Source of the DNA: Pseudomonas putida
GTDB taxonomy: Bacteria > Pseudomonadota > Gammaproteobacteria > Pseudomonadales > Pseudomonadaceae
Length of the DNA: 64,000 nucleotides
NCBI RefSeq assembly: GCF_028682395.1
Contig: NZ_JANHLC010000001.1
Coordinates: 434,001 to 498,000, forward strand
Reading direction: 5' to 3'
The translations under genes were made by a program, and so were the position numbers. Numbering within the stretch: position 1 is the stretch's first letter; every line of letters starts with the position of its first letter. The notes beneath the pieces were generated by a model, which worked only from the letters and a program-made list of their open reading frames with translations, made no database searches and was not told where the DNA came from. This document shows, piece after piece, positions 1-64,000 of this stretch.

Positions 1-536
1 CAGGCCGTTACGATGCCTCGCTGAAAATCGACACGCCTGAGTCGTGGGACCTCTCGGTCACCCAGCAACTGGACGACGCCTGGACCTTGTACGCCGGTAC
101 GACCTGGACGCGCTGGAGCCGACTGAAAGAAATCACCGTCAACAACAAGAACGTATCCGGGGGCGCCCTGGCACCGGAGGCATTCACCTCCATCACGGAA
201 GAGCAAAACTGGCACGACACCTGGGCCTACGCCATTGGTACGTCCTATCAGTTGAACAAACAGTGGGTCCTGCGCACCGGCCTGACGTTCGACCAGTCGC
301 CAACCAACAACACCAATCGCTCGCCGCGCATCCCTACGGGTGACCGCACGATTTTCAGCCTTGGTGCCGGTTGGAGCCCTACCGAAGACCTGACCGTCGA
401 CGTCGCTTACTCCTACCTCAAGGAAGAGAAAGTGAGTATCAACAACGCCAACGAGTTTCCTCTGGGCCAAACCTACAGCTCTGAATACAAAAACAGCGCA
501 CACGGCTTTGGCGTAGGTGCAACCTACCGCTTCTAA
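1..536 (+). CDS. FadL-family outer membrane transport protein, 3' part
   Basis: This is the last 177 codons of an outer membrane beta-barrel protein; the start lies before the window. The frame is open from base 3 and stops with TAA at 534-536. It shows alternating beta strands rich in W, Y and T, with typical C-terminal strands (GAGWSPTEDLTVDVAYSYL, then GFGVGATYRF) ending in the aromatic Phe used for BamA-dependent barrel assembly. The pattern matches FadL/TodX long-chain fatty acid or hydrophobic compound channels. In P. aeruginosa, as I recall, a FadL homologue sits beside the same glutathione peroxidase and MarR/MFS genes, which supports the call. Substrate cannot be told from this fragment. 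Confidence 0.85.
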   Translation, partial: GRYDASLKIDTPESWDLSVTQQLDDAWTLYAGTTWTRWSRLKEITVNNKNVSGGALAPEAFTSITEEQNWHDTWAYAIGTSYQLNKQWVLRTGLTFDQSPTNNTNRSPRIPTGDRTIFSLGAGWSPTEDLTVDVAYSYLKEEKVSINNANEFPLGQTYSSEYKNSAHGFGVGATYRF

Positions 537-575
537 CCGTCATGGCGAGGGCTGCGGCCCTCTCCCTGAAAACGC

Positions 576-610
576 AAAAGCCCCGCCTTGTTCAGAGGCG
601 GGGCTTTTTC
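576..610. terminator. Bidirectional terminator between fadL-like gene and glutathione peroxidase gene
   Basis: Perfect GC-rich stem (AGCCCCGCC / GGCGGGGCT) with an A-tract before and a T-tract after it, so it can end transcription of both convergent genes. Confidence 0.85.
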
Positions 611-623
611 GTGTCACGGTCCA

Positions 624-1175
624 TCAGGGCTGGGAGGCCAGGGCCCGCTCCACCGCCTCAATCAGGTCCGGGCTATCGGGCTTGGTCAAACTGGAAAAAT
701 TGGCAATCACCCTGCCCTGGCGATCGACCACATACTTGTAGAAGTTCCACTTCGGCGCACTGCTCTGCTCGGCCAGGACCTTGAACAGGTGCACCGCGTC
801 TGCGCCGCGTACCGCCTGCGGCTCGGTCATGGTGAAGGTCACGCCGTAGTTCACGTAGCAGACCTTGGCGGTTTCAGACCCGTCCTTGGCCTCCTGCTTG
901 AAGTCATTGGACGGCACGCCCAGCACTTCCAGTCCCTGATCCTTATAACGCTGGTGCAGCGCCTCAAGTCCTTTGAACTGGGGCGCGAAACCACAGAAAC
1001 TGGCGGTGTTGACCACCACCAGCGGCTTGCCGGCAAAGCGCTGGCAGAGATCGATCGACTCCTTGGCACGCAGTTTCGGCAACTGCCCCTGCAGCAGGTC
1101 AGGACAGTCGCCAGCCCAGGCGACCCCCGTGCAGAACAGCGATACCGCAGCGATCGCGAAGCAGCGCCTGAACAT
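624..1175 (-). CDS. Periplasmic glutathione peroxidase family protein
   Basis: 183 residues. An N-terminal signal peptide (about residues 1-21, ending VAWA) predicts export. The thioredoxin-fold peroxidase core has the active-site motif NTASFCGF with Cys61 in the place of the peroxidatic Cys/Sec, and the later WNFYKY segment carries the conserved Trp-Asn. The second family motif, normally FPCNQF, reads VPSNDF here, so the resolving Cys at that place is a Ser. Other Cys residues (24, 44, about 106) might resolve instead. Proteins of this class reduce hydroperoxides with thioredoxin or glutathione. A weak AAGGA lies about 8 bases before the ATG. The gene is convergent with the FadL-like gene. 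Confidence 0.9.
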
Positions 1176-1229
1176 ATTCGTGTCCTTGATTTCTTCCGGA
1201 AGGGCCGACGTTACTCGCCCCTCCGCCCG

Positions 1230-1352
1230 CTAGCAAGCGCCTAGGCCGAGCTGCATCAAGGCCAGGCCGCCCTGATGCCAACCCCACCAGACCAAGGCCA
1301 ACAGGGCCAGTGCCACACACACCGCGCCCACACCCAACCAGGTGGTATTCAT
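1230..1352 (-). CDS. 40-residue single-span membrane microprotein coupled to the MFS gene
   Basis: Short frame of 40 codons. Its ATG overlaps the TGA of the upstream MFS transporter gene as ATGA (1349-1352), the classical arrangement for translational coupling. The product starts MNTTWLGVGAVCVALALLAL, followed by VWWGWHQGG, so it is nearly all one hydrophobic helix with a tryptophan-rich end and a short tail closing with Cys. I do not recognise a named family. A role as a small subunit or stabiliser of the transporter is inference from coupling and membrane location only. The stop lies about 55 bases before the glutathione peroxidase start. Confidence 0.6.
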   Translation of the reverse strand: MNTTWLGVGAVCVALALLALVWWGWHQGGLALMQLGLGAC

Positions 1353-2560
1353 GCCGTGCCCGCCTGGGCCTGCTGCAGGCGCGCCACCGGCCGCTCGCGC
1401 ACCGGCCAGTTAAGGGCCGCCGCCAGGACGCTCAAAAGAATCGCCACTTGCCAGATCAGGTCATAGTTGCCAGTACGGTCATACACCACGCCTCCCAGCC
1501 AGCCGCCCAGGAAGGACCCCAACTGGTGGAACAGGAAAACAATGCCACCGAGCATCGACAGATTGCGCACGCCAAACAGGGTTGCCACCGTGCCATTGGT
1601 CAGCGGCACCGTCGACAGCCACAAGAAGCCCATGGCCATGCCAAATAAATACGCACTGGTTTGCGTCACGGGTACCCAGAGGAACAGGCTGATCACCACG
1701 GCTCGCGCCAGATACAAGGCGGTCAGCAAGCGCGGCTTGGACATCCGCCCACCCAGCCAGCCCGCGGTGTAGGTACCAAAGATATTAAACAAGCCAATCA
1801 AGGCCAGTACCGTGGTGCCAACGGTGGCCGACAGATGCTGGTCGACCAGATAGGCCGGCAGGTGCACGCCAATGAACACCACCTGGAAGCCGCAGACGAA
1901 GAAACCAAACGCCAACAGCCAGAAACCCGAGTGCGAACACGCCTCACGCAACGCCTCGGACAGGCTTTGCTCGTGTCCCAGGGAAGGCAGCGGCTTGTCC
2001 TTGAGCATACTGACCAAAGGCACAATCATCGCCACCAACAGCCCCAGCACCAACAAGGCCGACGACCAGCCGAGCCAGCCAATCAGGCCCAACGTGCCGG
2101 GCAACATGGCGAACTGGCCAAATGAACCGGCTGCACTGGCGATCCCCATGCCCATGCTGCGTTTCTCCGGCGGCAGTGCGCGGCCGACCACCCCGAGAAT
2201 CACCGAGAACGAGGTGCCCGAGAGACCGATACCAATGAGCAGGCCGGCACTCAGGGAGAGGGTGACGGCAGAATCAGACAGCCCCATGCATGCCAGCCCA
2301 ACGGCATAGAGCACACCGCCGATCATCACGACCTTGGCGGCGCCAAAGCGGTCAGCCAGGGCCCCGGTAAAGGGCTGGGCCAGGCCCCAGATCAGGTTCT
2401 GCAAGGCAATGGCGAAGGCAAACACCTCGCGGCCCCAGCCGAACTCGGCGCTCATGGGCGCCAGAAACAAGCCGAAGCCATGCCGAACCCCCAGAGACAA
2501 CGCCAGAATCAGCGCACTTCCCAACAGAATCCAGCCACTTGTACGCCATACCGATGTCAT
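1349..2560 (-). CDS. MFS transporter
   Basis: 403 residues with about twelve hydrophobic segments and the major facilitator loop between helices 2 and 3 (GALADRFGAAKVVMIGG), plus a second-half equivalent (GGRMSKPRLL). I chose the ATG at 2560 because GGAG stands 8 bases before it. An upstream in-frame ATG at 2593 would place the coding region over the operator-like repeat. The gene lies 57 bases after marR on the same strand, and the equivalent pair is found beside glutathione peroxidase and fadL in P. aeruginosa (recalled). The substrate is unknown; export of a toxic or aromatic compound controlled by the MarR protein is a reasonable inference. Confidence 0.9.
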   Translation of the reverse strand: MTSVWRTSGWILLGSALILALSLGVRHGFGLFLAPMSAEFGWGREVFAFAIALQNLIWGLAQPFTGALADRFGAAKVVMIGGVLYAVGLACMGLSDSAVTLSLSAGLLIGIGLSGTSFSVILGVVGRALPPEKRSMGMGIASAAGSFGQFAMLPGTLGLIGWLGWSSALLVLGLLVAMIVPLVSMLKDKPLPSLGHEQSLSEALREACSHSGFWLLAFGFFVCGFQVVFIGVHLPAYLVDQHLSATVGTTVLALIGLFNIFGTYTAGWLGGRMSKPRLLTALYLARAVVISLFLWVPVTQTSAYLFGMAMGFLWLSTVPLTNGTVATLFGVRNLSMLGGIVFLFHQLGSFLGGWLGGVVYDRTGNYDLIWQVAILLSVLAAALNWPVRERPVARLQQAQAGTA

Positions 2561-2579
2561 TGTTGTTCTCCGGCTACGG

Positions 2580-2597
2580 GTATATGCCCGCATACAT
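2580..2597. promoter_or_regulatory. Candidate MarR operator before the MFS gene
   Basis: GTATATGCCCGCATACAT lies in the marR-MFS gap and sits in a near-palindrome (CGGGTATATGCCCG). Almost the same string is found just before marR, which suggests binding by the MarR protein itself. Confidence 0.5.
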
Positions 2598-2617
2598 TCA
2601 CAGGTTGTCCTGAAGAA

Positions 2618-3031
2618 TCAGTGATCGCCCGCCAGCTCATTCAGCAAACCGACCAGTAGTGCCCGCTTGTCTTCCCCCAACCGTTCGACCAGACGCTGCT
2701 GGGCCGCTTCCCAGGCCGGCAGCGCCGCCATCAGGCGCGCCTCCCCGGCCTCGGTCAAATACACCAGACGATTGCGCAGGTCGGCGCCTTCGGCCAGCTT
2801 GACCAGGCCTTCGCCTTCAAGCACCCGCAGATTGCGCCCCAGCGTGCTGCGATCCAGCCCCATGGCCTCGGCCAGGGTAGAAATACTCGGCTGATCGAGG
2901 CGCTTGAGATTGCACAGCAAAGAATACTGCGCAACGTTGATCCCGAAGCCTTCAAGGGCGCCGTCATAGTGCCTGCTAACGCCCCGGGAGGCACGACGCA
3001 GATTGGTGCATAAACAAAGAGTCGGCAACAT
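2618..3031 (-). CDS. MarR family transcriptional regulator
   Basis: 137 residues from the ATG at 3031. It has the MarR winged helix-turn-helix: INVAQYSLLCNLKRL, then ISTLAEAMGLDRSTLGRNL (recognition helix) and the wing with the conserved D-R (ADLRNRLVYLTEAG). N- and C-terminal helices would form the dimer interface. An in-frame ATG at 3055 exists, but starting there would put the operator-like repeat inside the gene, so the inner start is preferred. It is transcribed toward the MFS gene and probably represses both; ligand unknown. Two Cys near the N terminus (CLCTN) could make it redox- or electrophile-sensitive, which is speculation. Confidence 0.88.
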   Translation of the reverse strand: MLPTLCLCTNLRRASRGVSRHYDGALEGFGINVAQYSLLCNLKRLDQPSISTLAEAMGLDRSTLGRNLRVLEGEGLVKLAEGADLRNRLVYLTEAGEARLMAALPAWEAAQQRLVERLGEDKRALLVGLLNELAGDH

Positions 3032-3038
3032 GATGAGT

Positions 3039-3055
3039 GTATATACCCGCAACAT
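3039..3055. promoter_or_regulatory. Candidate MarR operator before marR
   Basis: GTATATACCCGCAACAT repeats the site before the MFS gene with few changes, and its core GTATATAC is a perfect palindrome. Its place immediately upstream of the chosen marR start fits autoregulation. Confidence 0.5.
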
Positions 3056-3111
3056 TTTGAAAACAAGCTTAGCAGTGACTTTTTATGGGTCACTGCAGTT
3101 GGCGAAATCGC

Positions 3112-3843
3112 TTAAAACAACACCCAGCCCACCAGCACCGCCACTTCCAGCAACTCCAGCAAAGCACCCGCCGTATCACCGGTCGTACCGCCCAGGCGAC
3201 GCACCATCACCCGACGTAACGCGGCGAATACCAGCACCGCCAGCAGCACTGCAAACATGCCGCTCCAGCCGGCCAGCAGCGCACACAATAGCGCGCTGCT
3301 CGCCAGTACCCACCAGCCGGCATCCCTTGGCAAATGCTCGGCCAGCGCCTGCCCCAGCCCACCCGCCCGCACATAGGGCGTGGTCAGAAACAGGCCCAGC
3401 AAAGCCGCCCGCCCGATCAGCGGCACAACCAGCAAGGCCACGGCCTGTTGTTGTTCGAGCAATGCCAGCAAAGCACAGAACTTCAGCAACAGCACCAGCA
3501 CCAACGTGATAACCGCGATGGGCCCGCTACGCGGATCCTTCATGATGACCAGGGTCCGCTCACGATCGCCAAAGCCGCCCAACCAGGCATCGGCACTGTC
3601 AGCCAGGCCATCCAGGTGCAAACCGCCACTGAGCAGCACCCAGGCAGTCAAGATCAAGGCTGCCCGCAGAAACAGCGGTACGCCGGCCAGCAGATCGGCA
3701 AAGCCCCAGAGCAGCCCTCCGAAAAGCAGACCGACCAGCGGATAAAACAGCAGCGAGCGCCCCAGCTCACTGGGCTGCGGCATGCCCGGCAAACGTACCG
3801 GCAAGCTGCTGAGAAACTGCAGGGCAATCCAGAACGCCAGCAT
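3112..3843 (-). CDS. cobS: Adenosylcobinamide-GDP ribazoletransferase (cobalamin synthase)
   Basis: 243 residues, called cobV in older pseudomonad annotation. It joins adenosylcobinamide-GDP to alpha-ribazole(-phosphate), the last assembly step of the B12 pathway, in the inner membrane. It is mostly hydrophobic, with the family motif GLHLDGLADSADAW and following GDRERTLVIMKDPRSG, which carries the acidic metal/phosphate-binding residues. The start MLAFWIALQF at 3843 is one base past the stop of the preceding phosphatase gene (TGAGATG), so it is coupled to it. Longer upstream starts would overlap that gene and lack homology. It is the last gene of the operon. Confidence 0.95.
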   Translation of the reverse strand: MLAFWIALQFLSSLPVRLPGMPQPSELGRSLLFYPLVGLLFGGLLWGFADLLAGVPLFLRAALILTAWVLLSGGLHLDGLADSADAWLGGFGDRERTLVIMKDPRSGPIAVITLVLVLLLKFCALLALLEQQQAVALLVVPLIGRAALLGLFLTTPYVRAGGLGQALAEHLPRDAGWWVLASSALLCALLAGWSGMFAVLLAVLVFAALRRVMVRRLGGTTGDTAGALLELLEVAVLVGWVLF

Positions 3844-3844
3844 C

Positions 3845-4420
3845 TCAGGCCGCCTCACGCAACAGTCCGCCTGCGCCAACCTGCAGCGAAAACAGCGCCC
3901 CATGGCCCACTTCGACCTGCAGCAACTGCTCGCGAGGCAACCCACGCGCCTGTGCCAGCAACAGCCGCATCACCCCGCCGTGACTGACCAGCAACACCCG
4001 CTGCCCGGCGTAAGTCCGATGCAGTCGCGCCACGGCTGCCAGTACTCGCTCGGCGAACAGCGCCACGGGCTCGCCTTGAGGTGGCGTAAAGGCATAGGGA
4101 TCGGCCCAGAACAGGCCCAGCGCCTGCGCATCGGTTTCCATCAGGGCGGCAGCGCTCTGCCCTTCCCAGGCGCCAAAATGCAACTCCTGCAAATCGGCCT
4201 CCAGCTCCAGCGGCAGCGCCAACCGCTGCGCCAGCTCTGCGGCGAACCGCGCGCAGCGCTGCAACGGCGAACTAACGACTCGATCCCAAGGACCGCCCTC
4301 GACCACGGCCGCACGCATCTGCGCCCAGCCTTGTTCGGTCAACGCATCATCCAAGCTACCGCGCAGGCCGCCACCCAACTCGGTCTCACCGTGACGCAGC
4401 AGATCCAGGCGCAAGGTCAT
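3845..4420 (-). CDS. cobC: Alpha-ribazole phosphatase, histidine phosphatase family
   Basis: 191 residues. The N-terminal LLRHGET motif places the phosphorylated His at residue 10, and the second catalytic His sits in [13 protein letters not shown]. Family members of this kind remove phosphate from alpha-ribazole 5'-phosphate or from adenosylcobalamin 5'-phosphate in the nucleotide-loop part of B12 synthesis. The symbol follows Salmonella usage; pseudomonad literature uses cobC for the aminotransferase-like enzyme at 7457-8449. Start codon and cobT stop overlap by 4 bases, so translation is coupled. Membership of the operon makes the B12 role much more likely than a general phosphoglycerate mutase role. 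Confidence 0.9.
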
Positions 4421-5472
4421 TCCGGACGATCCGCCACCGCGGCTTCGGCAAACGTCGCCATCTGGCCGTGCAGATCACAGGCCAGGCGCAACAACGGCAC
4501 CGCCAGCGCCGCACCGCTGCCCTCGCCCAGGCGCAGCCCCAATTCGAGCAGCGGCCGGGCCTCGAGCGCGGCCAATACCTGCCGATGACCCGGCTCGGCG
4601 CCGCAATGGCCGAACAACAGCCAAGGCCGGCAGGAGGGATTCAGGCGCACGGCAACCAGCGCCGCCACACTGCAGATCAAGCCATCCACCAGCACCACGA
4701 TACCGGTCTGGGCACAGGCCAGGTAAGCGCCGACCAAGGCGGCGATTTCAAAGCCCCCTAGATTGAACAGGCTCTGCAAGGGATCACCTCGCTCGGCACC
4801 ATGGCGCTGCAAGGCGCGCTCGATCACCACCGCCTTGTGGCTGACGCCCTTGGCGTCCAGACCGGTACCGGGGCCGACCAGCAAACTGGCCGGACAATCG
4901 AGCAACGCACTGGCCACGGCGCAAGCCGCCGTGGTGTTGCCAATGCCCATTTCGCCGCCAACAAACAGCTCCGCGCCTGCCGCAATGGCCCGCCGCACGC
5001 TGTCACGCCCAGCGGCCAGCGCCGCACGCCCCTGTGCCTGGGTCATGGCCGGGCCGTCGACGAAATTGGCGGTGCCGGCACCCAGGCGCAGGTGCTGAAC
5101 CCCCGCCAGCTCCAGGGCCAGATTCACCGTACCGAGATCGACCACCTCCAGGCTCGCACCCAATTGCCGGGCCAGCACGCTGATCGCCGCGCCGCCGTTG
5201 ACGAAGTTGTGCAGCATCTGCCCAGTGACAGCCTGCGGATAGGCCGACACACCTTCGGCCACCACGCCGTGATCGCCGGCGAAAATAGCGATCCAGAGCT
5301 GGTCCAGGCGCGGCTTGACCCGCCCCTGCAACGCGGCGACCTGTACCGCGACCTGCTCCAGTTGCCCCAGGGAGCCCGCAGGTTTGGTCAGTTGCTGCTG
5401 CCGGGTCAGCGCCTGCTCGCGGGCGTGTTCGTCGGGCGCCTGGCAGGGATTGAGCCACCAGTTTTCATTCAT
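4417..5472 (-). CDS. cobT: Nicotinate-nucleotide--dimethylbenzimidazole phosphoribosyltransferase
   Basis: 351 residues, close to the usual length of CobT (cobU in older pseudomonad names). It activates 5,6-dimethylbenzimidazole, made by the bluB product of the same operon, by transferring phosphoribose from nicotinate mononucleotide. Visible motifs are the [11 protein letters not shown] start, [26 protein letters not shown] for phosphate binding, and [12 protein letters not shown] near the end with the catalytic Glu. It overlaps both neighbours by 4 bases. Cytoplasmic. Confidence 0.96.
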
Positions 5473-5990
5473 AACGCGGTTCCTTTAAGAGTCAGGGGCA
5501 ACCCGGCCACCGTCAGCACCACCCGCTGGCAACGCTCGGCCAGGGCTTGATGCAGGTAACCGGCTTCATCGACATAGCGGCGAGTCAATTCGCCCAGCGG
5601 CACGACACCCAGACCGGTCTCGTTGCTGACAAAAATCAGTTCACCGGGCCATCCGGCCACCTGCTCCAGCAAGGCTTCTCGCTCAGCGACCAGGCGTTGC
5701 GGATCGTCAAGCAACAGCAGGTTGGTCAGCCATAGGGTCAGGCAGTCGATCAACAAACAGCGATCGGGCGCGGCGTTGTCGCGCAACACCTGCGCCAGCG
5801 CGAGCGGCTCTTCGATCAACCCCCACGCCACAGGCCGCCGCTGACGGTGCAGGGCCACCCGCGCATTGAGCTCAGCATCCTGGGGCTGGCTGGTGGCGAT
5901 ATACATCACCGGCAAGCCGGTATCCGCTGCCAACCGCTCAGCCAGGCGACTTTTGCCCGAACGGGCGCCCCCAAGAATCAGTTGCAACAT
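5469..5990 (-). CDS. cobU: Bifunctional adenosylcobinamide kinase / guanylyltransferase
   Basis: 173 residues (cobP in P. denitrificans naming). It phosphorylates adenosylcobinamide and then caps it with GMP, preparing the acceptor for cobS. The P-loop GGARSGKSR is at residues 7-15. The guanylylation segment contains the conserved H-R pattern ([10 protein letters not shown]), and [13 protein letters not shown] and [11 protein letters not shown] are family blocks. Translation is coupled to cobT by a 4-base overlap; cobQ ends 18 bases upstream. Confidence 0.96.
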
Positions 5991-6008
5991 AGCTGTCGGT
6001 TTCCCTGT

Positions 6009-7460
6009 TCAGAGCCCGCACAGCGCACGCAGGTGCGCCGTATCCAGGTGTTTTTCGACCATATCGGCCAAACGCTCGATATCCCGCTCGCGCAGGGCGT
6101 GGTAATCGACGCTCTGCACATCCGCCAGCCCGGCCCAGCGCAGCAGGGCGCCACAGGCGTGCGGTGATTCGAACAGGCCATGCAGGTAGGTACCGAGAAT
6201 CTGCCCGTCGACGCTCTGCGCGCCATCGAGCCGCCCATCATCGAGATGGACCGCGGCGTTTTCCAGCGCCGCGCCGCTGGTCACGCCCGCGTGGATCTCA
6301 TAACCACTGACCGGGGCGTTCTCCAACCCCAATCGCCCACTGACATTGCGCAGTTGCTTCTCCTGCTCCAATTGCGTCTCGAACGCCAGCAGACCGAACC
6401 CCGCACTGGAACCCGCCGGGCCTTCAAGCCCCAGTGGGTCGTGAACCTGCTCGCCAAGCATCTGCAGCCCGCCGCAAATGCCCAGCAGCTTGCCGCCGTA
6501 ACGCAGGTGCCGGGCAATCGCCGTCTCCCAGCCGCTGGCACGCAGATAAGCCAGGTCACTGCGTACGCTTTTCGAGCCAGGCAGAATAATCAGGTCCGCG
6601 GGGGGGATCGCCTGGCCAGGGCCGATAAACTGCAAGTCGACCTGCGGATGCAGGCGCAGCGGATCGAAATCGGTGTGGTTACTGATCCGTGGCAGGACCG
6701 GCACGATCACCTTCAATACCTGCTCGACCTTGGCCGTCTGGCGTTGATCAAGGCCGTCCTCGGCTTCCAGGTGCAGATCCAGCACATAGGGCAGTACGCC
6801 GATCACCGGCTTGCCAGTGCGCGCCTCGAGCCAATCCAACCCCGGCTGAAGCAAGGCGATGTCACCGCGAAAACGGTTGATCACAAATCCCTTGACCCGC
6901 GCCTGCTCGCTGGGCGAAAGCAGTTCCAGGGTACCGACCAGATGGGCGAATACCCCGCCACGGTTGATATCGGCAATCAGCACCACCGGGCAATCGACCG
7001 CTTCGGCAAAGCCCATATTGGCGATATCGCCGGCGCGCAGATTGATCTCGGCGGGCGAGCCTGCCCCTTCGACCATCACCACCGGATAGGCGCTGCTCAA
7101 GCGGGCATGGGAGGCCAGCACCGCCTGCATGGCGATGGCCTTGTAGTCGTGATAGGCGACGGCATTCATGCTGGTCACCGCACGACCGTGGATGATGACC
7201 TGGGCGCCGGTATCGCTATTGGGCTTGAGCAGCACCGGGTTCATATCGGTATGGGGTTGCAGGCCTGCAGCCTGGGCCTGCACAGCCTGGGCGCGGCCGA
7301 TCTCGCCACCGTCGGCGGTGACGGCACTGTTGAGCGCCATGTTCTGTGGCTTGAACGGCACCACGGCAACCCCCTGGCGAACCAGCCAGCGACAGAGCGC
7401 GGTCACCAGGGTGCTTTTACCGGCGTCCGAGGTGGTGCCCTGCACCATCAACGTACTCAT
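6009..7460 (-). CDS. cobQ: Cobyric acid synthase (glutamine-hydrolysing)
   Basis: 483 residues. It amidates the b, d, e and g side chains of adenosylcobyrinic acid a,c-diamide using glutamine and ATP. The N-terminal dethiobiotin-synthetase-like ATPase half starts [19 protein letters not shown] (P-loop), and the C-terminal class I glutamine amidotransferase-like half contains the nucleophile Cys in [12 protein letters not shown] and a late His (TYLHGLFE). [15 protein letters not shown] is a family signature. Start and cobD stop overlap by 4 bases. Confidence 0.97.
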
Positions 7461-8449
7461 GGATGTTCCTTGTCAAAGGCTTGGAGGGCCTGTTCGAACC
7501 GCAGCCAGTCAGCCTCGGTGGCCGGCAGGCCGAAACGCAGGCTGCTGTTATGCGCGAACAGACGCAGGAGAATCCCGCGCCGGGCCATAAACTCATACAG
7601 CACTGCCGCCCGTGGCGTGATCAGCCATTGAAACAGCGCGCAGCCGCCTTGTGGCGCCAGGCCGTATCGTTCGAGCAGCGCCGCAAGGCGCAGACTGGCC
7701 TGCTCGCTGCGCAAACGTTGGTGCTCATGGCCGGCACTGTCGCTCAGGCAGGCCTGCCCCAGCACCCGTGTCGGCCCGCTGACCGACCAGGGCCCGACTT
7801 GTTCGGCGAGCAACCTGAGCAAGGGCTGCTCAGCCAGTACAAACCCGAGGCGTACGCCGGCCAGGCCGAAGAACTTGCCAAACGAGCGCAAGACGATCAA
7901 CCCTTCCAGATCGCTCCGGGCGGCCAGGCTGTGCTGCGGGGTGTTGTCCATAAAGGCTTCATCGACCACCAGCCAGCCGCCACGCCGGGCCAGGCGTGCA
8001 TGCCAGTCGAGCAGGCATTGCGGACTCAGGCTCAGACCGGTGGGGTTATTCGGATTGACCACCACCAACACATCGAGGCTGTCGAGAAAGAAATCGACTT
8101 CCTGCTCCTGCACTTCGCGCACGGTATGGCCGTTGCGCCGCCAGGCATGAGCGTGTTCGGCGTAGCTGGGCGACAGCACGCCGACCTTGCCGGCCCGACG
8201 CAGGCGCGGCAGCAACTGGATCGCCGCTTGCGAACCCGCCACTGGCAACACGCGGGGCGCGCCATAGTAGGCGCACGCCGCCTGCTCAAGACCATCATCG
8301 GTCTCCGGCAAACGGGCCCAGGCTCGCTCGGGGATCGGCGGAATCGCCCAGGGCCAGGGCGCAATGCCACTGGACAGATCCAGCCAATCGGCTTCGGCAA
8401 TCGCGTACTGCAAGGCGGCTTTGCGCAACCGCCCACCGTGCTCAAGCAT
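7457..8449 (-). CDS. cobD: Threonine-phosphate decarboxylase, PLP-dependent
   Basis: 330 residues, fold type I aminotransferase-like. It makes (R)-1-amino-2-propanol phosphate, the linker between the corrin ring and the nucleotide loop. [12 protein letters not shown] replaces the family's usual LDFSxxxNP block, NPNNPTG binds the cofactor environment, VVDEAFMD gives the Asp that touches the pyridine ring, and [18 protein letters not shown] holds the Schiff-base Lys. In Pseudomonas papers the gene is called cobC, and cobD is used for its neighbour. It overlaps cobQ by 4 bases and cbiB by 8 bases. Confidence 0.93.
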
Positions 8450-9350
8450 AGAACTCAGCCCCCAGGCAGATCACCAACAGCCATAGCCATACGCCACGTT
8501 GCACCAACTGCCAGCCACGTCCGATCGCATCGGCGTCGGCCGGCGGACCTTCGCCCAGGGGCGGCCGCTGATGCAGTTCGCCATGATAAATCGCCGCACC
8601 GCCCAGCTCGACCCCCAGCGCGCCCGCGCCCGCCGCCATCACCGGTCCGGCATTGGGGCTATCCCAGCTCGGCCCCTGGGTCCGCCAGCACTTCAGCGCC
8701 AGGCGGGTCTTACCGAGCAAAGCGTAGGTAAGTGCCACCAAGCGTGCAGGAATATAGTTGAGCAGATCGTCGATCCGGGCGGCGGCCCAGCCAAAGCGCT
8801 CAAAACGTTCATTGCGATAGCCCCACATTGCATCCAGGGTATTGCTCAGACGGTAGAGCACCACACCCGGGGCGCCGGCCACGACAAACCAGAACAGCGC
8901 CGCGAACACGGCGTCACTGCCATTCTCCAGCACCGATTCGGTGGCTGCCCGGGCAACTTCGGTGTCGTCCAGTTCACTGGTCTGGCGACTGACCAGATAG
9001 CCGACCCGCCGCCGCGCCTCGTCCAGATCGCCACTGCGCAACGCCTGGGCCACCGGTTCGACATGTTCGCCAAGGCTGCGCAGGCCAAGGGCGCAATACA
9101 GCGCGAGAATCTCGACGATCCAACCGATATACGGCAACCAGGACAGGGCCGTGGCCAGCAGGGTCAAGGGCAGCACCGCAATCACCCAGGCCGTGACCCC
9201 GTGACTGCGCCAGCCGCGGCCGGCCGAATTGAAGCGCTGCTCGACCCGATCGGCAAAACGGCCAAAGGCAACCAGCGGGTGCCAGCGCCTGGGCTCGCCC
9301 AGCAGTGCATCCAGTGCGACCCCGGCGACACTCAGCAACGCCACGCTCAT
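8442..9350 (-). CDS. cbiB: Adenosylcobinamide-phosphate synthase
   Basis: 302 residues, an integral membrane protein (called cobD in P. denitrificans). It attaches aminopropanol phosphate to adenosylcobyric acid. Family features are [18 protein letters not shown] near the start, [22 protein letters not shown]-like core residues ([14 protein letters not shown]) and [21 protein letters not shown] chose ATG at 9350, whose ATGA overlaps the bluB stop; the ATG 15 bases earlier is less likely. It works together with the decarboxylase encoded just downstream. Confidence 0.95.
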
Positions 9351-9997
9351 GGACGCACCCCCCAATGATTTTCATAAACCAGCTCGTCGAGTGGACGCGC
9401 CTGCGCCCAGCCTTCCAGTACCAGCATCGGTGCCGGATAGAAAGCCTCGACCGGCCCCAGGCACAGGATCGCCAAAGGCTTGGCCCCCTCGGGCAAGCCG
9501 AGCAGATCGGCCAGGGCCCGGGGTTCGAACAGTGACACCCAGCCCATCCCCAGGCCTTCGGCCCGCGAGGCCAGCCACAGGTTCTGGATAGCGCAGGACA
9601 GAGAGGCCATGTCCATTTCCGGCAACGTGCGACGACCGAAGATATACCGCTCGCGGTCGTCCATCAGCGCAGCGACCAGCACCTCGGCGCAGTCGTTGAT
9701 GCCTTCGACCTTCAGCGTCATGAACTCATCCGAGCGCTCGCCCAGCGCTTGGGCAGTACGCACCCGCTCCTCTTCCACCAGCGCCTGAATCTGCCCGCGC
9801 AGCGCGCGATCGGTAATGCGGATAAAGCGCCAGGGCTGCATCAATCCGACACTCGGCGCCTGGTGCGCAGCTTCGAGCAGGCGGCCCAGCAGCGCCGGCT
9901 CGACCGTGCCGCCACTGAAATGGCGCATATCCCGGCGCTCGGCAATTACCCGGTACACGGCGGCACGTTCCGCCTCGGTCATGGCGTGGTCGCTCAT
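9347..9997 (-). CDS. bluB: 5,6-dimethylbenzimidazole synthase
   Basis: 216 residues, nitroreductase fold. BluB breaks down reduced FMN with oxygen to give the lower-ligand base of cobalamin, so this operon makes true B12 with dimethylbenzimidazole under aerobic conditions. Visible features are the FMN phosphate-binding RRDMRHFSG segment, [13 protein letters not shown] (family-specific, distinguishing it from other nitroreductases), and [12 protein letters not shown] near the end. It overlaps cobB and cbiB by 4 bases each. Confidence 0.95.
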
Positions 9998-11310
9998 AGA
10001 GGATCCACACCCCCCAGGGGATGGAGCAAAATCGCAATGGCCGTTGGGTTGGAGGGGAAATAGAAGTGCACGTAGGACGCGGTCATGCGCCCTTCACGGT
10101 ATACCGCTTCGGCACCACGCCCGCCGTTGGGGCTCTCGCCTCGAGCAATCGGGGTCAACTCGGTGCTGGTCAGCGAATGGTGATAGGTATGGCCGCGCAA
10201 CGCGCCTTCCGGCAAGTCGACGGCCTGCAGGGCCAAGGCCGCCAGGCGCTTTTGCATCACGGCTTCACCGCTTAGCAGGCCGAGTAATTGGGCGCGTGTA
10301 CCCTCGACATCGGTCAAGGCATCGAGCAGATAGAGCATGCCGCCACATTCGGCCAACAGTGGTTTGCCCGCCGCGTGGTGGGCACGAATCGCCGCCAGCA
10401 TCGTGGCATTCGCGGCCAGGGCCTGGTGGTGCAACTCCGGGTAGCCACCGGGCAGGTAGAGACTGTCCGCCTCCGGCAGTTCACGGTCATGAATCGGCGA
10501 GAAAAACACCAGCTCCGCGCCCATCGCCCGCAGCAGGTCCAGGCTGGCGCCATAGGTAAAGGCAAAGGCCTCGTCCCGGGCGATGGCGATACGCACGCCG
10601 GCCAACAACGGCTGCACCGCCGCCACGGTCGGCGCGGCAAAGGTCACCGGTGGCGGCAGGGCCACTTCGCAACTGCCCGCCAGGGCCGCAGCGGCGGCAT
10701 CGAGGCGCAGATCCAGGTCAGTCAGCTCGCTGGCCTGGACCAACCCCAGGTGACGGCTCGGCAGCTCGATGGCAATGTCCCGGGACAAGGCGCCATACCA
10801 GCGCAAACCTTCGGTCAGGCTGCCTTCGAGCAACTGCGCATGCCGCAGGGTGCCTACCCGATTGGCCAGCACACCGGCAAACGGCAGGTCCGGCTGATAG
10901 CGCGCCAGACCCAGGGCCAGCGCACCGAACGTCTGGGCCATGGCGGTGCCATCGATCACACCGAGCACCGGCACGCCAAAATGCCGGGCGAGGTCGGCGC
11001 TCGACGGCGTACCGTCGAACAGTCCCATGACGCCTTCGATCAGAATCAGGTCAGCTTCACCGGCGGCCTCCCAGAGCAGGCGCCGGCTCTCCTGCGCCCC
11101 GACCATCCACAGGTCCAGTTGATAGACCGGCGCGCCGCTGGCGCGCTCGAGAATCATCGGATCGAGGAAATCCGGGCCGCACTTGAACACGCGAACCTTG
11201 CGGCCCTGGTTGCGATGCAGGCGTGCCAATGCCGCCGTAACGGTGGTCTTGCCCTGGCCGGAAGCCGGCGCGGCGATCAATACCGCCGGGCAATGCCGCG
11301 AGTCGCTCAT
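9994..11310 (-). CDS. cobB: Cobyrinic acid a,c-diamide synthase
   Basis: 438 residues. It amidates the a and c carboxylates of the corrin ring with glutamine and ATP; in the aerobic pathway the substrate would be hydrogenobyrinic acid. The ATPase half starts with the P-loop APASGQGKTTVTAALAR, followed by LIEGVMGLFDG. The amidotransferase-like half contains SLYLPGGYPE and the catalytic Cys in LLAECGGMLYL; GHTYHHS follows. It begins 10 bases after the cobO stop. The cobaltochelatase and ring-building genes are not in the window. Confidence 0.95.
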   Translation of the reverse strand: MSDSRHCPAVLIAAPASGQGKTTVTAALARLHRNQGRKVRVFKCGPDFLDPMILERASGAPVYQLDLWMVGAQESRRLLWEAAGEADLILIEGVMGLFDGTPSSADLARHFGVPVLGVIDGTAMAQTFGALALGLARYQPDLPFAGVLANRVGTLRHAQLLEGSLTEGLRWYGALSRDIAIELPSRHLGLVQASELTDLDLRLDAAAAALAGSCEVALPPPVTFAAPTVAAVQPLLAGVRIAIARDEAFAFTYGASLDLLRAMGAELVFFSPIHDRELPEADSLYLPGGYPELHHQALAANATMLAAIRAHHAAGKPLLAECGGMLYLLDALTDVEGTRAQLLGLLSGEAVMQKRLAALALQAVDLPEGALRGHTYHHSLTSTELTPIARGESPNGGRGAEAVYREGRMTASYVHFYFPSNPTAIAILLHPLGGVDPL

Positions 11311-11320
11311 GCTCGGTCAC

Positions 11321-11932
11321 TCACAGTTCAATGCCCTTCTGCGCCTTTATACCGGCCTGGAATGCATGCTTGAGCACCCCCATCTCGGTCACGGTGTCGG
11401 CCAGGTCGATCAGCTCGGGCTTGGCGCCACGGCCAGTCACGACCACATGCTGCATCGGCGGACGGGCCTGCAAGTCGCTCAACACCTGTTCCAGGTCCAG
11501 GTAACCGTGTTTGAGGGCGATATTGAGCTCATCGAGTACGATCAACCCGATAGCCGGGTCAGCCAGCAGCTCGCGAGCCACCGCCCAGGCAGCTTCTGCC
11601 GCCGCGATATCGCGCTGGCGATCCTGGGTCTCCCAGGTAAAGCCTTCGCCCATCACGTGAAAACGCACCTGCTCAGGGAAACGGCGATAGAACAGCTCTT
11701 CGCCCGTGCTGTTACGCCCCTTGATAAATTGCACCACGCCACACTGCATGCCATGGCCCATGGCCCGGGCCAGCATGCCAAACGCGGAACTGCTTTTGCC
11801 TTTGCCATTGCCGGTCAGCACCAGCAGCAGGCCACATTCATTGGGAGCGCTGGAAATGCGCTCGTCCATCACGGCTTTCTTGCGCTGCATGCGCGCCAAA
11901 TGCCGTTCGTCACGTTCGGGGGATTCGTTCAT
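11321..11932 (-). CDS. cobO: Corrinoid adenosyltransferase
   Basis: 203 residues, the CobO/BtuR (CobA-type) ATP:corrinoid adenosyltransferase, which adds the upper adenosyl ligand to reduced cobalt. The inverted P-loop-like motif TGNGKGKSSSAFG, then VVQFIKG, and VLDELNIALKHGYLDLEQV with VVTGRGAKPELIDLADTVTEM near the end are diagnostic. GGAGAG stands 6 bases before the ATG. It is the first gene of the operon and directly follows the B12 riboswitch, so it and everything downstream should be turned off by cobalamin. Confidence 0.96.
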   Translation of the reverse strand: MNESPERDERHLARMQRKKAVMDERISSAPNECGLLLVLTGNGKGKSSSAFGMLARAMGHGMQCGVVQFIKGRNSTGEELFYRRFPEQVRFHVMGEGFTWETQDRQRDIAAAEAAWAVARELLADPAIGLIVLDELNIALKHGYLDLEQVLSDLQARPPMQHVVVTGRGAKPELIDLADTVTEMGVLKHAFQAGIKAQKGIEL

Positions 11933-12001
11933 GGCAGCTCTCCGTTGGGGCTGAACTCAAGCAAACGGGGGGCAGGAAAAGGACTGCGGCCAAAAATGGC
12001 C

Positions 12002-12024
12002 CAGCATCGCCCACCGTGATGCTG
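12002..12024 (-). promoter_or_regulatory. Hairpin after the B12 aptamer, possible expression platform
   Basis: 7-bp arms CAGCATC and GATGCTG with a 9-base loop, followed on the minus strand by GGCCATTTTTGGCC. It lies between the aptamer and cobO, 70 bases before the start codon. No clean T-tract follows, so control by translation or Rho is as likely as intrinsic termination. Confidence 0.4.
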
Positions 12025-12034
12025 TTGGATGAAT

Positions 12035-12232
12035 CAGGCCGGTCTCCGGGCTCATGAGCGGGTCGACACCCAACCGCGCGCCTTCCCGTGTTCAGCACAC
12101 AGTGGCTCTAGGCGCGGTCTTGACTCATTTACCGTTGCGGGGGCAGCGCCGGGATCGTGACGGGCTCCATCGAGCGGTCCTCACCGGCTTCCCTGTTTCA
12201 CTCTGTCGACGCGTGGCCACAGAGCACCTGAA
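12035..12232 (-). promoter_or_regulatory. Cobalamin (B12) riboswitch
   Basis: On the minus strand the leader shows the conserved aptamer series: GGTGCTCTGTGGCC at the 5' side, GGGAAGCCGGTGAGG, the B12-box core GCCACTG (12100-12106), GGGAAGGCGCG, and CTCATGAGCCCGGAGACCGG at the 3' side (12038-12057). The order and spacing fit the class I cobalamin riboswitch. It is placed 100 bases before cobO, the first of ten cobalamin genes. Confidence 0.95.
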
Positions 12233-12337
12233 ACAAGCCGCGAAGGTTAGAGGGTTGGGGGTAGAGCGTCAATTAAAGCCGGGCCGCAAGGACGAATGAC
12301 GGCCTGGATCAATAAACTGACGTCAAAAATTGTGCAA

Positions 12338-12351
12338 CACTGAAAACAGTG
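12338..12351. promoter_or_regulatory. Inverted repeat before the 12399 gene
   Basis: CACTG-AAAA-CAGTG, a perfect 5-bp inverted repeat 47 bases before the start codon. It could be an operator or a small hairpin in the leader. Confidence 0.3.
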
Positions 12352-12398
12352 ATATCAAATAGCCATAACTCAATCCAACAAAAACAAGGGTGAACCCC

Positions 12399-12977
12399 AT
12401 GCAAGGCCTGACGATCAGCAACCCGAGACTGGAATTCCTGCGCCCGGCGCTGGAGCGCTGGGCCGACTGCATCGACCGCTACAACCAGGTCCTGGGCGAT
12501 AGCCAGGCGCCCTTCTGGTTCAATGCCCAGGCCAATCTAGGGCTGCTGTCTGCCGCCGCCTGGATGGCCGAGATGGTCACCCTGGAAAACTACCCCACAC
12601 GCAAACAACAGGAAGAAGGCGACCGCAGCGGCCGCAATGACCTGTACATCGCCACCCAGGAAGAGCAGGTGTTTATCCAGGCCAAGCAGCGCTGGCCCCA
12701 GGTCAAGCAGCTCAGCTTGCAGACCGGGCTGCTGGACGCCGTAAGCGACGCCAGGAAAGTCAGCTACCCCAACGACCTCAAGCTCGGCTGCCTGTTTGTC
12801 AGCCCCTGGAAAGCCCAGCAAAGCGCCTCTCCCGAAGAGATGCAGGACATGGTCGACGAGCTGCAAAAGGAAAACGCCTGCGCCATTGCGTGGTATTTCC
12901 CCTACCCCTATCGCAAGCTGCGCGACGCCCATGGCAACTATCACCCCGGGATCGCCATGCTGCTCAAGCAGGCCTGA
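12399..12977 (+). CDS. Unrecognised protein with a possible PD-(D/E)XK-like core
   Basis: 192 residues, cytoplasmic, no signal or membrane span. I recognise no named family. The arrangement E58 in a helix (AAAWMAEMVTLE), then D81 in a strand (GRNDLYIA) and Q94-A-K96 in the next strand (VFIQAKQRWP) resembles the acidic-D-(E/Q)xK core of restriction-endonuclease-like folds, but this is by eye. The end is rich in aromatic residues (AIAWYFPYPYRKL). ATG at 12399 is chosen because AAGGG precedes it by 8 bases; GTG at 12390 is the alternative. It stands alone, divergent from the B12 operon. Confidence 0.75.
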   Translation: MQGLTISNPRLEFLRPALERWADCIDRYNQVLGDSQAPFWFNAQANLGLLSAAAWMAEMVTLENYPTRKQQEEGDRSGRNDLYIATQEEQVFIQAKQRWPQVKQLSLQTGLLDAVSDARKVSYPNDLKLGCLFVSPWKAQQSASPEEMQDMVDELQKENACAIAWYFPYPYRKLRDAHGNYHPGIAMLLKQA

Positions 12978-13044
12978 GCTCACCGGACGGCACTCGCAGC
13001 GGCTAGACTTGCCCGACACGATCCCACCCCTTGTCGGAGCCCCC

Positions 13045-14358
13045 ATGCACACGCCGCCGATCAGCCTGATACTCCTGCTCGCCGTTGGCCTTGCCGGCTG
13101 CGGCGAGACCTCGACCCTGCCCATCATCGAGGGTACCGGCCCCCATCCCGTGCTACCCGAGCCCGCTCCCAGCCTGATCCCTGTCGTCAATATCGCCCCA
13201 GCCATCGGCTGGCCCAAAGGGAGCACGCCAACGGCCGCGCCGGGCACCCGGGTCAATGCATTTGCCGAAGACCTCGACCACCCACGCTGGCTGTATGTAC
13301 TGCCCAACGGTGATGTCCTGGTGGCCGAGACCAATGCACCGGCCAAACCCGATGACAACAGCGGCATTCGCGGTTGGGTCGCTGGCAAGATCATGAGCCG
13401 CGCCGGCGCCGGTGTGCCGAGCGCCAATCGCATCACTCTGCTGCGCGACCAGGATCATGACGGCGTCGCTGAAACCCGCAGCACTTTTATCGAGCAGTTG
13501 AACTCACCCTTTGGCATGACCCTGGTTGGCAATGACCTGTATGTCGCCGATACCGACCGACTGCTGCGCTTTCACTACGAGACAGGGGCCACGACCATTC
13601 AGGGCCCAGCGGAAAAAGTCGTCGACCTCCCGGGCGGGCCGCTGAACCATCACTGGACCAAGAACGTGCTGGCCAGCCCGGACGGACGCACGCTCTACGT
13701 AACGGTTGGCTCCAACAGCAATGTTGGCGAGAACGGCCTGGAACAGGAAGTCGGCCGCGCCACGATCTGGGCGGTCGATCCACGCGCCCGCAGCCACCGA
13801 ATTTTCGCTTCCGGCCTGCGCAACCCCAACGGCCTGGCCTGGGAGCCCAAGACCGGAGCATTGTGGACGGCGGTCAATGAGCGCGATGAAATCGGTAACG
13901 ACCTGGTGCCGGATTACATCACCTCGGTCAAGGACGGCGGCTTTTATGGCTGGCCCTTCAGCTACTTTGGCCAACATATCGATGCCCGGGTCAGCCCAGC
14001 CAATCCGACCCTGGTCGCCCGGGCCATTACCCCGGATTACGCCGTGGGCTCGCACAACGCCTCGCTGGGCCTGGCCTTTGCCGACAACAGCACGCTGCCC
14101 GCACCTTTTACCGAAGGCGTCTTTATCGGCCAGCACGGCTCCTGGAACCGCCGCCCGCACAGCGGCTACAAAGTGATCTTCGTGCCCTTCGCCCACGGCA
14201 AGCCTGCAGGCGAGCCGATAGACCTGCTCAGCGGTTTTCTGGATGCATCGGGCAATGCCTTGGGGCGCCCGGTAGGCGTCGCCATCGACCGCCAGGGCGA
14301 CCTATTGGTCGCTGACGATGTGGGCAACAAGATATGGCGAGTCAGCAACAAGCCTTGA
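13045..14358 (+). CDS. Secreted lipoprotein, PQQ-dependent sugar dehydrogenase (sorbosone dehydrogenase) family
   Basis: 437 residues. A lipoprotein signal ends at LAGC (Cys about residue 19), so the protein is anchored at a membrane on the periplasmic side. The rest is a six-bladed beta-propeller of the glucose/sorbosone dehydrogenase type: DLDHPRWLYVLPNGDVLVAE, NSPFGMTLVGNDLYVADTD, NHHWTKNVLASPDG, ASGLRNPNGLAWEP, DGGFYGWPFSYFG, GQHGSWNR and RPVGVAIDRQGDLLVADD. Such enzymes oxidise sugars or aldehydes with PQQ; real substrate unknown. GGAG lies 6 bases before the ATG. The stop is 17 bases from the convergent NlpC/P60 gene. Confidence 0.88.
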   Translation: MHTPPISLILLLAVGLAGCGETSTLPIIEGTGPHPVLPEPAPSLIPVVNIAPAIGWPKGSTPTAAPGTRVNAFAEDLDHPRWLYVLPNGDVLVAETNAPAKPDDNSGIRGWVAGKIMSRAGAGVPSANRITLLRDQDHDGVAETRSTFIEQLNSPFGMTLVGNDLYVADTDRLLRFHYETGATTIQGPAEKVVDLPGGPLNHHWTKNVLASPDGRTLYVTVGSNSNVGENGLEQEVGRATIWAVDPRARSHRIFASGLRNPNGLAWEPKTGALWTAVNERDEIGNDLVPDYITSVKDGGFYGWPFSYFGQHIDARVSPANPTLVARAITPDYAVGSHNASLGLAFADNSTLPAPFTEGVFIGQHGSWNRRPHSGYKVIFVPFAHGKPAGEPIDLLSGFLDASGNALGRPVGVAIDRQGDLLVADDVGNKIWRVSNKP

Positions 14359-14374
14359 GCTTAGCGCTACAAAC

Positions 14375-14926
14375 TCAGAACTGGCCGCTGGCCGCCTGCA
14401 GTTTGTAGCCGCTGTTGGCAGGAAGGACGCGCTTGGCACTTAGATAGGCTTTCTGCCAATAGGCCTTGGAGAGGGTATCGAGCTTGACAGTGCCGCCAGT
14501 GGCCGGCGCGTGGACAAAGCGCCCTTCGCCCACATAGATTCCCGCATGGCTGACCTGTGAGCCGCCATTGGTGGCAAAGAAAATCAGGTCACCGGTCTGC
14601 AGAGCGTCGGCACCGACATTCGGCGCACGCATGCCAATCATCTCGCGAGTCGAGCGCGGCAGGGAGATACCCGCTGCGTCACGGTAGACGTAAGCGATCA
14701 AGCCACTGCAATCAAAGCCCGAGTCCGGTGTGTTGCCGCCCCAGCGATAAGGCGTGCCCACCAGGCCAAGGGCCCGGAACAGCACATCTTCGGCCACTGG
14801 CGAAAAGCCCGAGGGTGCATTGGAAACCACCGGGCGCACCACCGGCGCCGGGGCCGGCGCTCGGCTGGAGCACGCCCCCAGCAACGCAACGAGAGCAATA
14901 AGGGTGATGCGGGCCGCGATCGACAT
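14375..14926 (-). CDS. NlpC/P60 family lipoprotein, peptidoglycan endopeptidase
   Basis: 183 residues from the ATG at 14926. Lipobox LLGAC follows a short signal. The catalytic domain shows GTPYRWGGNTPDSGFDCSGL with the nucleophile Cys, VSHAGIYVG with the catalytic His, and a third polar position in RFVHAP. Such enzymes cut D-Glu-diaminopimelate or related peptide bonds in the cell wall. A longer start at 14989 would run into the terminator of the upstream gene, so the inner start is chosen, though its ribosome site is poor. It is a close paralogue of the next gene. Confidence 0.9.
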   Translation of the reverse strand: MSIAARITLIALVALLGACSSRAPAPAPVVRPVVSNAPSGFSPVAEDVLFRALGLVGTPYRWGGNTPDSGFDCSGLIAYVYRDAAGISLPRSTREMIGMRAPNVGADALQTGDLIFFATNGGSQVSHAGIYVGEGRFVHAPATGGTVKLDTLSKAYWQKAYLSAKRVLPANSGYKLQAASGQF

Positions 14927-14971
14927 AAGCAGAACAACCCTGTTGCGGATACGGCGGCTGCCGTCAACATG

Positions 14972-15002
14972 AAAAAACCGCGCAGACAATGCCTGCGCGG
15001 TT
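14972..15002 (-). terminator. Terminator after the second NlpC/P60 gene
   Basis: Stem AACCGCGCAG / CTGCGCGGTT with a six-T run on the minus strand. It separates the two tandem NlpC/P60 genes into two transcription units. Confidence 0.85.
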
Positions 15003-15065
15003 CAGGAATCAACAATACGAATGGATTCTAGTGGCTAGGTGCCAAACTTCAAGTAAGACTTTAAC

Positions 15066-15695
15066 TTACTTGTTAACACTCTTTACAGCCGGGGCCATCG
15101 CCAAGGCGCGCTTGGCTTCGATAAAGGTTTTGCTCCAGTACCGATCACCCAGGCTATCGACGCGAACACCACCGCTGCGGCGGCTGCTGGAGTGAATGAA
15201 CTGGTCATCGCCCAGGTAGATACCCGCATGGCTGACACGCCCACGGCCATTGGTGCTGAAGAACAGCAGATCACCCGGCTTGAGGTTACTGCGCGCGACC
15301 AGAGGTGCCTTGACGTTGATCATTTCGCGCGTCGAACGCGGCAGATTCATGCCGGCTTCTTCACGAAACAGATAACCGATAAAACCGCTGCAGTCGAAGC
15401 CCGAGCTTTCGGTGGTACCACCGAAGCGGTAGCGGGTACCGATCAACGACATACCGCGCTCAAGAATACTGTCGGCCAGAACCGGCATCTGATAAGGCTT
15501 GCTGCCTGTGGCGAATTCAGCCAGCTCTTTTTCGGTGATCAGTTCTTCTTGAAGAACCGATGCCTGCTCGGAGGCAGAGGCAGAGGCAGAAACCGAATGC
15601 TGAACCTGTTGTTGCGATACTGGCGAATGCGCCGCGCAACCAAACAACAGGGTGACGAGTGCGAGAGGCACGAGGGGTGCGAAGCGATTTAGCAT
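15066..15695 (-). CDS. NlpC/P60 family lipoprotein, peptidoglycan endopeptidase
   Basis: 209 residues from the ATG at 15695. Signal with lipobox LLFGC, then a Ser/Gln/Glu-rich linker of about 60 residues, then the hydrolase domain: GTRYRFGGTTESSGFDCSGF (Cys nucleophile), VSHAGIYLGD (His) and FIHSSSRRSGG. LPRSTREMI is shared word for word with the neighbour at 14375-14926, which points to tandem duplication; the longer linker is the main difference. Expected to work in the periplasm on peptidoglycan stem peptides, as Spr/MepS does. Confidence 0.9.
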   Translation of the reverse strand: MLNRFAPLVPLALVTLLFGCAAHSPVSQQQVQHSVSASASASEQASVLQEELITEKELAEFATGSKPYQMPVLADSILERGMSLIGTRYRFGGTTESSGFDCSGFIGYLFREEAGMNLPRSTREMINVKAPLVARSNLKPGDLLFFSTNGRGRVSHAGIYLGDDQFIHSSSRRSGGVRVDSLGDRYWSKTFIEAKRALAMAPAVKSVNK

Positions 15696-15906
15696 GGGCA
15701 CGACCGTGGCTTTTGGAATAAGAAGCCGCGACTATGCCTACTATCGATCTTATTTGCAAATTTTATGGGCCACGATGTGACTTATCGGTTTCGGCAAAAC
15801 ATCTAAGGCCTTAATACCCTATTGCCTCGCAAGCGCCAGCCTCCGGCTGTCAGCGCAGGAATAATGGCGTCCGGGTTTTGACGAAACGGGCCTGCAGGCC
15901 GCGGTT

Positions 15907-16611
15907 TTACCAGCCCAGGGTTTCTTTCAGGAAAGGAATGGTGAGCTTGCGTTGCGCCTGCAACGACGCCTGGTCGAGACGCTCGAGCAGCTCGAACAAG
16001 GCACTCATGCTGCGAGTACCGCGAGTCAGGATGAAATGTCCGACTTCGTCGGTCAGATGCAACCCGCGGCGGGAGGCCCGCAATTGCAAGGCACGCAATT
16101 TGTCTTCATCAGACAGCGGGCGCATCTGGAAGATCAGCGCCAGGGTCAGCCGTGATTTCAAGTCCGCCAGCTTCACCGGCAGCTCGCGCGGCGAGGTCGA
16201 GGCGGCGATCAGCAGCCGCCGTCCGCTATCGCGCAACCGATTGAACAGATGGAACAGCGCCTCTTCCCAATCCGCCCGCCCCGCAACGACTTGCAGATCG
16301 TCGAGGCAAACCAGTTCGTACTGTTCCAGGTTGTCGAGGATTTCGGTACCACGATCCAGCAACTCGGCCAACGGCAGGTAGACCGCCGGCTCACCTAGCT
16401 GCTCAAAGCGCAGGCAGGCGGCCTGTAACAGGTGGGTACGCCCCACACCATCCTTGCCCCAGAGGTAGATCAGGCTCTCCGTCCAGCCGGCGTCGGCTTC
16501 GCAGAGTCGCTCGACATAGCCGAGTGCAGCGGCATTGGCGCCTGGATAGTAGTTGATGAAGGTAGCGTCATCACGCAGACGCACACCTAGGGGCAGCTGA
16601 ATCGGTTTCAT
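15907..16611 (-). CDS. hda: DnaA regulatory inactivator Hda
   Basis: 234 residues. Hda stimulates ATP hydrolysis on DnaA when bound to the loaded beta clamp, preventing over-initiation of replication. The N-terminal MKPIQLPLGVRL contains the clamp-binding pattern. The Walker A region is WGKDGVGRTHLL with Arg where most AAA+ proteins have Lys, as in other Hda proteins; Walker B is LVCLDDLQ; the C-terminal lid has SRLTLALIFQMRPL and ASRRGLHLTDEVGHFIL. The start at 16611 matches the family length; longer starts add unrelated residues. Followed upstream by a permease gene on the same strand. Confidence 0.95.
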   Translation of the reverse strand: MKPIQLPLGVRLRDDATFINYYPGANAAALGYVERLCEADAGWTESLIYLWGKDGVGRTHLLQAACLRFEQLGEPAVYLPLAELLDRGTEILDNLEQYELVCLDDLQVVAGRADWEEALFHLFNRLRDSGRRLLIAASTSPRELPVKLADLKSRLTLALIFQMRPLSDEDKLRALQLRASRRGLHLTDEVGHFILTRGTRSMSALFELLERLDQASLQAQRKLTIPFLKETLGW

Positions 16612-16797
16612 GCTGACTGAACAGTTCAAACGAACCGTTAGTGGCCTCTGTGTAAAGTTTGCAAAGTCTATACCGCAGACGCTGGCGGCACAATGCAGCT
16701 GTAAAATCAAAGGTTTGCGTGCGGCAATAGCACCGCGACAGGGAATTCCCGACGCCCGGCGAGGGCACGGGCAGCCTTCGCCACCCGTGTCTCGATC

Positions 16798-17871
16798 CTA
16801 CAAATCGGGATCTTCCTGGCCGCCATAGATATCCGACTCCTTATAGAGATCGCGTACATGGCGCACCAGCACCATGATCACCGCGGCCACCGGCAATGCC
16901 AGCAACACCCCGGTAAAGCCGAATAGCTCGCCACCCGCCAGAATCGCGAAGATGACCGCCACCGGGTGCAGGCCAATACGATCGCCCACGAGCAAGGGCG
17001 TCAACACCATCCCTTCCAGCGCCTGCCCAATCATAAAGACCGCCACGATGCCGATCAGTGGATACAGGTCGCCACCAAACTGGAACAAACCGGCCACCAG
17101 GGCCGCACCGATCCCGATAACAAACCCCATATAGGGCACAATCGCCGCCAGACCGGCGATCAGCCCGATCAACAGGCCCAGCTCCAGCCCGACCAGCATC
17201 AAGCCCGAGGCGTAGATCACGCCCAGGGCCAGCATCACCAGCAACTGCCCGCGCACAAATGCGCCCAGTACGTCATGACATTCGCCAGCCAGCGCGACGA
17301 TGCGCGGTTCTGAGCGGCGCGGCAGAAAGCTGCGGATCTTCGCCAGCATCAAATCCCAGTCACGCAATAGATAGAAGCTCACCACCGGGATCAGCACCAG
17401 ATTGGCCAGCCAGCCCATCAAGGCCAAACCGGAAGCCGTTGCCTGGGCCAGCACAGCGCTGACGATATCGGTGGTCTGGCCCATATGCTCGCTGATCGCG
17501 GCCTTGACCTTGTCGAACTTCCAGAAGCCGTCACCCAGGCCCAGCCGCGCCTGCACCCAGGGCATCGCGGTGTGCTGCAGCCAGTCGAGCATCTGCGGGG
17601 CCAGTTCGTAGAGCCGGTACATCTGCTTGGCCAACATCGGCACGAGCACCAGCAACAGCGCCATCAACACCAGCGTAAACAGGGCGAAAACTGCGATCAC
17701 CCCCCAGGTACGCGACAACCCGACTTTCTCCAGGCGATCAACCAACGGATCGAACAGATAAGCCAGCAATATCCCCACCAGAAATGGCGAGAGAATCGGG
17801 TGCAGCAAATACAGCAGCACGCACAACAGGACGCCCGCCCCCCAGCCTATCCATCGACGCGTATCGGTCAT
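16798..17871 (-). CDS. AI-2E family transporter (PerM-like)
   Basis: 357 residues, an inner membrane protein with about seven to eight hydrophobic segments in the UPF0118/PerM order: LLHPILSPFLVGILLAYLFDPLV near the start, a long amphipathic middle segment, the PVVSFYLLRDWD motif, and the paired C-terminal spans with GLIAGLAAIVPYMGF and ILAGGELFGFTGVLLALPVAAV. Members transport AI-2 or act as Na+/H+ antiporters in different species, so the substrate here is open. Same strand and order as hda, as is usual in Pseudomonas. Confidence 0.9.
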   Translation of the reverse strand: MTDTRRWIGWGAGVLLCVLLYLLHPILSPFLVGILLAYLFDPLVDRLEKVGLSRTWGVIAVFALFTLVLMALLLVLVPMLAKQMYRLYELAPQMLDWLQHTAMPWVQARLGLGDGFWKFDKVKAAISEHMGQTTDIVSAVLAQATASGLALMGWLANLVLIPVVSFYLLRDWDLMLAKIRSFLPRRSEPRIVALAGECHDVLGAFVRGQLLVMLALGVIYASGLMLVGLELGLLIGLIAGLAAIVPYMGFVIGIGAALVAGLFQFGGDLYPLIGIVAVFMIGQALEGMVLTPLLVGDRIGLHPVAVIFAILAGGELFGFTGVLLALPVAAVIMVLVRHVRDLYKESDIYGGQEDPDL

Positions 17872-17910
17872 TGAGCATTCCTGCCTTTATAGAGCATCAA
17901 AAAAACCCGA

Positions 17911-18963
17911 CTACCAGCGAAAACGCAGTTCTGCCGCTGGCGCCACCGCGGGCACAGGCTCAGCCGTCGCCGCTTGCGGAGCCGGAGCCGGAGCCGGAGC
18001 CAAGCCTTCGCCCGGCGGGACTTCCTGCAACCGCGCCAAACCCAATTGGGCACGCAATTGCTCGGCACTGCCATTGACCCGATACAGCACCCGCTCGCCG
18101 TCAACCTCCTGTAACCGCGCGCCAAAGGGCTCAAGCAAACGCTCGAGCGCGGCATAGCGCTCCAGGTTCATCCCCTGGACCTCCAGCAACTGCTCGGTCG
18201 CAACACCGGGCTTGACCACAAAACGTGGCGCCAGACGCTGACTGACCGCAAGCATCACGGCATCGGCCAGCGCCGCCGGATCAGCCCCCTGGGCCGTGCC
18301 GTCCTCGCGCTGGTCGCCTAGCCACAAGCGCCACTTGGCTTGCCACTGGCCACCGTCCTCACGTGCATGCACCGCCAGCAACGCATCAGCGGAATAACGC
18401 TCGGAGGCCGCCTGCAATGGTGAAGGATCGTTGCCTTCCAGGTTTTTTGCGGTGGCCACCAGTTGCTCTTCCAGGTCACCCAAGGGCAGGCGCAAAGGCA
18501 AGCCACGATGCTGGGCCGCGCGGCGCAGCGGCTCGGCACTCGCCTGAGCGTCGCCCACCAGGTTCGAACCTTCGGTCGAGTCATTCAGCCACCAACCGAG
18601 AATCGCCGGGCGATTGCTCCCCCACAGCGACAGTCCGGCCTGCCGCAGCACGCGGTCGGTACTGACCGGATCGAAGTCGACCTGCAGACTTTCCGGCGGG
18701 CCGGCGTCATAGCCGTACTGGGTGATGATCTGCTGCGGATCCTTGCGCACCTCGGCCAGCCCGGGGTTCTGCAACGCCTTGGCATCGCCCGTCAGGCGCA
18801 ACAGCAGCGTATCGAGGGCACGCAGGGTCGCCTGGGCACGCTCTTCCGAGCTTTGGCTGGCGACAGGCTCACGCACCTGATACAGGCCAGTGAGGGTTTG
18901 CGCTTGCGCAGCCAGGGAAAAGATCGACAGACAGCCGACAAAAAGAAATTTACACAGACGCAT
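17911..18963 (-). CDS. DUF2066 domain protein, exported
   Basis: 350 residues from the ATG at 18963. The signal peptide ends at LAAQAQ; the mature part begins TGLYQVREPVASQSSEERAQA as in DUF2066 proteins, found in gamma-proteobacteria beside purM and hda. The C-terminal 30 residues are Pro/Ala-rich with a PAPAPAPQAA run, then end ELRFRW. The function is not known. It is divergent from purM across a 384-base gap. Two in-frame upstream Met codons have no ribosome site; the chosen start follows GGGAATCCTTC. Confidence 0.85.
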   Translation of the reverse strand: MRLCKFLFVGCLSIFSLAAQAQTLTGLYQVREPVASQSSEERAQATLRALDTLLLRLTGDAKALQNPGLAEVRKDPQQIITQYGYDAGPPESLQVDFDPVSTDRVLRQAGLSLWGSNRPAILGWWLNDSTEGSNLVGDAQASAEPLRRAAQHRGLPLRLPLGDLEEQLVATAKNLEGNDPSPLQAASERYSADALLAVHAREDGGQWQAKWRLWLGDQREDGTAQGADPAALADAVMLAVSQRLAPRFVVKPGVATEQLLEVQGMNLERYAALERLLEPFGARLQEVDGERVLYRVNGSAEQLRAQLGLARLQEVPPGEGLAPAPAPAPQAATAEPVPAVAPAAELRFRW

Positions 18964-19347
18964 GAAGGATTCCCGACAGGCAGTAAAGCGGCATGCAGCA
19001 CCGCGTAAAGACACTCAAGTCCAATGTGTGACCACAACAACCGGTTATTCATTCAGGCACAGCGCGGCTGTTTTCGCGCTGTCATAACGATAGCCGTTCA
19101 AAGGCTATACCTTATACAGGCCCAGGCTGAGCCACCAGCACCCACCCGCAGGGTTTTTTTCGCGATATTACCCTGCCCGTCGGCCCGAGGATGGCCGCTG
19201 CTGCTCAAGCCTGATAAAATCGCGCGCCTTCGCAGACCGGTGACAACCGGGGCCCACGAGAAACGCTCGCAACCCTTGCGACAACCTCTCCCAGCGGTCC
19301 CGTCGATCCCGGTCGATACCCCTGAATCCCCCCTAAAGGCCTGGATC
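18964..19347. promoter_or_regulatory. 384-base gap between DUF2066 gene and purM
   Basis: Divergent control region with no gene I can support. It must hold promoters for both sides. A -10-like GATAAAAT occurs near 19211-19218 on the plus strand, about 130 bases before purM, implying a fairly long purM leader. A Pro/Arg-rich open stretch upstream of purM is GC bias and has no start signals. No PurR box or guanine riboswitch pattern is visible. Confidence 0.4.
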
Positions 19348-20406
19348 ATGAGCAAGCAACCCTCCCTAAGCTACAAGGACGCCGGTGTAGACATCGACGC
19401 CGGTGAAGCATTGGTCGAACGCATCAAGAGCGTCGCCAAGCGCACTGCGCGTCCTGAAGTCATGGGCGGCCTGGGTGGTTTCGGCGCCCTCTGCGAGATC
19501 CCGGCCGGCTACAAGCAGCCGGTACTGGTCTCCGGCACTGATGGCGTCGGCACCAAGCTGCGCCTGGCGCTGAACCTGAACAAGCATGACAGCATCGGCA
19601 TCGACCTGGTTGCCATGTGCGTCAACGACCTGGTGGTCTGCGGTGCCGAGCCGCTGTTCTTCCTCGACTACTACGCGACCGGCAAGCTCAACGTCGACAC
19701 CGCCGCCCAGGTAGTGACCGGCATCGGCGCCGGCTGCGAACTGTCCGGCTGCTCCCTGGTCGGCGGCGAAACCGCTGAAATGCCGGGCATGTACGAAGGC
19801 GAAGACTACGATCTGGCCGGCTTCTGTGTTGGCGTCGTGGAAAAGGCCGAGATCATCGACGGCTCGAAAGTCGCCGCAGGCGATGCCCTGATCGCACTGC
19901 CGTCTTCTGGTCCGCACTCCAACGGCTACTCGCTGATCCGCAAGATCATCGAAGTGTCCGGTGCCGACATCGAAAGCATCCAGCTCGACGGCAAGCCATT
20001 GACCGACCTGCTGATGGCCCCGACCCGCATCTACGTCAAGCCGTTGCTCAAGCTGATCAAGGACACCGGCGCAGTCAAGGCCATGGCCCACATCACGGGT
20101 GGCGGTCTGCTCGACAATATCCCACGCGTCCTGCCAAAAGGCGCCCAGGCCGTGGTCGACGTGGCCAGTTGGCAGCGTCCGGCAGTGTTCGACTGGCTGC
20201 AAGAGCAAGGCAACGTGGCTGAAGTCGAAATGCACCGCGTCCTGAACTGCGGCGTTGGCATGGTCGTTTGCGTCGCCCAGGCGGACGTCGAGCGCTGCTT
20301 GAACGTGCTGCGTGAAGCCGGCGAGCAGCCTTGGGTCATTGGCCAGATCGCGACCGCTGCCGAAGGCGCGGCCCAGGTCGTGCTGCAGAACCTCAAGGCT
20401 CACTAA
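19348..20406 (+). CDS. purM: Phosphoribosylformylglycinamidine cyclo-ligase
   Basis: 352 residues. It closes the imidazole ring of AIR with ATP in de novo purine synthesis. Features: [22 protein letters not shown] at the start (kept here in part), [27 protein letters not shown] for the ATP site, [20 protein letters not shown], [18 protein letters not shown] block ([13 protein letters not shown]) and [13 protein letters not shown]. The length is normal. The stop codon TAA shares its last A with the purN ATG, so the two genes are coupled. Confidence 0.98.
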
Positions 20407-21074
20407 TGCCCGCAACCTGTGATGTAGTGGTGCTGCTTTCCGGCACCGGCAGTAACTTGCAGGCGCTGATCGACAGCATGGCCCCACAGGCCAACGAAGG
20501 GGCGGGCCCCAGCCCCGCCCGCATCGCCGCGGTGATTTCCAACCGCGCCGATGCCTTTGGCCTGCAACGGGCCCGGGACGCGGGTATCGAAACCCGCACC
20601 CTCGATCACACAGCGTTCGAGGGCCGCGAGGCTTTCGACGCCGCTCTGGTCACGCTGATCGACACCTTCCAGCCGAAACTGGTGGTTCTGGCCGGCTTCA
20701 TGCGAATTCTGAGTGCGGACTTCGTTCGGCACTACCAGGGGCGGCTACTCAATATCCACCCCTCGCTGCTGCCCAAGTACAAAGGCCTGCACACGCACCA
20801 GCGCGCGCTGGATGCCGGTGATCGCGAGCATGGCTGCAGCGTGCACTTCGTCACCGAGGAACTCGATGGCGGACCTCTGGTCGTACAGGCAGTGATCCCG
20901 GTAGAGTTGGACGATACGGCGCAGACGCTCGCACAGCGCGTTCATCGCCAGGAACATCGGATTTACCCACTGGCAGTACACTGGTTCGCTGAAGGCCGAT
21001 TGACCCTCGGCGAACAGGGTGCATTATTGGACGGCCAGTTACTCGCGGCCAGCGGCCACTTGATTCGAACCTAG
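20406..21074 (+). CDS. purN: Phosphoribosylglycinamide formyltransferase
   Basis: 222 residues. It transfers a formyl group from 10-formyltetrahydrofolate to GAR. LLSGTGSNLQALID binds the phosphoribosyl part, and the catalytic Asn-His-Asp set lies in LLNIHPSLLPKYKGLHTH and VTEELDGGPLV. The start at 20406 overlaps the purM stop by one base. The following DUF3108 gene begins 9 bases later with AGGAG before it, so the three probably form one operon. Confidence 0.98.
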   Translation: MPATCDVVVLLSGTGSNLQALIDSMAPQANEGAGPSPARIAAVISNRADAFGLQRARDAGIETRTLDHTAFEGREAFDAALVTLIDTFQPKLVVLAGFMRILSADFVRHYQGRLLNIHPSLLPKYKGLHTHQRALDAGDREHGCSVHFVTEELDGGPLVVQAVIPVELDDTAQTLAQRVHRQEHRIYPLAVHWFAEGRLTLGEQGALLDGQLLAASGHLIRT

Positions 21075-21082
21075 GAGATTTT

Positions 21083-21796
21083 ATGCGTCGTGCCCTGCTC
21101 TTCGCTTGTGCTCTGCTCGCCCTGCCTGTCGCGCAGGCCGCAGATCTTCAACCCTTCTCCGCCAGCTACACGGCCGACTGGAAGCAGTTGCCCATGAGCG
21201 GTACCGCCGAGCGCAGTCTCAAGCCCAATGCCAACGGCACCTGGACCTTGAGCTTCAAGGCCTCGATGATGATTGCCAGCCTGACCGAAGAAAGCACCGT
21301 ACGCTTCGAGAAGGACACCCTGCTGCCCCAGACCTACCATTTTGAACGTGGCGGTCTGGGCAAGGCTAAAAAAGTCGACCTGGACTTTGACTGGGCCAGC
21401 AAGATGATCACCGGTAACGACCGCGGCGACGCAGTCAAGGTCCCACTCAACCGCGGCATCCTCGACAAGTCCACTTACCAGTTGGCGCTGCAGCATGACG
21501 TTGCCGCCGGCAAGAAAAGCATGAGCTATCAGGTTATCGACGGCGGCGAAGTCGACACCTATGATTTCCGCGTGCTGGGTTCAGAGAAAGTCGACACCAA
21601 GGCTGGGCAGATCGATGCGATCAAGGTCGAGCGTGTACGCGACCCGACGCAAAGCAAGCGTATTACCGTCCTCTGGTTCGCCAAGGACTGGGACTACCTG
21701 CTGGTGCGCCTGCAGCAAGTCGAAACCGACGGCAAGGAGTACAACATCATGCTTCTGGACGGTACGGTCGACGGCAAGTCGGTCAAAGGTAGCTGA
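21083..21796 (+). CDS. DUF3108 domain protein, exported
   Basis: 237 residues with a signal peptide ending ALPVAQA. The mature part is beta-rich (PFSASYTADWKQLPMSGTAER, then GNDRGDAVKVPLNRGILDK and LWFAKDWDYLLVRLQQVE), matching the DUF3108 family of periplasmic proteins often next to purN in gamma-proteobacteria. Function unknown; a link to envelope lipids or purines is not shown. AGGAG at 21072-21076 precedes the ATG. A small GGGTTT-AAACCC hairpin and a strong terminator follow the stop. Confidence 0.88.
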   Translation: MRRALLFACALLALPVAQAADLQPFSASYTADWKQLPMSGTAERSLKPNANGTWTLSFKASMMIASLTEESTVRFEKDTLLPQTYHFERGGLGKAKKVDLDFDWASKMITGNDRGDAVKVPLNRGILDKSTYQLALQHDVAAGKKSMSYQVIDGGEVDTYDFRVLGSEKVDTKAGQIDAIKVERVRDPTQSKRITVLWFAKDWDYLLVRLQQVETDGKEYNIMLLDGTVDGKSVKGS

Positions 21797-21828
21797 GACA
21801 GGGTTTTATAAACCCTACCCAGAGCGGC

Positions 21829-21864
21829 AAAAAAGCCCGGTATCTTTCGATACCGGGCTTTTTT
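21829..21864 (+). terminator. Terminator of the purM-purN-DUF3108 unit
   Basis: Stem GCCCGGTATC / GATACCGGGC with a TTTC loop, six A before and six T after. Confidence 0.92.
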
Positions 21865-22211
21865 ATATTCGCGGAGGAAGATCCAACCAGTCTCCAGAGA
21901 CCGCGGAAACCTCCAGGCCTCCGCCAGAGATGACTGCCTTGCAGTAGGACTTTCCCAAGAGAAATATAGGCTCTTTGAGAGAAAGAGACTTCTTTGATTA
22001 TTACCTTCTTGCCACTCGCAAACACCTTAATGCCTACGCCAGCTCCCTATAAAAACCAAAATCAAACAAAACACAGCCACACTTCGTTTATTACAAAGAT
22101 CACACCGCAAAGAAACCAATAAAAAACTTATATTCAACGTTAAACAACAAGCCTTTGGCAGGCTGCACTTTCGTACAGCCTGCCAAGCGCATTACCTGCA
22201 GAACTTAACCA
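21865..22211. other. AT-rich gap without a recognised gene
   Basis: About 350 bases between two genes, clearly poorer in GC than its surroundings from about 21960 to 22160. It contains small palindromes such as GTCTCCAGAGAC (21890-21901) and the hairpin before ibpA. An 80-codon minus-strand frame here has a skewed composition and no ribosome site, so I do not call it. A small RNA is possible but nothing shows it directly. Confidence 0.4.
22155..22186 (-). terminator. Hairpin after ibpA, probable terminator
   Basis: Perfect 11-bp arms TTGGCAGGCTG / CAGCCTGCCAA with a 10-base loop, 26 bases after the ibpA stop. The following T-tract on the minus strand is broken (TTGTTGTTT). Confidence 0.6.
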
Positions 22212-22661
22212 TCAGTTCTGCAAAGCGGCCTGTTGCACCCCATTGATCGGGATACGTTTGGCCTTGGCCTCTTCAGGCACAACCCGCAGCAGGTCGATAT
22301 TCAACAGACCATTGCTCAGGCCGGCCGACTTGACCTCGATATGGTCAGCCAGGCGGAACGACAGCTTGAATGCCCGTTGGGCAATGCCCTGGTGCAGATA
22401 GGTGATGCTCTCGGGAGAGGCTTCACGTTTGCCACCGCTAATGGTCAATACACCGTTCTCGACTTGCAACTCCAGGTCTTCCTCGCGGAAACCTGCGGCT
22501 GCAACCACAATGCGATATTGATCATCGGCATGTTTTTCAACGTTGTAGGGCGGATAGCTGCTGCCTGGCTCATTACGCATTGCAGTTTCGAACAAGTCAT
22601 TAAAGCGATCGAAACCCACGGAAGAACGAAACAGTGGCGCCATGGAAAATGCATTGGTCAT
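22212..22661 (-). CDS. ibpA: Small heat-shock protein, Hsp20/IbpA family
   Basis: 149 residues from ATG at 22661 with CAGGAGA before it. Short N-terminal arm with SSVGFDRFNDLFETAMR, as in IbpA/IbpB, followed by the alpha-crystallin domain (YPPYNVEKHADDQYRIVVAAAG, then ELQVENGVLTISGGK and FKLSFRLADHIEVKSAGLSNGLLNIDL) and a C-terminal tail with the I-x-I motif (KRIPING). It holds unfolding proteins in a refoldable state during heat stress. A sigma-32-type promoter and ROSE-type leader upstream indicate double heat control. Confidence 0.93.
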   Translation of the reverse strand: MTNAFSMAPLFRSSVGFDRFNDLFETAMRNEPGSSYPPYNVEKHADDQYRIVVAAAGFREEDLELQVENGVLTISGGKREASPESITYLHQGIAQRAFKLSFRLADHIEVKSAGLSNGLLNIDLLRVVPEEAKAKRIPINGVQQAALQN

Positions 22662-22721
22662 GATAAGTCTCCTGATAGTCAGCGAGTATTTGTCTCCGCG
22701 ACCCGAGTTCGGCATCGCGTA
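22662..22721 (-). promoter_or_regulatory. ROSE-type RNA thermometer in the ibpA leader
   Basis: The leader contains CTCGCTG-ACTAT-CAGGAG (22669-22686). The SD CAGGAG can pair with CUCGCUG in six base pairs with one bulged G, the hallmark of ROSE elements (UYGCU opposite the SD). An upstream hairpin-forming stretch (GATGCCGAACTCGGGTCGC) fits the usual additional stems. Such elements melt at heat-shock temperature and release the ribosome site. Confidence 0.75.
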
Positions 22722-22727
22722 CTCCCT

Positions 22728-22755
22728 AGATAGGGACCGACAAACACTTTTCAAG
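22728..22755 (-). promoter_or_regulatory. Sigma-32 (RpoH) promoter of ibpA
   Basis: CTTGAA (22755-22750), a 14-base spacer, then CCCTATCT (22735-22728): a near-consensus heat-shock promoter, with the transcript expected to start about 60 bases before the ibpA ATG. Confidence 0.82.
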
Positions 22756-22939
22756 AGTCTTTTCGCAGATTTTTTTCAGCTCTTTTCACTCAACGGCGAA
22801 AACACTCAAGCCGCTTGCCCTTCATGGCAGAACACTCGCCCTACTCTACTCAAAACGCAGCAATACCCCGCCAACTCGCAATACACAGCAGCCAACCGAG
22901 ACAGCCCAAGCCAGGCAGTTCGGCTGAAAGACAGGACAT

Positions 22940-22975
22940 AAAAAACCCGATGCCGGCATTTCTGGCATCGGGTTT
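22940..22975 (-). terminator. Terminator after the DUF2058 gene
   Basis: Stem AACCCGATGCC / GGCATCGGGTT with a run of T on the minus strand. Confidence 0.88.
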
Positions 22976-23048
22976 CGATGTGCCCCCTCGAGCTTGAACA
23001 CTCGAGCGAAGTGCCAGGCCAATGACCTGGCTGCTCGCTATGCGCCGA

Positions 23049-23588
23049 TTACCACATCAGGTCATCGGGGATCTGGTAGGCCGCGTACGGATCATCCTCG
23101 TCCGGCGCCTCAGTCGGCGTGTTGAGCTGCACGATACGCCGTGGGTCGCGCTCCTGGATCTTCAGCGCCGCTTCACGGGGAATCACTTCGTAGCCGCCGC
23201 CATGTTGGACGATCGCCAACGAGCCGCTGCTGAGCTTGTCGCGCATCAAGGCATTGACCGACAGGCGCTTGACCTTCTTGTCATCGACAAAGTTGTAGTA
23301 GTCCTCGGTGGTCAGCTTTGGCAGGCGCGACACTTCGATCAACTGCTTGATCTGGGCGGCCTTGGCCTTCTGCTCGGCCTTTTCCTGCTGCTGACGGTTG
23401 AGCTCCTGGTCACGCTTGACCTTCTCCGCCTGGGCTTCCTGGGCGGCCCGCTGTTGCGAGTCGTCCAGCTCGATCTGACCTTTATGGGCCAGGCGTTGCT
23501 GCTTCTGCTTGTCTTTGCCGACCTGTTTGGCCTGCTTCTGGTTGACCAGGCCTGCTTTGAGCAACTGGTCGCGAAGGGAAATGCTCAT
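23049..23588 (-). CDS. DUF2058 (YaiL-like) protein
   Basis: 179 residues, cytoplasmic. It begins SLRDQLLKAGLVNQKQAKQ and has a long charged helix (residues about 20-90, rich in K, E and Q, probably a coiled coil), then a small C-terminal domain with TEDYYNFVDDKKVKRL and LVIPREAA-like residues. This matches the YaiL/DUF2058 family, whose role is not established; the N-terminal part suggests nucleic acid or ribosome contact but that is inference. It begins 25 bases after mazG and likely shares its transcript. Confidence 0.88.
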   Translation of the reverse strand: MSISLRDQLLKAGLVNQKQAKQVGKDKQKQQRLAHKGQIELDDSQQRAAQEAQAEKVKRDQELNRQQQEKAEQKAKAAQIKQLIEVSRLPKLTTEDYYNFVDDKKVKRLSVNALMRDKLSSGSLAIVQHGGGYEVIPREAALKIQERDPRRIVQLNTPTEAPDEDDPYAAYQIPDDLMW

Positions 23589-23613
23589 GGTGCTTACTCA
23601 CTTGGGCAACGGC

Positions 23614-24447
23614 TCAGCCACAGCTGGGCAAATTCTTTTCCTGACGCTTGGCTTCACCCCACAGGGCGTCCAAGTCTTCGAGGGTGCAATCTTCAATCGG
23701 ACGATGGGTGTCGCGCAATGCCTGTTCGATAAATCGGAAGCGACGGTCGAACTTGGCATTCGCCCCCCGCAGGGCCGACTCAGGGTCGACCTTGAGGTGC
23801 CGGGCCAGGTTGACCACCACAAACAACAGATCACCGATCTCTTCCTCTATCGCCGGCTGGTCGTTGTCGGCCATGGCCTCCAACACCTCGTCCAGCTCTT
23901 CGCGCACCTTGTCGACCACCGGCAGTGCCGCCGGCCAGTCAAAGCCGACCTGGGCCGCACGCTTTTGTAACTTCGCCGCTCGGGACAATGCAGGCAACGC
24001 CAAAGGCACATCCTCCAGCAACGAGAGCTGCTGCGGAGCGTCGGCTTTTTCCGCACGCTCCTCGGCCTTGATCTGGTCCCAGCGCTGCTTGACCTGCTCT
24101 TCGCTCAGACGTGGCTGGTCCGGCGGCGCATACAGGTCACCCGTAGGAAACACATGGGGATGCCGGCGAATCAATTTACGGGTGATGCTGTCGACCACGC
24201 CGTCGAACTCGAAACGTCCCTCCTCACGCGCCAGTTGGCTGTAGTACACCACCTGGAACAGCAGGTCACCCAGCTCGCCCTGCAGGTGCGCCAGGTCGCC
24301 GCTCTCAATGGCATCAGCGACCTCGTAGGCCTCTTCCAGGGTGTAGGGCACAAGGCTGGCGTAAGTCTGTCGGATATCCCACGGACAGCCATATTGCGGA
24401 TCCCGCAGCCGCGCCATCAGGTGCAGCAGGTCTTCAAGGCTATACAT
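23614..24447 (-). CDS. mazG: Nucleoside triphosphate pyrophosphohydrolase MazG
   Basis: 277 residues with two all-alpha pyrophosphatase domains. Metal-binding EExxE-type motifs: LEEAYEVADAIE with GELGDLLFQVVYYS in the N-terminal half, and REELDEVLEAMAD with EEEIGDLLFVVVNLAR in the C-terminal half. It hydrolyses NTPs and dNTPs, and in E. coli can lower ppGpp; its place directly after relA fits that link. CPWDIRQT near the start is a family signature. Confidence 0.96.
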   Translation of the reverse strand: MYSLEDLLHLMARLRDPQYGCPWDIRQTYASLVPYTLEEAYEVADAIESGDLAHLQGELGDLLFQVVYYSQLAREEGRFEFDGVVDSITRKLIRRHPHVFPTGDLYAPPDQPRLSEEQVKQRWDQIKAEERAEKADAPQQLSLLEDVPLALPALSRAAKLQKRAAQVGFDWPAALPVVDKVREELDEVLEAMADNDQPAIEEEIGDLLFVVVNLARHLKVDPESALRGANAKFDRRFRFIEQALRDTHRPIEDCTLEDLDALWGEAKRQEKNLPSCG

Positions 24448-24475
24448 CGGTTGGTCTCTTGGAAGCTGTCCTTTT

Positions 24476-24521
24476 GGGTTCGCGATGGGAATGAAGTCGC
24501 TTCACCCCCAATCGCGAACCC
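24476..24521. repeat. Long inverted repeat between relA and mazG
   Basis: 11-bp arms GGGTTCGCGAT / ATCGCGAACCC around a centre that itself contains GAAG-TCG-CTTC. There is no T-tract, so it may be a REP-like element or an mRNA processing or stability structure rather than an intrinsic terminator. Confidence 0.5.
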
Positions 24522-24546
24522 GCTGGCGCCTAAACAAATACGGATT

Positions 24547-26790
24547 TCAGGGCGTGCGGTTGCGTCGCGTCTCGATAATGTTCGGCAACTGCGAGATACG
24601 TCCGAGCAATCGGCCCAGGGCGTCGAGCCCCGGGATCTCGATGGTCAGCGACATCAGCGCGGTGTTGTCCTCCTTGTTGGAGCGGGTATTGACCGCCAAC
24701 ACGTTGATCCGCTCGTTGAGCAAGACCTGGGAGACGTCCCGCAGCAACCCGGAACGGTCGTAGGCACGAATCACGATATCCACCGGGTAGGTCGACACCG
24801 GCACCGGGCCCCAGCTGACCTGGATGATCCGCTCGGGCTCACGACCGCCCAGTTGCAGCACCGACGCACAGTCCTGGCGGTGAATACTGACGCCACGCCC
24901 CTGGGTGATGTAGCCGACAATGGCATCGCCCGGTAACGGCTGGCAGCAGCCCGCCATCTGGGTCATCAGGTTGCCGACCCCTTGGATCTGGATATCGCCG
25001 CGCTTGCCCGGCTTGTACCCCGTCGCTTTGCGCGGAATCAGCTCCAGCTGTTCGCTGCCGCGTTCCGGCTCGACCAATTGCTGCGCCAGGTTGACCAATT
25101 GCGCCAGGCGCAGGTCACCAGCACCCAGGGCCGCGTACATATCCTCGGCGGTGCGCATGTTGGCCTTTTCGGCCAGCTTGTCGAAATCGACCTGCGGCAG
25201 GTCCAGGCGGCCCAATTCGCGTTCGAGCAGGGTCTTGCCCGCCGCGACGTTCTGGTCTCGCGCCTGCAGCTTGAACCAATGAACGATCTTCGCCCGAGCC
25301 CTCGAGGTGGTGACATAGCCCAGGTTCGGGTTCAACCAGTCGCGACTCGGCGTACCGTGCTTGCTGGTGATGATCTCGACCTGCTCACCGGTCTGCAGGC
25401 TGTAGTTGAGCGGCACGATACGCCCGTTGATCTTGGCGCCCCGGCAGTTGTGGCCGATCTCGGTGTGGACACGGTAGGCGAAGTCCAGCGGCGTCGCGCC
25501 CTTGGGCAGGTCAATGGCATGGCCATCCGGGGTAAAGATATACACCCGATCCGGTTCGATATCGACGCGCAACTGGTCGGCCAGGCCGCCGATGTCGCCC
25601 AGTTCCTCGTGCCATTCAAGGACCTGGCGCAGCCAGGAGATCTTCTCTTCGTAGTGATTGGACCCGGACTTGACGTCGGTGCCCTTGTAGCGCCAGTGCG
25701 CGCAGACGCCCAGCTCGGCTTCCTCGTGCATGGCATGCGTGCGGATCTGGACTTCCAGCACCTTGCCCTCGGGACCGATCACCGCCGTATGCAACGAGCG
25801 ATAGCCGTTCTCCTTGGGGTTGGCGATGTAGTCGTCGAACTCCTTGGGAATATGGCGCCACAGGGTGTGGACGATACCCAGCGCGGTGTAGCAGTCGCGC
25901 ATTTCCGGGACCAGTACCCGCAACGCGCGCACATCGTAGATCTGGCTGAAGGCCAGGCCCTTGCGCTGCATTTTTCGCCAGATCGAATAGATATGCTTGG
26001 CCCGGCCACTGATATCGGCCTTGACCCCGGTCGCCAGCAACTCATGTTCGAGTTGGCTCATCACATCGCTGATAAACCGCTCGCGGTCGAGTCGGCGCTC
26101 ATGCAGCAACTTGGCGATCTGCTTGTACTGCTCAGGCTCCAGGTAGCGAAAGGACAAATCCTCCAGCTCCCACTTGATATGCCCGATGCCCAGGCGGTGA
26201 GCCAGGGGTGCATAGATATCGAAGACTTCCCGGGCCACCCGGTCGCGCTTTTCGTCGTCGGCATTCTTTACCGCGCGAATTGCGCAGGTGCGCTCGGCGA
26301 GCTTGATCAGCGCGACGCGCACGTCATCGACCATGGCCACCAGCATCTTGCGCAGGTTTTCCACCTGCCCCTGGGTGCCCAGCACCAGCGATTGCCGCGG
26401 GCTGAGACTGGCACTGATCGCTGCCATGCGCAGCACACCGTCGATCAGCTTGGCCACCACCGAACCGAAGCGCTGGCTGACGGCGGGTAACTGGATCTGT
26501 CCTTCGCGCACGCCGCGATAAAGGATCGCGGCGACCAACGAGTCCTGGTCGAGCTTGAGATCGGCGAGGATCTCGGCGATTTCCAACCCGGTGCTGAAAC
26601 TCGAGGTGCCATCGGCCCACAGGTTCTTCGCCGCGTTGGCTTGTTGTTCCGCTTGCCTGGCGAATTCGCAGGCTTCCTTCAAGGCTTCACGGTCCAGCGC
26701 CGGGTCGACACTGACCGCATGATCGAGCCATGCCTCGAGATTGATACTGCCGTCGGTGTTGATCGGCTGGTGTGCTCTCACCTGTACCAT
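24547..26790 (-). CDS. relA: GTP pyrophosphokinase RelA
   Basis: 747 residues. Ribosome-associated (p)ppGpp synthetase of the stringent response. Domains in order: an inactive HD-type region (residues about 50-200), where the catalytic HDxxED is replaced by LYRGVREG; the synthetase domain (about 250-380) with AKHIYSIWRKMQRKG and NPKENGYRSLHTAV; TGS (about 410-470, VYIFTPDGHAIDLPKGATPLDFAYR); the zinc-finger/helical region with CCQPLPGD; and the C-terminal ACT domain (VDIVIRAYDRSGLLRDVS). Loss of HD residues shows it is RelA and not SpoT. Confidence 0.98.
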   Translation of the reverse strand: MVQVRAHQPINTDGSINLEAWLDHAVSVDPALDREALKEACEFARQAEQQANAAKNLWADGTSSFSTGLEIAEILADLKLDQDSLVAAILYRGVREGQIQLPAVSQRFGSVVAKLIDGVLRMAAISASLSPRQSLVLGTQGQVENLRKMLVAMVDDVRVALIKLAERTCAIRAVKNADDEKRDRVAREVFDIYAPLAHRLGIGHIKWELEDLSFRYLEPEQYKQIAKLLHERRLDRERFISDVMSQLEHELLATGVKADISGRAKHIYSIWRKMQRKGLAFSQIYDVRALRVLVPEMRDCYTALGIVHTLWRHIPKEFDDYIANPKENGYRSLHTAVIGPEGKVLEVQIRTHAMHEEAELGVCAHWRYKGTDVKSGSNHYEEKISWLRQVLEWHEELGDIGGLADQLRVDIEPDRVYIFTPDGHAIDLPKGATPLDFAYRVHTEIGHNCRGAKINGRIVPLNYSLQTGEQVEIITSKHGTPSRDWLNPNLGYVTTSRARAKIVHWFKLQARDQNVAAGKTLLERELGRLDLPQVDFDKLAEKANMRTAEDMYAALGAGDLRLAQLVNLAQQLVEPERGSEQLELIPRKATGYKPGKRGDIQIQGVGNLMTQMAGCCQPLPGDAIVGYITQGRGVSIHRQDCASVLQLGGREPERIIQVSWGPVPVSTYPVDIVIRAYDRSGLLRDVSQVLLNERINVLAVNTRSNKEDNTALMSLTIEIPGLDALGRLLGRISQLPNIIETRRNRTP

Positions 26791-26951
26791 CTTGCTTACC
26801 TTCCCTACGACGCAGATTCAATGCGTCAAAATCACTGACCTTCGTTGCAATCAGATTCCGGCCAGGCTGTAGCCGCAATCATCAGGTCGTGCGAGAGCAA
26901 CTGTTCCTGCACGCCCCGACCGTTGCAGGTCAGTCGGACTAGACGAGCATC

Positions 26952-28304
26952 CTAGCTCGCTTCGAATAACGCCATCGCCTCGACATGCGCTGTCTGGGGA
27001 AACATATCGAGGATTGCGGCACGTTTTAACCGGTAGCCCTGCTTGATCAATTCAACCGTGTCGCGTGCCAGCGTAGCCGGGTTGCACGACACATAAACCA
27101 GTCGCTTGGCACCCAGGGTCGTGAGCTGGCTCACCACCTCGAAGGCACCGTCTCGCGGTGGGTCCAAGAGTACCGCAGAAAAGCCCCCGGCGACCCAGTC
27201 GGCAGCACCCAGCGGCTGCGATAAATCGGCCTGAAAAAACCGAACATTATGCAAATTATTACTAAGCGCGTTGGCCTCGGCCCTTTCGACCATGGTCTGC
27301 ACGCCTTCTACCGCCACCACTTCGCTGACCTGCTGGGCCAGCGGCAAGGCAAAATTACCCAGGCCACAGAACAGATCCAGCACCCGTTCGTGGGGCTGGG
27401 GCTGCAGCCACTCCAGTGCCTGCGCAACCATGGCTTCATTGACCCCGGCGTTGACCTGGACAAAATCCCCCGGCCGATAAGCCAGTTGCAGATTCCACGA
27501 CTCCAGGCGATAGCCCAGGGGCTGGCTGGCATCGTCAGGCTCGGGCGAACCTTCACCGTGCAACCACAGCTGCGCCTGATGCTGCTCGCAGAACTGACGC
27601 AACACCTGCAGGTCGCCTTCCGACAGCGCGGCCATATGCCGTAGCAGCAAGGCGATGGCCGAGCCGCTGAACAACTCGACATGCCCCAGTGCCTGCGGTT
27701 TGCTCAGGCGTCGCAACATCGACGGCAACTCGCGCATGATGGGCTGCAAGGCTTGTACCAGCACCGGGCAATCGTCGATAGCGACAATGTCCTGGCTGGA
27801 CGCGGCCCGAAACCCCACGGCCAGGTGTTTGGCCTTGGCGTCCCAGCGCACCGCGACCCGGGCCCGGCGCCGATAGCCGAATTCGGGACCACTCAAAGGC
27901 GCGGCCCACTCCTGCGGCTCAACACCCGCGACCCGCGACAATTGCTCGGCGAGCATGCGCTGTTTCAGGGCAAGTTGGTCGGTATGGGGCAGGTGCTGCA
28001 CATTGCAACCGCCGCAACGACCGGCATGGGCACAGGGCGCCGGGCGCCGGGCACTGCTGGCCAGCAGGACGCGCTCGGCGCGGGCGTCAACGATCTTGCC
28101 ATGGGCGGCCAACACCCGTGCCTCGACCTCTTCGCCCGCCAGGGCACCAGCGACAAACCAGGTGCGGCCCTCGACAAAGGCAATGCCGCGACCGTCGCCA
28201 GCCAGGCGCTCAATACTCAGGCGCTGCTTCTTCCCAACCGGAACCTGCGGGGCACGGCTGCCACCAGCGGGCTGGAAGCGCAGGCCTCTCTCATGCTTGG
28301 CCAT
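26952..28304 (-). CDS. rlmD: 23S rRNA (uracil-1939-C5)-methyltransferase
   Basis: 450 residues. N-terminal TRAM domain (residues about 25-85), then the iron-sulfur cysteines in [10 protein letters not shown], then the Rossmann methyltransferase with [16 protein letters not shown] for SAM. The catalytic Cys lies in [13 protein letters not shown], and the end [17 protein letters not shown] is typical of the RumA/RlmD group. The start shares one base with the cysM stop (TGATG), so it is coupled to cysM and lies upstream of relA with a 161-base gap. Confidence 0.96.
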
Positions 28305-29206
28305 CAGTTGGACGCATCGTAGACGCCGGTCGACAGATAACGGTCGCCTCGGTCACAGATAATCGCGACCATCACCGCGTTCTCGACTTCCCGGGACAGG
28401 CGCAGCATGGCTGCCACCGCACCACCGGAAGAGACGCCGCAGAAAATCCCTTCTTCGCGGGCCAGGCGCCGCGTGACATCCTCGGCTTCCTGCTGGGCCA
28501 TATCGACAATGCGATCGACCCGCTCGGCCTGGTAGATTTTCGGCAGGTATTCCTGGGGCCAGCGACGGATCCCCGGGATCGCCGAGCCTTCCATCGGTTG
28601 CAAGCCGATGATCTGCACGTCGGGATTCTGCTCCTTGAGGTAGCGCGAAACCCCCATGATGGTGCCGGTGGTGCCCATGGAACTGATGAAGTGGGTGATG
28701 CTGCCAGCCGTCTGGCGCCAGATCTCCGGGCCGGTGCTGGTGTAGTGCGCCACCGGGTTGTCACCATTGGCGAACTGGTCGAGCACTTTGCCACGGCCCT
28801 CGGCCTCCATGCGCTGTGCCAGGTCGCGAGCGCCTTCCATCCCCTCTTCCTGGGACACCAGGATCAGTTCGGCGCCATAGGCGGTCATGGCAGCCTTGCG
28901 CTCGGCGCTGGAATTGTCCGGCATGATCAGGATCATCCGGTAACCCTTGATCGCCGCGGCCATGGCCAGGGCAATCCCGGTATTACCCGAAGTGGCTTCG
29001 ATCAGCGTGTCGCCGGCCTGGATCTGCCCGCGCAACTCGGCGCGGGTAATCATCGACAGGGCCGGACGATCCTTGACCGAACCGGCCGGATTGTTCCCTT
29101 CGAGCTTGAGCAGCAGGGTATTGCTGGTGGCGCCGGGCAGGCGCTGCAAACGAACCAGCGGGGTGTTGCCGACGCAATCGGCGATGGTGGGGTACTGCAA
29201 GGTCAT
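28304..29206 (-). CDS. cysM: Cysteine synthase B
   Basis: 300 residues from ATG at 29206. PLP enzyme that makes cysteine from O-acetylserine with sulfide, and can use thiosulfate. Motifs: [32 protein letters not shown] with the PLP Lys, [25 protein letters not shown] for the phosphate, and [12 protein letters not shown]. The [12 protein letters not shown] spelling and the short C terminus are typical of CysM and not CysK. A longer start at 29272 has no homology. Confidence 0.96.
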
Positions 29207-29292
29207 GGCGTATTCGCAATCCAGACTGCGGGGCCGCCTATCATACCGGCAAACGCTGACGGCCCATATCACGCAAAGTACGAGGCTTATGG

Positions 29293-30672
29293 CTAAACGT
29301 TATAAGTGCTGCCCGCGGGTTCCGCCGCCGGCAGGCGCATGTTCAGACGCAGCCCCTGCCCGGTGTTCTCGGCCCACAGTGCCCCGCCCTGGCGCTGCAA
29401 GGCGTTGCGCGCGATGCTCAGGCCCAGCCCGAAACCACCGTCGCCAGGGCGTGAGCCGTCAAGCCGGGTAAAGGGCGCAAAGATCCGCTCCAGATCCGCC
29501 TCGGCCACCCCGCCACCCTGATCCTCCAACCATAGATGCCAGTAGTCACCCTCGCGACGACCATCCAGGCGCACCACCCCACCCGGCGGAGAATGACGAA
29601 TGGCATTGCGCAAGCTGTTTTCCAGGGCCTGGGCCAGGCTGTTCAAATGGCCATAAACCCAGCAATCGGCGACTACCGCGCACTGCAGTTGTTCGAGCGT
29701 CCAGCCGGTTTCAAAACTGGCGTTTTCCGCCAGCATGTCCCACAAGGCCTGAATTTGGATCGCTTCCTGGGGCAGCGGCGCCAGCTCGGTATCGAGCCAC
29801 GCCAGTTGCAGGGTGTCCTCGACCAAGCGCTGCATGCCGTCCACTTCCCGGGCAATACGCTCACGCAGCGCCGGCAGGTCCTGCTCGCTTTCACTGGCCA
29901 CGCGCAGGCGGCTCAAAGGGGTGCGCAGCTCATGGGACAAGTCGCGCAACAGTTGCTGCTGCAAGGCCACGGTACTCTGCAACCGCTCGGACATCTGGTC
30001 GAATGCCCGCCCCAGCTCTCCCAACTCGTCCTGACGGCTGGTGGTTTGCGCCGAGAGCCGGGTACTCAACTGGTCGGCCCGCCAGGCGTTGGCCTGCTCG
30101 CGCAGATGGTTGAGCGGCATGATCAGCAAACGATACAGGCCGACACACAGCAGCAACGTGAAAAAGCCGGGGATCACGCCATTGGTCACCATCCGCCAGA
30201 ACAACTGGTAACGCCCCGGCATAAAGCGTTGCGGCAGCTCGATCACCAGGCTGCCGAGCGTCGAGTCGTTGGGAAATGGCACTTTCAACCACGGCAGTCC
30301 ACGGGTATGCCGGCTGACCGGCCAATCGACGCCGCGCAAAAAGGTCAAGCGCTGGGTCTGCAACTCATTTAAGGGCAAGCTGGCAAGGGACTGCAGGTCA
30401 TGGCCGACCACGCCGATCCAGGTGCCCTCGCCTTGGCGCACGCGCTCCAGCCAAGCATCGATGCCGCTTTCACCGCCCTGCTTCCACGCTTCCTCGGCCT
30501 GGGCCGCATAGTCGCGCAACGTCTGGCGCGCATGATCGGACAGGTAGGCGTCCTGCTGCTCCAGGTAGCGCCCCCAGTACCAACTGAGCCAAACCATCAG
30601 GACGCAGAAGGCAACCAGCAGGCAGGCCAGTTTCCAGAAAAGCGAATGACGGCCCGGTAATCTAGCGCTCAT
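29293..30672 (-). CDS. Sensor histidine kinase, PirS-like
   Basis: 459 residues. Two membrane spans (about residues 10-30 and 160-180) enclose a periplasmic domain of some 130 residues; HAMP follows, then the phosphorylation motif RDLSHELRTPLSRL, an N box (SLRNAIRHSPPGG) and ATP lid glycines (DQGGGV, GGFGLGLSIA). Together with the OmpR-type gene that overlaps its start it forms a two-component system. In P. aeruginosa (recalled order) PirR-PirS and the receptor PirA lie between gacS and cysM; here no pirA is present. The ligand is unknown and iron-siderophore sensing is only a guess from that synteny. GTG at 30681 is an alternative start. Confidence 0.88.
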   Translation of the reverse strand: MSARLPGRHSLFWKLACLLVAFCVLMVWLSWYWGRYLEQQDAYLSDHARQTLRDYAAQAEEAWKQGGESGIDAWLERVRQGEGTWIGVVGHDLQSLASLPLNELQTQRLTFLRGVDWPVSRHTRGLPWLKVPFPNDSTLGSLVIELPQRFMPGRYQLFWRMVTNGVIPGFFTLLLCVGLYRLLIMPLNHLREQANAWRADQLSTRLSAQTTSRQDELGELGRAFDQMSERLQSTVALQQQLLRDLSHELRTPLSRLRVASESEQDLPALRERIAREVDGMQRLVEDTLQLAWLDTELAPLPQEAIQIQALWDMLAENASFETGWTLEQLQCAVVADCWVYGHLNSLAQALENSLRNAIRHSPPGGVVRLDGRREGDYWHLWLEDQGGGVAEADLERIFAPFTRLDGSRPGDGGFGLGLSIARNALQRQGGALWAENTGQGLRLNMRLPAAEPAGSTYNV

Positions 30673-31396
30673 CGCTGGCACTCAGGACATAGCCCTTGCC
30701 CCAGACCGTGCGCACTTCACGCTGGCTGTAGCCCAGGGCCTTGAGCTTGCGACGGATCTGGCTGATATGCATATCCAGGCTGCGATCATGGGCGGCAAAA
30801 CCGCGCTGCAGCACATGCTGATAAAGAAACGCCTTGCTCAGCACTTCGTGCGCATGGCGATTGAGGGTTTCGAGCAGCCGGTATTCGCTGCGGGTCAGGC
30901 CCGCCCACTGCCCGTTGTAGCCCGCGTCGCAACGTTCGTCGTCGAGCAGCAGCCCCGGCGTGTCGACCGGTTCCACCGGCGGCATCGAGGGCCCGCCCAG
31001 ATGCCGACGATCCAGCGCCACCCGACGCAGGATGGCCTCGATGCGCACACGCAACTCGGCCATGCTGAACGGCTTGGGCAAGTAATCATCGGCACCCAGG
31101 CGAAACCCACTGATACGGTCCGCCTCGGCCCCCAACGCCGACATCAGGATCACCGGCGTCGAGTGACGCTGGCGCAAATGCGTGAGAATTTCCAGGCCGT
31201 GCATGCCTGGCAGCAAGATATCCATCAGCACGACATCGAACACGTCCCGGCGGGCCAGATCCAGGCCCTGGGCGCCGTTCTGGCACCAGGTCACCTCGAA
31301 ACCGCAACGCCCCAGGTGCTCATGGACGTAGGCGCCCAGCACGGTGTCGTCTTCAATGGTCAGGATACGGGCGGGCACGGCGGATACGGGGATCAT
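30662..31396 (-). CDS. Response regulator, OmpR family, PirR-like
   Basis: 244 residues. Receiver domain (about 12-125) with the acidic pocket in LTIEDD, the phosphorylated Asp in VVLMDILLPG, and the Lys in DDYLPKPFS; winged-helix DNA-binding domain (about 150-240) with LTRSEYRLLETL and SLDMHISQIRRKL, ending VRTVWGKGYVLS. It overlaps the kinase gene by about 11 bases and is divergent from gacS. ATG at 31396 is used; a TTG 12 bases upstream is possible, and neither has a strong ribosome site. Confidence 0.9.
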   Translation of the reverse strand: MIPVSAVPARILTIEDDTVLGAYVHEHLGRCGFEVTWCQNGAQGLDLARRDVFDVVLMDILLPGMHGLEILTHLRQRHSTPVILMSALGAEADRISGFRLGADDYLPKPFSMAELRVRIEAILRRVALDRRHLGGPSMPPVEPVDTPGLLLDDERCDAGYNGQWAGLTRSEYRLLETLNRHAHEVLSKAFLYQHVLQRGFAAHDRSLDMHISQIRRKLKALGYSQREVRTVWGKGYVLSASDER

Positions 31397-31600
31397 TGGC
31401 GTCTGCAAATAATTCTCAATCGGTGATTATTCAAGATCGACGGGGCGCAGGCAACTCGACTCTGGTCGTGGGCAATGTCTGTTCCTCACCGATTCACCCT
31501 TTTTTTGCGCGCGTGCCCCCCGGTCAAATGGCTACACTGGCGGCTGACGAGCGCAGGACACGCTCGTCCCCCTTGAAATGGCTGTCTGCGGGAGAGTGGC

Positions 31601-34354
31601 GTGCTGAAGAATCTGGGTATCAAAGGTCGCGTGCTATTGCTGGCGCTGCTGCCCACCAGCCTGATGGCGCTGATCCTCGGCGGCTACTTTTCGTGGCTGC
31701 AACAGGCTGACCTGAAAAGCCAATTACTGCATGAAGGCGAAATGATCGCCGAGCAGATGGCCCCCCTGGTTGCGCCGGCCATGGCCAACGACGACGCCAA
31801 GGCCCTCGAGCGGATCGCGACCCAGGCCCTGGAGCAACGCGATGTGCGGGCCGTATCACTGCTCGCGGCCGATCGCTCACTACTGGCCCATGCCGGGCCG
31901 AGCATGCTCAACCCAGCGCCCACCGGCGACAACCGCCGCATGCTGCTTCGCAGCGGCAATGACGCCACGCGCTATCTGATGCCGGTCTTTGGCCGTCATC
32001 GCAATATCGCCGGCCAACCGGTGCCGGATGAATCGGAACGCCTGCTGGGCTGGGTCGAGCTGGAACTGTCCCACACCGGCATGCTGCTCAGCGGCTATCG
32101 CAGCCTGTTTGCCAGCCTGCTGCTGATCGCCTTCGGGCTTGGCGCTACCGCGCTGCTGGCCCTGCGCATGAGCCGTACGATCAACCAGCCGATCGAGCAG
32201 ATCAAACAGGCCGTGGCGCTACTCAAGGACGGCAACCTGCAAACCCGGCTCGATGCGCTCGGCAGCCAGGAACTCGATGAGCTGGCAGCGGGCATCAACC
32301 ATATGGCCGAGACCCTGCAGAACGCCCAGGAAGAATTGCAGCACAGCATCGACCAGGCCACCGAGGATGTGCGCCAAAACCTGGAAACCATCGAGATCCA
32401 GAACATCGAGCTAGACCTGGCTCGCAAGGAAGCGCTGGAGGCCAGCCGGATCAAGTCGGAGTTCCTCGCCAACATGAGCCATGAGATCCGCACCCCGCTC
32501 AATGGCATCCTCGGCTTTACCCATCTGCTACAAAAGAGTGAACTGACGCCTCGCCAACTCGACTACCTGAGCACCATCGAGAAGTCCGCCGACAGCCTGC
32601 TGGGCATCATCAACGAGATCCTCGACTTCTCCAAGATCGAGGCCGGCAAGCTGGTACTCGACAGCATCCCGTTCAATCTGCGCGACCTGCAGCAGGATAC
32701 CCTGACCATCCTCGCGCCTGCCGCCCACGCCAAGCAGCTTGAACTGGTCAGCCTGGTCTACCGCGACACGCCACTGTCGCTGATCGGCGACCCCTTGCGA
32801 CTCAAGCAGATCCTCACCAACCTGGTCAGCAACGCGATCAAGTTCACCCGCGAGGGCACGATCGTCGTGCGCGCCATGCTCGAAGACGAGCAGGAAGACA
32901 ACGTGCAATTGCGCATCAGCGTCCAGGACACGGGTATCGGCCTGTCCAACCAGGATGTGCGTACGCTGTTCCAGGCCTTCAGCCAGGCGGACAATTCCCT
33001 GGCCCGGCAGCCGGGTGGCACTGGCCTGGGACTGGTGATCTCCAAACGCCTGATCGAACAGATGGGCGGCGAAATCGGCGTCGACAGCAGCCCCGGCCAG
33101 GGCTCGGAGTTCTGGATCAGCCTGACCCTGCCCAAAACCCGCAGCGATGCCGAAGATCTGCCCACACCGCCGCTGCTTGGGCGTCGCGTCGCGGTGCTGG
33201 AAAGCCATGAGCTGGCACGCCAGGCCTTGCAACACCAGTTGGAGGATTGCGGGCTGCAGGTCAGCCCGTTCACCACCCTGGACAACCTGCTCAATGGCGT
33301 GACCAGTGCTCACCAGACGGCGCAGCCCATTGACCTGGCAGTCCTGGGCATGACCGCCAACGAGATGCCGCCTGAACGCCTCAACCAATGCATCTGGGAC
33401 CTCGAACACCTGGGCTGCAAGGCGTTGGTCCTGTGCCCGACCACCGAACAGACGCTGTTCCAGGTGGCAGTGCCCAACCCCCACAGCCAGCTCCAGGCCA
33501 AGCCGGCCTGCACCCGCAAACTGCGCCGCGCCCTGGCGGACCTGGTTCATCCCGGCCCCAGCCGGCCAAGCCCCAGCGAACCGTTGTCCAGCCGCGCGCC
33601 ACGGATACTGTGCGTCGACGACAACCCGGCCAACCTGCTGCTGGTCCAGACCCTGCTCGAAGACATCGGCGCCCAGGTCACGGCGGTCGACAGTGGCTTC
33701 GCGGCCATCCAGGCCGTGCACCAGGAAGCCTTCGACCTGGTGCTGATGGATGTGCAGATGCCTGGCATGGATGGCCGCCAATGCACCGAAGCGATCCGGC
33801 TCTGGGAAGAAGGACGGTCCGGCAACCCGCTGCCCATCGTCGCGCTGACCGCCCACGCCATGGCCAATGAAAAACGCGCCCTGCTGCAGAGCGGCATGGA
33901 CGACTACCTGACCAAGCCCATCAGCGAGCGCCAGTTGGCCCAGGTGGTCCTTAAATGGACGGGCCTGGCCTTGCGCAACCAGGCACCGGACCTGGGTGGC
34001 GAACCCGTACGCCAGGGCGGTGAGCTGCGTGTCCTTGACCCCGAGGAAGGGCTGCGCCTGGCAGCGGGCAAGGCTGACCTGGCTGCCGATATGCTGGCAA
34101 TGCTGCTGGCCTCCCTGAACGCCGATCGGCAGGCCATTCGCCAGTCCCGCGAGGCGAATGACCGCCTGGCCTTGATCGAAAGGGTTCATCGCTTGCACGG
34201 TGCCACCCGCTATTGTGGCGTGCCGCAACTGCGCGCCGCCTGCCTGCGTAGCGAGACGCTGCTCAAGCAGGACGACCCCGGTGCCATGGCCGCCCTCGAA
34301 GAGCTCGATATCGCCATCTCCCGGCTGACCAGCGAGGCGCGTGTCAGCGCCTGA
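31601..34354 (+). CDS. gacS: Hybrid sensor kinase GacS
   Basis: 917 residues, GTG start with GGGAGA before it. GacS phosphorylates GacA and, through Rsm small RNAs, switches secondary metabolism and biofilm genes. Domains in order: transmembrane span about 12-28, periplasmic region to about 165, second span, HAMP (about 188-240), coiled linker, kinase core with His294 in [13 protein letters not shown], ATPase with [12 protein letters not shown], receiver with Asp717 in [13 protein letters not shown], and histidine phosphotransfer domain with His863 in [12 protein letters not shown]. All three phosphorelay residues are at the positions reported for GacS, so it looks intact. Upstream gene pirR is divergent. 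Confidence 0.98.
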
Positions 34355-34420
34355 CCTGGCGCAAGCCGTGTCACAGCGCCGGCCGCTAGACTGTCGGCGT
34401 TCATTAAAAGGAAAGCCCTA

Positions 34421-35404
34421 ATGCGTGCCATTCTGTTCAGCAGCCAGACCTATGATCGCGACAGTTTCCTGGCTGCCCAACAACCCGCCGGACTCGAACT
34501 ACATTTCCAACCCGCACGCCTGAGCCTGGATACGGTTGCCCTGGCCGAGCGCCATGAGGTGGTCTGCCCCTTTATCAACGACGACCTGAGCGCCCCAGTG
34601 CTTGAACAGCTGGCAGCCGGTGGAACGCAATTGATCGCACTGCGCTCCGCCGGCTACAACCATGTCGACCTGCTGGCCGCCAAGCGCCTGGGCCTTGAGG
34701 TCGTGCGTGTCCCGGCCTATTCCCCCCACGCCGTGGCCGAGCATGCCGTCGCCCTGATCCTCGCCCTCAACCGTCGTCTGCACCGCGCTTACAACCGCAC
34801 CCGCGAAGGCGATTTCAGCCTCCACGGGCTCACTGGTTTCGACCTGGTAGGTAAGACCGTCGGGGTGATTGGTACCGGCCAGATTGGCGCGACGTTCGCG
34901 CGGATCATGGCCGGCTTCGGTTGCGAACTCCTGGCCTACGACCCCTTCCCCAATCCGGAAGTCGTGGCCCTGGGCGCACGCTACCTGAGCCTGCGCGAGG
35001 TGCTGGAGCAGTCACGCATCATCAGCCTGCACTGCCCGTTGACCGCTGAAAGCAAACACCTGATCAACCGTGACTCCTTGGCCCACTTGCAGCCGGGCGC
35101 CATGCTGATCAACACCGGTCGTGGCGGCCTGGTCGACACACCGGCCCTGATCGACGCGCTCAAGGAAGGTCAGTTGGGCTATCTGGGGCTGGATGTCTAC
35201 GAGGAGGAGGCGCAGCTGTTTTTCGAGGACCGTTCAGATCTCCCCCTACAGGATGATGTGCTGGCGCGCCTGCTGACATTTCCCAACGTTATCGTCACTG
35301 CTCACCAGGCCTTTCTGACCCATGAAGCGCTCGGGGCCATCGCCGAGACGACCCTGGGCAACATTGCCGACTGGGCCGCCGGCAAGGTGCGCAATCGGGT
35401 CTAA
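34421..35404 (+). CDS. ldhA: D-lactate dehydrogenase, 2-hydroxyacid dehydrogenase family
   Basis: 327 residues. NAD-dependent reductase of pyruvate to D-lactate. NAD-binding fold with VGKTVGVIGTGQIGATFAR and LLAYDPFPNPE; catalytic Arg in LINTGRGGLVDT, Glu in GLDVYEEEA, and His in PNVIVTAHQAFLT. The ending with YDPFPNPE and a long active-site loop (FFEDRSDLPLQDD) is the fermentative LdhA type. AAAGGAAAG stands before the ATG. It follows gacS directly, as recalled for P. aeruginosa. Its TAA overlaps the stop of the convergent gene. Confidence 0.93.
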   Translation: MRAILFSSQTYDRDSFLAAQQPAGLELHFQPARLSLDTVALAERHEVVCPFINDDLSAPVLEQLAAGGTQLIALRSAGYNHVDLLAAKRLGLEVVRVPAYSPHAVAEHAVALILALNRRLHRAYNRTREGDFSLHGLTGFDLVGKTVGVIGTGQIGATFARIMAGFGCELLAYDPFPNPEVVALGARYLSLREVLEQSRIISLHCPLTAESKHLINRDSLAHLQPGAMLINTGRGGLVDTPALIDALKEGQLGYLGLDVYEEEAQLFFEDRSDLPLQDDVLARLLTFPNVIVTAHQAFLTHEALGAIAETTLGNIADWAAGKVRNRV

Positions 35405-36621
35405 CTGCCCGCCAACGTGCTGGCGTATTTCCCCAAAGCGATAAGCCCCATCCAGGAGAATCCCAACACACGCTGCGTCGTGGTATGGCCCTTGCGCAGC
35501 AGAAACCAGACGAACACCGGCGGTAGTAAAAAGATCGCCAGCCCCAGCCATAGGGGGACCGAGCGCTTGGCACCCTGGGCATCAGTTGAATCGACAGTTT
35601 GTGCGGGAGCCGTCATTGCGGGAAGAGGGCTATGGTCTGGCGGTGTCGGTAATGGAATCTGGACCAAGCGGGCCGGGGCCGGTGCAGCGACAGCAACTTC
35701 AGCCGGGTCCGCCGACACCCCGGTGTCAGTGACGGGCGCAGAGGGAGCACTGACAGCCGGCACCGGTAAAGGGATCTGTACGACGCGGCCCTGGAGCGGT
35801 GCAACGACAGCAGTATCAGGCGTATCGGCCGGCTTTGCGGCGGCAGTGACCTCATCCGTGGAGACGCGGGCGGGCGGCAACGGCGTCTGTACGGCACTGG
35901 CCTGGAGCGGTGCAACAGTGGCGACCTTAGGAAGGTCGGCCAGCGCTGCGGCCGCAATCACATCCCCCATGGAAAAGCTGACTGACGGCGCCGAGTTCGA
36001 CGCTGTGCTGGTAGGTATCGTACCTGCGCCGGCGAATCCAGGCTTGTCGGCCGCCTGCGCCGCATTGGCGGCTACCTGGGCTAGAGAAAAATTGACTGCC
36101 GATAGAATTTCCGGCGTCAATCCGCTCCCGGCAAGTCCTGCAACCGCAAAATCCGGATTGCCATTGGCTTGCATGGCGCTCTCGACCCCTGCCGAGGCCA
36201 AGGTCAGCAGGTGGGCCGGGACCTCTTCTCCAACTTCGTAAGTCCGCTCGCTAGACTTGCCATCAGCCAGCCTGATGCTCTCGAGTGCAGCGTCCGTCAT
36301 CGCCTGTACAGAGGCTGGAACATTATCTCCAGGGCCATAGGTCTGTGTGGAAGAGGTGTGCGACTCGAAACTGGGAGGCGTTGTCGAGGCTTGCGCAGAA
36401 GCCAACGCCTCATTCAAAGCATTACGCACTTGGGGATCGCTCAGCCCATGCATCGAGAGCAAGGACTCATCCATCAGCATCACGCCCCCCAGCTCCGGCT
36501 TGGCAGCTGCAGCGGCCGCCGGCTTGGCATTCGCCCCGGGCATCGCCGCACCACAATGAATACACGCCGACGCCACCGAACTGATGGACCGCTTGCATCC
36601 TGCACACTGAATCAACGCCAT
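35401..36621 (-). CDS. Zinc-ribbon membrane protein with VQxPLP repeats, function unknown
   Basis: 406 residues from the ATG at 36621, which follows GAGGA by 7 bases. Four parts can be seen: an N-terminal zinc ribbon (C6, C9, C20, C23: IQCAGC and ACIHC), a low-complexity Ala stretch, two similar about 55-residue segments holding GPGDNVPAS / EVGEEVPAH, then a Pro/Ala-rich region with three repeats of about 37-39 residues (VAPLQASAVQTPLP, VAPLQGRVVQIPLP, APAPARLVQIPLP), and finally two hydrophobic helices (WLGLAIFLLPPVFVWFLL and FSWMGLIALGKYAS). The ribbon and long tail should be cytoplasmic with a C-terminal anchor. I do not recognise the family. Confidence 0.82.
   Translation of the reverse strand: MALIQCAGCKRSISSVASACIHCGAAMPGANAKPAAAAAAKPELGGVMLMDESLLSMHGLSDPQVRNALNEALASAQASTTPPSFESHTSSTQTYGPGDNVPASVQAMTDAALESIRLADGKSSERTYEVGEEVPAHLLTLASAGVESAMQANGNPDFAVAGLAGSGLTPEILSAVNFSLAQVAANAAQAADKPGFAGAGTIPTSTASNSAPSVSFSMGDVIAAAALADLPKVATVAPLQASAVQTPLPPARVSTDEVTAAAKPADTPDTAVVAPLQGRVVQIPLPVPAVSAPSAPVTDTGVSADPAEVAVAAPAPARLVQIPLPTPPDHSPLPAMTAPAQTVDSTDAQGAKRSVPLWLGLAIFLLPPVFVWFLLRKGHTTTQRVLGFSWMGLIALGKYASTLAGS
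35640..35935 (-). repeat. Three tandem coding repeats of 111-117 bases
   Basis: The DNA string CCTGGAGCGGTGCAAC recurs at 35790 and 35900 and in decayed form at about 35673. Units are therefore 111 and 117 bases (37 and 39 codons). The two inner copies are nearly identical at DNA level, which suggests recent duplication within the zinc-ribbon gene. Confidence 0.7.
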
Positions 36622-36767
36622 GTTCATTCCTCAATAACATCAGTGTGCGAGTGTGCCAGCTTGCCGAGGGGCGCGTCACGGACCGGCTGCACCAGATCGA
36701 AGGTCACAACGCCCTGCCATCTTCCCGGGATCTGCGTGCTAGCATACCGAGCCTATTTGGAGGACCC

Positions 36768-37202
36768 ATGGTCGAACACGATTTCCGCTACAGCCTGATG
36801 AGCCCGCAACATACCCTGATCGAATGCCGCAACCTGGTGCCCGGTCGTTACCAGGTCACGGGCAACGGTGGCTCGATCCGTATTGGCGATGTACTGCTGG
36901 TGACCCTCAAGGGCAGCCGTGACCTGTCCATGCGCCTGACCGTCGAGACCGTTCGCCACCTGATCAATCCCCGCGGCCAATGGGTCGCCGTGGCCAGTGG
37001 CCCGGTGTTTGGCGAGCTGGCGATTCACCAGTGGGAAGTCAATTGCGACAGCTGCGCCAAGACCCTGAGCTTCGAGTTCGCGGTCGACAGCAAGCTCGGC
37101 AACAAGGCCCAAAAGCCTGCTGCCACTGCGCGTATCGCCGAGCTGGGCTGGGCCAGCCAGGGCGAAAAACACCTGTGCCCAGCGTGCCAGGAGGCAAAAT
37201 AA
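36768..37202 (+). CDS. Small protein with a C-terminal CxxC pair, function unknown
   Basis: 144 residues, cytoplasmic. Beta-rich N-terminal two thirds (YQVTGNGGSIRIGDVLLVTLKG), followed by two CxxC knuckles, C93-x2-C96 (VNCDSCAKTL) and C137-x2-C140 (LCPACQEAK), which could bind one zinc. GGAGG at 36759-36763 gives a strong start. Its stop shares one base with the start of the META lipoprotein gene, so the two are coupled. I recall a similar pair after ldhA in P. aeruginosa (around PA0925-PA0926) without a known role. Confidence 0.85.
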   Translation: MVEHDFRYSLMSPQHTLIECRNLVPGRYQVTGNGGSIRIGDVLLVTLKGSRDLSMRLTVETVRHLINPRGQWVAVASGPVFGELAIHQWEVNCDSCAKTLSFEFAVDSKLGNKAQKPAATARIAELGWASQGEKHLCPACQEAK

Positions 37203-37606
37203 TGCGCCATGCGCTACTGCTCTGCGGTCTCGCGGCCGGCCTGGTCGGCTGCGCCGCCGAGCCGGTCAAGCTGCAGCAGGATAAAAGCTATGTGTTGGAA
37301 TGGATCGGCGAGCGGCCCCTGATCGATTACAGCCACCTGACCGTCACCCTTGGCAGCGATGGCCGGGCCTACGGCAATGGCGGCTGCAATCACTGGTTTG
37401 CGCCCTACACACTGGACGGCAACACACTCAGCTTCGGCAAGGTCGGCAGCACGCGCAAACTCTGTGCGCCAGCCCTGATGGAGCAGGAGCGACGCTTTCT
37501 CCAGGCGCTGGAAACCGTGCAGCGCTGGGATATCTCCCCCATCGACCAGATGCGTTTCTGGCCTGCCCAGGGCAAGCCGTTGCGCCTGTGGCTCGAAGAA
37601 GGCTGA
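37202..37606 (+). CDS. META domain lipoprotein, HslJ-like
   Basis: 134 residues. Lipoprotein signal ends LVGCAAE. The META/HslJ domain is visible as VLEWIGERPLIDYSHLTVTL, GRAYGNGGCNHWFAPY (NGCN-type motif) and FGKVGSTRKLCAP, ending with an E-x-x-FLQAL helix. Such proteins sit in the outer or inner membrane facing the periplasm; HslJ of E. coli is tied to novobiocin resistance, but the mechanism is unclear. Translation coupled to the preceding zinc-ribbon gene. Confidence 0.9.
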   Translation: MRHALLLCGLAAGLVGCAAEPVKLQQDKSYVLEWIGERPLIDYSHLTVTLGSDGRAYGNGGCNHWFAPYTLDGNTLSFGKVGSTRKLCAPALMEQERRFLQALETVQRWDISPIDQMRFWPAQGKPLRLWLEEG

Positions 37607-37632
37607 GCCGCCCGGCCTGATGGCCGGAATGA

Positions 37633-37678
37633 GCGTGCTCGCGATCTTTGCAGGCGTTGCAAAGCGTCGCCAGCACGC
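37633..37678. terminator. Large hairpin between convergent META lipoprotein and TlpA genes
   Basis: Outer arms GCGTGCT / AGCACGC and an inner TTTGCA / TGCAAA stem. It lacks a T-tract, so it may be a REP-type element; convergent position suggests a transcription boundary. Confidence 0.45.
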
Positions 37679-37698
37679 TTGTTCGCGCGGGGTAGGCC

Positions 37699-38166
37699 TC
37701 AGTTCACGGCCTGCAATTGCTTGAGTTTCAGCGTCAGCCCTGCTGCCGTTTGTTCGCCGAGCAACTGTTCGCGGACCTTGCCCTGCGGGTCGATCAGATA
37801 GGTCACCGGCAATGCTTCACTGCGCGGCAACTCGTACCGCTCGGCCGGGTCCTGGGCCAACACCGTGAAACGGATCCCCAGCGCCTCACTCGCCTGGGTG
37901 AGCTCAGCCCCTTGCATCCCATCGAAATTGACCCCGAACACTTCGACCGGCTGGCCCTTGAGTTGCTCGGCCAGGGCATTGAGCTCCGGAATCTCGATCC
38001 GGCACGGCCCACACCACTCGGCCCAGTAATTGACCACCTTCCACTGCGTGTCCAGACGCTCGGCGGCGACTTTCTGGCCATGCTGATCGACCCCGTAATC
38101 ATTGCCACAGCCACTGAGCAACAGGCTGCCCATGATTGCCACTGCCGTTATCCAACGCCTGGTCAT
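37699..38166 (-). CDS. TlpA-like thioredoxin lipoprotein
   Basis: 155 residues from ATG at 38166 with AAGGGATC before it. Lipobox LLLSGC, then the thioredoxin fold with WAEWCGPCRIEIPELN, where the CGPC pair is the redox site, and LPVTYLIDPQGKVREQLLG with the conserved cis-Pro. It should act in the periplasm as a thiol reductase for an unknown client, possibly in cytochrome c or oxidative stress pathways. It is divergent from arsC. Confidence 0.9.
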   Translation of the reverse strand: MTRRWITAVAIMGSLLLSGCGNDYGVDQHGQKVAAERLDTQWKVVNYWAEWCGPCRIEIPELNALAEQLKGQPVEVFGVNFDGMQGAELTQASEALGIRFTVLAQDPAERYELPRSEALPVTYLIDPQGKVREQLLGEQTAAGLTLKLKQLQAVN

Positions 38167-38282
38167 GCTCTGATCCCTTTCAATTGATTGGCACCGGCCT
38201 GCGACCAATCACCTCGCAAGGTTCAGCCGCACGCGCCACGCAGGTAGAATAGCCGCCACCTTACGCAAGATGCGACCAGCAC

Positions 38283-39650
<1,368 letters not shown>

Positions 39651-39701
39651 ACGGGATCGCGGGCAGTGCGCCGCAAGGCGCCTGCCCGGGCACGGGCTGG
39701 T

Positions 39702-39821
39702 TCAGCGACGCGGGCGACGACGCTCGTCATCGGTGCGAACCGGTACCGGCTGCAGCGGGGGCTCGATCAGCCCAAGGGCGACGCCGAGATCGTGGAGCCA
39801 GTTCTGGATTTTCTCTTTCAT
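39702..39821 (-). CDS. 39-residue microprotein, Arg-rich C terminus
   Basis: 39 codons starting MKEKIQNWLHDLGVALGLIE, then a Pro-rich link and the basic end DDERRRPRR. GGGGAGCG stands directly before the ATG with a good distance, and composition agrees with local coding bias. The N-terminal half would form an amphipathic helix, the tail could bind RNA or acidic partners. I recall no named family, though the phrase looks like a conserved pseudomonad small protein. It stands alone, convergent with the DUF2069 gene and downstream of the LysR gene. Confidence 0.6.
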   Translation of the reverse strand: MKEKIQNWLHDLGVALGLIEPPLQPVPVRTDDERRRPRR

Positions 39822-39968
39822 GACGCTCCCCTCTTTCGATAGTGCTAGCTGCACATCATGCTAGCGGCCAAAGCTTGTAGGCCGTCTCCTAGAGATCATA
39901 GCGCTAAGTTTCGCGCAATGCGCGCTCAAGTCGCAGGTGATCGTGACCCAGGTCACTACCGCCGATCC

Positions 39969-40826
39969 TCAAGCTGCCTGCTGCATCTCGATCCAGGCAT
40001 TCAGATTGGCCCCCACCATGCCCTTGCGCCACATCAACCAGGTGGTTGCACGCGCGAAAGGTTCGGCCAGGGTATGCACCGCCACGCTCTCACGTCCCGG
40101 CAGGCTGGCCAGCATCGATTCGGCCATCAACGCCACCCCGGCACCGGCAATCACACAGGCCAGCATGCTGGGATAGGACTCGATTTCCATCACTCGCCCC
40201 ATGCTCGCGCGATCGTGGGCATACCAGGCCTCCAGCCGCATCCGGTAGGAACAGCCCTGACGAAAGGTGAACACTGCCCGCCCCTCGACATCCAGGGCAT
40301 TGCGCACCGGCGGATGATCGGCCTCACTGACCAGCACCAGGGTTTCCTCGCACAGCGGGACGCCATCCAGGCCCGCCAGTTCCATCGGACCATCGACCAG
40401 GGCCGCATCCAGGCGCCCGCTCAGCAAGCCTTCGAGCAACTCGCCACTGGGCCCTGACTGTACCTGCAAGTTCACCGCCGGATAACGGCGGTGATAACGC
40501 GCCAGCAGCTCCGGTAAATGGATGGCCGCCGTGCTGTACATGGTCCCCAGGACAAAATCCCCGCCGGGCTGGCCACCCTGTACCGCTACCCGTGCTTCTT
40601 CGTGCAGGGCGAACAGGCGGCGCGTGTACTCCAGCAACACCTTCCCGGCGGGCGATAGCAGCAAGCGCTGACGCTCGCGAACAAACAGCTCGACGTCCAA
40701 TTGCTCTTCGAGCTGGCGCAAGCGCGTCGACAGGTTCGAGGGGACGCGATGCAAGCGCTCCGCCGCTCTGGTGAGCGAGCCTTCTTCGGCCACGGCCTGG
40801 AAGATCCGCAGTTGGCTGAACTCCAT
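39969..40826 (-). CDS. LysR family transcriptional regulator
   Basis: 285 residues from ATG at 40826. Winged helix-turn-helix at about 1-60 (EFSQLRIFQAVAEEGSLTRAAERLHRVPSNLSTRLRQLE), followed by the periplasmic-binding-like effector domain (about 90-280) with FVLGTMYSTAAIHLPELL. PSNLSTR in the recognition helix in place of the usual QPAxSxQ is typical of the PtrR/CynR-like subgroup. Divergent to an MFS gene with a palindrome between them, so it very probably controls that transporter. Confidence 0.92.
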   Translation of the reverse strand: MEFSQLRIFQAVAEEGSLTRAAERLHRVPSNLSTRLRQLEEQLDVELFVRERQRLLLSPAGKVLLEYTRRLFALHEEARVAVQGGQPGGDFVLGTMYSTAAIHLPELLARYHRRYPAVNLQVQSGPSGELLEGLLSGRLDAALVDGPMELAGLDGVPLCEETLVLVSEADHPPVRNALDVEGRAVFTFRQGCSYRMRLEAWYAHDRASMGRVMEIESYPSMLACVIAGAGVALMAESMLASLPGRESVAVHTLAEPFARATTWLMWRKGMVGANLNAWIEMQQAA

Positions 40827-40839
40827 GACTTTCTCTTTA

Positions 40840-40854
40840 AGTGAACAAGTCACT
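40840..40854. promoter_or_regulatory. Candidate LysR operator
   Basis: AGTGA-ACAAG-TCACT, a perfect 5-bp inverted repeat in the 102-base gap between lysR and the MFS gene, of the size of a LysR T-N11-A box. Confidence 0.45.
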
Positions 40855-40928
40855 CACTATTATTCATTTTTAAAGAAAGTCAATTCACCCTAGCCTAACG
40901 GTCATTGTTCGCCCCTGGAACCGCGCCC

Positions 40929-42110
40929 ATGCCTGCCCAAACCCGTTTGCTCGCCAGCTTTATCGCCTTGATGATGGCCATGGGTATTGGCCGCTTCGCC
41001 CTGACGCCGCAATTGCCTCACCTGATCAGCGAGGGACAGATCGACTTGAGCGCCGCCGGACTGATCGCCGCGGCCAACTACCTGGGCTATTTGCTCGGCG
41101 CGCTCGATGCCATGTTTGCCCGGCGTCCGGCCCAGGTGCGCCTGCGCCTGCAGGGCGGCTTGTGGCTTTGCGTCCTGCTGACCCTGGCCTCGTTCTGGGC
41201 CCAGGGATTCTGGAGTCACTGGCTCCTGCGCCTGGGCACCGGCGTGGCCAGCGCCTGGGTGCTGGTCATGATCACCGCACTCAGCCAGCCGCTGGCGATT
41301 GCCGCCGGCCGTCCTCGGCTGGGCGCCCTGGTTTTTGCCGGGCCGGGCCTGGGTATCATGCTGACCGGCCTGCTGGCGCTGGGTTCGAATCTGCTTGGGC
41401 AAGGTTCGGCGATCCTATGGCTGGTCTATGCCGTCACCGGCCTGGTGCTGCTGCTGGGAATCCTGCCGATCCTGCCTCGCCCCGGCATCGGCGAACCGGC
41501 TGCGCCCGAGCTCGCCCAGCAGCCAAGGGGCCAAGGGATCTGCCGTTTGGGGCTGGTCTATGGGCTCTATGGCATCGGCTACATCATTCCGGCGACCTTT
41601 CTTGCGCAAATGGCTAGCGCACGCTTTCAAGGCCAGTGGCAGGCTGATCTGTTCTGGCCGTGCTTCGGCCTGGCGGCAGCAGTCGGCGTGGTCCTGGCCA
41701 GCCTGCGTCGGCTTACGCCGGGGCGTACCCGTCACTGGTTGATTGCGACACTCTGGCTGCAGGCCGCGGGCGTGTTCGCCTGTCTGTTGCCAGGCGGTTT
41801 CGGGCTGGCCCTGGGTGTGCTGCTCTGCGGCACGCCGTTCCTGGCCTGCATGCAGTTGGTGATGCAGCGTTCGCGAGAGTTGGCGCCCCATGCCTCCCAA
41901 CGCAATGCCGGGCTGCTGACCGCCTGCTTTGCAGTAGGCCAGTTGGGAGGACCGCTGCTGGCGACTCTCAGCCATTTTCTGGATGGCAGCCTGCAACCGG
42001 CCTTGATCGCTGCCGCCAGTGGCCTGGTGGTCGCGGGGATCCTGATCTGGCAACCCTTGGCCCGCAAGGCTGGTGTGCCGTGCGGCGCTGGCCGCGAGGT
42101 AGCCGTCTAA
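40929..42110 (+). CDS. MFS transporter, YbfB/YjiJ family
   Basis: 393 residues with about twelve hydrophobic segments. The first helix bears MAMGIGRFALTPQLPHLI, the YbfB/YjiJ signature (GIGRFxxTPxLP), followed by DLSAAGLIAAANYLGYLLGAL. YGLYGIGYIIPATFLAQMA in the second half is also family-typical. Substrate unknown. Start at 40929 is preferred over a TTG upstream. The last 4 bases overlap the convergent DUF2177 gene. Confidence 0.92.
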   Translation: MPAQTRLLASFIALMMAMGIGRFALTPQLPHLISEGQIDLSAAGLIAAANYLGYLLGALDAMFARRPAQVRLRLQGGLWLCVLLTLASFWAQGFWSHWLLRLGTGVASAWVLVMITALSQPLAIAAGRPRLGALVFAGPGLGIMLTGLLALGSNLLGQGSAILWLVYAVTGLVLLLGILPILPRPGIGEPAAPELAQQPRGQGICRLGLVYGLYGIGYIIPATFLAQMASARFQGQWQADLFWPCFGLAAAVGVVLASLRRLTPGRTRHWLIATLWLQAAGVFACLLPGGFGLALGVLLCGTPFLACMQLVMQRSRELAPHASQRNAGLLTACFAVGQLGGPLLATLSHFLDGSLQPALIAAASGLVVAGILIWQPLARKAGVPCGAGREVAV

Positions 42111-42511
42111 GCCGATACCCGGCGAGCAACGGCATACCCGGCGCTGGCGGCCAGACAGGTCAGCACTGTGCCCCAGGCCATATCCAGCACGGCCAATTGC
42201 CCGGGCCAGGCGTGCAGCGTGGCCCAGTTGCTCAGATCGTAAGTGCCGTAGGCGACCAGCCCGAGCAATGCGCCAAAGCCGGCGGCGTGCCAGCCACTGC
42301 GGTGTGCCAGCGCAGGACACACCACGAGCACCACGACACCCAGCACATACATCAGGTAAAACGCCACCGCCGGCCCCCACAATGGCTGATCACGCATCAG
42401 CGGCCCCAGCAGCGCCCCATAGGTGGGGCCCATCATCACACCGAGCCAGAGACCGTCGAGGAGCAGAAAAACCAGCAACGTTACGACGTAGGCCAGCAGG
42501 TTGCGCTTCAT
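42107..42511 (-). CDS. DUF2177 membrane protein
   Basis: 134 residues, four hydrophobic segments. FLLLDGLWLGVMMGPTYGALLG and GALLGLVAYGTYDLSNWATL match the DUF2177 family (aspartate- and tyrosine-bearing helices). Unknown function. It begins 26 bases after the S1-domain gene on the same strand, so a shared transcript is possible. Confidence 0.88.
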   Translation of the reverse strand: MKRNLLAYVVTLLVFLLLDGLWLGVMMGPTYGALLGPLMRDQPLWGPAVAFYLMYVLGVVVLVVCPALAHRSGWHAAGFGALLGLVAYGTYDLSNWATLHAWPGQLAVLDMAWGTVLTCLAASAGYAVARRVSA

Positions 42512-42536
42512 GGTCGATGATCTCCGTCGGGGGATA

Positions 42537-43373
42537 TCAGCTCAGTTCGATGCGATCGGCGTGGATCACGATACGCCCTTCTTTGTAGAGCGCCCCAATC
42601 GCTTTCTTGAAGTTGCCCTTGCTGACACCGAACAGGCCACTGATCACGCTCGGATCGCTCTTGTCGCTCACGGGCAGTACGCCATTGTTTTCACGCAACT
42701 TGGCGAGGATCTTCGAGTTCAGGCTGCTGGCCGCTTCCTGGCCAATCGGTTGCAGGCTCAAGGCGATCTTGCCATCGGCGCGGACCTCCTTGATAAAGCC
42801 TTTTTCCTGTTTACCCGGACGTAGGAACTTGAACACTTCGTTCTTGTGGATCAGGCCCCAGTGCTTGTTGTTGATAATGGCCTTGAAGCCCATGTCGGTC
42901 GCTTCAGCCACCAGCAGATCAACTTCCTGGCCGACCTTGTAGTCCGCCGGTGTCTTGTCCAGGTAGCGATCCAGGCGGGCCGTGGCCGTGATACGGCGAG
43001 TGTGCTTGTCGAGATAGACATGCACCACACAGTACTCGCCAGCGCTCAGTTGACGCTTCTCTTCGGAGTACGGCAGCAGCAGGTCCTTGGGCAGGCCCCA
43101 GTCGAGGAACACGCCAATGCTGTTCACCTCAACCACTTTCAGACTGGCAAATTCACCCACCTGAACTTTCGGTTTTTCGGTGGTAGCAATTAATTTATCG
43201 TCGCTATCGAGATAAATAAAAACATTCAGCCAGTCTTCATCTTCGCTGGGAATATCTTTAGGAATATAACGATTGGGCAACAGAATTTCGCCTTCCTGCC
43301 CACCGTCCAGATACAAACCGAAGTTTGTATGTTTAACCACTTGCAAACTGTTGTAGCGACCCACTAAAGCCAT
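42537..43373 (-). CDS. cvfB: S1 RNA-binding domain protein, CvfB family
   Basis: 278 residues from ATG at 43373. Three S1-type beta barrels in tandem (about 1-65, 70-130, 145-215; e.g. LQVVKHTNFGLYLDGGQEGEILLP, then EVNSIGVFLDWGLPKDLLLP and EATDMGFKAIINNKHWGLIH) followed by a C-terminal winged helix (DPSVISGLFGVSKGNFKKAIGALYKEGRI). This is the CvfB arrangement known from Gram-positive bacteria, where it affects virulence genes through RNA. The first 200 bases are unusually AT-rich for this window. Targets unknown. Confidence 0.9.
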   Translation of the reverse strand: MALVGRYNSLQVVKHTNFGLYLDGGQEGEILLPNRYIPKDIPSEDEDWLNVFIYLDSDDKLIATTEKPKVQVGEFASLKVVEVNSIGVFLDWGLPKDLLLPYSEEKRQLSAGEYCVVHVYLDKHTRRITATARLDRYLDKTPADYKVGQEVDLLVAEATDMGFKAIINNKHWGLIHKNEVFKFLRPGKQEKGFIKEVRADGKIALSLQPIGQEAASSLNSKILAKLRENNGVLPVSDKSDPSVISGLFGVSKGNFKKAIGALYKEGRIVIHADRIELS

Positions 43374-43727
43374 TTCCGGAACCCTCATTGCGTGGCGCGC
43401 ATTCTACCCGAGTTTCTCAACGACGTTGGCCATGGACAAACGCCTCCGATAAAAACCGCCAGTGGCTTGTTTTTCAAGGCTTGCAGAGCAAGGTCGGGCC
43501 GCCCGTCGGGTCACTGGAAGGGTAGCAGACCGCACCCGACGCGTTCACCGCCGTCTACCTGCTCGGTTCTTCCCAGTTAAAACAGCGAGTTAGCCGCCTA
43601 TTGGCGCGTTGAACTTGGCCTATATCTGGCACCATCGCCCAGGACTAAATTAATCAGGAAGATATTTACCAAGCAATTGTCAAGCATTTCATGTAATATG
43701 CCTGGCCAAGTTAATTTCTACAGGTTA
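43374..43727. promoter_or_regulatory. 354-base divergent gap between cvfB and the 62-residue gene
   Basis: No gene supported. GC-rich near cvfB and AT-rich from about 43600, where the promoter for the small gene would lie. No confident -35/-10 pair or terminator is visible. Confidence 0.35.
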
Positions 43728-43916
43728 ATGGCCGCCATGCGCGTAAAAGCATCCAACAGCAAAGCAAAGCCAGCTCCAGCCGTCGAAACCAGCGATTCGA
43801 TCAATGAACAAATCGCCGCGTTCCTGAAGTCCGGTGGTGAAATCCAGCAAATTGCCAAGGGCGTCAGCGGCCAGACATTCGGCCCGTCCAAGCAGATCAC
43901 CCTCGGCAAGAAGTAA
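43728..43916 (+). CDS. Small basic protein, function unknown
   Basis: 62 residues from ATG at 43728, which AGG precedes by 5 bases; ATG at 43737 is an alternative. The product has a Lys/Ala-rich N terminus (RVKASNSKAKPAPAVET), a predicted helix (DSINEQIAAFLKSGGEIQQIAK) and a Gly/Lys end (GPSKQITLGKK). Coding use agrees with the neighbours. The size and charge suggest a nucleic-acid- or ribosome-related role, but nothing proves it. It is flanked by long non-coding stretches and stands alone. Confidence 0.7.
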   Translation: MAAMRVKASNSKAKPAPAVETSDSINEQIAAFLKSGGEIQQIAKGVSGQTFGPSKQITLGKK

Positions 43917-43944
43917 CACCCCTCGCAACAAGCCCGGTCCCTAA

Positions 43945-43965
43945 GCGCTCCAACCCTCGGAGCGC
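43945..43965 (+). terminator. Hairpin after the 62-residue gene
   Basis: GCGCTCC / GGAGCGC stem, 28 bases after the stop, without a T-tract. Probable transcript end. Confidence 0.4.
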
Positions 43966-44074
43966 CAGGACTGCCGCCTCCCCCGTCATCGGCTCCCCCT
44001 CTTCTGCTCTTGAGCGGCTGAACTGCCGGGCGCATCCTGGGTTCTACAGGACACGTTCGTGCAAGGACCCGCCC

Positions 44075-44944
44075 ATGTATCGCACATTCAAAACCCTCTG
44101 CCTGCTGCTCAGCCTGAGCCTGCTACTGGGCGCCTGCAGCCGCATGGGCCTGGCCTATCGCAATCTCGATGTGATCATCCCCTGGACACTCAGCGATTAC
44201 CTGCAAATGGACCGCGAACAGAAAGGCTGGTTTAACGACCGCCTCCAATCCCAACTCGACTGGCATTGCACCACCCAGCTCCCTGGCTACCTGGACTGGC
44301 TCGACCGTCTCCAACTGATGGTCGAAACCCGCGAGGTCAACGATGCCAATCTCTGGCAACGCACCCAGGAGGCCCGCCAGGCCATCGCCGACATCGCCCG
44401 CCAGATCACCCCGCCAGCCACCGAACTGCTGCAGGGGCTGGATAACCAGCAAGTCGCACAGCTGAACCGCGCCCTCGCCAAGGACCTGCGCCAGCGCCAG
44501 GCCGAATACGTACAACCGCCCCTGGCCGAGCAAGTCGACGAACGGGCAAAGCGCATGAACAAACGCCTGAGCACCTGGCTCGGGCCGCTGACGGCCGGCC
44601 AACGCCAACGGGTCAGCGCCTGGTCAGCCGAACTGGGGGAACAGAACCGCGAATGGATCGGCAACCGTGCCCGCTGGCAGGCACTCTTTAGTGCAGCGCT
44701 GGCACAAAGGCAGCAGCCCGACTTTCCTCAACGGCTGAACACCTTGATCGTCGACCGGGAAAGCCTGTGGACCGAGGAGTACCGCCAGGCGTTCCTACGT
44801 ACCGAGCAAGCCACCCGCAGCCTGCTGGTCGACCTGCTGGCCGAAAGCTCGGCGGGCCAGCGCCAGCGGCTGGTCAAGAAAATCGCCCAGACCCGCCAGG
44901 ACTTCAGCGAGCTCAAATGCCTGCAAGCCGCTCGCCAACCCTGA
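44075..44944 (+). CDS. DUF6279 family lipoprotein
   Basis: 289 residues. Lipobox LLLGAC after a 20-residue signal. The rest is highly helical, rich in Q, R and L: GLAYRNLDVIIPWTLSDYLQM, a long stretch with WQRTQEARQAIADIARQ, ERAKRMNKRLSTWLGPL and QRQRLVKKIAQTRQDF. The RMGLAYRNLD..W start with W/D block is typical of the DUF6279 lipoproteins widespread in Pseudomonas and Xanthomonas. Function unknown; it should be outer-membrane anchored. Confidence 0.88.
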   Translation: MYRTFKTLCLLLSLSLLLGACSRMGLAYRNLDVIIPWTLSDYLQMDREQKGWFNDRLQSQLDWHCTTQLPGYLDWLDRLQLMVETREVNDANLWQRTQEARQAIADIARQITPPATELLQGLDNQQVAQLNRALAKDLRQRQAEYVQPPLAEQVDERAKRMNKRLSTWLGPLTAGQRQRVSAWSAELGEQNREWIGNRARWQALFSAALAQRQQPDFPQRLNTLIVDRESLWTEEYRQAFLRTEQATRSLLVDLLAESSAGQRQRLVKKIAQTRQDFSELKCLQAARQP

Positions 44945-44960
44945 ACCCGTCGACCGGCCC

Positions 44961-45353
44961 TCAGGCAATCTGCGCTTTCGAGGCGAGGTCATCGAACACG
45001 TGCGGGTCAAGGGCGTCGACCTGGGCATCGAGTACCTCAAGCGGGTGGTTGTTACCTGGGATACTGCTATCGAGCAGGCACAACAGGCTGGAGCCCCGTG
45101 GCGTCAGGCGAAAGTTCTCGCCATTACCGCCCTCCTCCTCCGGCCGGCTTTCGATAAAGCCACGCTTGAGCAGCAAAGCTTCGTAATCCGCCGCCAGCGC
45201 CTTGAGCTCATCCAGATTGCCGACCGCCTCGCCCTTCGCGGCCTGGGCAGTGGCGTGTTCTTCGGCGTAGGCGCGTGGCGCGAAACTGTGGTCGGCGCCG
45301 TTCTGCACTTCGTGGAGCAGTCGTTCGATCAACTCCCAGTTATAGGTGGTCAT
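44961..45353 (-). CDS. Small protein with winged-helix character, unknown
   Basis: 130 residues from ATG at 45353. It begins MTTYNWELIERLLHEVQN, like DUF2513-type proteins, and has a KRGFIESRPEE ... FRLTPRGSSLL segment that looks like the wing of a winged helix (RLT-G). The C terminus (LDAQVDALDPHVFDDLAS) is acidic. It may be a small transcriptional regulator, but no DNA target is seen. It is convergent with the DUF6279 gene, 17 bases apart. Confidence 0.72.
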   Translation of the reverse strand: MTTYNWELIERLLHEVQNGADHSFAPRAYAEEHATAQAAKGEAVGNLDELKALAADYEALLLKRGFIESRPEEEGGNGENFRLTPRGSSLLCLLDSSIPGNNHPLEVLDAQVDALDPHVFDDLASKAQIA

Positions 45354-45481
45354 TGTGCTCAGCCTCCCGGCCTTGGTGACGTGCTGAAAAGAAACCTTCA
45401 GCAGTAATGACACAGGCCCGTGACCACCGTTCAGTCAAAGCGGACTGACGGTATTGCCGGCGCAACCCAGGGGATTTGGTT

Positions 45482-45509
45482 GAACTTTTCCACCGCCAAA
45501 TACCTCAAC
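45482..45509 (+). promoter_or_regulatory. Possible AlgU (sigma-22)-type promoter
   Basis: GAACTT (45482-45487), 17-base spacer, then TCAAC (45505-45509); the -35 is consensus, the -10 is weak. About 50 bases before the small exported-protein gene. Confidence 0.3.
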
Positions 45510-45558
45510 CGCATACGCCGACTTCACGGCGCCCGTTACGGCTCCCGGAGGCCCGACC

Positions 45559-45834
45559 ATGAGAACACTGACGCATATCACCCTCGCCGCCTGCTTGCTC
45601 GGTGCCCTGCCTGCGCTGGCCTGCACCCCGGAAGAAGCCTCGGCCAAGCGTGACCAACTGGCTCGGGAGATCGCCAAAATCACTGAGCAGAACCCGCACA
45701 AGGCCAAGGAAATCAACGATGAGTTGCAGAAGATGAAGCTGCAGACGGCCAGCCAGGATCAGCCAGACAACTGCCAACTGATCGACAAACGCTTGAAAGA
45801 GCTGGATACGGCCGCAGACAAAGCCGAGCAATAG
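45559..45834 (+). CDS. Small exported protein, function unknown
   Basis: 91 residues with a signal peptide ending LPALA; the mature form, about 70 residues, starts CTPEEASAKRDQLAREI. It is a charged helical protein with two Cys (the first mature residues and NCQLI), which could form a disulfide in the periplasm. No named family recognised. A candidate AlgU promoter lies before it and a clear terminator after it, so it is a one-gene unit. Confidence 0.78.
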   Translation: MRTLTHITLAACLLGALPALACTPEEASAKRDQLAREIAKITEQNPHKAKEINDELQKMKLQTASQDQPDNCQLIDKRLKELDTAADKAEQ

Positions 45835-45847
45835 CCCCCGAATACCA

Positions 45848-45873
45848 AAACGCCCGGACAAGTCCGGGCGTTT
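45848..45873. terminator. Bidirectional terminator
   Basis: AAACGCCCGGAC / GTCCGGGCGTTT perfect stem between the small exported-protein gene and the convergent helicase gene. Confidence 0.85.
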
Positions 45874-45891
45874 CGCGTGATGCCAGTTGGC

Positions 45892-47238
45892 TTATTCGCC
45901 AGCCGGGGCCTCGGGCTTGCGACGCTTAAGCGGCGCCATGCCATCCTTGCTGACCAGCGACGGCACCTCGGCCTTCGGCCGGTTGGCGGTCTTGCGCTTG
46001 GTCGGGGCCTTGGCCGCGGTTTTTTTCTTGTCGCCCTTGGCGTCGGTCTTTTTCTTCTTCACGCCAACGGCTTTGCCCGAAGCCTTGACCTTCTTCGGTC
46101 CGCCGTAGGTGCCCTTGACTTCCTTGATGGTGCGTCGCTCAAAACTCTGCTTGAGGTAACGCTCGATGCTCGACATCAGGTTCCAGTCACCGTGGCAGAT
46201 CAGCGAGATTGCCAGGCCATCGTTACCCGCACGGCCGGTACGGCCGATACGGTGCACGTATTCGTCGCCACTGCGCGGCATATCGAAGTTGATCACCAGA
46301 TCGAGGCCCTCGACGTCCAGGCCTCGCGCCGCCACATCCGTCGCGACCAGGATCTTCACGCCGCCCTGCTTGAGGCGGTCGATCGCCAGTTTGCGATCCT
46401 TCTGATCCTTCTCGCCGTGCAGCACGAACGCTTTGTATTCCTGGGCGACCAGGCGGCCGTAGATACGGTCGGCCATGGCCCGGGTGTTGGTGAACACAAT
46501 GGCTTTCTGATACGTCTCATTGGCCAGCAGCCAGTTGACGATCTGCTCTTTGTGCTGGTTATGGTCGGCAGTGATGATCTGCTGACGCGTCGTGGCGTTC
46601 AGTTGGCTGACGCTATTGAGTTGCAGGTGCTCAGGGTTGTTCAGGACCTTGGCGACCATCTCGCGCAGGCCGGAACCCCCGGTGGTGGCGGAGAACAGCA
46701 TGGTCTGCTGACGGTTCGGGCACTCGTCGACCAGACGCTGCACATCTTCGGCGAACCCCATGTCGAGCATGCGGTCGGCTTCGTCGAGCACCAGCACTTC
46801 CACTTCCTTGAGGTCGAGGTTGCCGGCGTTCAGTTGCTCCAGCAAACGACCCGGCGTACCGATCAGGATATCCGGCACTTTGCGCAGCATCGCGGCCTGG
46901 ACCTTGAAGTCTTCACCGCCGGTGATCAACCCGGACTTGATAAAGGTGAACTGGGAAAAGCGCTCGACTTCCTTAAGCGTCTGCTGGGCCAGCTCGCGGG
47001 TCGGCAGCAGGATCAGCGCCTTGATGCTGACACGGATTTTCGCCGGGCCAATCAGGCGATTGAGGATGGGCAGCACGAAAGCGGCAGTCTTGCCACTACC
47101 GGTCTGCGCCGTCACCCGCAGGTCACGCCCTTCGAGCGCGAGCGGAATGGCCGCGGCTTGCACAGGCGTGGGCTCGACAAATTTAAGCTCGGCCACGGCT
47201 TTGAGCAGGCGTTCGTGCAGGGCGAATTGGGAAAACAC
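45892..47238 (-). CDS. DEAD-box RNA helicase, SrmB/RhlE-like
   Basis: 448 residues. All helicase motifs are present: Q motif (FVEPTPVQAAAI), motif I AQTGSGKTAA, PTRELA, GTPGRL, VLDEADRMLDMGF, SAT, VFTNTR, ATDVAARGLD and HRIGRTGRAG. The C-terminal tail from about residue 380 is Lys-rich (KKKKTDAKGDKKKTAAKAPTK) with low complexity, typical of ribosome assembly helicases such as SrmB. NFDMPRSGDEYVHRIGRTG favours an SrmB-like assignment over RhlE. Likely acts on structured rRNA or mRNA. Confidence 0.93.
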   Translation of the reverse strand: MFSQFALHERLLKAVAELKFVEPTPVQAAAIPLALEGRDLRVTAQTGSGKTAAFVLPILNRLIGPAKIRVSIKALILLPTRELAQQTLKEVERFSQFTFIKSGLITGGEDFKVQAAMLRKVPDILIGTPGRLLEQLNAGNLDLKEVEVLVLDEADRMLDMGFAEDVQRLVDECPNRQQTMLFSATTGGSGLREMVAKVLNNPEHLQLNSVSQLNATTRQQIITADHNQHKEQIVNWLLANETYQKAIVFTNTRAMADRIYGRLVAQEYKAFVLHGEKDQKDRKLAIDRLKQGGVKILVATDVAARGLDVEGLDLVINFDMPRSGDEYVHRIGRTGRAGNDGLAISLICHGDWNLMSSIERYLKQSFERRTIKEVKGTYGGPKKVKASGKAVGVKKKKTDAKGDKKKTAAKAPTKRKTANRPKAEVPSLVSKDGMAPLKRRKPEAPAGE

Positions 47239-47429
47239 GGGTGCTACCTCGAAGAAATACCAAGAAACAGCTGCATAGGGTAACGGTTTCGGGCGCTCAA
47301 ACCGAGTGTCTTTGTGTGAACGGCTGCAATAGAAGGTTTTTTCCGGCGGATTCTGGCCAATATGCCCCCTTGCGCGGCCAGGGATGCTCTAATTGTCCGT
47401 TCATTTGCCGCACAAGAACCTTTTTACCC

Positions 47430-48710
47430 ATGGATATTCAACAGCTCTGGCTCTCGACCCAGGAACTCTGGGGCAACCTCGATCAACATCCGCGCGTCTA
47501 CGCCGGTATCGGCCTGATTGTCCTGCTGGCCATTGCCCTGCTCGTCGGGCGCATTGCTCGCTACGCCTTCGTTCATGCCGCCAAACTGCTCGGACGCCAG
47601 CCGGCGCTGCACTGGGTCAACGACCTGCGCCACAACAAGGTGTTCCATCGCCTGGCGCAAATGACCCCCTCGCTGGTCATCCAGTTCGGCCTGCGCCTGG
47701 TGCCGGAACTCAGTACCGCCAGCCAGCATTTCCTCGGCAATGTGGCGCTGGCGTTCACCATCATGTTCCAGCTGCTGGCGATCAGCGCCCTGCTCAATGC
47801 CCTGCTGGATATCTACGCGCGCACCGAACACGCCAAGACCCGCTCGATCAAAGGCTACGTGCAACTGGCGAAGATGGTGCTGTACATCTTTGGCGCAATC
47901 ATCATTGTCGCCACCCTGATCGACCGCTCGCCGCTGTTGCTGCTGTCCGGCCTGGGCGCCATGTCGGCGGTGATCCTGTTGGTCTACAAGGACACCCTGC
48001 TGTCCTTTGTCGCCAGCGTGCAGTTGACCAGCAACGATATGCTGCGCGTCGGCGACTGGATCGAAATGCCCCAGGTCGGCGCCGACGGCGATGTGGTGGA
48101 CATGACCCTGCACACCGTCAAGGTGCAGAATTTCGACAAGACCATTGTCTCGATCCCCACCTGGCGCCTGATGTCCGAGTCGTTCAAGAACTGGCGCGGC
48201 ATGCAGCAGGCCGGCGGTCGGCGGATCAAGCGCAGTCTGTTTATCGACGCCACCGGCGTGCGCTTCCTGCATGATGACGAAGAACAGCGCCTGGCCCAGG
48301 TACGCCTGCTGACCGATTACATCACCCGCAAACAGGCCGAACTCAAGAGCTGGAATGAGGCCCAGGGCAATGTCGCTGAGTTGTCGGCCAACCGCCGGCG
48401 CATGACCAACCTAGGGACTTTTCGCGCCTATGCCCTGGCCTATCTGAAAAGCCACGCCGAGATCCAGCCGAACATGACCTGCATGGTCCGCCAGATGCCG
48501 GCCACGCCCCAGGGCGTACCACTGGAAATCTACTGTTTTACCCGCACCACCGCCTGGGGCGAGTACGAGCGTATCCAGGGCGATATCTTCGACTACCTGC
48601 TGGCGGTGTTGCCGGAATTCGGCCTGGGCCTTTACCAGCAACCCAGCGGCAGTGACCTGCGCGCCGGCTTACTGGCGAGCCAACCGCAACCGTCGACGCC
48701 TTCTCTGTAG
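47430..48710 (+). CDS. MscS-family mechanosensitive channel, YbdG-like
   Basis: 426 residues. About five membrane spans in the N-terminal half, then the MscS beta/C-terminal domains: LLLSGLGAMSAVILLVYKD and LLSFVASVQLTSNDMLRVGD (pore-helix and beta entry), DWIEMPQVGADGDVVDMTLH and KTIVSIPTWRLMSESFKNW. The inserted sequence around QQAGGRRIKRSLFID and the last domain FTRTTAWGEYERIQGDIFDYLL are typical of YbdG (MscM, miniconductance). Releases solutes during hypo-osmotic shock. Divergent from the helicase gene. Confidence 0.93.
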   Translation: MDIQQLWLSTQELWGNLDQHPRVYAGIGLIVLLAIALLVGRIARYAFVHAAKLLGRQPALHWVNDLRHNKVFHRLAQMTPSLVIQFGLRLVPELSTASQHFLGNVALAFTIMFQLLAISALLNALLDIYARTEHAKTRSIKGYVQLAKMVLYIFGAIIIVATLIDRSPLLLLSGLGAMSAVILLVYKDTLLSFVASVQLTSNDMLRVGDWIEMPQVGADGDVVDMTLHTVKVQNFDKTIVSIPTWRLMSESFKNWRGMQQAGGRRIKRSLFIDATGVRFLHDDEEQRLAQVRLLTDYITRKQAELKSWNEAQGNVAELSANRRRMTNLGTFRAYALAYLKSHAEIQPNMTCMVRQMPATPQGVPLEIYCFTRTTAWGEYERIQGDIFDYLLAVLPEFGLGLYQQPSGSDLRAGLLASQPQPSTPSL

Positions 48711-48735
48711 AGACGTCGCTGCGCGGCGACAGCGG

Positions 48736-49605
48736 TTACGGCGTCAAATGCGCCGGCCGCTGGTCGCCCAGCCGGCTGATCCACAATGACCCGAGAATCA
48801 CCAGGCCGCCCAGGCACAGGCGCCCCAGGTCCTCGTTCAGGTTCCAGATCAGCAGGCTCATCAACAACCCCACCGGTACGTGCAAGTTGTTCATCACCGC
48901 CAGGGTCGCGCCACTGACCAGGCAGGCGCCCTTGTTCCACCAGTACAGCCCCAACGCCGTCGAGACCAACCCCAGAAACAGCAATACCGCCCACTGCACA
49001 GGTGCATCCGGCAGAAAGTTGCTTTTACCAAACAGCAGGAATGCCGGTAGCACCACCGCCAGCGCCCCCAGGTAGAAATAGCCGAAACGCCGATAATGCG
49101 GCAGATCGCTCGGATAGCGTCGCACCAGATGGCGATACAACACCTGACCCGCCGCGTAGGTGAAGTTGGCCAGTTGCAGCAGCAGGAAACCCAGGAAGAA
49201 ATCCGCGCTGATGCGGTCGTAACGAATCACGGCCGCCCCCAGCACCGCCACCAGTGCAGCCACCAGCGCCCAGGGATTGAAACGCCGGTTCAAGGCGTCC
49301 TCGATCAGGGTCACGTGCAGCGGCGTGAGGATGGTGAACAGCAGCACTTCCGGCACGCTCAGCACGCGAAAACTCAGGTACAGGCAGACGTAGGTAATAC
49401 CGAACTGCAACGCGCCGATCAGGAGCATGCCCCGCATAAAGCCCGGCTCGACCCGACGCCAGCGCGTCAGCGGAATGAACACCAGCCCGGCCAGCACCAC
49501 CCGGACCAGCACCGCGAAATAGCTGTCGACATGACCGGCCAGGTATTCACCGATCAGGTTGAAGGAAAACGCCTGAATCAGCGTGACAAAAAGTAGATAG
49601 CCCAT
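48736..49605 (-). CDS. EamA/DMT-type inner membrane transporter
   Basis: 289 residues, ten hydrophobic segments in two five-helix halves (EamA repeat). LIQAFSFNLIGEYLAGHVDSYF at the start, RVVLAGLVFIPL and YVCLYLSFRVLSVPEVLLFT, and the second half with ALGLYWWNKGACLVSGATLAVMNN agree with the carboxylate/amino acid/amine transporter group. Substrate unknown. Convergent with the MscS gene. Confidence 0.9.
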   Translation of the reverse strand: MGYLLFVTLIQAFSFNLIGEYLAGHVDSYFAVLVRVVLAGLVFIPLTRWRRVEPGFMRGMLLIGALQFGITYVCLYLSFRVLSVPEVLLFTILTPLHVTLIEDALNRRFNPWALVAALVAVLGAAVIRYDRISADFFLGFLLLQLANFTYAAGQVLYRHLVRRYPSDLPHYRRFGYFYLGALAVVLPAFLLFGKSNFLPDAPVQWAVLLFLGLVSTALGLYWWNKGACLVSGATLAVMNNLHVPVGLLMSLLIWNLNEDLGRLCLGGLVILGSLWISRLGDQRPAHLTP

Positions 49606-49670
49606 GCTCGCCTCGCTTTCGAATGGCGGCGACCTTAGCGGTTTTCCCCGATGACGTGAACGTGACGGGC

Positions 49671-49705
49671 AAAAAAAACCGGCCGGGCGATTACGCCGGG
49701 CCGGG
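49671..49705 (-). terminator. Terminator after azoR
   Basis: GC-rich stem (CCGGCC / GGCCGG plus inner CGCC-type pairs) followed on the minus strand by eight T. Confidence 0.85.
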
Positions 49706-49776
49706 GGATGTGCACTGAAATAGGCTCAGTACAAAGGGAAGTTCGATGCGCGAACCCTGGTTGCGATAAATCCGTC

Positions 49777-50376
49777 TCAGGCGACCTGGGCCAGGCGCGC
49801 CTTGGCCTGGTTCAGGCCTTTCTCCATAAAGTCGCCGCCCAGGTTGAGGCCTTCGGCATGGATAAACGCCACATCGTGAATGCCGATAAAGGCCATGACC
49901 TGGCGCAGGTAGGGTTCCTGGTGGTCGCTGTGGCTACCGGTATGAATACCGCCACGGGCGGTCAGTACATAGGCGCGCTTGCCGGTCAGCAACCCTTGGG
50001 GGCCGGTTTCGGTGTACTTGAAGGTCAAGCCGGCACGCAGCACATGGTCCAGCCAGGACTTGAGCGTGCTGGGAATCGCGAAGTTGTACATCGGCGCCGC
50101 CATGACCAGCACATCGGCGGCCAGCAGCTCATCGGTCAACTGGTTGGAACGCTCCAGTGCGACCTGCTCGATGGCGCTGCGCTGCTCGACAGGTTTCATC
50201 CAGCCACCGAGCAGGTCGGCATCCAGATGGGGCACCGGGTCACGGGCCAGGTCGCGTACCTGGATCTGGTCCGCCGGGTGCGCCGCCTGCCACTGGCTGA
50301 TGAACTGCTCGGTCAACTGGCGCGAGACCGAACCTTGCTGACGGGCGCTGCTTTCGATAATCAGGACGCGGGACAT
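49777..50376 (-). CDS. azoR: FMN-dependent NADH-azoreductase
   Basis: 199 residues, flavodoxin-like. MSRVLIIESSARQQGSVSRQL holds the FMN phosphate loop (SARxxxSxSR), APMYNFAIPSTLKSWLDHVLRAG is the AzoR core, and LTARGGIH forms the flavin edge. Reduces azo dyes and quinones in two-electron steps, protecting from quinone stress. It is a single-gene unit with its own terminator. Confidence 0.93.
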   Translation of the reverse strand: MSRVLIIESSARQQGSVSRQLTEQFISQWQAAHPADQIQVRDLARDPVPHLDADLLGGWMKPVEQRSAIEQVALERSNQLTDELLAADVLVMAAPMYNFAIPSTLKSWLDHVLRAGLTFKYTETGPQGLLTGKRAYVLTARGGIHTGSHSDHQEPYLRQVMAFIGIHDVAFIHAEGLNLGGDFMEKGLNQAKARLAQVA

Positions 50377-50521
50377 GGGCTAAAGCCTCCATCGGTAAAT
50401 GCTGCAAAACGATGGAGCGAAGGTTAGCCAGGACCATATCGATAAAAAAGCGCAAATAACTGCTATAACCCATCAGTAAACTTGTTCATAACAGCACAAT
50501 GGACCATGCTTCAGCGCAGCG

Positions 50522-50836
50522 TTACTTGGCCTTGCAGGTCAGGCCGATGCGCAGCTTGATGATCTTGCGGTTGAACTTGGCCGACAGGTCGCTGCTTTGC
50601 TTGGCCCCGACCACGATACGCCGGGTCCGCGGTGACTCCGGGCCGTTGCGAAACACCACGGTGCAGTCGGCCGCGACATTGCCATAGTTGTTGAGGGTAA
50701 TGGCGCCGATATCGTAGTCGGTGGCAAAGGTGGTGTAGTCGATCGAGAGCCCGTTAAGCTCCTTCTCGACAGCGATGGGGTAGGCAAAGGCCGTCAACGG
50801 CAGCAGGGCCAGTAACGCACAGGTTATTTTTTTCAT
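50522..50836 (-). CDS. Small exported protein, function unknown
   Basis: 104 residues. Signal peptide MKKITCALLALLPLTAFA; mature part YPIAVEKELNGLSIDYTTFATDYDIGAITL with two Cys (CTVVF and LTCKAK), probably one disulfide, and an Ig-like beta content. I know no experimentally defined family. Similar short pseudomonad proteins carry misleading enzyme names in some databases (I recall 'phosphoglycerate kinase'), which nothing in the sequence supports. Divergent from the LysR gene. Confidence 0.85.
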   Translation of the reverse strand: MKKITCALLALLPLTAFAYPIAVEKELNGLSIDYTTFATDYDIGAITLNNYGNVAADCTVVFRNGPESPRTRRIVVGAKQSSDLSAKFNRKIIKLRIGLTCKAK

Positions 50837-50884
50837 TCGGCGCTCTCCAGTGGGGGCGCCAGCTTAGGACAAGAGGAACCCAAC

Positions 50885-51808
50885 TTGAAAGCGCCCCGCG
50901 TTACCCTCGATCAGTGGCGAACCCTGCAGGCCGTGGTCGACCATGGCGGTTTCGCCCAGGCCGCCGAAGCGCTGCATCGCTCCCAGTCCTCGGTGAGCTA
51001 CACCGTGGCGCGCATGCAGGACCAACTCGGCGTCCCCCTGCTGCGCATCGACGGGCGCAAGGCCGTGCTGACCGATGCCGGTGGCGTGCTGCTCCGGCGC
51101 TCGCGCCAACTGGTCAAGCAGGCCAGCCAGCTGGAAGACCTGGCCCACCATATGGAACAGGGCTGGGAGGCCGAGGTGCGGCTGGTCGTCGACGCCGCCT
51201 ACCCCAGCGCCCGGCTGGTTCGCGCCCTGACCGCCTTTATGCCGCAAAGCCGTGGCTGCCGGGTGCGCCTGCGCGAAGAGGTCCTGTCCGGCGTCGAGGA
51301 AGTCCTGCTCGAAGGCGTCGCCGACCTGGCTATCAGCGGCTTCAGCATTCCCGGGTTTCTCGGTGCGGAAATGAGTTCGGTGGAGTTTGTCGCCGTCGCC
51401 CACCCGGAACATGCCCTGCACCGCCTGCAACGCGAACTGAATTTCCAAGACCTGCAAAGCCAGTTGCAGGTGGTGATCCGCGACTCCGGCCGCCAGCAAC
51501 CGCGCGATGTCGGCTGGTTGGGCGCCGAGCAGCGCTGGACGGTCGGTTCCCTGGCCACCGCCGCGACCTTTGTCTGCAGCGGCCTGGGCTTTGCCTGGCT
51601 GCCCCGCCACCTGATCGAGCGGGAACTGCGCGAAGGGCTGCTCAAGCCCCTGCCCCTGGATCAGGGCGGCAGCCGCAACCCGCAGTTCTATCTCTACTCG
51701 AACAAGGACAAACCCCTTGGCCCGGCCACGCAGATTCTGATCGAATTGCTGCGCACCTTCGACACCGCGCCGCTGGACGCACCGTTCGCGGCCCCCGAAC
51801 AAGCCTGA
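50885..51808 (+). CDS. LysR family transcriptional regulator
   Basis: 307 residues. TTG is the only start with a good ribosome site (AGAGGA 8-9 bases before it) and matching homology (KAPRVTLDQWRTLQAVVDHGG). Helix-turn-helix at about 7-65 with GGFAQAAEALHRSQSSVSYTVARMQDQL; effector domain about 90-300 with VRLVVDAAYPSARLVRAL. Next to an exported-protein gene on one side and a hydrolase on the other, either of which may be the target. Confidence 0.9.
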   Translation: MKAPRVTLDQWRTLQAVVDHGGFAQAAEALHRSQSSVSYTVARMQDQLGVPLLRIDGRKAVLTDAGGVLLRRSRQLVKQASQLEDLAHHMEQGWEAEVRLVVDAAYPSARLVRALTAFMPQSRGCRVRLREEVLSGVEEVLLEGVADLAISGFSIPGFLGAEMSSVEFVAVAHPEHALHRLQRELNFQDLQSQLQVVIRDSGRQQPRDVGWLGAEQRWTVGSLATAATFVCSGLGFAWLPRHLIERELREGLLKPLPLDQGGSRNPQFYLYSNKDKPLGPATQILIELLRTFDTAPLDAPFAAPEQA

Positions 51809-51821
51809 CAGGAGGTCACGC

Positions 51822-52625
51822 ATGGCCTATTTCGAGCACGACGGTTGCACCCTGCACTACGAGGAATACGGCCAGGGTTCGCCCCTGGTACTGCTCCACG
51901 GCCTGGGCTCCAGTTGCCTGGACTGGGAGATGCAGGTCCCCGCGCTGTCGCGCCACTATCGGGTGATCCTGATGGATGTGCGCGGCCACGGGCGCTCGGA
52001 CAAACCGCACGAGCGCTACAGCATTGCCGGGTTCAGCGCCGACCTGCTGGCCCTGATCGAGCACCTGGCGCTTGAGCGCATTCATCTGGTCGGGCTGTCC
52101 ATGGGCGGCATGATCGCCTTTCAGCTCGGCGTGGATCACCCGCAACTGCTCAAGAGCCTGTGCATCGTCAACAGCGCGCCCCAGGTCAAGGTCCGCACCC
52201 CGACGGATGTGCTGCAATGGGCCAAGCGCTGGAGCCTGGCGCGCCTGTTTAGCATGCACCGTGTGGGCCTGGCGCTGGGAGGCCTGCTGTTCCCCCAGCC
52301 GCAACAGGCCGACCTGCGTCGCAAGATCGCCGAGCGCTGGGCAAAGAACGACAAACGTGCTTATCTCGCCAGCTTCGATGCCATCGTTGGCTGGGGCGTG
52401 CAGGAACGACTTTCACGGATCACCTGTCCAACCCTGATCGTCAGCGCCGACCACGACTACACCCCAGTCGCGCTGAAGCAGGCCTATGTCGGATTAATCC
52501 CCGATGCGCGGCTGGTGGTTATCGCCGACTCGCGTCACGCTACACCGCTGGACCAACCGCAGGTGTTCAACGACACCCTGCTCGATTTCATCAACGCAGT
52601 TGAAACCACTTCCCAGGATCACTGA
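51822..52625 (+). CDS. Alpha/beta hydrolase
   Basis: 267 residues. Catalytic triad by motif: nucleophile Ser in GLSMGGM (about residue 94), acid Asp in VSADHDYTP, His in DSRHATPLDQP. Oxyanion loop in LLHGLGSSCLDWE. The pattern resembles enol-lactone hydrolases and related esterases (PcaD-like), but the substrate is unknown. AGGAGG precedes the ATG by 7 bases; the gene follows the LysR gene by 13 bases and ppiA begins 3 bases after it, so it sits in an operon with both. Confidence 0.88.
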   Translation: MAYFEHDGCTLHYEEYGQGSPLVLLHGLGSSCLDWEMQVPALSRHYRVILMDVRGHGRSDKPHERYSIAGFSADLLALIEHLALERIHLVGLSMGGMIAFQLGVDHPQLLKSLCIVNSAPQVKVRTPTDVLQWAKRWSLARLFSMHRVGLALGGLLFPQPQQADLRRKIAERWAKNDKRAYLASFDAIVGWGVQERLSRITCPTLIVSADHDYTPVALKQAYVGLIPDARLVVIADSRHATPLDQPQVFNDTLLDFINAVETTSQDH

Positions 52626-52628
52626 ACC

Positions 52629-53201
52629 ATGCTGAAAAAAATCGCCCTCTTTGCCGGCTCCATCCTGTTCGCCAGCCAACTGATGGCCGCCACCCCGGCC
52701 CCGGCCAAGCAGCCCCACGTCGTACTGGACACCAGCTTCGGCAAGATCGAAATCGAACTGGACACCGTCAAGGCGCCGATCAGCAGCCAAAACTTCCTGG
52801 CCTATGTCGACAGCGGCTTCTACACCAACACCATTTTCCACCGGGTCATCCCGGGCTTTATGGTCCAGGGCGGCGGTTTCACCCCGCAGATGGTGCAAAA
52901 ACCGACCAAGGACCCGATCAAGAACGAAGCCGACAACGGCCTGAAGAATGTGCGCGGCACCCTGTCCATGGCCCGTACGTCGGACGTCAACTCGGCGACC
53001 ACCCAGTTCTTTATCAACGTCAATGACAACGCCTTCCTCGACCACGGCGGCCGTGACTTCGGCTACGCGGTATTTGCCAAGGTAGTGAACGGCATGGACG
53101 TGGTCGATCAGATCGTCAATTCCCAGACCACCACCCGCCAGGGCATGCAGAACGTGCCCATCGACCCGGTGTTGATCAAGTCGGCCAAGCGCCTCGATTA
53201 A
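52629..53201 (+). CDS. ppiA: Periplasmic cyclophilin-type peptidyl-prolyl isomerase
   Basis: 190 residues. Signal peptide ending SQLMAA; cyclophilin domain with [32 protein letters not shown] and [14 protein letters not shown]. The catalytic Arg in FHRVIPGFM, the Phe/Gln residues in the core and the His/Trp-position residues are as in bacterial PpiA. Assists folding of outer membrane and periplasmic proteins. Confidence 0.95.
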
Positions 53202-53210
53202 GCCCGAGCC

Positions 53211-53241
53211 GCTGCGCGACGGTGGCTCACCGTCGCGCAGC
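53211..53241 (+). terminator. Perfect 14-bp hairpin after ppiA
   Basis: GCTGCGCGACGGTG / CACCGTCGCGCAGC with a GCT loop; strong structure but no T-tract. Confidence 0.5.
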
Positions 53242-53280
53242 CCCGGCACCCTGTAGGTCACGCCAGGAGAGTTTCGCCCC

Positions 53281-55113
53281 ATGCTGTACCGTCGCTTTGA
53301 AAAACTGATCGATATCTTCCGCGACGCGCCCAGCAAGGCTCCCCCCAACAAGGTCCTGCCCTTCTATCTCTACTACCTGCGCCAGGTCTGGCCCTGCTTT
53401 GCCGCCCTGCTGGTGGTGGGGCTGATCGCCGCACTGATCGAAGTGGCGCTGTTCAGTTACTTGAGCCGGATTATCGACCTCGCCCAAGGCACACCCAATA
53501 CCGATTTCTTCAGCATCCACGGCGCCGAATTGTTGTGGATGGTGGTGGTGGCGCTGGTCTTGCGGCCGATTTTCTTCGGCCTGCATGACCTGCTGGTGCA
53601 CCAGACGCTCAGCCCAGGCATGACCAGCCTGATTCGCTGGCAAAACCACAGTTACGTGCTCAAGCAGAGCCTGAATTTCTTCCAGAACGACTTCGCCGGG
53701 CGCATCGCCCAACGCATCATGCAGACGGGTAACTCCCTGCGTGACTCAGCCGTGCAGGCGGTGGATGCACTCTGGCACGTGCTGATCTACGCGATCAGCT
53801 CCCTGGTGCTGTTTGCCGAAGCCGACTGGCGCCTGATGATCCCGCTGCTGACCTGGATCGTTCTGTACATCGGCGCCCTGCGCTACTTCGTGCCCCGGGT
53901 GAAGGAGCGTTCGGTGGTGGCCTCCGATGCTCGCTCCAAGCTGATGGGACGCATCGTCGACGGCTACACCAATATCACCACCCTGAAACTCTTTGCCCAC
54001 ACCCAGTACGAACAGCAGTACGCCCGCGAGGCCATCGACGAACAGACCGAAAAGGCCCAACTGGCCGGCCGTGTGGTCACCAGCATGGACGTGGTGATCA
54101 CCAGCCTCAATGGCGTACTGATCGTCACCACCACCGGCCTGGCCCTGTGGCTCTGGACCCAGTCGCTGATCTCGGTCGGCGCGATTGCCCTGGCCACTGG
54201 CCTGGTGATCCGCATCGTCAACATGTCCGGCTGGATCATGTGGGTGGTCAACGGCATCTTCGAGAACATCGGCATGGTCCAGGACGGCCTGCAAAGCATT
54301 GCCCGACCGATCCAGGTCACCGACCGCGAAGGCGCCCAGCCCCTGCGCGTAACGCGTGGCGAGGTACGCTTCGAGCAGGTGGACTTCCATTACGGCAAGC
54401 ACAGCGGCGTGATCGGCGGCCTGGACCTGGTGATTGCCCCAGGCGAAAAGATCGGCCTGATCGGCCCGTCCGGCGCGGGCAAGTCGACCCTGGTCAACCT
54501 GTTGCTGCGCCTCTATGACGTCCAGGGCGGGCGCATCCTGATCGACGGCCAGAATATCGCCGACGTGGCCCAGGAAAGCCTGCGCGCCAATATCGGCATG
54601 ATCACCCAGGACACCTCGCTGCTGCACCGTTCGATCCGCGACAACCTGCTCTACGGCAAGCCCGACGCTACCGATGCGCAACTCTGGGAAGCCGTGCGCA
54701 AGGCCCGCGCCGACGAATTTATCCCACTGCTGTCGGATGCCGAGGGACGTACCGGCTTCGATGCCCATGTGGGCGAACGCGGGGTCAAGCTGTCCGGCGG
54801 CCAACGCCAGCGCATTGCCATTGCCCGGGTGCTGCTCAAGGACGCGCCGATCCTGATCATGGACGAAGCCACTTCCGCGTTGGACTCCGAAGTCGAGGCC
54901 GCGATCCAGGAAAGCCTGGAAACCCTGATGCAAGGCAAGACCGTGATCGCCATCGCCCACCGCCTGTCCACCATTGCCCGCATGGATCGCCTGGTGGTGC
55001 TGGAGAAGGGCCGGATCGCCGAGACCGGCACCCATGCCCAACTGCTGGCCCGGGGCGGTCTTTACGCACGCCTGTGGCAACACCAGACCGGCGGCTTTGT
55101 CGGCATCGACTAA
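53281..55113 (+). CDS. ABC exporter, fused permease and ATPase
   Basis: 610 residues. Six-span exporter domain (about 30-330) and C-terminal ATPase (about 350-600). ATPase motifs: GLIGPSGAGKSTLVNLLLR (Walker A), LSGGQRQRIAIARVLLKDA (signature), ILIMDEATSALDSE (Walker B), AIAHRLSTIARMDRL (H loop). It belongs to the MsbA/half-transporter class, which works as a homodimer. Substrate unknown (lipid, peptide or drug). Both the exporter motifs and the length are complete; no frameshift seen. Confidence 0.92.
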   Translation: MLYRRFEKLIDIFRDAPSKAPPNKVLPFYLYYLRQVWPCFAALLVVGLIAALIEVALFSYLSRIIDLAQGTPNTDFFSIHGAELLWMVVVALVLRPIFFGLHDLLVHQTLSPGMTSLIRWQNHSYVLKQSLNFFQNDFAGRIAQRIMQTGNSLRDSAVQAVDALWHVLIYAISSLVLFAEADWRLMIPLLTWIVLYIGALRYFVPRVKERSVVASDARSKLMGRIVDGYTNITTLKLFAHTQYEQQYAREAIDEQTEKAQLAGRVVTSMDVVITSLNGVLIVTTTGLALWLWTQSLISVGAIALATGLVIRIVNMSGWIMWVVNGIFENIGMVQDGLQSIARPIQVTDREGAQPLRVTRGEVRFEQVDFHYGKHSGVIGGLDLVIAPGEKIGLIGPSGAGKSTLVNLLLRLYDVQGGRILIDGQNIADVAQESLRANIGMITQDTSLLHRSIRDNLLYGKPDATDAQLWEAVRKARADEFIPLLSDAEGRTGFDAHVGERGVKLSGGQRQRIAIARVLLKDAPILIMDEATSALDSEVEAAIQESLETLMQGKTVIAIAHRLSTIARMDRLVVLEKGRIAETGTHAQLLARGGLYARLWQHQTGGFVGID

Positions 55114-55167
55114 CCCCGCCACGCCCGGCTGTAGCGAGCGCGCTCGCAAGCCCTCGAACCGCCGGCA

Positions 55168-55190
55168 AAGCCCCCGAATCCCGGGGGCTT
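55168..55190 (+). terminator. Hairpin after the ABC exporter gene
   Basis: AAGCCCCCG / CGGGGGCTT stem-loop, no T-tract. About 30 bases before it lies GCGAGCGCGCTCGC, a palindrome common in pseudomonad intergenic REP-like elements. Confidence 0.5.
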
Positions 55191-55318
55191 GCTCCTCTCT
55201 GGCATTGCGCCATGAATCTGCTGTACTGAGGCAAGGATCCGGAGCGATCCTGCCGTAAATCCCTGGACACCCTGCTGATCCACCCTCTCGATAGATGCCT
55301 CTATCAAGGACGGCTTTC

Positions 55319-56017
55319 GTGACTCTTCTCAAACGTTCGGCAACCGAGTTGCTGGGTACTTTCTGGTTGGTGCTCGGCGGTTGTGGCAGCGCCGTGCTCG
55401 CAGCGGCCTTTCCCAATGTCGGTATCGGCCTGCTGGGTGTGGCCCTGGCCTTCGGCCTGACGGTCCTGACCATGGCGTTCGCCATCGGCCATATCAGCGG
55501 CTGCCACCTCAACCCGGCAGTGTCCGTTGGCCTGGTGGTGGGCGGGCGCTTCCCTGCCAAGGAACTGCCGGCCTATATCATTGCCCAGGTGCTCGGCGGG
55601 GTGATTGCGGCAGCGCTGCTGTACTTTATCGCCAGTGGCAAACCCGGCTTCGAACTGGCCAGCGGGCTGGCGTCCAACGGCTATGGCGAGCACTCTCCGG
55701 GCGGCTACTCGATGGCAGCGGGCTTTGTCTGCGAACTGGTGATGACCGCCATGTTCGTGCTGATCATCCTCGGGGCCACCGATAAACGTGCCCCGGCCGG
55801 CTTCGCACCGATTGCCATCGGCCTGGCGCTGACCTTGATCCACCTGATCTCGATCCCCGTGACCAACACCTCGGTCAACCCCGCGCGCAGTACCGGCCCG
55901 GCGCTGATCGTCGGCGGCTGGGCACTGCAGCAACTCTGGCTGTTCTGGCTGGCACCGCTGCTTGGCGCCGTGATGGGCGGCGTGGTCTATCGCTGGTTGG
56001 GCAAGGAAGGCCGTTGA
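55319..56017 (+). CDS. aqpZ: Aquaporin Z
   Basis: 232 residues from a GTG preceded by AAGGA at 8 bases; this length matches AqpZ of E. coli. Six membrane spans and the two half-helix loops with NPA motifs ([10 protein letters not shown] and [12 protein letters not shown]), the selectivity Arg following the second NPA. Water channel of the inner membrane; with the MscS and osmotic genes near it may help osmotic adjustment. [17 protein letters not shown] at the start agrees with the family. Confidence 0.96.
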
Positions 56018-56038
56018 GTCAACGCCGGGGCGCCGGAC

Positions 56039-57163
56039 TCAGCCCTGCCGATACGGCAGGGCGGTCTGCGCGTCCTCGGCATAGGCCAGTACGCCCACGC
56101 GCTCCTCGTCGAGAAAAGCGCTGACCGCCGCCTTGAGGCCCGGGTGGCGCAGGTAGTGCCAGGAATGGGTGATCACCGGTTCGAAACCGCGAATCAGCTT
56201 GTGTTCGCCCTGAGCGCCGGCATCGAAGCGTTGCAGCCCCTGGGCGATGGCAAAGTCCATCCCCTGATAGAAACACGTCTCGAAATGCAGGCGATCAAAC
56301 TCCGCCAGGCAGCCCCAGTAACGGCCATACAGACTGTCCCCGGCCACCAGGCTGAACGCCATGGCCACCGGCCGCGCGCCCTGCATGGCCAGCACCACGC
56401 GAATCGCCTCGGGCATGCGCTCGGCCAGCAGGCTGAAAAACGCCCGGGTCAGGTACGGTGTCTGCCGGCGGACGGCATAGGTATTGGCGTAGCAAGCGTA
56501 GATAAAGTCCCATTGCGCTTCGCTGACCTGTGCCCCTTCGAGCCACTGGAACTCGATCCCCTGCCCCGCGACCTGCTCACGCTCCTTGCGCATCTGTTTG
56601 CGCTTGCGCGAACTGAGTGCGTCGAGAAAATCCTGGAAGTCGCGGTACTGGCGATTCCGCCAGTGATACTGGCAACCCAGGCGCTCCAGCCAACCGGGCT
56701 GCCCCGCCAAGGCCTTATCGAGCGGCGCCTCGGTAAAGTTGATATGGGCGCTGCTCAGCCCTTCGACTTCCAGGTAGCCCGGCAAAGCCGCCAGCAATTC
56801 AAGACCGTCTTCAATATTCGCCGCGAGCAGACGTGGGCCGGTCACTGGGCTGAACGGCACCGCGCTGAGCAGCTTGGGGTAATAGTCGATACCGGCCCGC
56901 GCGCAGGCATCGGCCCAGCCATGGTCAAACACGTATTCACCATAGGAATGCCACTTGCGATAGCTCGGCAAAGCCGCGCGCACACGACCGTTCTCGATAT
57001 GCAACAGATGCTCCGGGCGCCAGCCGGAGTGCGGACCCAGGCTGGCGCTGTCCTCCAGCGTGGAGAGAAAGGCATGGCGCAAAAATGGCTGACGGTCAGG
57101 CAGCAGGGCATCCCATTGCTCGGCGGCCACTTCGGACAGGCTTTGCAGACGTTGTAGCGGCAT
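56039..57163 (-). CDS. COG3146-type protein, GNAT/FemAB-like fold
   Basis: 374 residues from ATG at 57163 with GGGGA before it; a TTG further upstream is an alternative. Motifs such as QPFLRHAFLSTLEDSASLG, YGEYVFDHGWADA, SSRKRKQMRKEREQ and HFETCFYQGMDFAIAQGLQ are the hallmarks of the DUF482/COG3146 family, predicted acyltransferases of the GNAT/FemAB superfamily. The natural acceptor is not known; peptidoglycan or a lipid has been proposed only by fold. Confidence 0.88.
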   Translation of the reverse strand: MPLQRLQSLSEVAAEQWDALLPDRQPFLRHAFLSTLEDSASLGPHSGWRPEHLLHIENGRVRAALPSYRKWHSYGEYVFDHGWADACARAGIDYYPKLLSAVPFSPVTGPRLLAANIEDGLELLAALPGYLEVEGLSSAHINFTEAPLDKALAGQPGWLERLGCQYHWRNRQYRDFQDFLDALSSRKRKQMRKEREQVAGQGIEFQWLEGAQVSEAQWDFIYACYANTYAVRRQTPYLTRAFFSLLAERMPEAIRVVLAMQGARPVAMAFSLVAGDSLYGRYWGCLAEFDRLHFETCFYQGMDFAIAQGLQRFDAGAQGEHKLIRGFEPVITHSWHYLRHPGLKAAVSAFLDEERVGVLAYAEDAQTALPYRQG

Positions 57164-57229
57164 TGCATTCCCCGACAATCATGATCAACACGCCTGGCGA
57201 GTATCGCCCATCCGCCTGGGTCCAGGCAT

Positions 57230-57253
57230 AAAAAAACCCCGCCGAGGCGGGGT
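57230..57253 (-). terminator. Terminator after the oprP-like gene
   Basis: ACCCCGCC / GGCGGGGT with a seven-T run on the minus strand. Confidence 0.9.
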
Positions 57254-57313
57254 CGAAATAACCAGAGGAGCTTTAACGGATGGAAAAAAGCCCTATTGCG
57301 GTGTCAGCCTTGC

Positions 57314-58648
57314 TTAGAACACGTATTGCACGCGGGCCACAATGGCGTCGCCACTGTCGTCGTTGTTGGCGTTGGTGATCTTGTCGGTTTTGACCTTCAT
57401 GTAGTTCAGGGCCACTTTTACCGACTCGTTGGCGTACCAGTTAACACCGATGGTGTTCAGGTTGGCCTTGGCATCGCCCACTTCGCGGGTGGCGGTGCTG
57501 GTGACGACGTTCTCGTCATCCACCTTGATGTTGTCGTAGCGATAGAACACTTCCCACGCACCCAACTGCTTGTTCTCAGGCTTGATGCTGTCGAACTTGG
57601 CGCCATCGAGTTTGTAGCCGCGGGACTCGCCGGTCAGGGTGTAGGCCAGTTGACCGTAGTAACCGCTGGCTTTGACATCCTGGTAAGCGTTGCTGTCCGC
57701 TTTCATCTTGCGGTTCAGGTATTCGGCCTGGGCCGAGAACGGGCCGATGGCATAAGCCAGTTCGACACCGTAGACCGAGTCGTTGTCGTAAGCGCCGGCA
57801 GCGGTCACGTTGCTGGCGTTCAGGCCGATACCGCCACCGAAGGTCGCACGGTTACCGTTGGTGCCCGCATCGTTACCACCGTTGGTGGCAATACCGCGAG
57901 CCCCCAGACGTGGACGGATACGCGAGTCGAAGGCCGCGTCGCTCAAATCGCGGCGGGCGAAGTCGACACCGATATGCAGCACGTTGCCGGCTTCATGCAG
58001 CGGGGCGAAGACCGCACGGGCGTTGAACTGCTTGACGCTGTCACCGTCCGTGTCATTCATGTCCTTGGACGCGATGCTGGTGGACAGGTAAGCCATGTCG
58101 GCCACGACCGAGCTGAGCTGGATGCCCATGCCGTTTTCATGGGAGTTGGCCCAGTCGGCCAGCTCGTAGGCGGCGTTACGCTCGATCCCGGTGATCCACT
58201 TGGAGCTGGTGGCCTTTTCCAGACCGAAGTCCTGGTCGAAGCGACCCACGCGAATCACGACTGGCTTGAAGCCGACGTAGGACATCGACGCTTCGTCGAA
58301 GTAGCCATCATCGGAGGAGCCGGAGTTGTGCGAGAAATCGTAGGCGATCTGGTATTTGAAATCCTTGTAGAGCGTGCCGCCCAGTTCCAGATAGGCGCGG
58401 CGGAAGTAAGCGCCATCACCGGTATCACCATTCTTGGTGTAGAACCCGTCAAAACGACCGTAGTCGGCTTGCAGACGACCGCCCAGCTTGAAGCTGAATG
58501 CCGAGTCGGTGGTGGCAACCTCAAGGCCGCCCTTGGTCTTGACTACGATATCGGCGCCGTCAGTGGTGACGGTGCCAGCGAAAGCCTGGGCGGTAACTGC
58601 CAGGGCCAGGGCGCTGGCCGCAAAACCGGCGAAGTGCTTACGGATCAT
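57314..58648 (-). CDS. OprP/OprO-type phosphate porin
   Basis: 444 residues. Signal peptide about 1-24 ([10 protein letters not shown]), then a 16-strand barrel beginning [18 protein letters not shown] and ending [36 protein letters not shown] and [18 protein letters not shown] are typical of the phosphate/polyphosphate-selective porins OprP and OprO. Anion selectivity residues cannot be confirmed by eye. The upstream region carries one perfect Pho-box half CTGTCAT. It follows the sigma/anti-sigma pair with a 219-base gap. Confidence 0.88.
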
Positions 58649-58758
58649 CGAAGAGTTCCCCTAAAAGTGGTGGTCTTTAGCTTGAAAACACGCGGGTCTG
58701 GCCCGCTTGTGTTGGGAGGGAATCTTGGCGGCGGGTTATTTCAGAGGAGTTGCTGTTA

Positions 58759-58777
58759 TATAAAGATTTTATGACAG
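58759..58777 (-). promoter_or_regulatory. Pho-box-like half site before the oprP-like gene
   Basis: CTGTCAT-AAAA (58777-58767 on the minus strand) is a consensus PhoB half-site; the second half (CTTTATA) is poor. About 110 bases before the start codon. Confidence 0.4.
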
Positions 58778-58867
58778 TGGAACTTTTTACTTCGAATTGA
58801 AATAAGGCAAAATGCCCACTCCAGAGCCGTTGCGGCGCTGGAAAGTCATTATCGCAAAAGGCTCGGA

Positions 58868-59113
58868 CTAAGGCTTTTCGCTGCGACTGTCACGTTGCGC
58901 GGCGGCCAGGCGTTGCGCCAGTTCATCGAGCTCCGGTACGGGGGCTTCAGGCAGTGCGCGCAGCGTCGCCTGCACCAGGCGCATCTGGCGGATAAAGCGG
59001 CGGCAATTCGGGCAGAACATCAAGTGATGGCGCACCAGCAAGCGCTCGCGAAAGCTCAACTGGCCATCGAGGAAGTCGCTGGAACGTGCCACTTGCTCCT
59101 TACAGGTCAACAT
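58868..59113 (-). CDS. Small zinc-binding anti-sigma factor
   Basis: 81 residues, soluble. The HxxxCxxC motif (H30-LMF-C34-PN-C37), preceded by Cys4, is a ZAS/zf-HC2 zinc site of the ChrR/RsrA type. It overlaps the end of the sigma gene by 7 bases on the same strand, so it almost certainly binds that sigma factor. No membrane span is present, so the signal is cytoplasmic, perhaps redox or zinc state. Confidence 0.88.
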   Translation of the reverse strand: MLTCKEQVARSSDFLDGQLSFRERLLVRHHLMFCPNCRRFIRQMRLVQATLRALPEAPVPELDELAQRLAAAQRDSRSEKP

Positions 59114-59715
59114 TTACCGGTTTCCTCAAAATGCTCGATGGTCGCAAAGACCTTCAGCCGCCCCCGGTGTAACAGCACCCGCACATTGGAGAGCGACAGG
59201 CCGAGAAGATTACAGATCTCCTCCAGCTCCAACCCCTGACGCTCGCGCAGCAACAACACGCTGCACTGCAATTGCGACAGGCTGAGCAACGTGCTCTCCA
59301 GGCACTCACGCAGTTCTTCTTCACTGAGCAGGGCTTCGGGGGTGTCTTCATGCCAGGCATAGGGTGCGAGCAGCCAGTGCCCGTCGCTGGAAAAGCGCTG
59401 CTCGCCGATCGTCCCGTGGGGCGAAGGCAGGTCATCGAGCAGGACTTCACGGCGATTCTGCTTGTAGCGATTCTTCGCCGCATTGGCCGTGATGGTCAGC
59501 AGCCAGGTCTTGAGGCTGGAACGCCCCTCGAAGCCCGCCAGATTGCGTACCACGGCCAGCCAGGCGTCCTGTACCACTTCATCGGCGTGACGATTGCCAA
59601 CGATGGCATAGGCCACGGCCCGCATCGCCCCCTGATAGGTGCTGACCAGCTCCTTGAAGGCCCGCTGCTCTCCAGCCAATAGCCGTTGCAGCAACAGTGG
59701 GTCGTCAGTGGCCAT
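59107..59715 (-). CDS. ECF-type RNA polymerase sigma factor
   Basis: 202 residues from ATG at 59715 with GGAGGT 5 bases before it. Region 2 (about 20-90: FKELVSTYQGAMRAVAYAIVGN, VVQDAWLAVVRNLAGF) and region 4 (about 140-195: LRECLESTLLSLSQLQCSVLLL, ICNLLGLSLSNVRVLLHRGR) are separated by a linker of about 45 residues, longer than in most small ECF factors. Paired with the overlapping zinc anti-sigma gene. As I recall, PA3285-PA3286 of P. aeruginosa have the same sigma-KASIII order. Confidence 0.92.
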   Translation of the reverse strand: MATDDPLLLQRLLAGEQRAFKELVSTYQGAMRAVAYAIVGNRHADEVVQDAWLAVVRNLAGFEGRSSLKTWLLTITANAAKNRYKQNRREVLLDDLPSPHGTIGEQRFSSDGHWLLAPYAWHEDTPEALLSEEELRECLESTLLSLSQLQCSVLLLRERQGLELEEICNLLGLSLSNVRVLLHRGRLKVFATIEHFEETGKC

Positions 59716-59809
59716 GCCTACCTCCGATTCCTGAAGGGCAGCGCATGACAAGCCATGCGCCGAACACCCAGGCGAACGCTAGCAACATGGCGTGCAGGCA
59801 CCGTCGCAA

Positions 59810-60931
59810 TCAACGCTTGCGCAGGATCACGCTACCGATCGAGTAACCGGCTCCGAACGAGCTGAGCACCGCCAGCGCGCCGGCCGGCAGATCGTCCTGG
59901 TATTTGTGGAAGGCAATGACCGAACCGGCCGAACTGGTGTTGGCGTAGGTGTCGAGAATGACCGGGGCTTCCACTTCCGAAGCCTCGCGACCCAGCAGTT
60001 TCTTGACGATCAGGTGGTTCATGCTCAGGTTGGCCTGGTGCAGCCAGAAGCGTTTGACTTCTGCGACGTTCAGCTGGTTTTCATCCAGGTGAGTGCCGAT
60101 CAGTTCGGCCACCATCGGGCAGACATCGCGGAACACCTTGCGGCCTTCCTGCACGAACAGTTTGTCCGGCGAGTCGCTGCCCTCGTCTGCCGTGCGGTTG
60201 AGGAAGCCGAAGTTATTGCGGATGTTGTTGGAGAATTTAGTCAGCAGTTTGGTGCTGACCACCTCGAATTGATGGGCCGAGGTCGCCAGGTCAGCGCGCT
60301 CGATCACCACGGCGGTCGCCGCATCACCAAAAATAAAGTGGCTGTCGCGATCGCGGAAATTCAGGTGCGCGGTGCAGATTTCCGGGTTGACCATCAGGAT
60401 CGCCCGGGCCTGGCCCAGCTGTACGCTGTTGCTCGCGGCCTGGATACCAAAGGTCGCCGAGGAACAGGCAACGTTCATGTCAAAGCCAAAGCCCTGGATG
60501 CCCAGGGCTTCCTGGACTTCGATGGCAATGGCCGGGTAGGCCCGTTGCAGGTTGGAGCAGGCGACGATCACGCCGTCGATATCCGCGGCGGTCTTGCCCG
60601 CACGGGCCAGGGCCTGTTCAGCGGCACCGACGGCCATCTGGCAAAGGATCGACCACTCGTCGTTAGAGCGCTCGGGCAGGCGTGGCTTCATGCGTTGCGG
60701 GTCAAGAATGCCGTCCTTGTCCATCACGAAGCGGCTCTTGATCCCGGAGGCTTTCTCGATAAACGCCGCGCTGGATTCGGTCAGGGCCTGGACTTCGCCG
60801 CGCTCGATCGCCTCGGCGTTGTCGGCATTGAACTGATGCACATAGGTATTGAAGGACTGCACCAGCTCTTCGTTGGAGATGCTGTTGGCCGGGGTATACA
60901 GGCCGGTGCCGCTGATGACGACGTTATGCAC
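59810..60931 (-). CDS. Beta-ketoacyl-ACP synthase III homologue
   Basis: 373 residues from GTG at 60931, which GAGGAA precedes by 6 bases; upstream ATGs add unrelated residues. Thiolase fold: catalytic Cys in MNVACSSATFGIQAA, His in RFWLHQANLSMNHLI, Asn in YANTSSAGSVIAF. NNGLYTP-like start (SGTGLYTPANSISNEEL) and the long insertion put it with the PA3286-type KASIII, reported to use octanoyl-CoA as primer for fatty acid synthesis. FabH itself is elsewhere. It lies upstream of the ECF sigma gene on the same strand. Confidence 0.93.
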   Translation of the reverse strand: MHNVVISGTGLYTPANSISNEELVQSFNTYVHQFNADNAEAIERGEVQALTESSAAFIEKASGIKSRFVMDKDGILDPQRMKPRLPERSNDEWSILCQMAVGAAEQALARAGKTAADIDGVIVACSNLQRAYPAIAIEVQEALGIQGFGFDMNVACSSATFGIQAASNSVQLGQARAILMVNPEICTAHLNFRDRDSHFIFGDAATAVVIERADLATSAHQFEVVSTKLLTKFSNNIRNNFGFLNRTADEGSDSPDKLFVQEGRKVFRDVCPMVAELIGTHLDENQLNVAEVKRFWLHQANLSMNHLIVKKLLGREASEVEAPVILDTYANTSSAGSVIAFHKYQDDLPAGALAVLSSFGAGYSIGSVILRKR

Positions 60932-60961
60932 GGTCGTTCCTCTATCGTGTTCAGACAGGTG

Positions 60962-60985
60962 GTATTGGCACATCAGTACCAATAC
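60962..60985. promoter_or_regulatory. Inverted repeat before the KASIII gene, operator candidate
   Basis: GTATTGG-N10-CCAATAC, perfect 7-bp arms, 31 bases before the GTG. The size and symmetry suit a dimeric regulator, for example a TetR-family lipid regulator, which is not in the window. Confidence 0.5.
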
Positions 60986-61205
60986 GTAAAAGATGTTATC
61001 CCTGGCAAATGGAACAACACCTCAATCGTGTGTATGCCGGTTCCGGCCTGGCAAGTGCCCGGTGCGACGGCTTATAACCGCGAAGTTTGCCATAACCACC
61101 GGGCTTTCGCCCATCTCGTTGGACGACACTTGAACCGGCAGGCGCGAGTTTTTGACGTCTGCACTCGCGCCAAAAGCCCGTGCCTGCACTGCGCCAGCCT
61201 GGCCG

Positions 61206-64000
61206 CTAGGGCTCGACCAGGCTCCACTGCTTGCTCAGGCGCTTGTCGGAGATCGGGACCTTGGTCCCCAACTGCTGGCCGAACAGCGACACCCGGTACT
61301 CTTCCAGCCACCAGCGATACAGTTCCAGTTGCGGGTCGCGCTTGCCTTCCTGGGCATGTTTGTTCAAGCGATTCTGGTACTGACTCCAGAGCCCGCTCAA
61401 CTCGCCACTCCAGACCCGGTCCTTCTGCACCTGGCCCGGCAGTTTCTCCAGGCGCAGTTCGACCGCCTTGAGGTAACGCGGCAACTCCTTGAGCCAGACA
61501 GCCGGCGTTTCGCGCACAAACCCCGAATACACCAGATGGCTCAACTGCTGCTTGATGTCGTTGAGGGCCACGGCTTGCGCCAGGTCGATCTTGCCCTTGA
61601 AGCGCTTTTGCAGGCCATGCCAGAGCTTGAGAATCTCCAGGGTCAGGCGTGCCAGGCGCTCGGCGTGCTCGGTCCAGCCACCGCGCTTGCGTTCGGCCAG
61701 GGCCGCGAGGCCGGCACCGTCACGCGGCAGTACGGCTTCCCCTTCCAGCACACAGCTGTCCAGGCTCGCCAGCAGGATATCTTCCACCAGTGCTTCGACT
61801 CGGCCCAGGTCGCGGTACAGCAGGCCCAGCTCGGTCAGCCCCGGCAACTTGCCGCGCAGGAACTTCGCCGGCTCTGCCAGTTGCTGCAGCAACAGGCGCT
61901 GCAAGGCCCGACGATGCTGGAACTCGGCCTCGGCCGGGGTTGAGAAACGCCCCTCCTTGACCGTGCCGCCCTCTTCCACCAGCGCCGGATAGACCGTCAT
62001 CGACAGCCCGGCGATCTTTTGCTGGGTCTGTTGCGCCACCGTGGCAAATACTTTGGCCTCGACCGGCTGCTGGCTCTTCGCTGTTTGCGCCACCGCCAGG
62101 GCGGCCTGGCTGGCCTGGACAAAGCGCGCGGTCAGTTCGGCCAGGTCGCGGCCTTCGCCAAGGAACTTGCCTTCGCCGTCGACCACTTCCAGGTTCATCC
62201 GCAAATGGCTCTCGACCTGCTGTTCGGCTTCGGCCCAAGCTTCATCGCTGACCCGCGCCCCGGTCATGCGCAGCAGTTCACGCCCCAGGGCCTGGGGCAA
62301 CGAGCCCTGGGCGAATTCGATACGCTGCAACGCCGCACGGACAAAATCCGGCACCGGCACGAAATTCTTGCGCAAGGCCTTGGGCAGGTTGCGCACCAGC
62401 GCGATGCACTTGGCTTCCAGCAGGCCGGGCACCAGCCACTCCAACCGCTCGGGCGGCAATACCGGCAACAGCGGCGCCGGCACGCGCAGGGTCACGCCAT
62501 CCCGGGGATGGTTGGGCTCGAAGTGATAACTCAGAGGCAGGGCCAGGTCGCCCAGGTGCAAGGTGTCCGGATAATGGGCGGCGGTGACTTCACTGGCCTC
62601 GCGCGCCAGCACATCTTCCTCGCGCATGATCAGCAATTGCGGGTCTTTCTGGCTGTGGACCCGGTACCAGCTGTCGAAGGTCGCGGTCTGGTGGATCTCC
62701 GCCGGCAGGCGCGCATCGTAGAAGGCGAACAGGGTTTCCTCGTCGGCCAGGATATCGCGGCGGCGCGCCTTGGCTTCCAGTTCGTCGAGCTGCTCCAGCA
62801 AACGGGTATTGGCACTCAGGCACTTGGCCCGCGACTGAATCTCGCCCCGCACCAGCGCCTCGCGGATAAACAGCTCGCGGGATAGGACCGGCTCGATCGG
62901 GCCGAAGTGCACCGGCCGCCGCCCAACCACAATCAGGCCAAACAAGGTGATCTGCTCATACGCGACCACTTGGCCACGCTTCTTCTCCCAGTGCGGCTCG
63001 AAGTGGTTTTTCTTGATCAGGTGTCCGGCCAGCGGCTCGATCCAGTCCGGCTCGATCTTGGCGACCATGCGCGCATAGAGCTTGGTGGTCTCCACCAGTT
63101 CGGCGGTCATCAGCCACTGCGGACGCTTCTTGCCCAGGCCCGAAGAGGGATGAATCCAGAACCGCCGCTGGCGGGCGCCCAGGTAATCGCCCTCCTCGGT
63201 CTTCTGGCCAATCTGGCTGAGCAACCCGGACAGCACTGCCTTGTGCAACTTCGGATAATCCGCCGGTTCCTTATTGATGCTCAATTGCAGGTCGCGGCAG
63301 ATCAGGCTGAGCTGGCGATGGGAGTCGCGCCACTCGCGCAGGCGCAGGTAGTTCAGGAAATTCTTGCGGCACCAGTTGCGCAGCGGGCTGGCAGTCAGCG
63401 CCTGGCGCTGCTCCTCGAACCCGCGCCAGACATTGATCAGCCCGGCGAAATCCGAATCGACATCCTTCCACTGCGCGTGCGCCTGATCAGCCGCCTGCTG
63501 GCGCTCCGGCGGACGCTCGCGCGGGTCCTGTACCGACATGGCACTGGCGACGATCAACACTTCCTGCAGGCTGCCCAGCTTTGCCGCTTCGAGCAGCATG
63601 CGGCCCATTCGCGGGTCCACCGGCAAGCGCGCCAGCTGGCGACCCAGCGGGGTCAACTGGTTCTCGCGGTTGACCGCCGAGAGTTCCTGCAACAGGTTGA
63701 AGCCGTCGCTGATGGCCTTGCCATCCGGCGGCTCGATAAACGGAAACGCCGTGATCTCGCCCAGGCGCAGGTGAAGCATCTGCAGGATCACCGCCGCCAG
63801 GTTGGTCCGCAGGATCTCGGGGTCGGTAAATTCCGGCCGGCCGTTGAAGTCGTCCTCACTGTAGAGGCGCACGCAGATGCCCGGCTCAACCCGGCCGCAG
63901 CGGCCCTTACGTTGATTGGCGCTGGCCTGGGAAATGGCCTCGACAGGCAGGCGCTGGACCTTGGCCCGATAGCTGTAGCGGCTGATCCGCGCGGTGCCGC
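61206..64000 (-). CDS. hrpA: ATP-dependent RNA helicase HrpA, 5' end outside the window
   Basis: The frame is open to base 64000, giving 930 codons of the C-terminal part. SQASANQRKGRCGRVEPGIC is helicase motif VI of the DEAH/RHA class, followed by RLYSEDDFNGRPEFTDPEIL, as in E. coli HrpA. The helicase-associated winged helix (about 63500-63800), the OB-fold region and the long HrpA-specific C-terminal domain (DUF3418) follow. HrpA works on mRNA and stalled ribosomes. Motifs I to V lie beyond the edge. Confidence 0.95.
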   Translation of the reverse strand, partial: GTARISRYSYRAKVQRLPVEAISQASANQRKGRCGRVEPGICVRLYSEDDFNGRPEFTDPEILRTNLAAVILQMLHLRLGEITAFPFIEPPDGKAISDGFNLLQELSAVNRENQLTPLGRQLARLPVDPRMGRMLLEAAKLGSLQEVLIVASAMSVQDPRERPPERQQAADQAHAQWKDVDSDFAGLINVWRGFEEQRQALTASPLRNWCRKNFLNYLRLREWRDSHRQLSLICRDLQLSINKEPADYPKLHKAVLSGLLSQIGQKTEEGDYLGARQRRFWIHPSSGLGKKRPQWLMTAELVETTKLYARMVAKIEPDWIEPLAGHLIKKNHFEPHWEKKRGQVVAYEQITLFGLIVVGRRPVHFGPIEPVLSRELFIREALVRGEIQSRAKCLSANTRLLEQLDELEAKARRRDILADEETLFAFYDARLPAEIHQTATFDSWYRVHSQKDPQLLIMREEDVLAREASEVTAAHYPDTLHLGDLALPLSYHFEPNHPRDGVTLRVPAPLLPVLPPERLEWLVPGLLEAKCIALVRNLPKALRKNFVPVPDFVRAALQRIEFAQGSLPQALGRELLRMTGARVSDEAWAEAEQQVESHLRMNLEVVDGEGKFLGEGRDLAELTARFVQASQAALAVAQTAKSQQPVEAKVFATVAQQTQQKIAGLSMTVYPALVEEGGTVKEGRFSTPAEAEFQHRRALQRLLLQQLAEPAKFLRGKLPGLTELGLLYRDLGRVEALVEDILLASLDSCVLEGEAVLPRDGAGLAALAERKRGGWTEHAERLARLTLEILKLWHGLQKRFKGKIDLAQAVALNDIKQQLSHLVYSGFVRETPAVWLKELPRYLKAVELRLEKLPGQVQKDRVWSGELSGLWSQYQNRLNKHAQEGKRDPQLELYRWWLEEYRVSLFGQQLGTKVPISDKRLSKQWSLVEP

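Follow-up and report, generated by a model that had tools for sequence, protein, structure and literature searches.

Between ldhA and a small gene encoding a CxxC protein, a 64,000-nucleotide stretch of a Pseudomonas putida genome (hereafter the window; contig NZ_JANHLC010000001.1, positions 434,001 to 498,000) carries a gene for a predicted protein with an N-terminal zinc ribbon, a C-terminal membrane hairpin and, connecting the two, a long, repeat-bearing linker. A sequence-only reading of this DNA regarded the gene as an apparent insertion, knew no described family with this plan and considered a scaffold function possible. This raises the question of whether the gene is a novelty of one lineage or a member of a wider family, and of what such a protein might do at the membrane.

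Gene and predicted protein

A single open frame spans window positions 35401-36627 on the minus strand (Table 1), and the gene that the sequence-only reading had placed at 35401-36621 is real. An in-frame ATG at 36627 would yield 408 amino acids, and residue numbering here follows that frame. The ATG at 36621 is the likelier start, since a GAGGA motif lies 6 nt upstream of it, whereas the same motif directly abuts the ATG at 36627. Among 85 extracted relatives the N-terminus reads MALI in 72 and MxMAL in 13, the longer frame of the window being of the MxMAL type. A promoter and terminator scan returned one of each against 0.4 and 1.0 expected, which is not above chance.

Table 1 Features of the gene in window coordinates (residues in the 408-residue numbering).
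Feature	Position	Strand	Basis
Whole gene	35401..36621	minus	406 aa from the preferred ATG; open frame; ends conserved in relatives
GAGGA, likely ribosome-binding site	36628..36632	minus	6 nt before ATG 36621; read directly from the sequence
N-terminal four-Cys zinc ribbon, residues 3-27	36547..36621	minus	Cys and HCG invariant in alignments; sub-threshold DZR match; strands with block pLDDT 86-90
Linker first half, residues 52-195	36043..36474	minus	Six predicted helices; block pLDDT 35 to 81
GEEVPA-type segment copy 1, residues 92-123	36259..36354	minus	Self-match with copy 2
GEEVPA-type segment copy 2, residues 125-156	36160..36255	minus	Self-match with copy 1
VQxPLP unit 1, residues 215-251	35875..35985	minus	DNA and protein self-comparison
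VQxPLP unit 2, residues 252-288	35764..35874	minus	DNA and protein self-comparison
VQxPLP unit 3, residues 291-327	35647..35757	minus	DNA and protein self-comparison
First membrane helix of hairpin, residues 357-377	35497..35559	minus	Hydropathy; helix with block pLDDT 86-88 from residue 361; conserved in relatives
Second hairpin helix, residues 383-407	35407..35481	minus	AlphaFold model; GFxW conserved in relatives; weak hydropathy

The anatomy described earlier, a ribbon followed by a long stalk and a C-terminal membrane hairpin, holds, with the four ribbon cysteines located at residues 8, 11, 22 and 25. The linker comprises ~320 residues, with 21% Ala and 11% Pro across residues 34-348. An AlphaFold model of the protein, built with 26 sequences (mean pLDDT 59.5, pTM 0.29), is confident at both ends, contains six helices of low to moderate confidence at residues 54-193 and is of low confidence from residue 196 to about 350. 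The model of a short family member displays the same ends. Hence, the long flexible stalk proposed in the sequence-only reading agrees with part of the model, whereas the first half of the linker has six predicted helices. The first of the two proposed membrane spans is clear, while the second is predicted as a helix by the model yet is only weakly hydrophobic and contains a Lys. A fold search with the whole window model against the PDB returned nothing at E <= 0.001, as did a search of a viral library with the short member's model, and no solved structure was matched by sequence at E <= 10.

A long-linker member of a ribbon-hairpin family

When the window protein served as the sole query, scanning named genomes confirmed nothing. 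In a search of 57 genomes, nine matched besides the window's own, eight of them at both protein ends, whereas in G012 it was other proteins that matched, at their hairpin. A nine-member profile gave some match in 106 of 398 genus genomes and a full-length match in 55, the window's own included; the genomes, one per species, were sampled from a larger group and passed through a permissive first screen, and some absences may therefore be missed matches. The remaining matching genomes mostly contained one end or short stretches, and those fetched proved to encode other proteins with the N-terminal ribbon or the hairpin in common. Scanning the named genomes with a family alignment yielded 78 loci. 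Of these, 67 are from Pseudomonas and carry the gene, while 11 belong to other organisms; in the 10 of the latter whose proteins were read, only the ribbon is in common. Of the 85 relatives, which represent 73 distinct proteins, 67 come from the named loci and 18 from unnamed ones, with 11 of these 18 identical to a named one. The extraction pattern missed two further members, L172 and L173, that were found in a later alignment.

Agreement in ribbon, hairpin and locus, together with the sizes of the gap between ldhA and the CxxC gene, identifies the gene as a long-linker form of a small chromosomal Pseudomonas ribbon-hairpin family, with ~250 extra linker residues. The relatives measure 126-178 residues compared to 408 in the window, and the linker is about 320 residues long in the window lineage compared to about 70 in a typical relative, four to five times as long as usual. 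The earlier remark that no described family with this plan is known stands in that no Pfam or NCBIfam model exceeds its cut-off for the window protein; it does not stand for the plan itself, which is present in 54 other genomes of the 398. Nor did any curated Pfam or NCBIfam model recognise the hairpin (the window protein served as query for NCBIfam and PADLOC, and hairpin peptides of relatives were run against Pfam), and nothing on a ribbon-hairpin family was found among open-licence papers.

Besides the ribbon and the hairpin, the members have in common a linker motif SFGxLP...VPxA and a stretch rich in Arg. The window protein retains the ribbon motif MALI-x-C-x2-C...CIHCGA, including all four Cys and IHCGA, and the hairpin motif FxxPxxFVWFLLRxGHxxxQRxxGFxW, preserving 20 of the 26 positions whose conservation among relatives is 97% or higher. 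It is thus similar to other ldhA-linked proteins of this kind (e.g. L020, P. koreensis NZ_JAOEJU010000025.1) in locus, ribbon and hairpin, but differs from them in length and in the linker, where both SFGxLP...VPxA, a feature of family membership, and the Arg-rich stretch are missing. As the ends and the locus agree with the family, we treat the missing motif as a loss or replacement of the linker, and lower the membership claim for the middle part. The scores lend no support to common descent of this part with the family linker: the best window scores for SFGxLP...VPxA (-7.2 ungapped and 0.3 gapped) fall under the shuffle medians (-2.2 and 0.8). The same scores led us to reject the idea that the GEEVPA-type segments are diverged copies of this motif.

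The N-terminal CxxC...CxxC four-Cys pattern also occurs in Zn_ribbon_3 (PF13248) and DZR (PF12773), with scores below the curated cut-offs (DZR 11.9 of 27.3 for the window protein, Zn_ribbon_3 18.1 of 27 for L020). TcaA-like proteins of Gram-positive bacteria likewise join an N-terminal ribbon to a membrane segment, but cross the membrane only once and have a large outer portion, unlike the protein described here.

For 400 pairs of short relatives, dN/dS amounts to 0.11 in the ribbon and 0.12 in the hairpin, compared to 0.20 in the linker, and the two ends are thus held by selection. Comparison of the window hairpin to those of relatives gives pN 0.30 and pS 0.56, and six of the 26 conserved positions are altered; by these measures the window hairpin has drifted.

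Occupied and empty sites between ldhA and the CxxC gene

In the window, as in all 67 named Pseudomonas loci, the gene is flanked by a convergent ldhA on one side and a divergent CxxC gene on the other, and all 54 other full-length carriers among the 398 genomes have it at the same chromosomal place. Both neighbours were listed in 109 of the 398 genomes, including all 55 gene-bearing ones. In these, the gap between ldhA and the CxxC gene measures 89-256 bp in the 54 genomes where the gene is missing and 534-638 bp in 54 of those carrying it, with the window standing apart at 1366 bp. The description of the gene as an insertion in an otherwise conserved order is therefore half right, with the site occupied in 55 and empty in 54 of the 109 paired loci. 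The CxxC gene itself (window 36768-37202, plus strand) is matched at E <= 1e-10 in 394 of the 398 genomes, and its frame has no Pfam or NCBIfam match at E <= 1, making it nearly universal in the genus yet without a family model.

A midpoint-rooted tree of three neighbouring proteins from 108 loci places the window on a long branch together with four gene-less loci (support 1.0). The window thereby lies outside the gene-bearing clades, some loci within those clades lack the gene, and the nearest locus by plain identity (L151, 86.7%) is also gene-less. The presence of gene-less loci inside gene-bearing clades, and of the window among gene-less loci, indicates that the gene has probably been lost or exchanged more than once. 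The proteins of L173 (G236) and L008 (G011) are identical over 129 residues from the end of the ribbon to the last residue, despite the genes flanking L173 grouping with other species than those of L008, which suggests gene exchange between species at this locus. For the window copy, inheritance and acquisition both stand as readings.

A full-length gene in just 55 of the 398 genomes, missing in some species inside gene-bearing clades, can be considered dispensable. This would fit a long linker that is a neutral or decaying expansion under weak constraint, in a protein that does little in its host. The third-position GC of the linker (0.62-0.63, compared to 0.76 in ldhA) and the altered hairpin positions agree with such decay, whereas a frame that stays open across 1.2 kb, with the four Cys and most conserved hairpin positions kept, argues against it. 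We consider this explanation unlikely.

Two sets of internal duplications in the linker

Both sets of linker repeats reported in the sequence-only reading were recovered. The two GEEVPA-type segments align over 32 residues as the best self-match, with a score of 60 that is attained by none of 500 shuffles; a second, weaker self-match between residues 65-81 and 172-188 is attained by 8 of 500 and is tentative. The Pro/Ala-rich VQxPLP repeats form an array of three 37-residue units at a spacing of 111 and 117 bp, with a linker self-match score of 116 compared to a maximum of 58 in 200 shuffles. By contrast, the statement that two of the repeats are nearly identical in DNA is contradicted: compared pairwise over 111 nt, the units have 74, 63 and 72 bases in common (67, 57 and 65%), with 76-81% identity confined to a 42-nt core, and 19, 15 and 15 of 37 residues at the protein level. 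The array is also absent from the Tandem Repeats Finder list. Such divergence lends no support to the repeats being young, nor to the strain-variable copy number deduced from this; the repeats are real but well diverged, and hence give no sign of recent slippage.

An origin of the linker from elsewhere in the genome was rejected, as the linker DNA has no second copy in its own genome at E <= 0.01 and the linker protein, used as query, has no match in the 114 other genomes searched. In whole-protein searches some alignments extend from the C-terminal side into the end of the linker, reaching at most residue 283 (G219, 39% identity); the 268 genomes searched with the window protein were already part of the 398-genome search and do not form an independent sample. 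A relative from Pseudomonas sp. KK4 (L083, 178 residues) contains three likely copies of SFGxLP...VPxA with scores of 32.7, 13.1 and 12.2, the latter two above 95% of 500 shuffles and below the very highest. Linker growth by duplication thus probably has a precedent in another species.

It is conceivable that residues 52-195 are not a spacer but a functional helical domain new to this lineage, with specificity residing there and not in the ribbon. The six predicted helices with block pLDDT values of up to 81 are in keeping with this, as are the internal duplication beyond the reach of any shuffle and the weaker one that only 8 of 500 attained. However, the model has a pTM of 0.29 and no PDB fold match at the threshold used, the linker has no relative in the 114 genomes, and Ala-rich sequence is prone to helix calls. 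On this evidence a new domain seems rather unlikely.

A proposed membrane-tethered ribbon and its orientation

On balance, and with appreciable reserve, we favour the explanation that the gene, a long-form member of the family, encodes a ribbon that a lineage-specific spacer tethers to the inner membrane. The hairpin would hold the protein in the inner membrane, while the ribbon would face the cytoplasm and bind a partner, either protein or nucleic acid. The linker, which in the window lineage contains two sets of internal duplications that have since diverged, would set the reach and flexibility of the ribbon. This agrees with the conservation of ribbon and hairpin columns next to a linker that varies in length and sequence, and with a model in which the ends are confident and the middle less so. 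Against it, residues 52-195 may form a domain instead of a spacer, and the charges around the hairpin are not readily reconciled with a cytoplasmic ribbon.

The ribbon is presumed to be cytoplasmic because no signal sequence is seen and reduced cysteines are expected in that compartment; zinc binding is likewise presumed. Residues K354 and R355 precede the first helix, while R378, K379, H381 and R386 are located in the inter-helix loop. By the positive-inside rule, these loop charges favour a cytoplasmic loop, and hence a periplasmic ribbon or a hairpin that crosses the membrane incompletely. Either the hairpin may not fully cross, with P369-P370 located within its first helix, or both ends of the protein may lie outside. 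A scaffold function, as proposed in the sequence-only reading, is possible, these results neither supporting nor excluding it.

The hairpin in other proteins and in phages

The same hairpin was recognised by eye in other Pseudomonas proteins, where it is preceded by a ribbon and followed by a C-terminal tRNA_anti-like domain (PF12869), stands before a tRNA_anti-like domain in the absence of a ribbon, or stands before another domain type. In L139 (391-831) it forms the C-terminal end, following a putative DUF4236-like domain. The Pseudomonas protein L128 matches PF12869 (E 3.3e-15) and the PHROGs family labelled 'superinfection exclusion Sie-like' (1.9e-23), and viral L201 matches the same label (1.4e-21); these are the two OB-type proteins that were scanned. 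Proteins of the type of L128 and of its relative in Klebsiella phage MK416007 display the ribbon-hairpin order of the window protein, but have a short linker and an added C-terminal domain, whereas the window protein lacks this tRNA_anti-like domain (phrog_8545/PF12869 type). A further family of unknown function, phrog_37565, matches the window hairpin at E 1.3e-5 and that of L020 at 3.3e-9; the rest of its 291-position profile is not shared with the window protein. The Klebsiella phage gene (MK416007.1 32189-32857; L224 5001-5669) is annotated 'hydrogenase maduration factor', a name that is probably wrong given the product is 42% identical to the ribbon-hairpin-OB protein L128.

A class-wide scan of 229 genomes detected the hairpin clearly in two, the window's and one other, and weakly in seven more; in the window's genome it was found once. 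Relationships to the look-alikes Pmp3/YqaE or superinfection-immunity hairpins were rejected: the hairpin peptides of three relatives gave no Pfam support up to E = 10, in a scan where HMMER filters may hide weak matches. In IMG/VR the hairpin is present in 21 loci, and a simple pattern locates an OB-type motif behind it in 15 of them. The genes surrounding it were scanned in six viral loci. In L194 (2246-3771), a 268-residue hairpin gene directly follows a CI repressor gene on the same strand, its C-terminal domain belonging to phrog_29597 (unknown function). A CI repressor gene lies about 500 bp from the hairpin gene of L211, on the other strand, and that of L201 follows a Q-like antiterminator with an integrase nearby. 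The other three have no lysogeny gene among the neighbours scanned, which include a homing-endonuclease-type gene (L195), a ParA-like gene and a weak tail-type match (L212), and only families of unknown function (L202). In MK416007, the gene for the ribbon-hairpin-OB relative stands alone, and the genes around it, which include tail genes, run in the opposite direction.

The window protein might belong, as a chromosomal representative, to a broader set of membrane proteins for phage exclusion: the hairpin would anchor prophage proteins that shut out other phages, and the window's gene would serve its host likewise, with ribbon and long linker replacing the OB-type domain. The viral occurrences of the hairpin with OB-type motifs behind it, the Sie-like label of L128 and L201, the lysogeny-type neighbours in L194, L211 and L201, and the lone phage gene running against its neighbours would all fit. 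However, the OB-type domain is missing from the window protein, the gene lies at a chromosomal site whose flanks are the same in all 67 named loci, and three of the six viral loci have no lysogeny gene among the neighbours scanned. PADLOC returned no family at E <= 1 for the window protein, and P0001 found no match at E <= 0.001 in the phage and plasmid collections, on which basis a phage or plasmid cargo gene was rejected. In addition, the PHROG label is an annotation for which no literature testing it was found, and a passage of the superinfection exclusion review PMC11436027 has no bearing on the window protein. We regard membership in such a set as quite improbable. With the label-bearing domain absent, no PADLOC match and a chromosomal site, the phage link, which comes from the hairpin alone, is to be taken as a lead, not a finding.

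A broader proposal would be that the 45-50-residue hairpin is an undescribed membrane module with interchangeable heads (ribbon, OB-type, DUF4236-like and others), distributed over Pseudomonas chromosomes and temperate phages and acting at the inner membrane against incoming phage DNA. Taken as a whole this is a long shot; if true, the window gene would be a chromosomal, long-armed member of an anti-phage arsenal.

Returning to the favoured explanation of a tethered ribbon, only the long repeat-bearing middle is unusual in the window gene, the overall plan being already present in Pseudomonas. Taken alone, the gene is a minor curiosity, one lineage's putative membrane-tethered ribbon protein with a linker several times longer than usual. 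Of broader relevance is the hairpin: in the scans of proteins and peptides no curated model matched it, it is seen by eye with several partner domains, and it adjoins lysogeny genes in some phage contigs. A named hairpin family would connect several proteins now called 'zinc ribbon domain' or 'hypothetical'.
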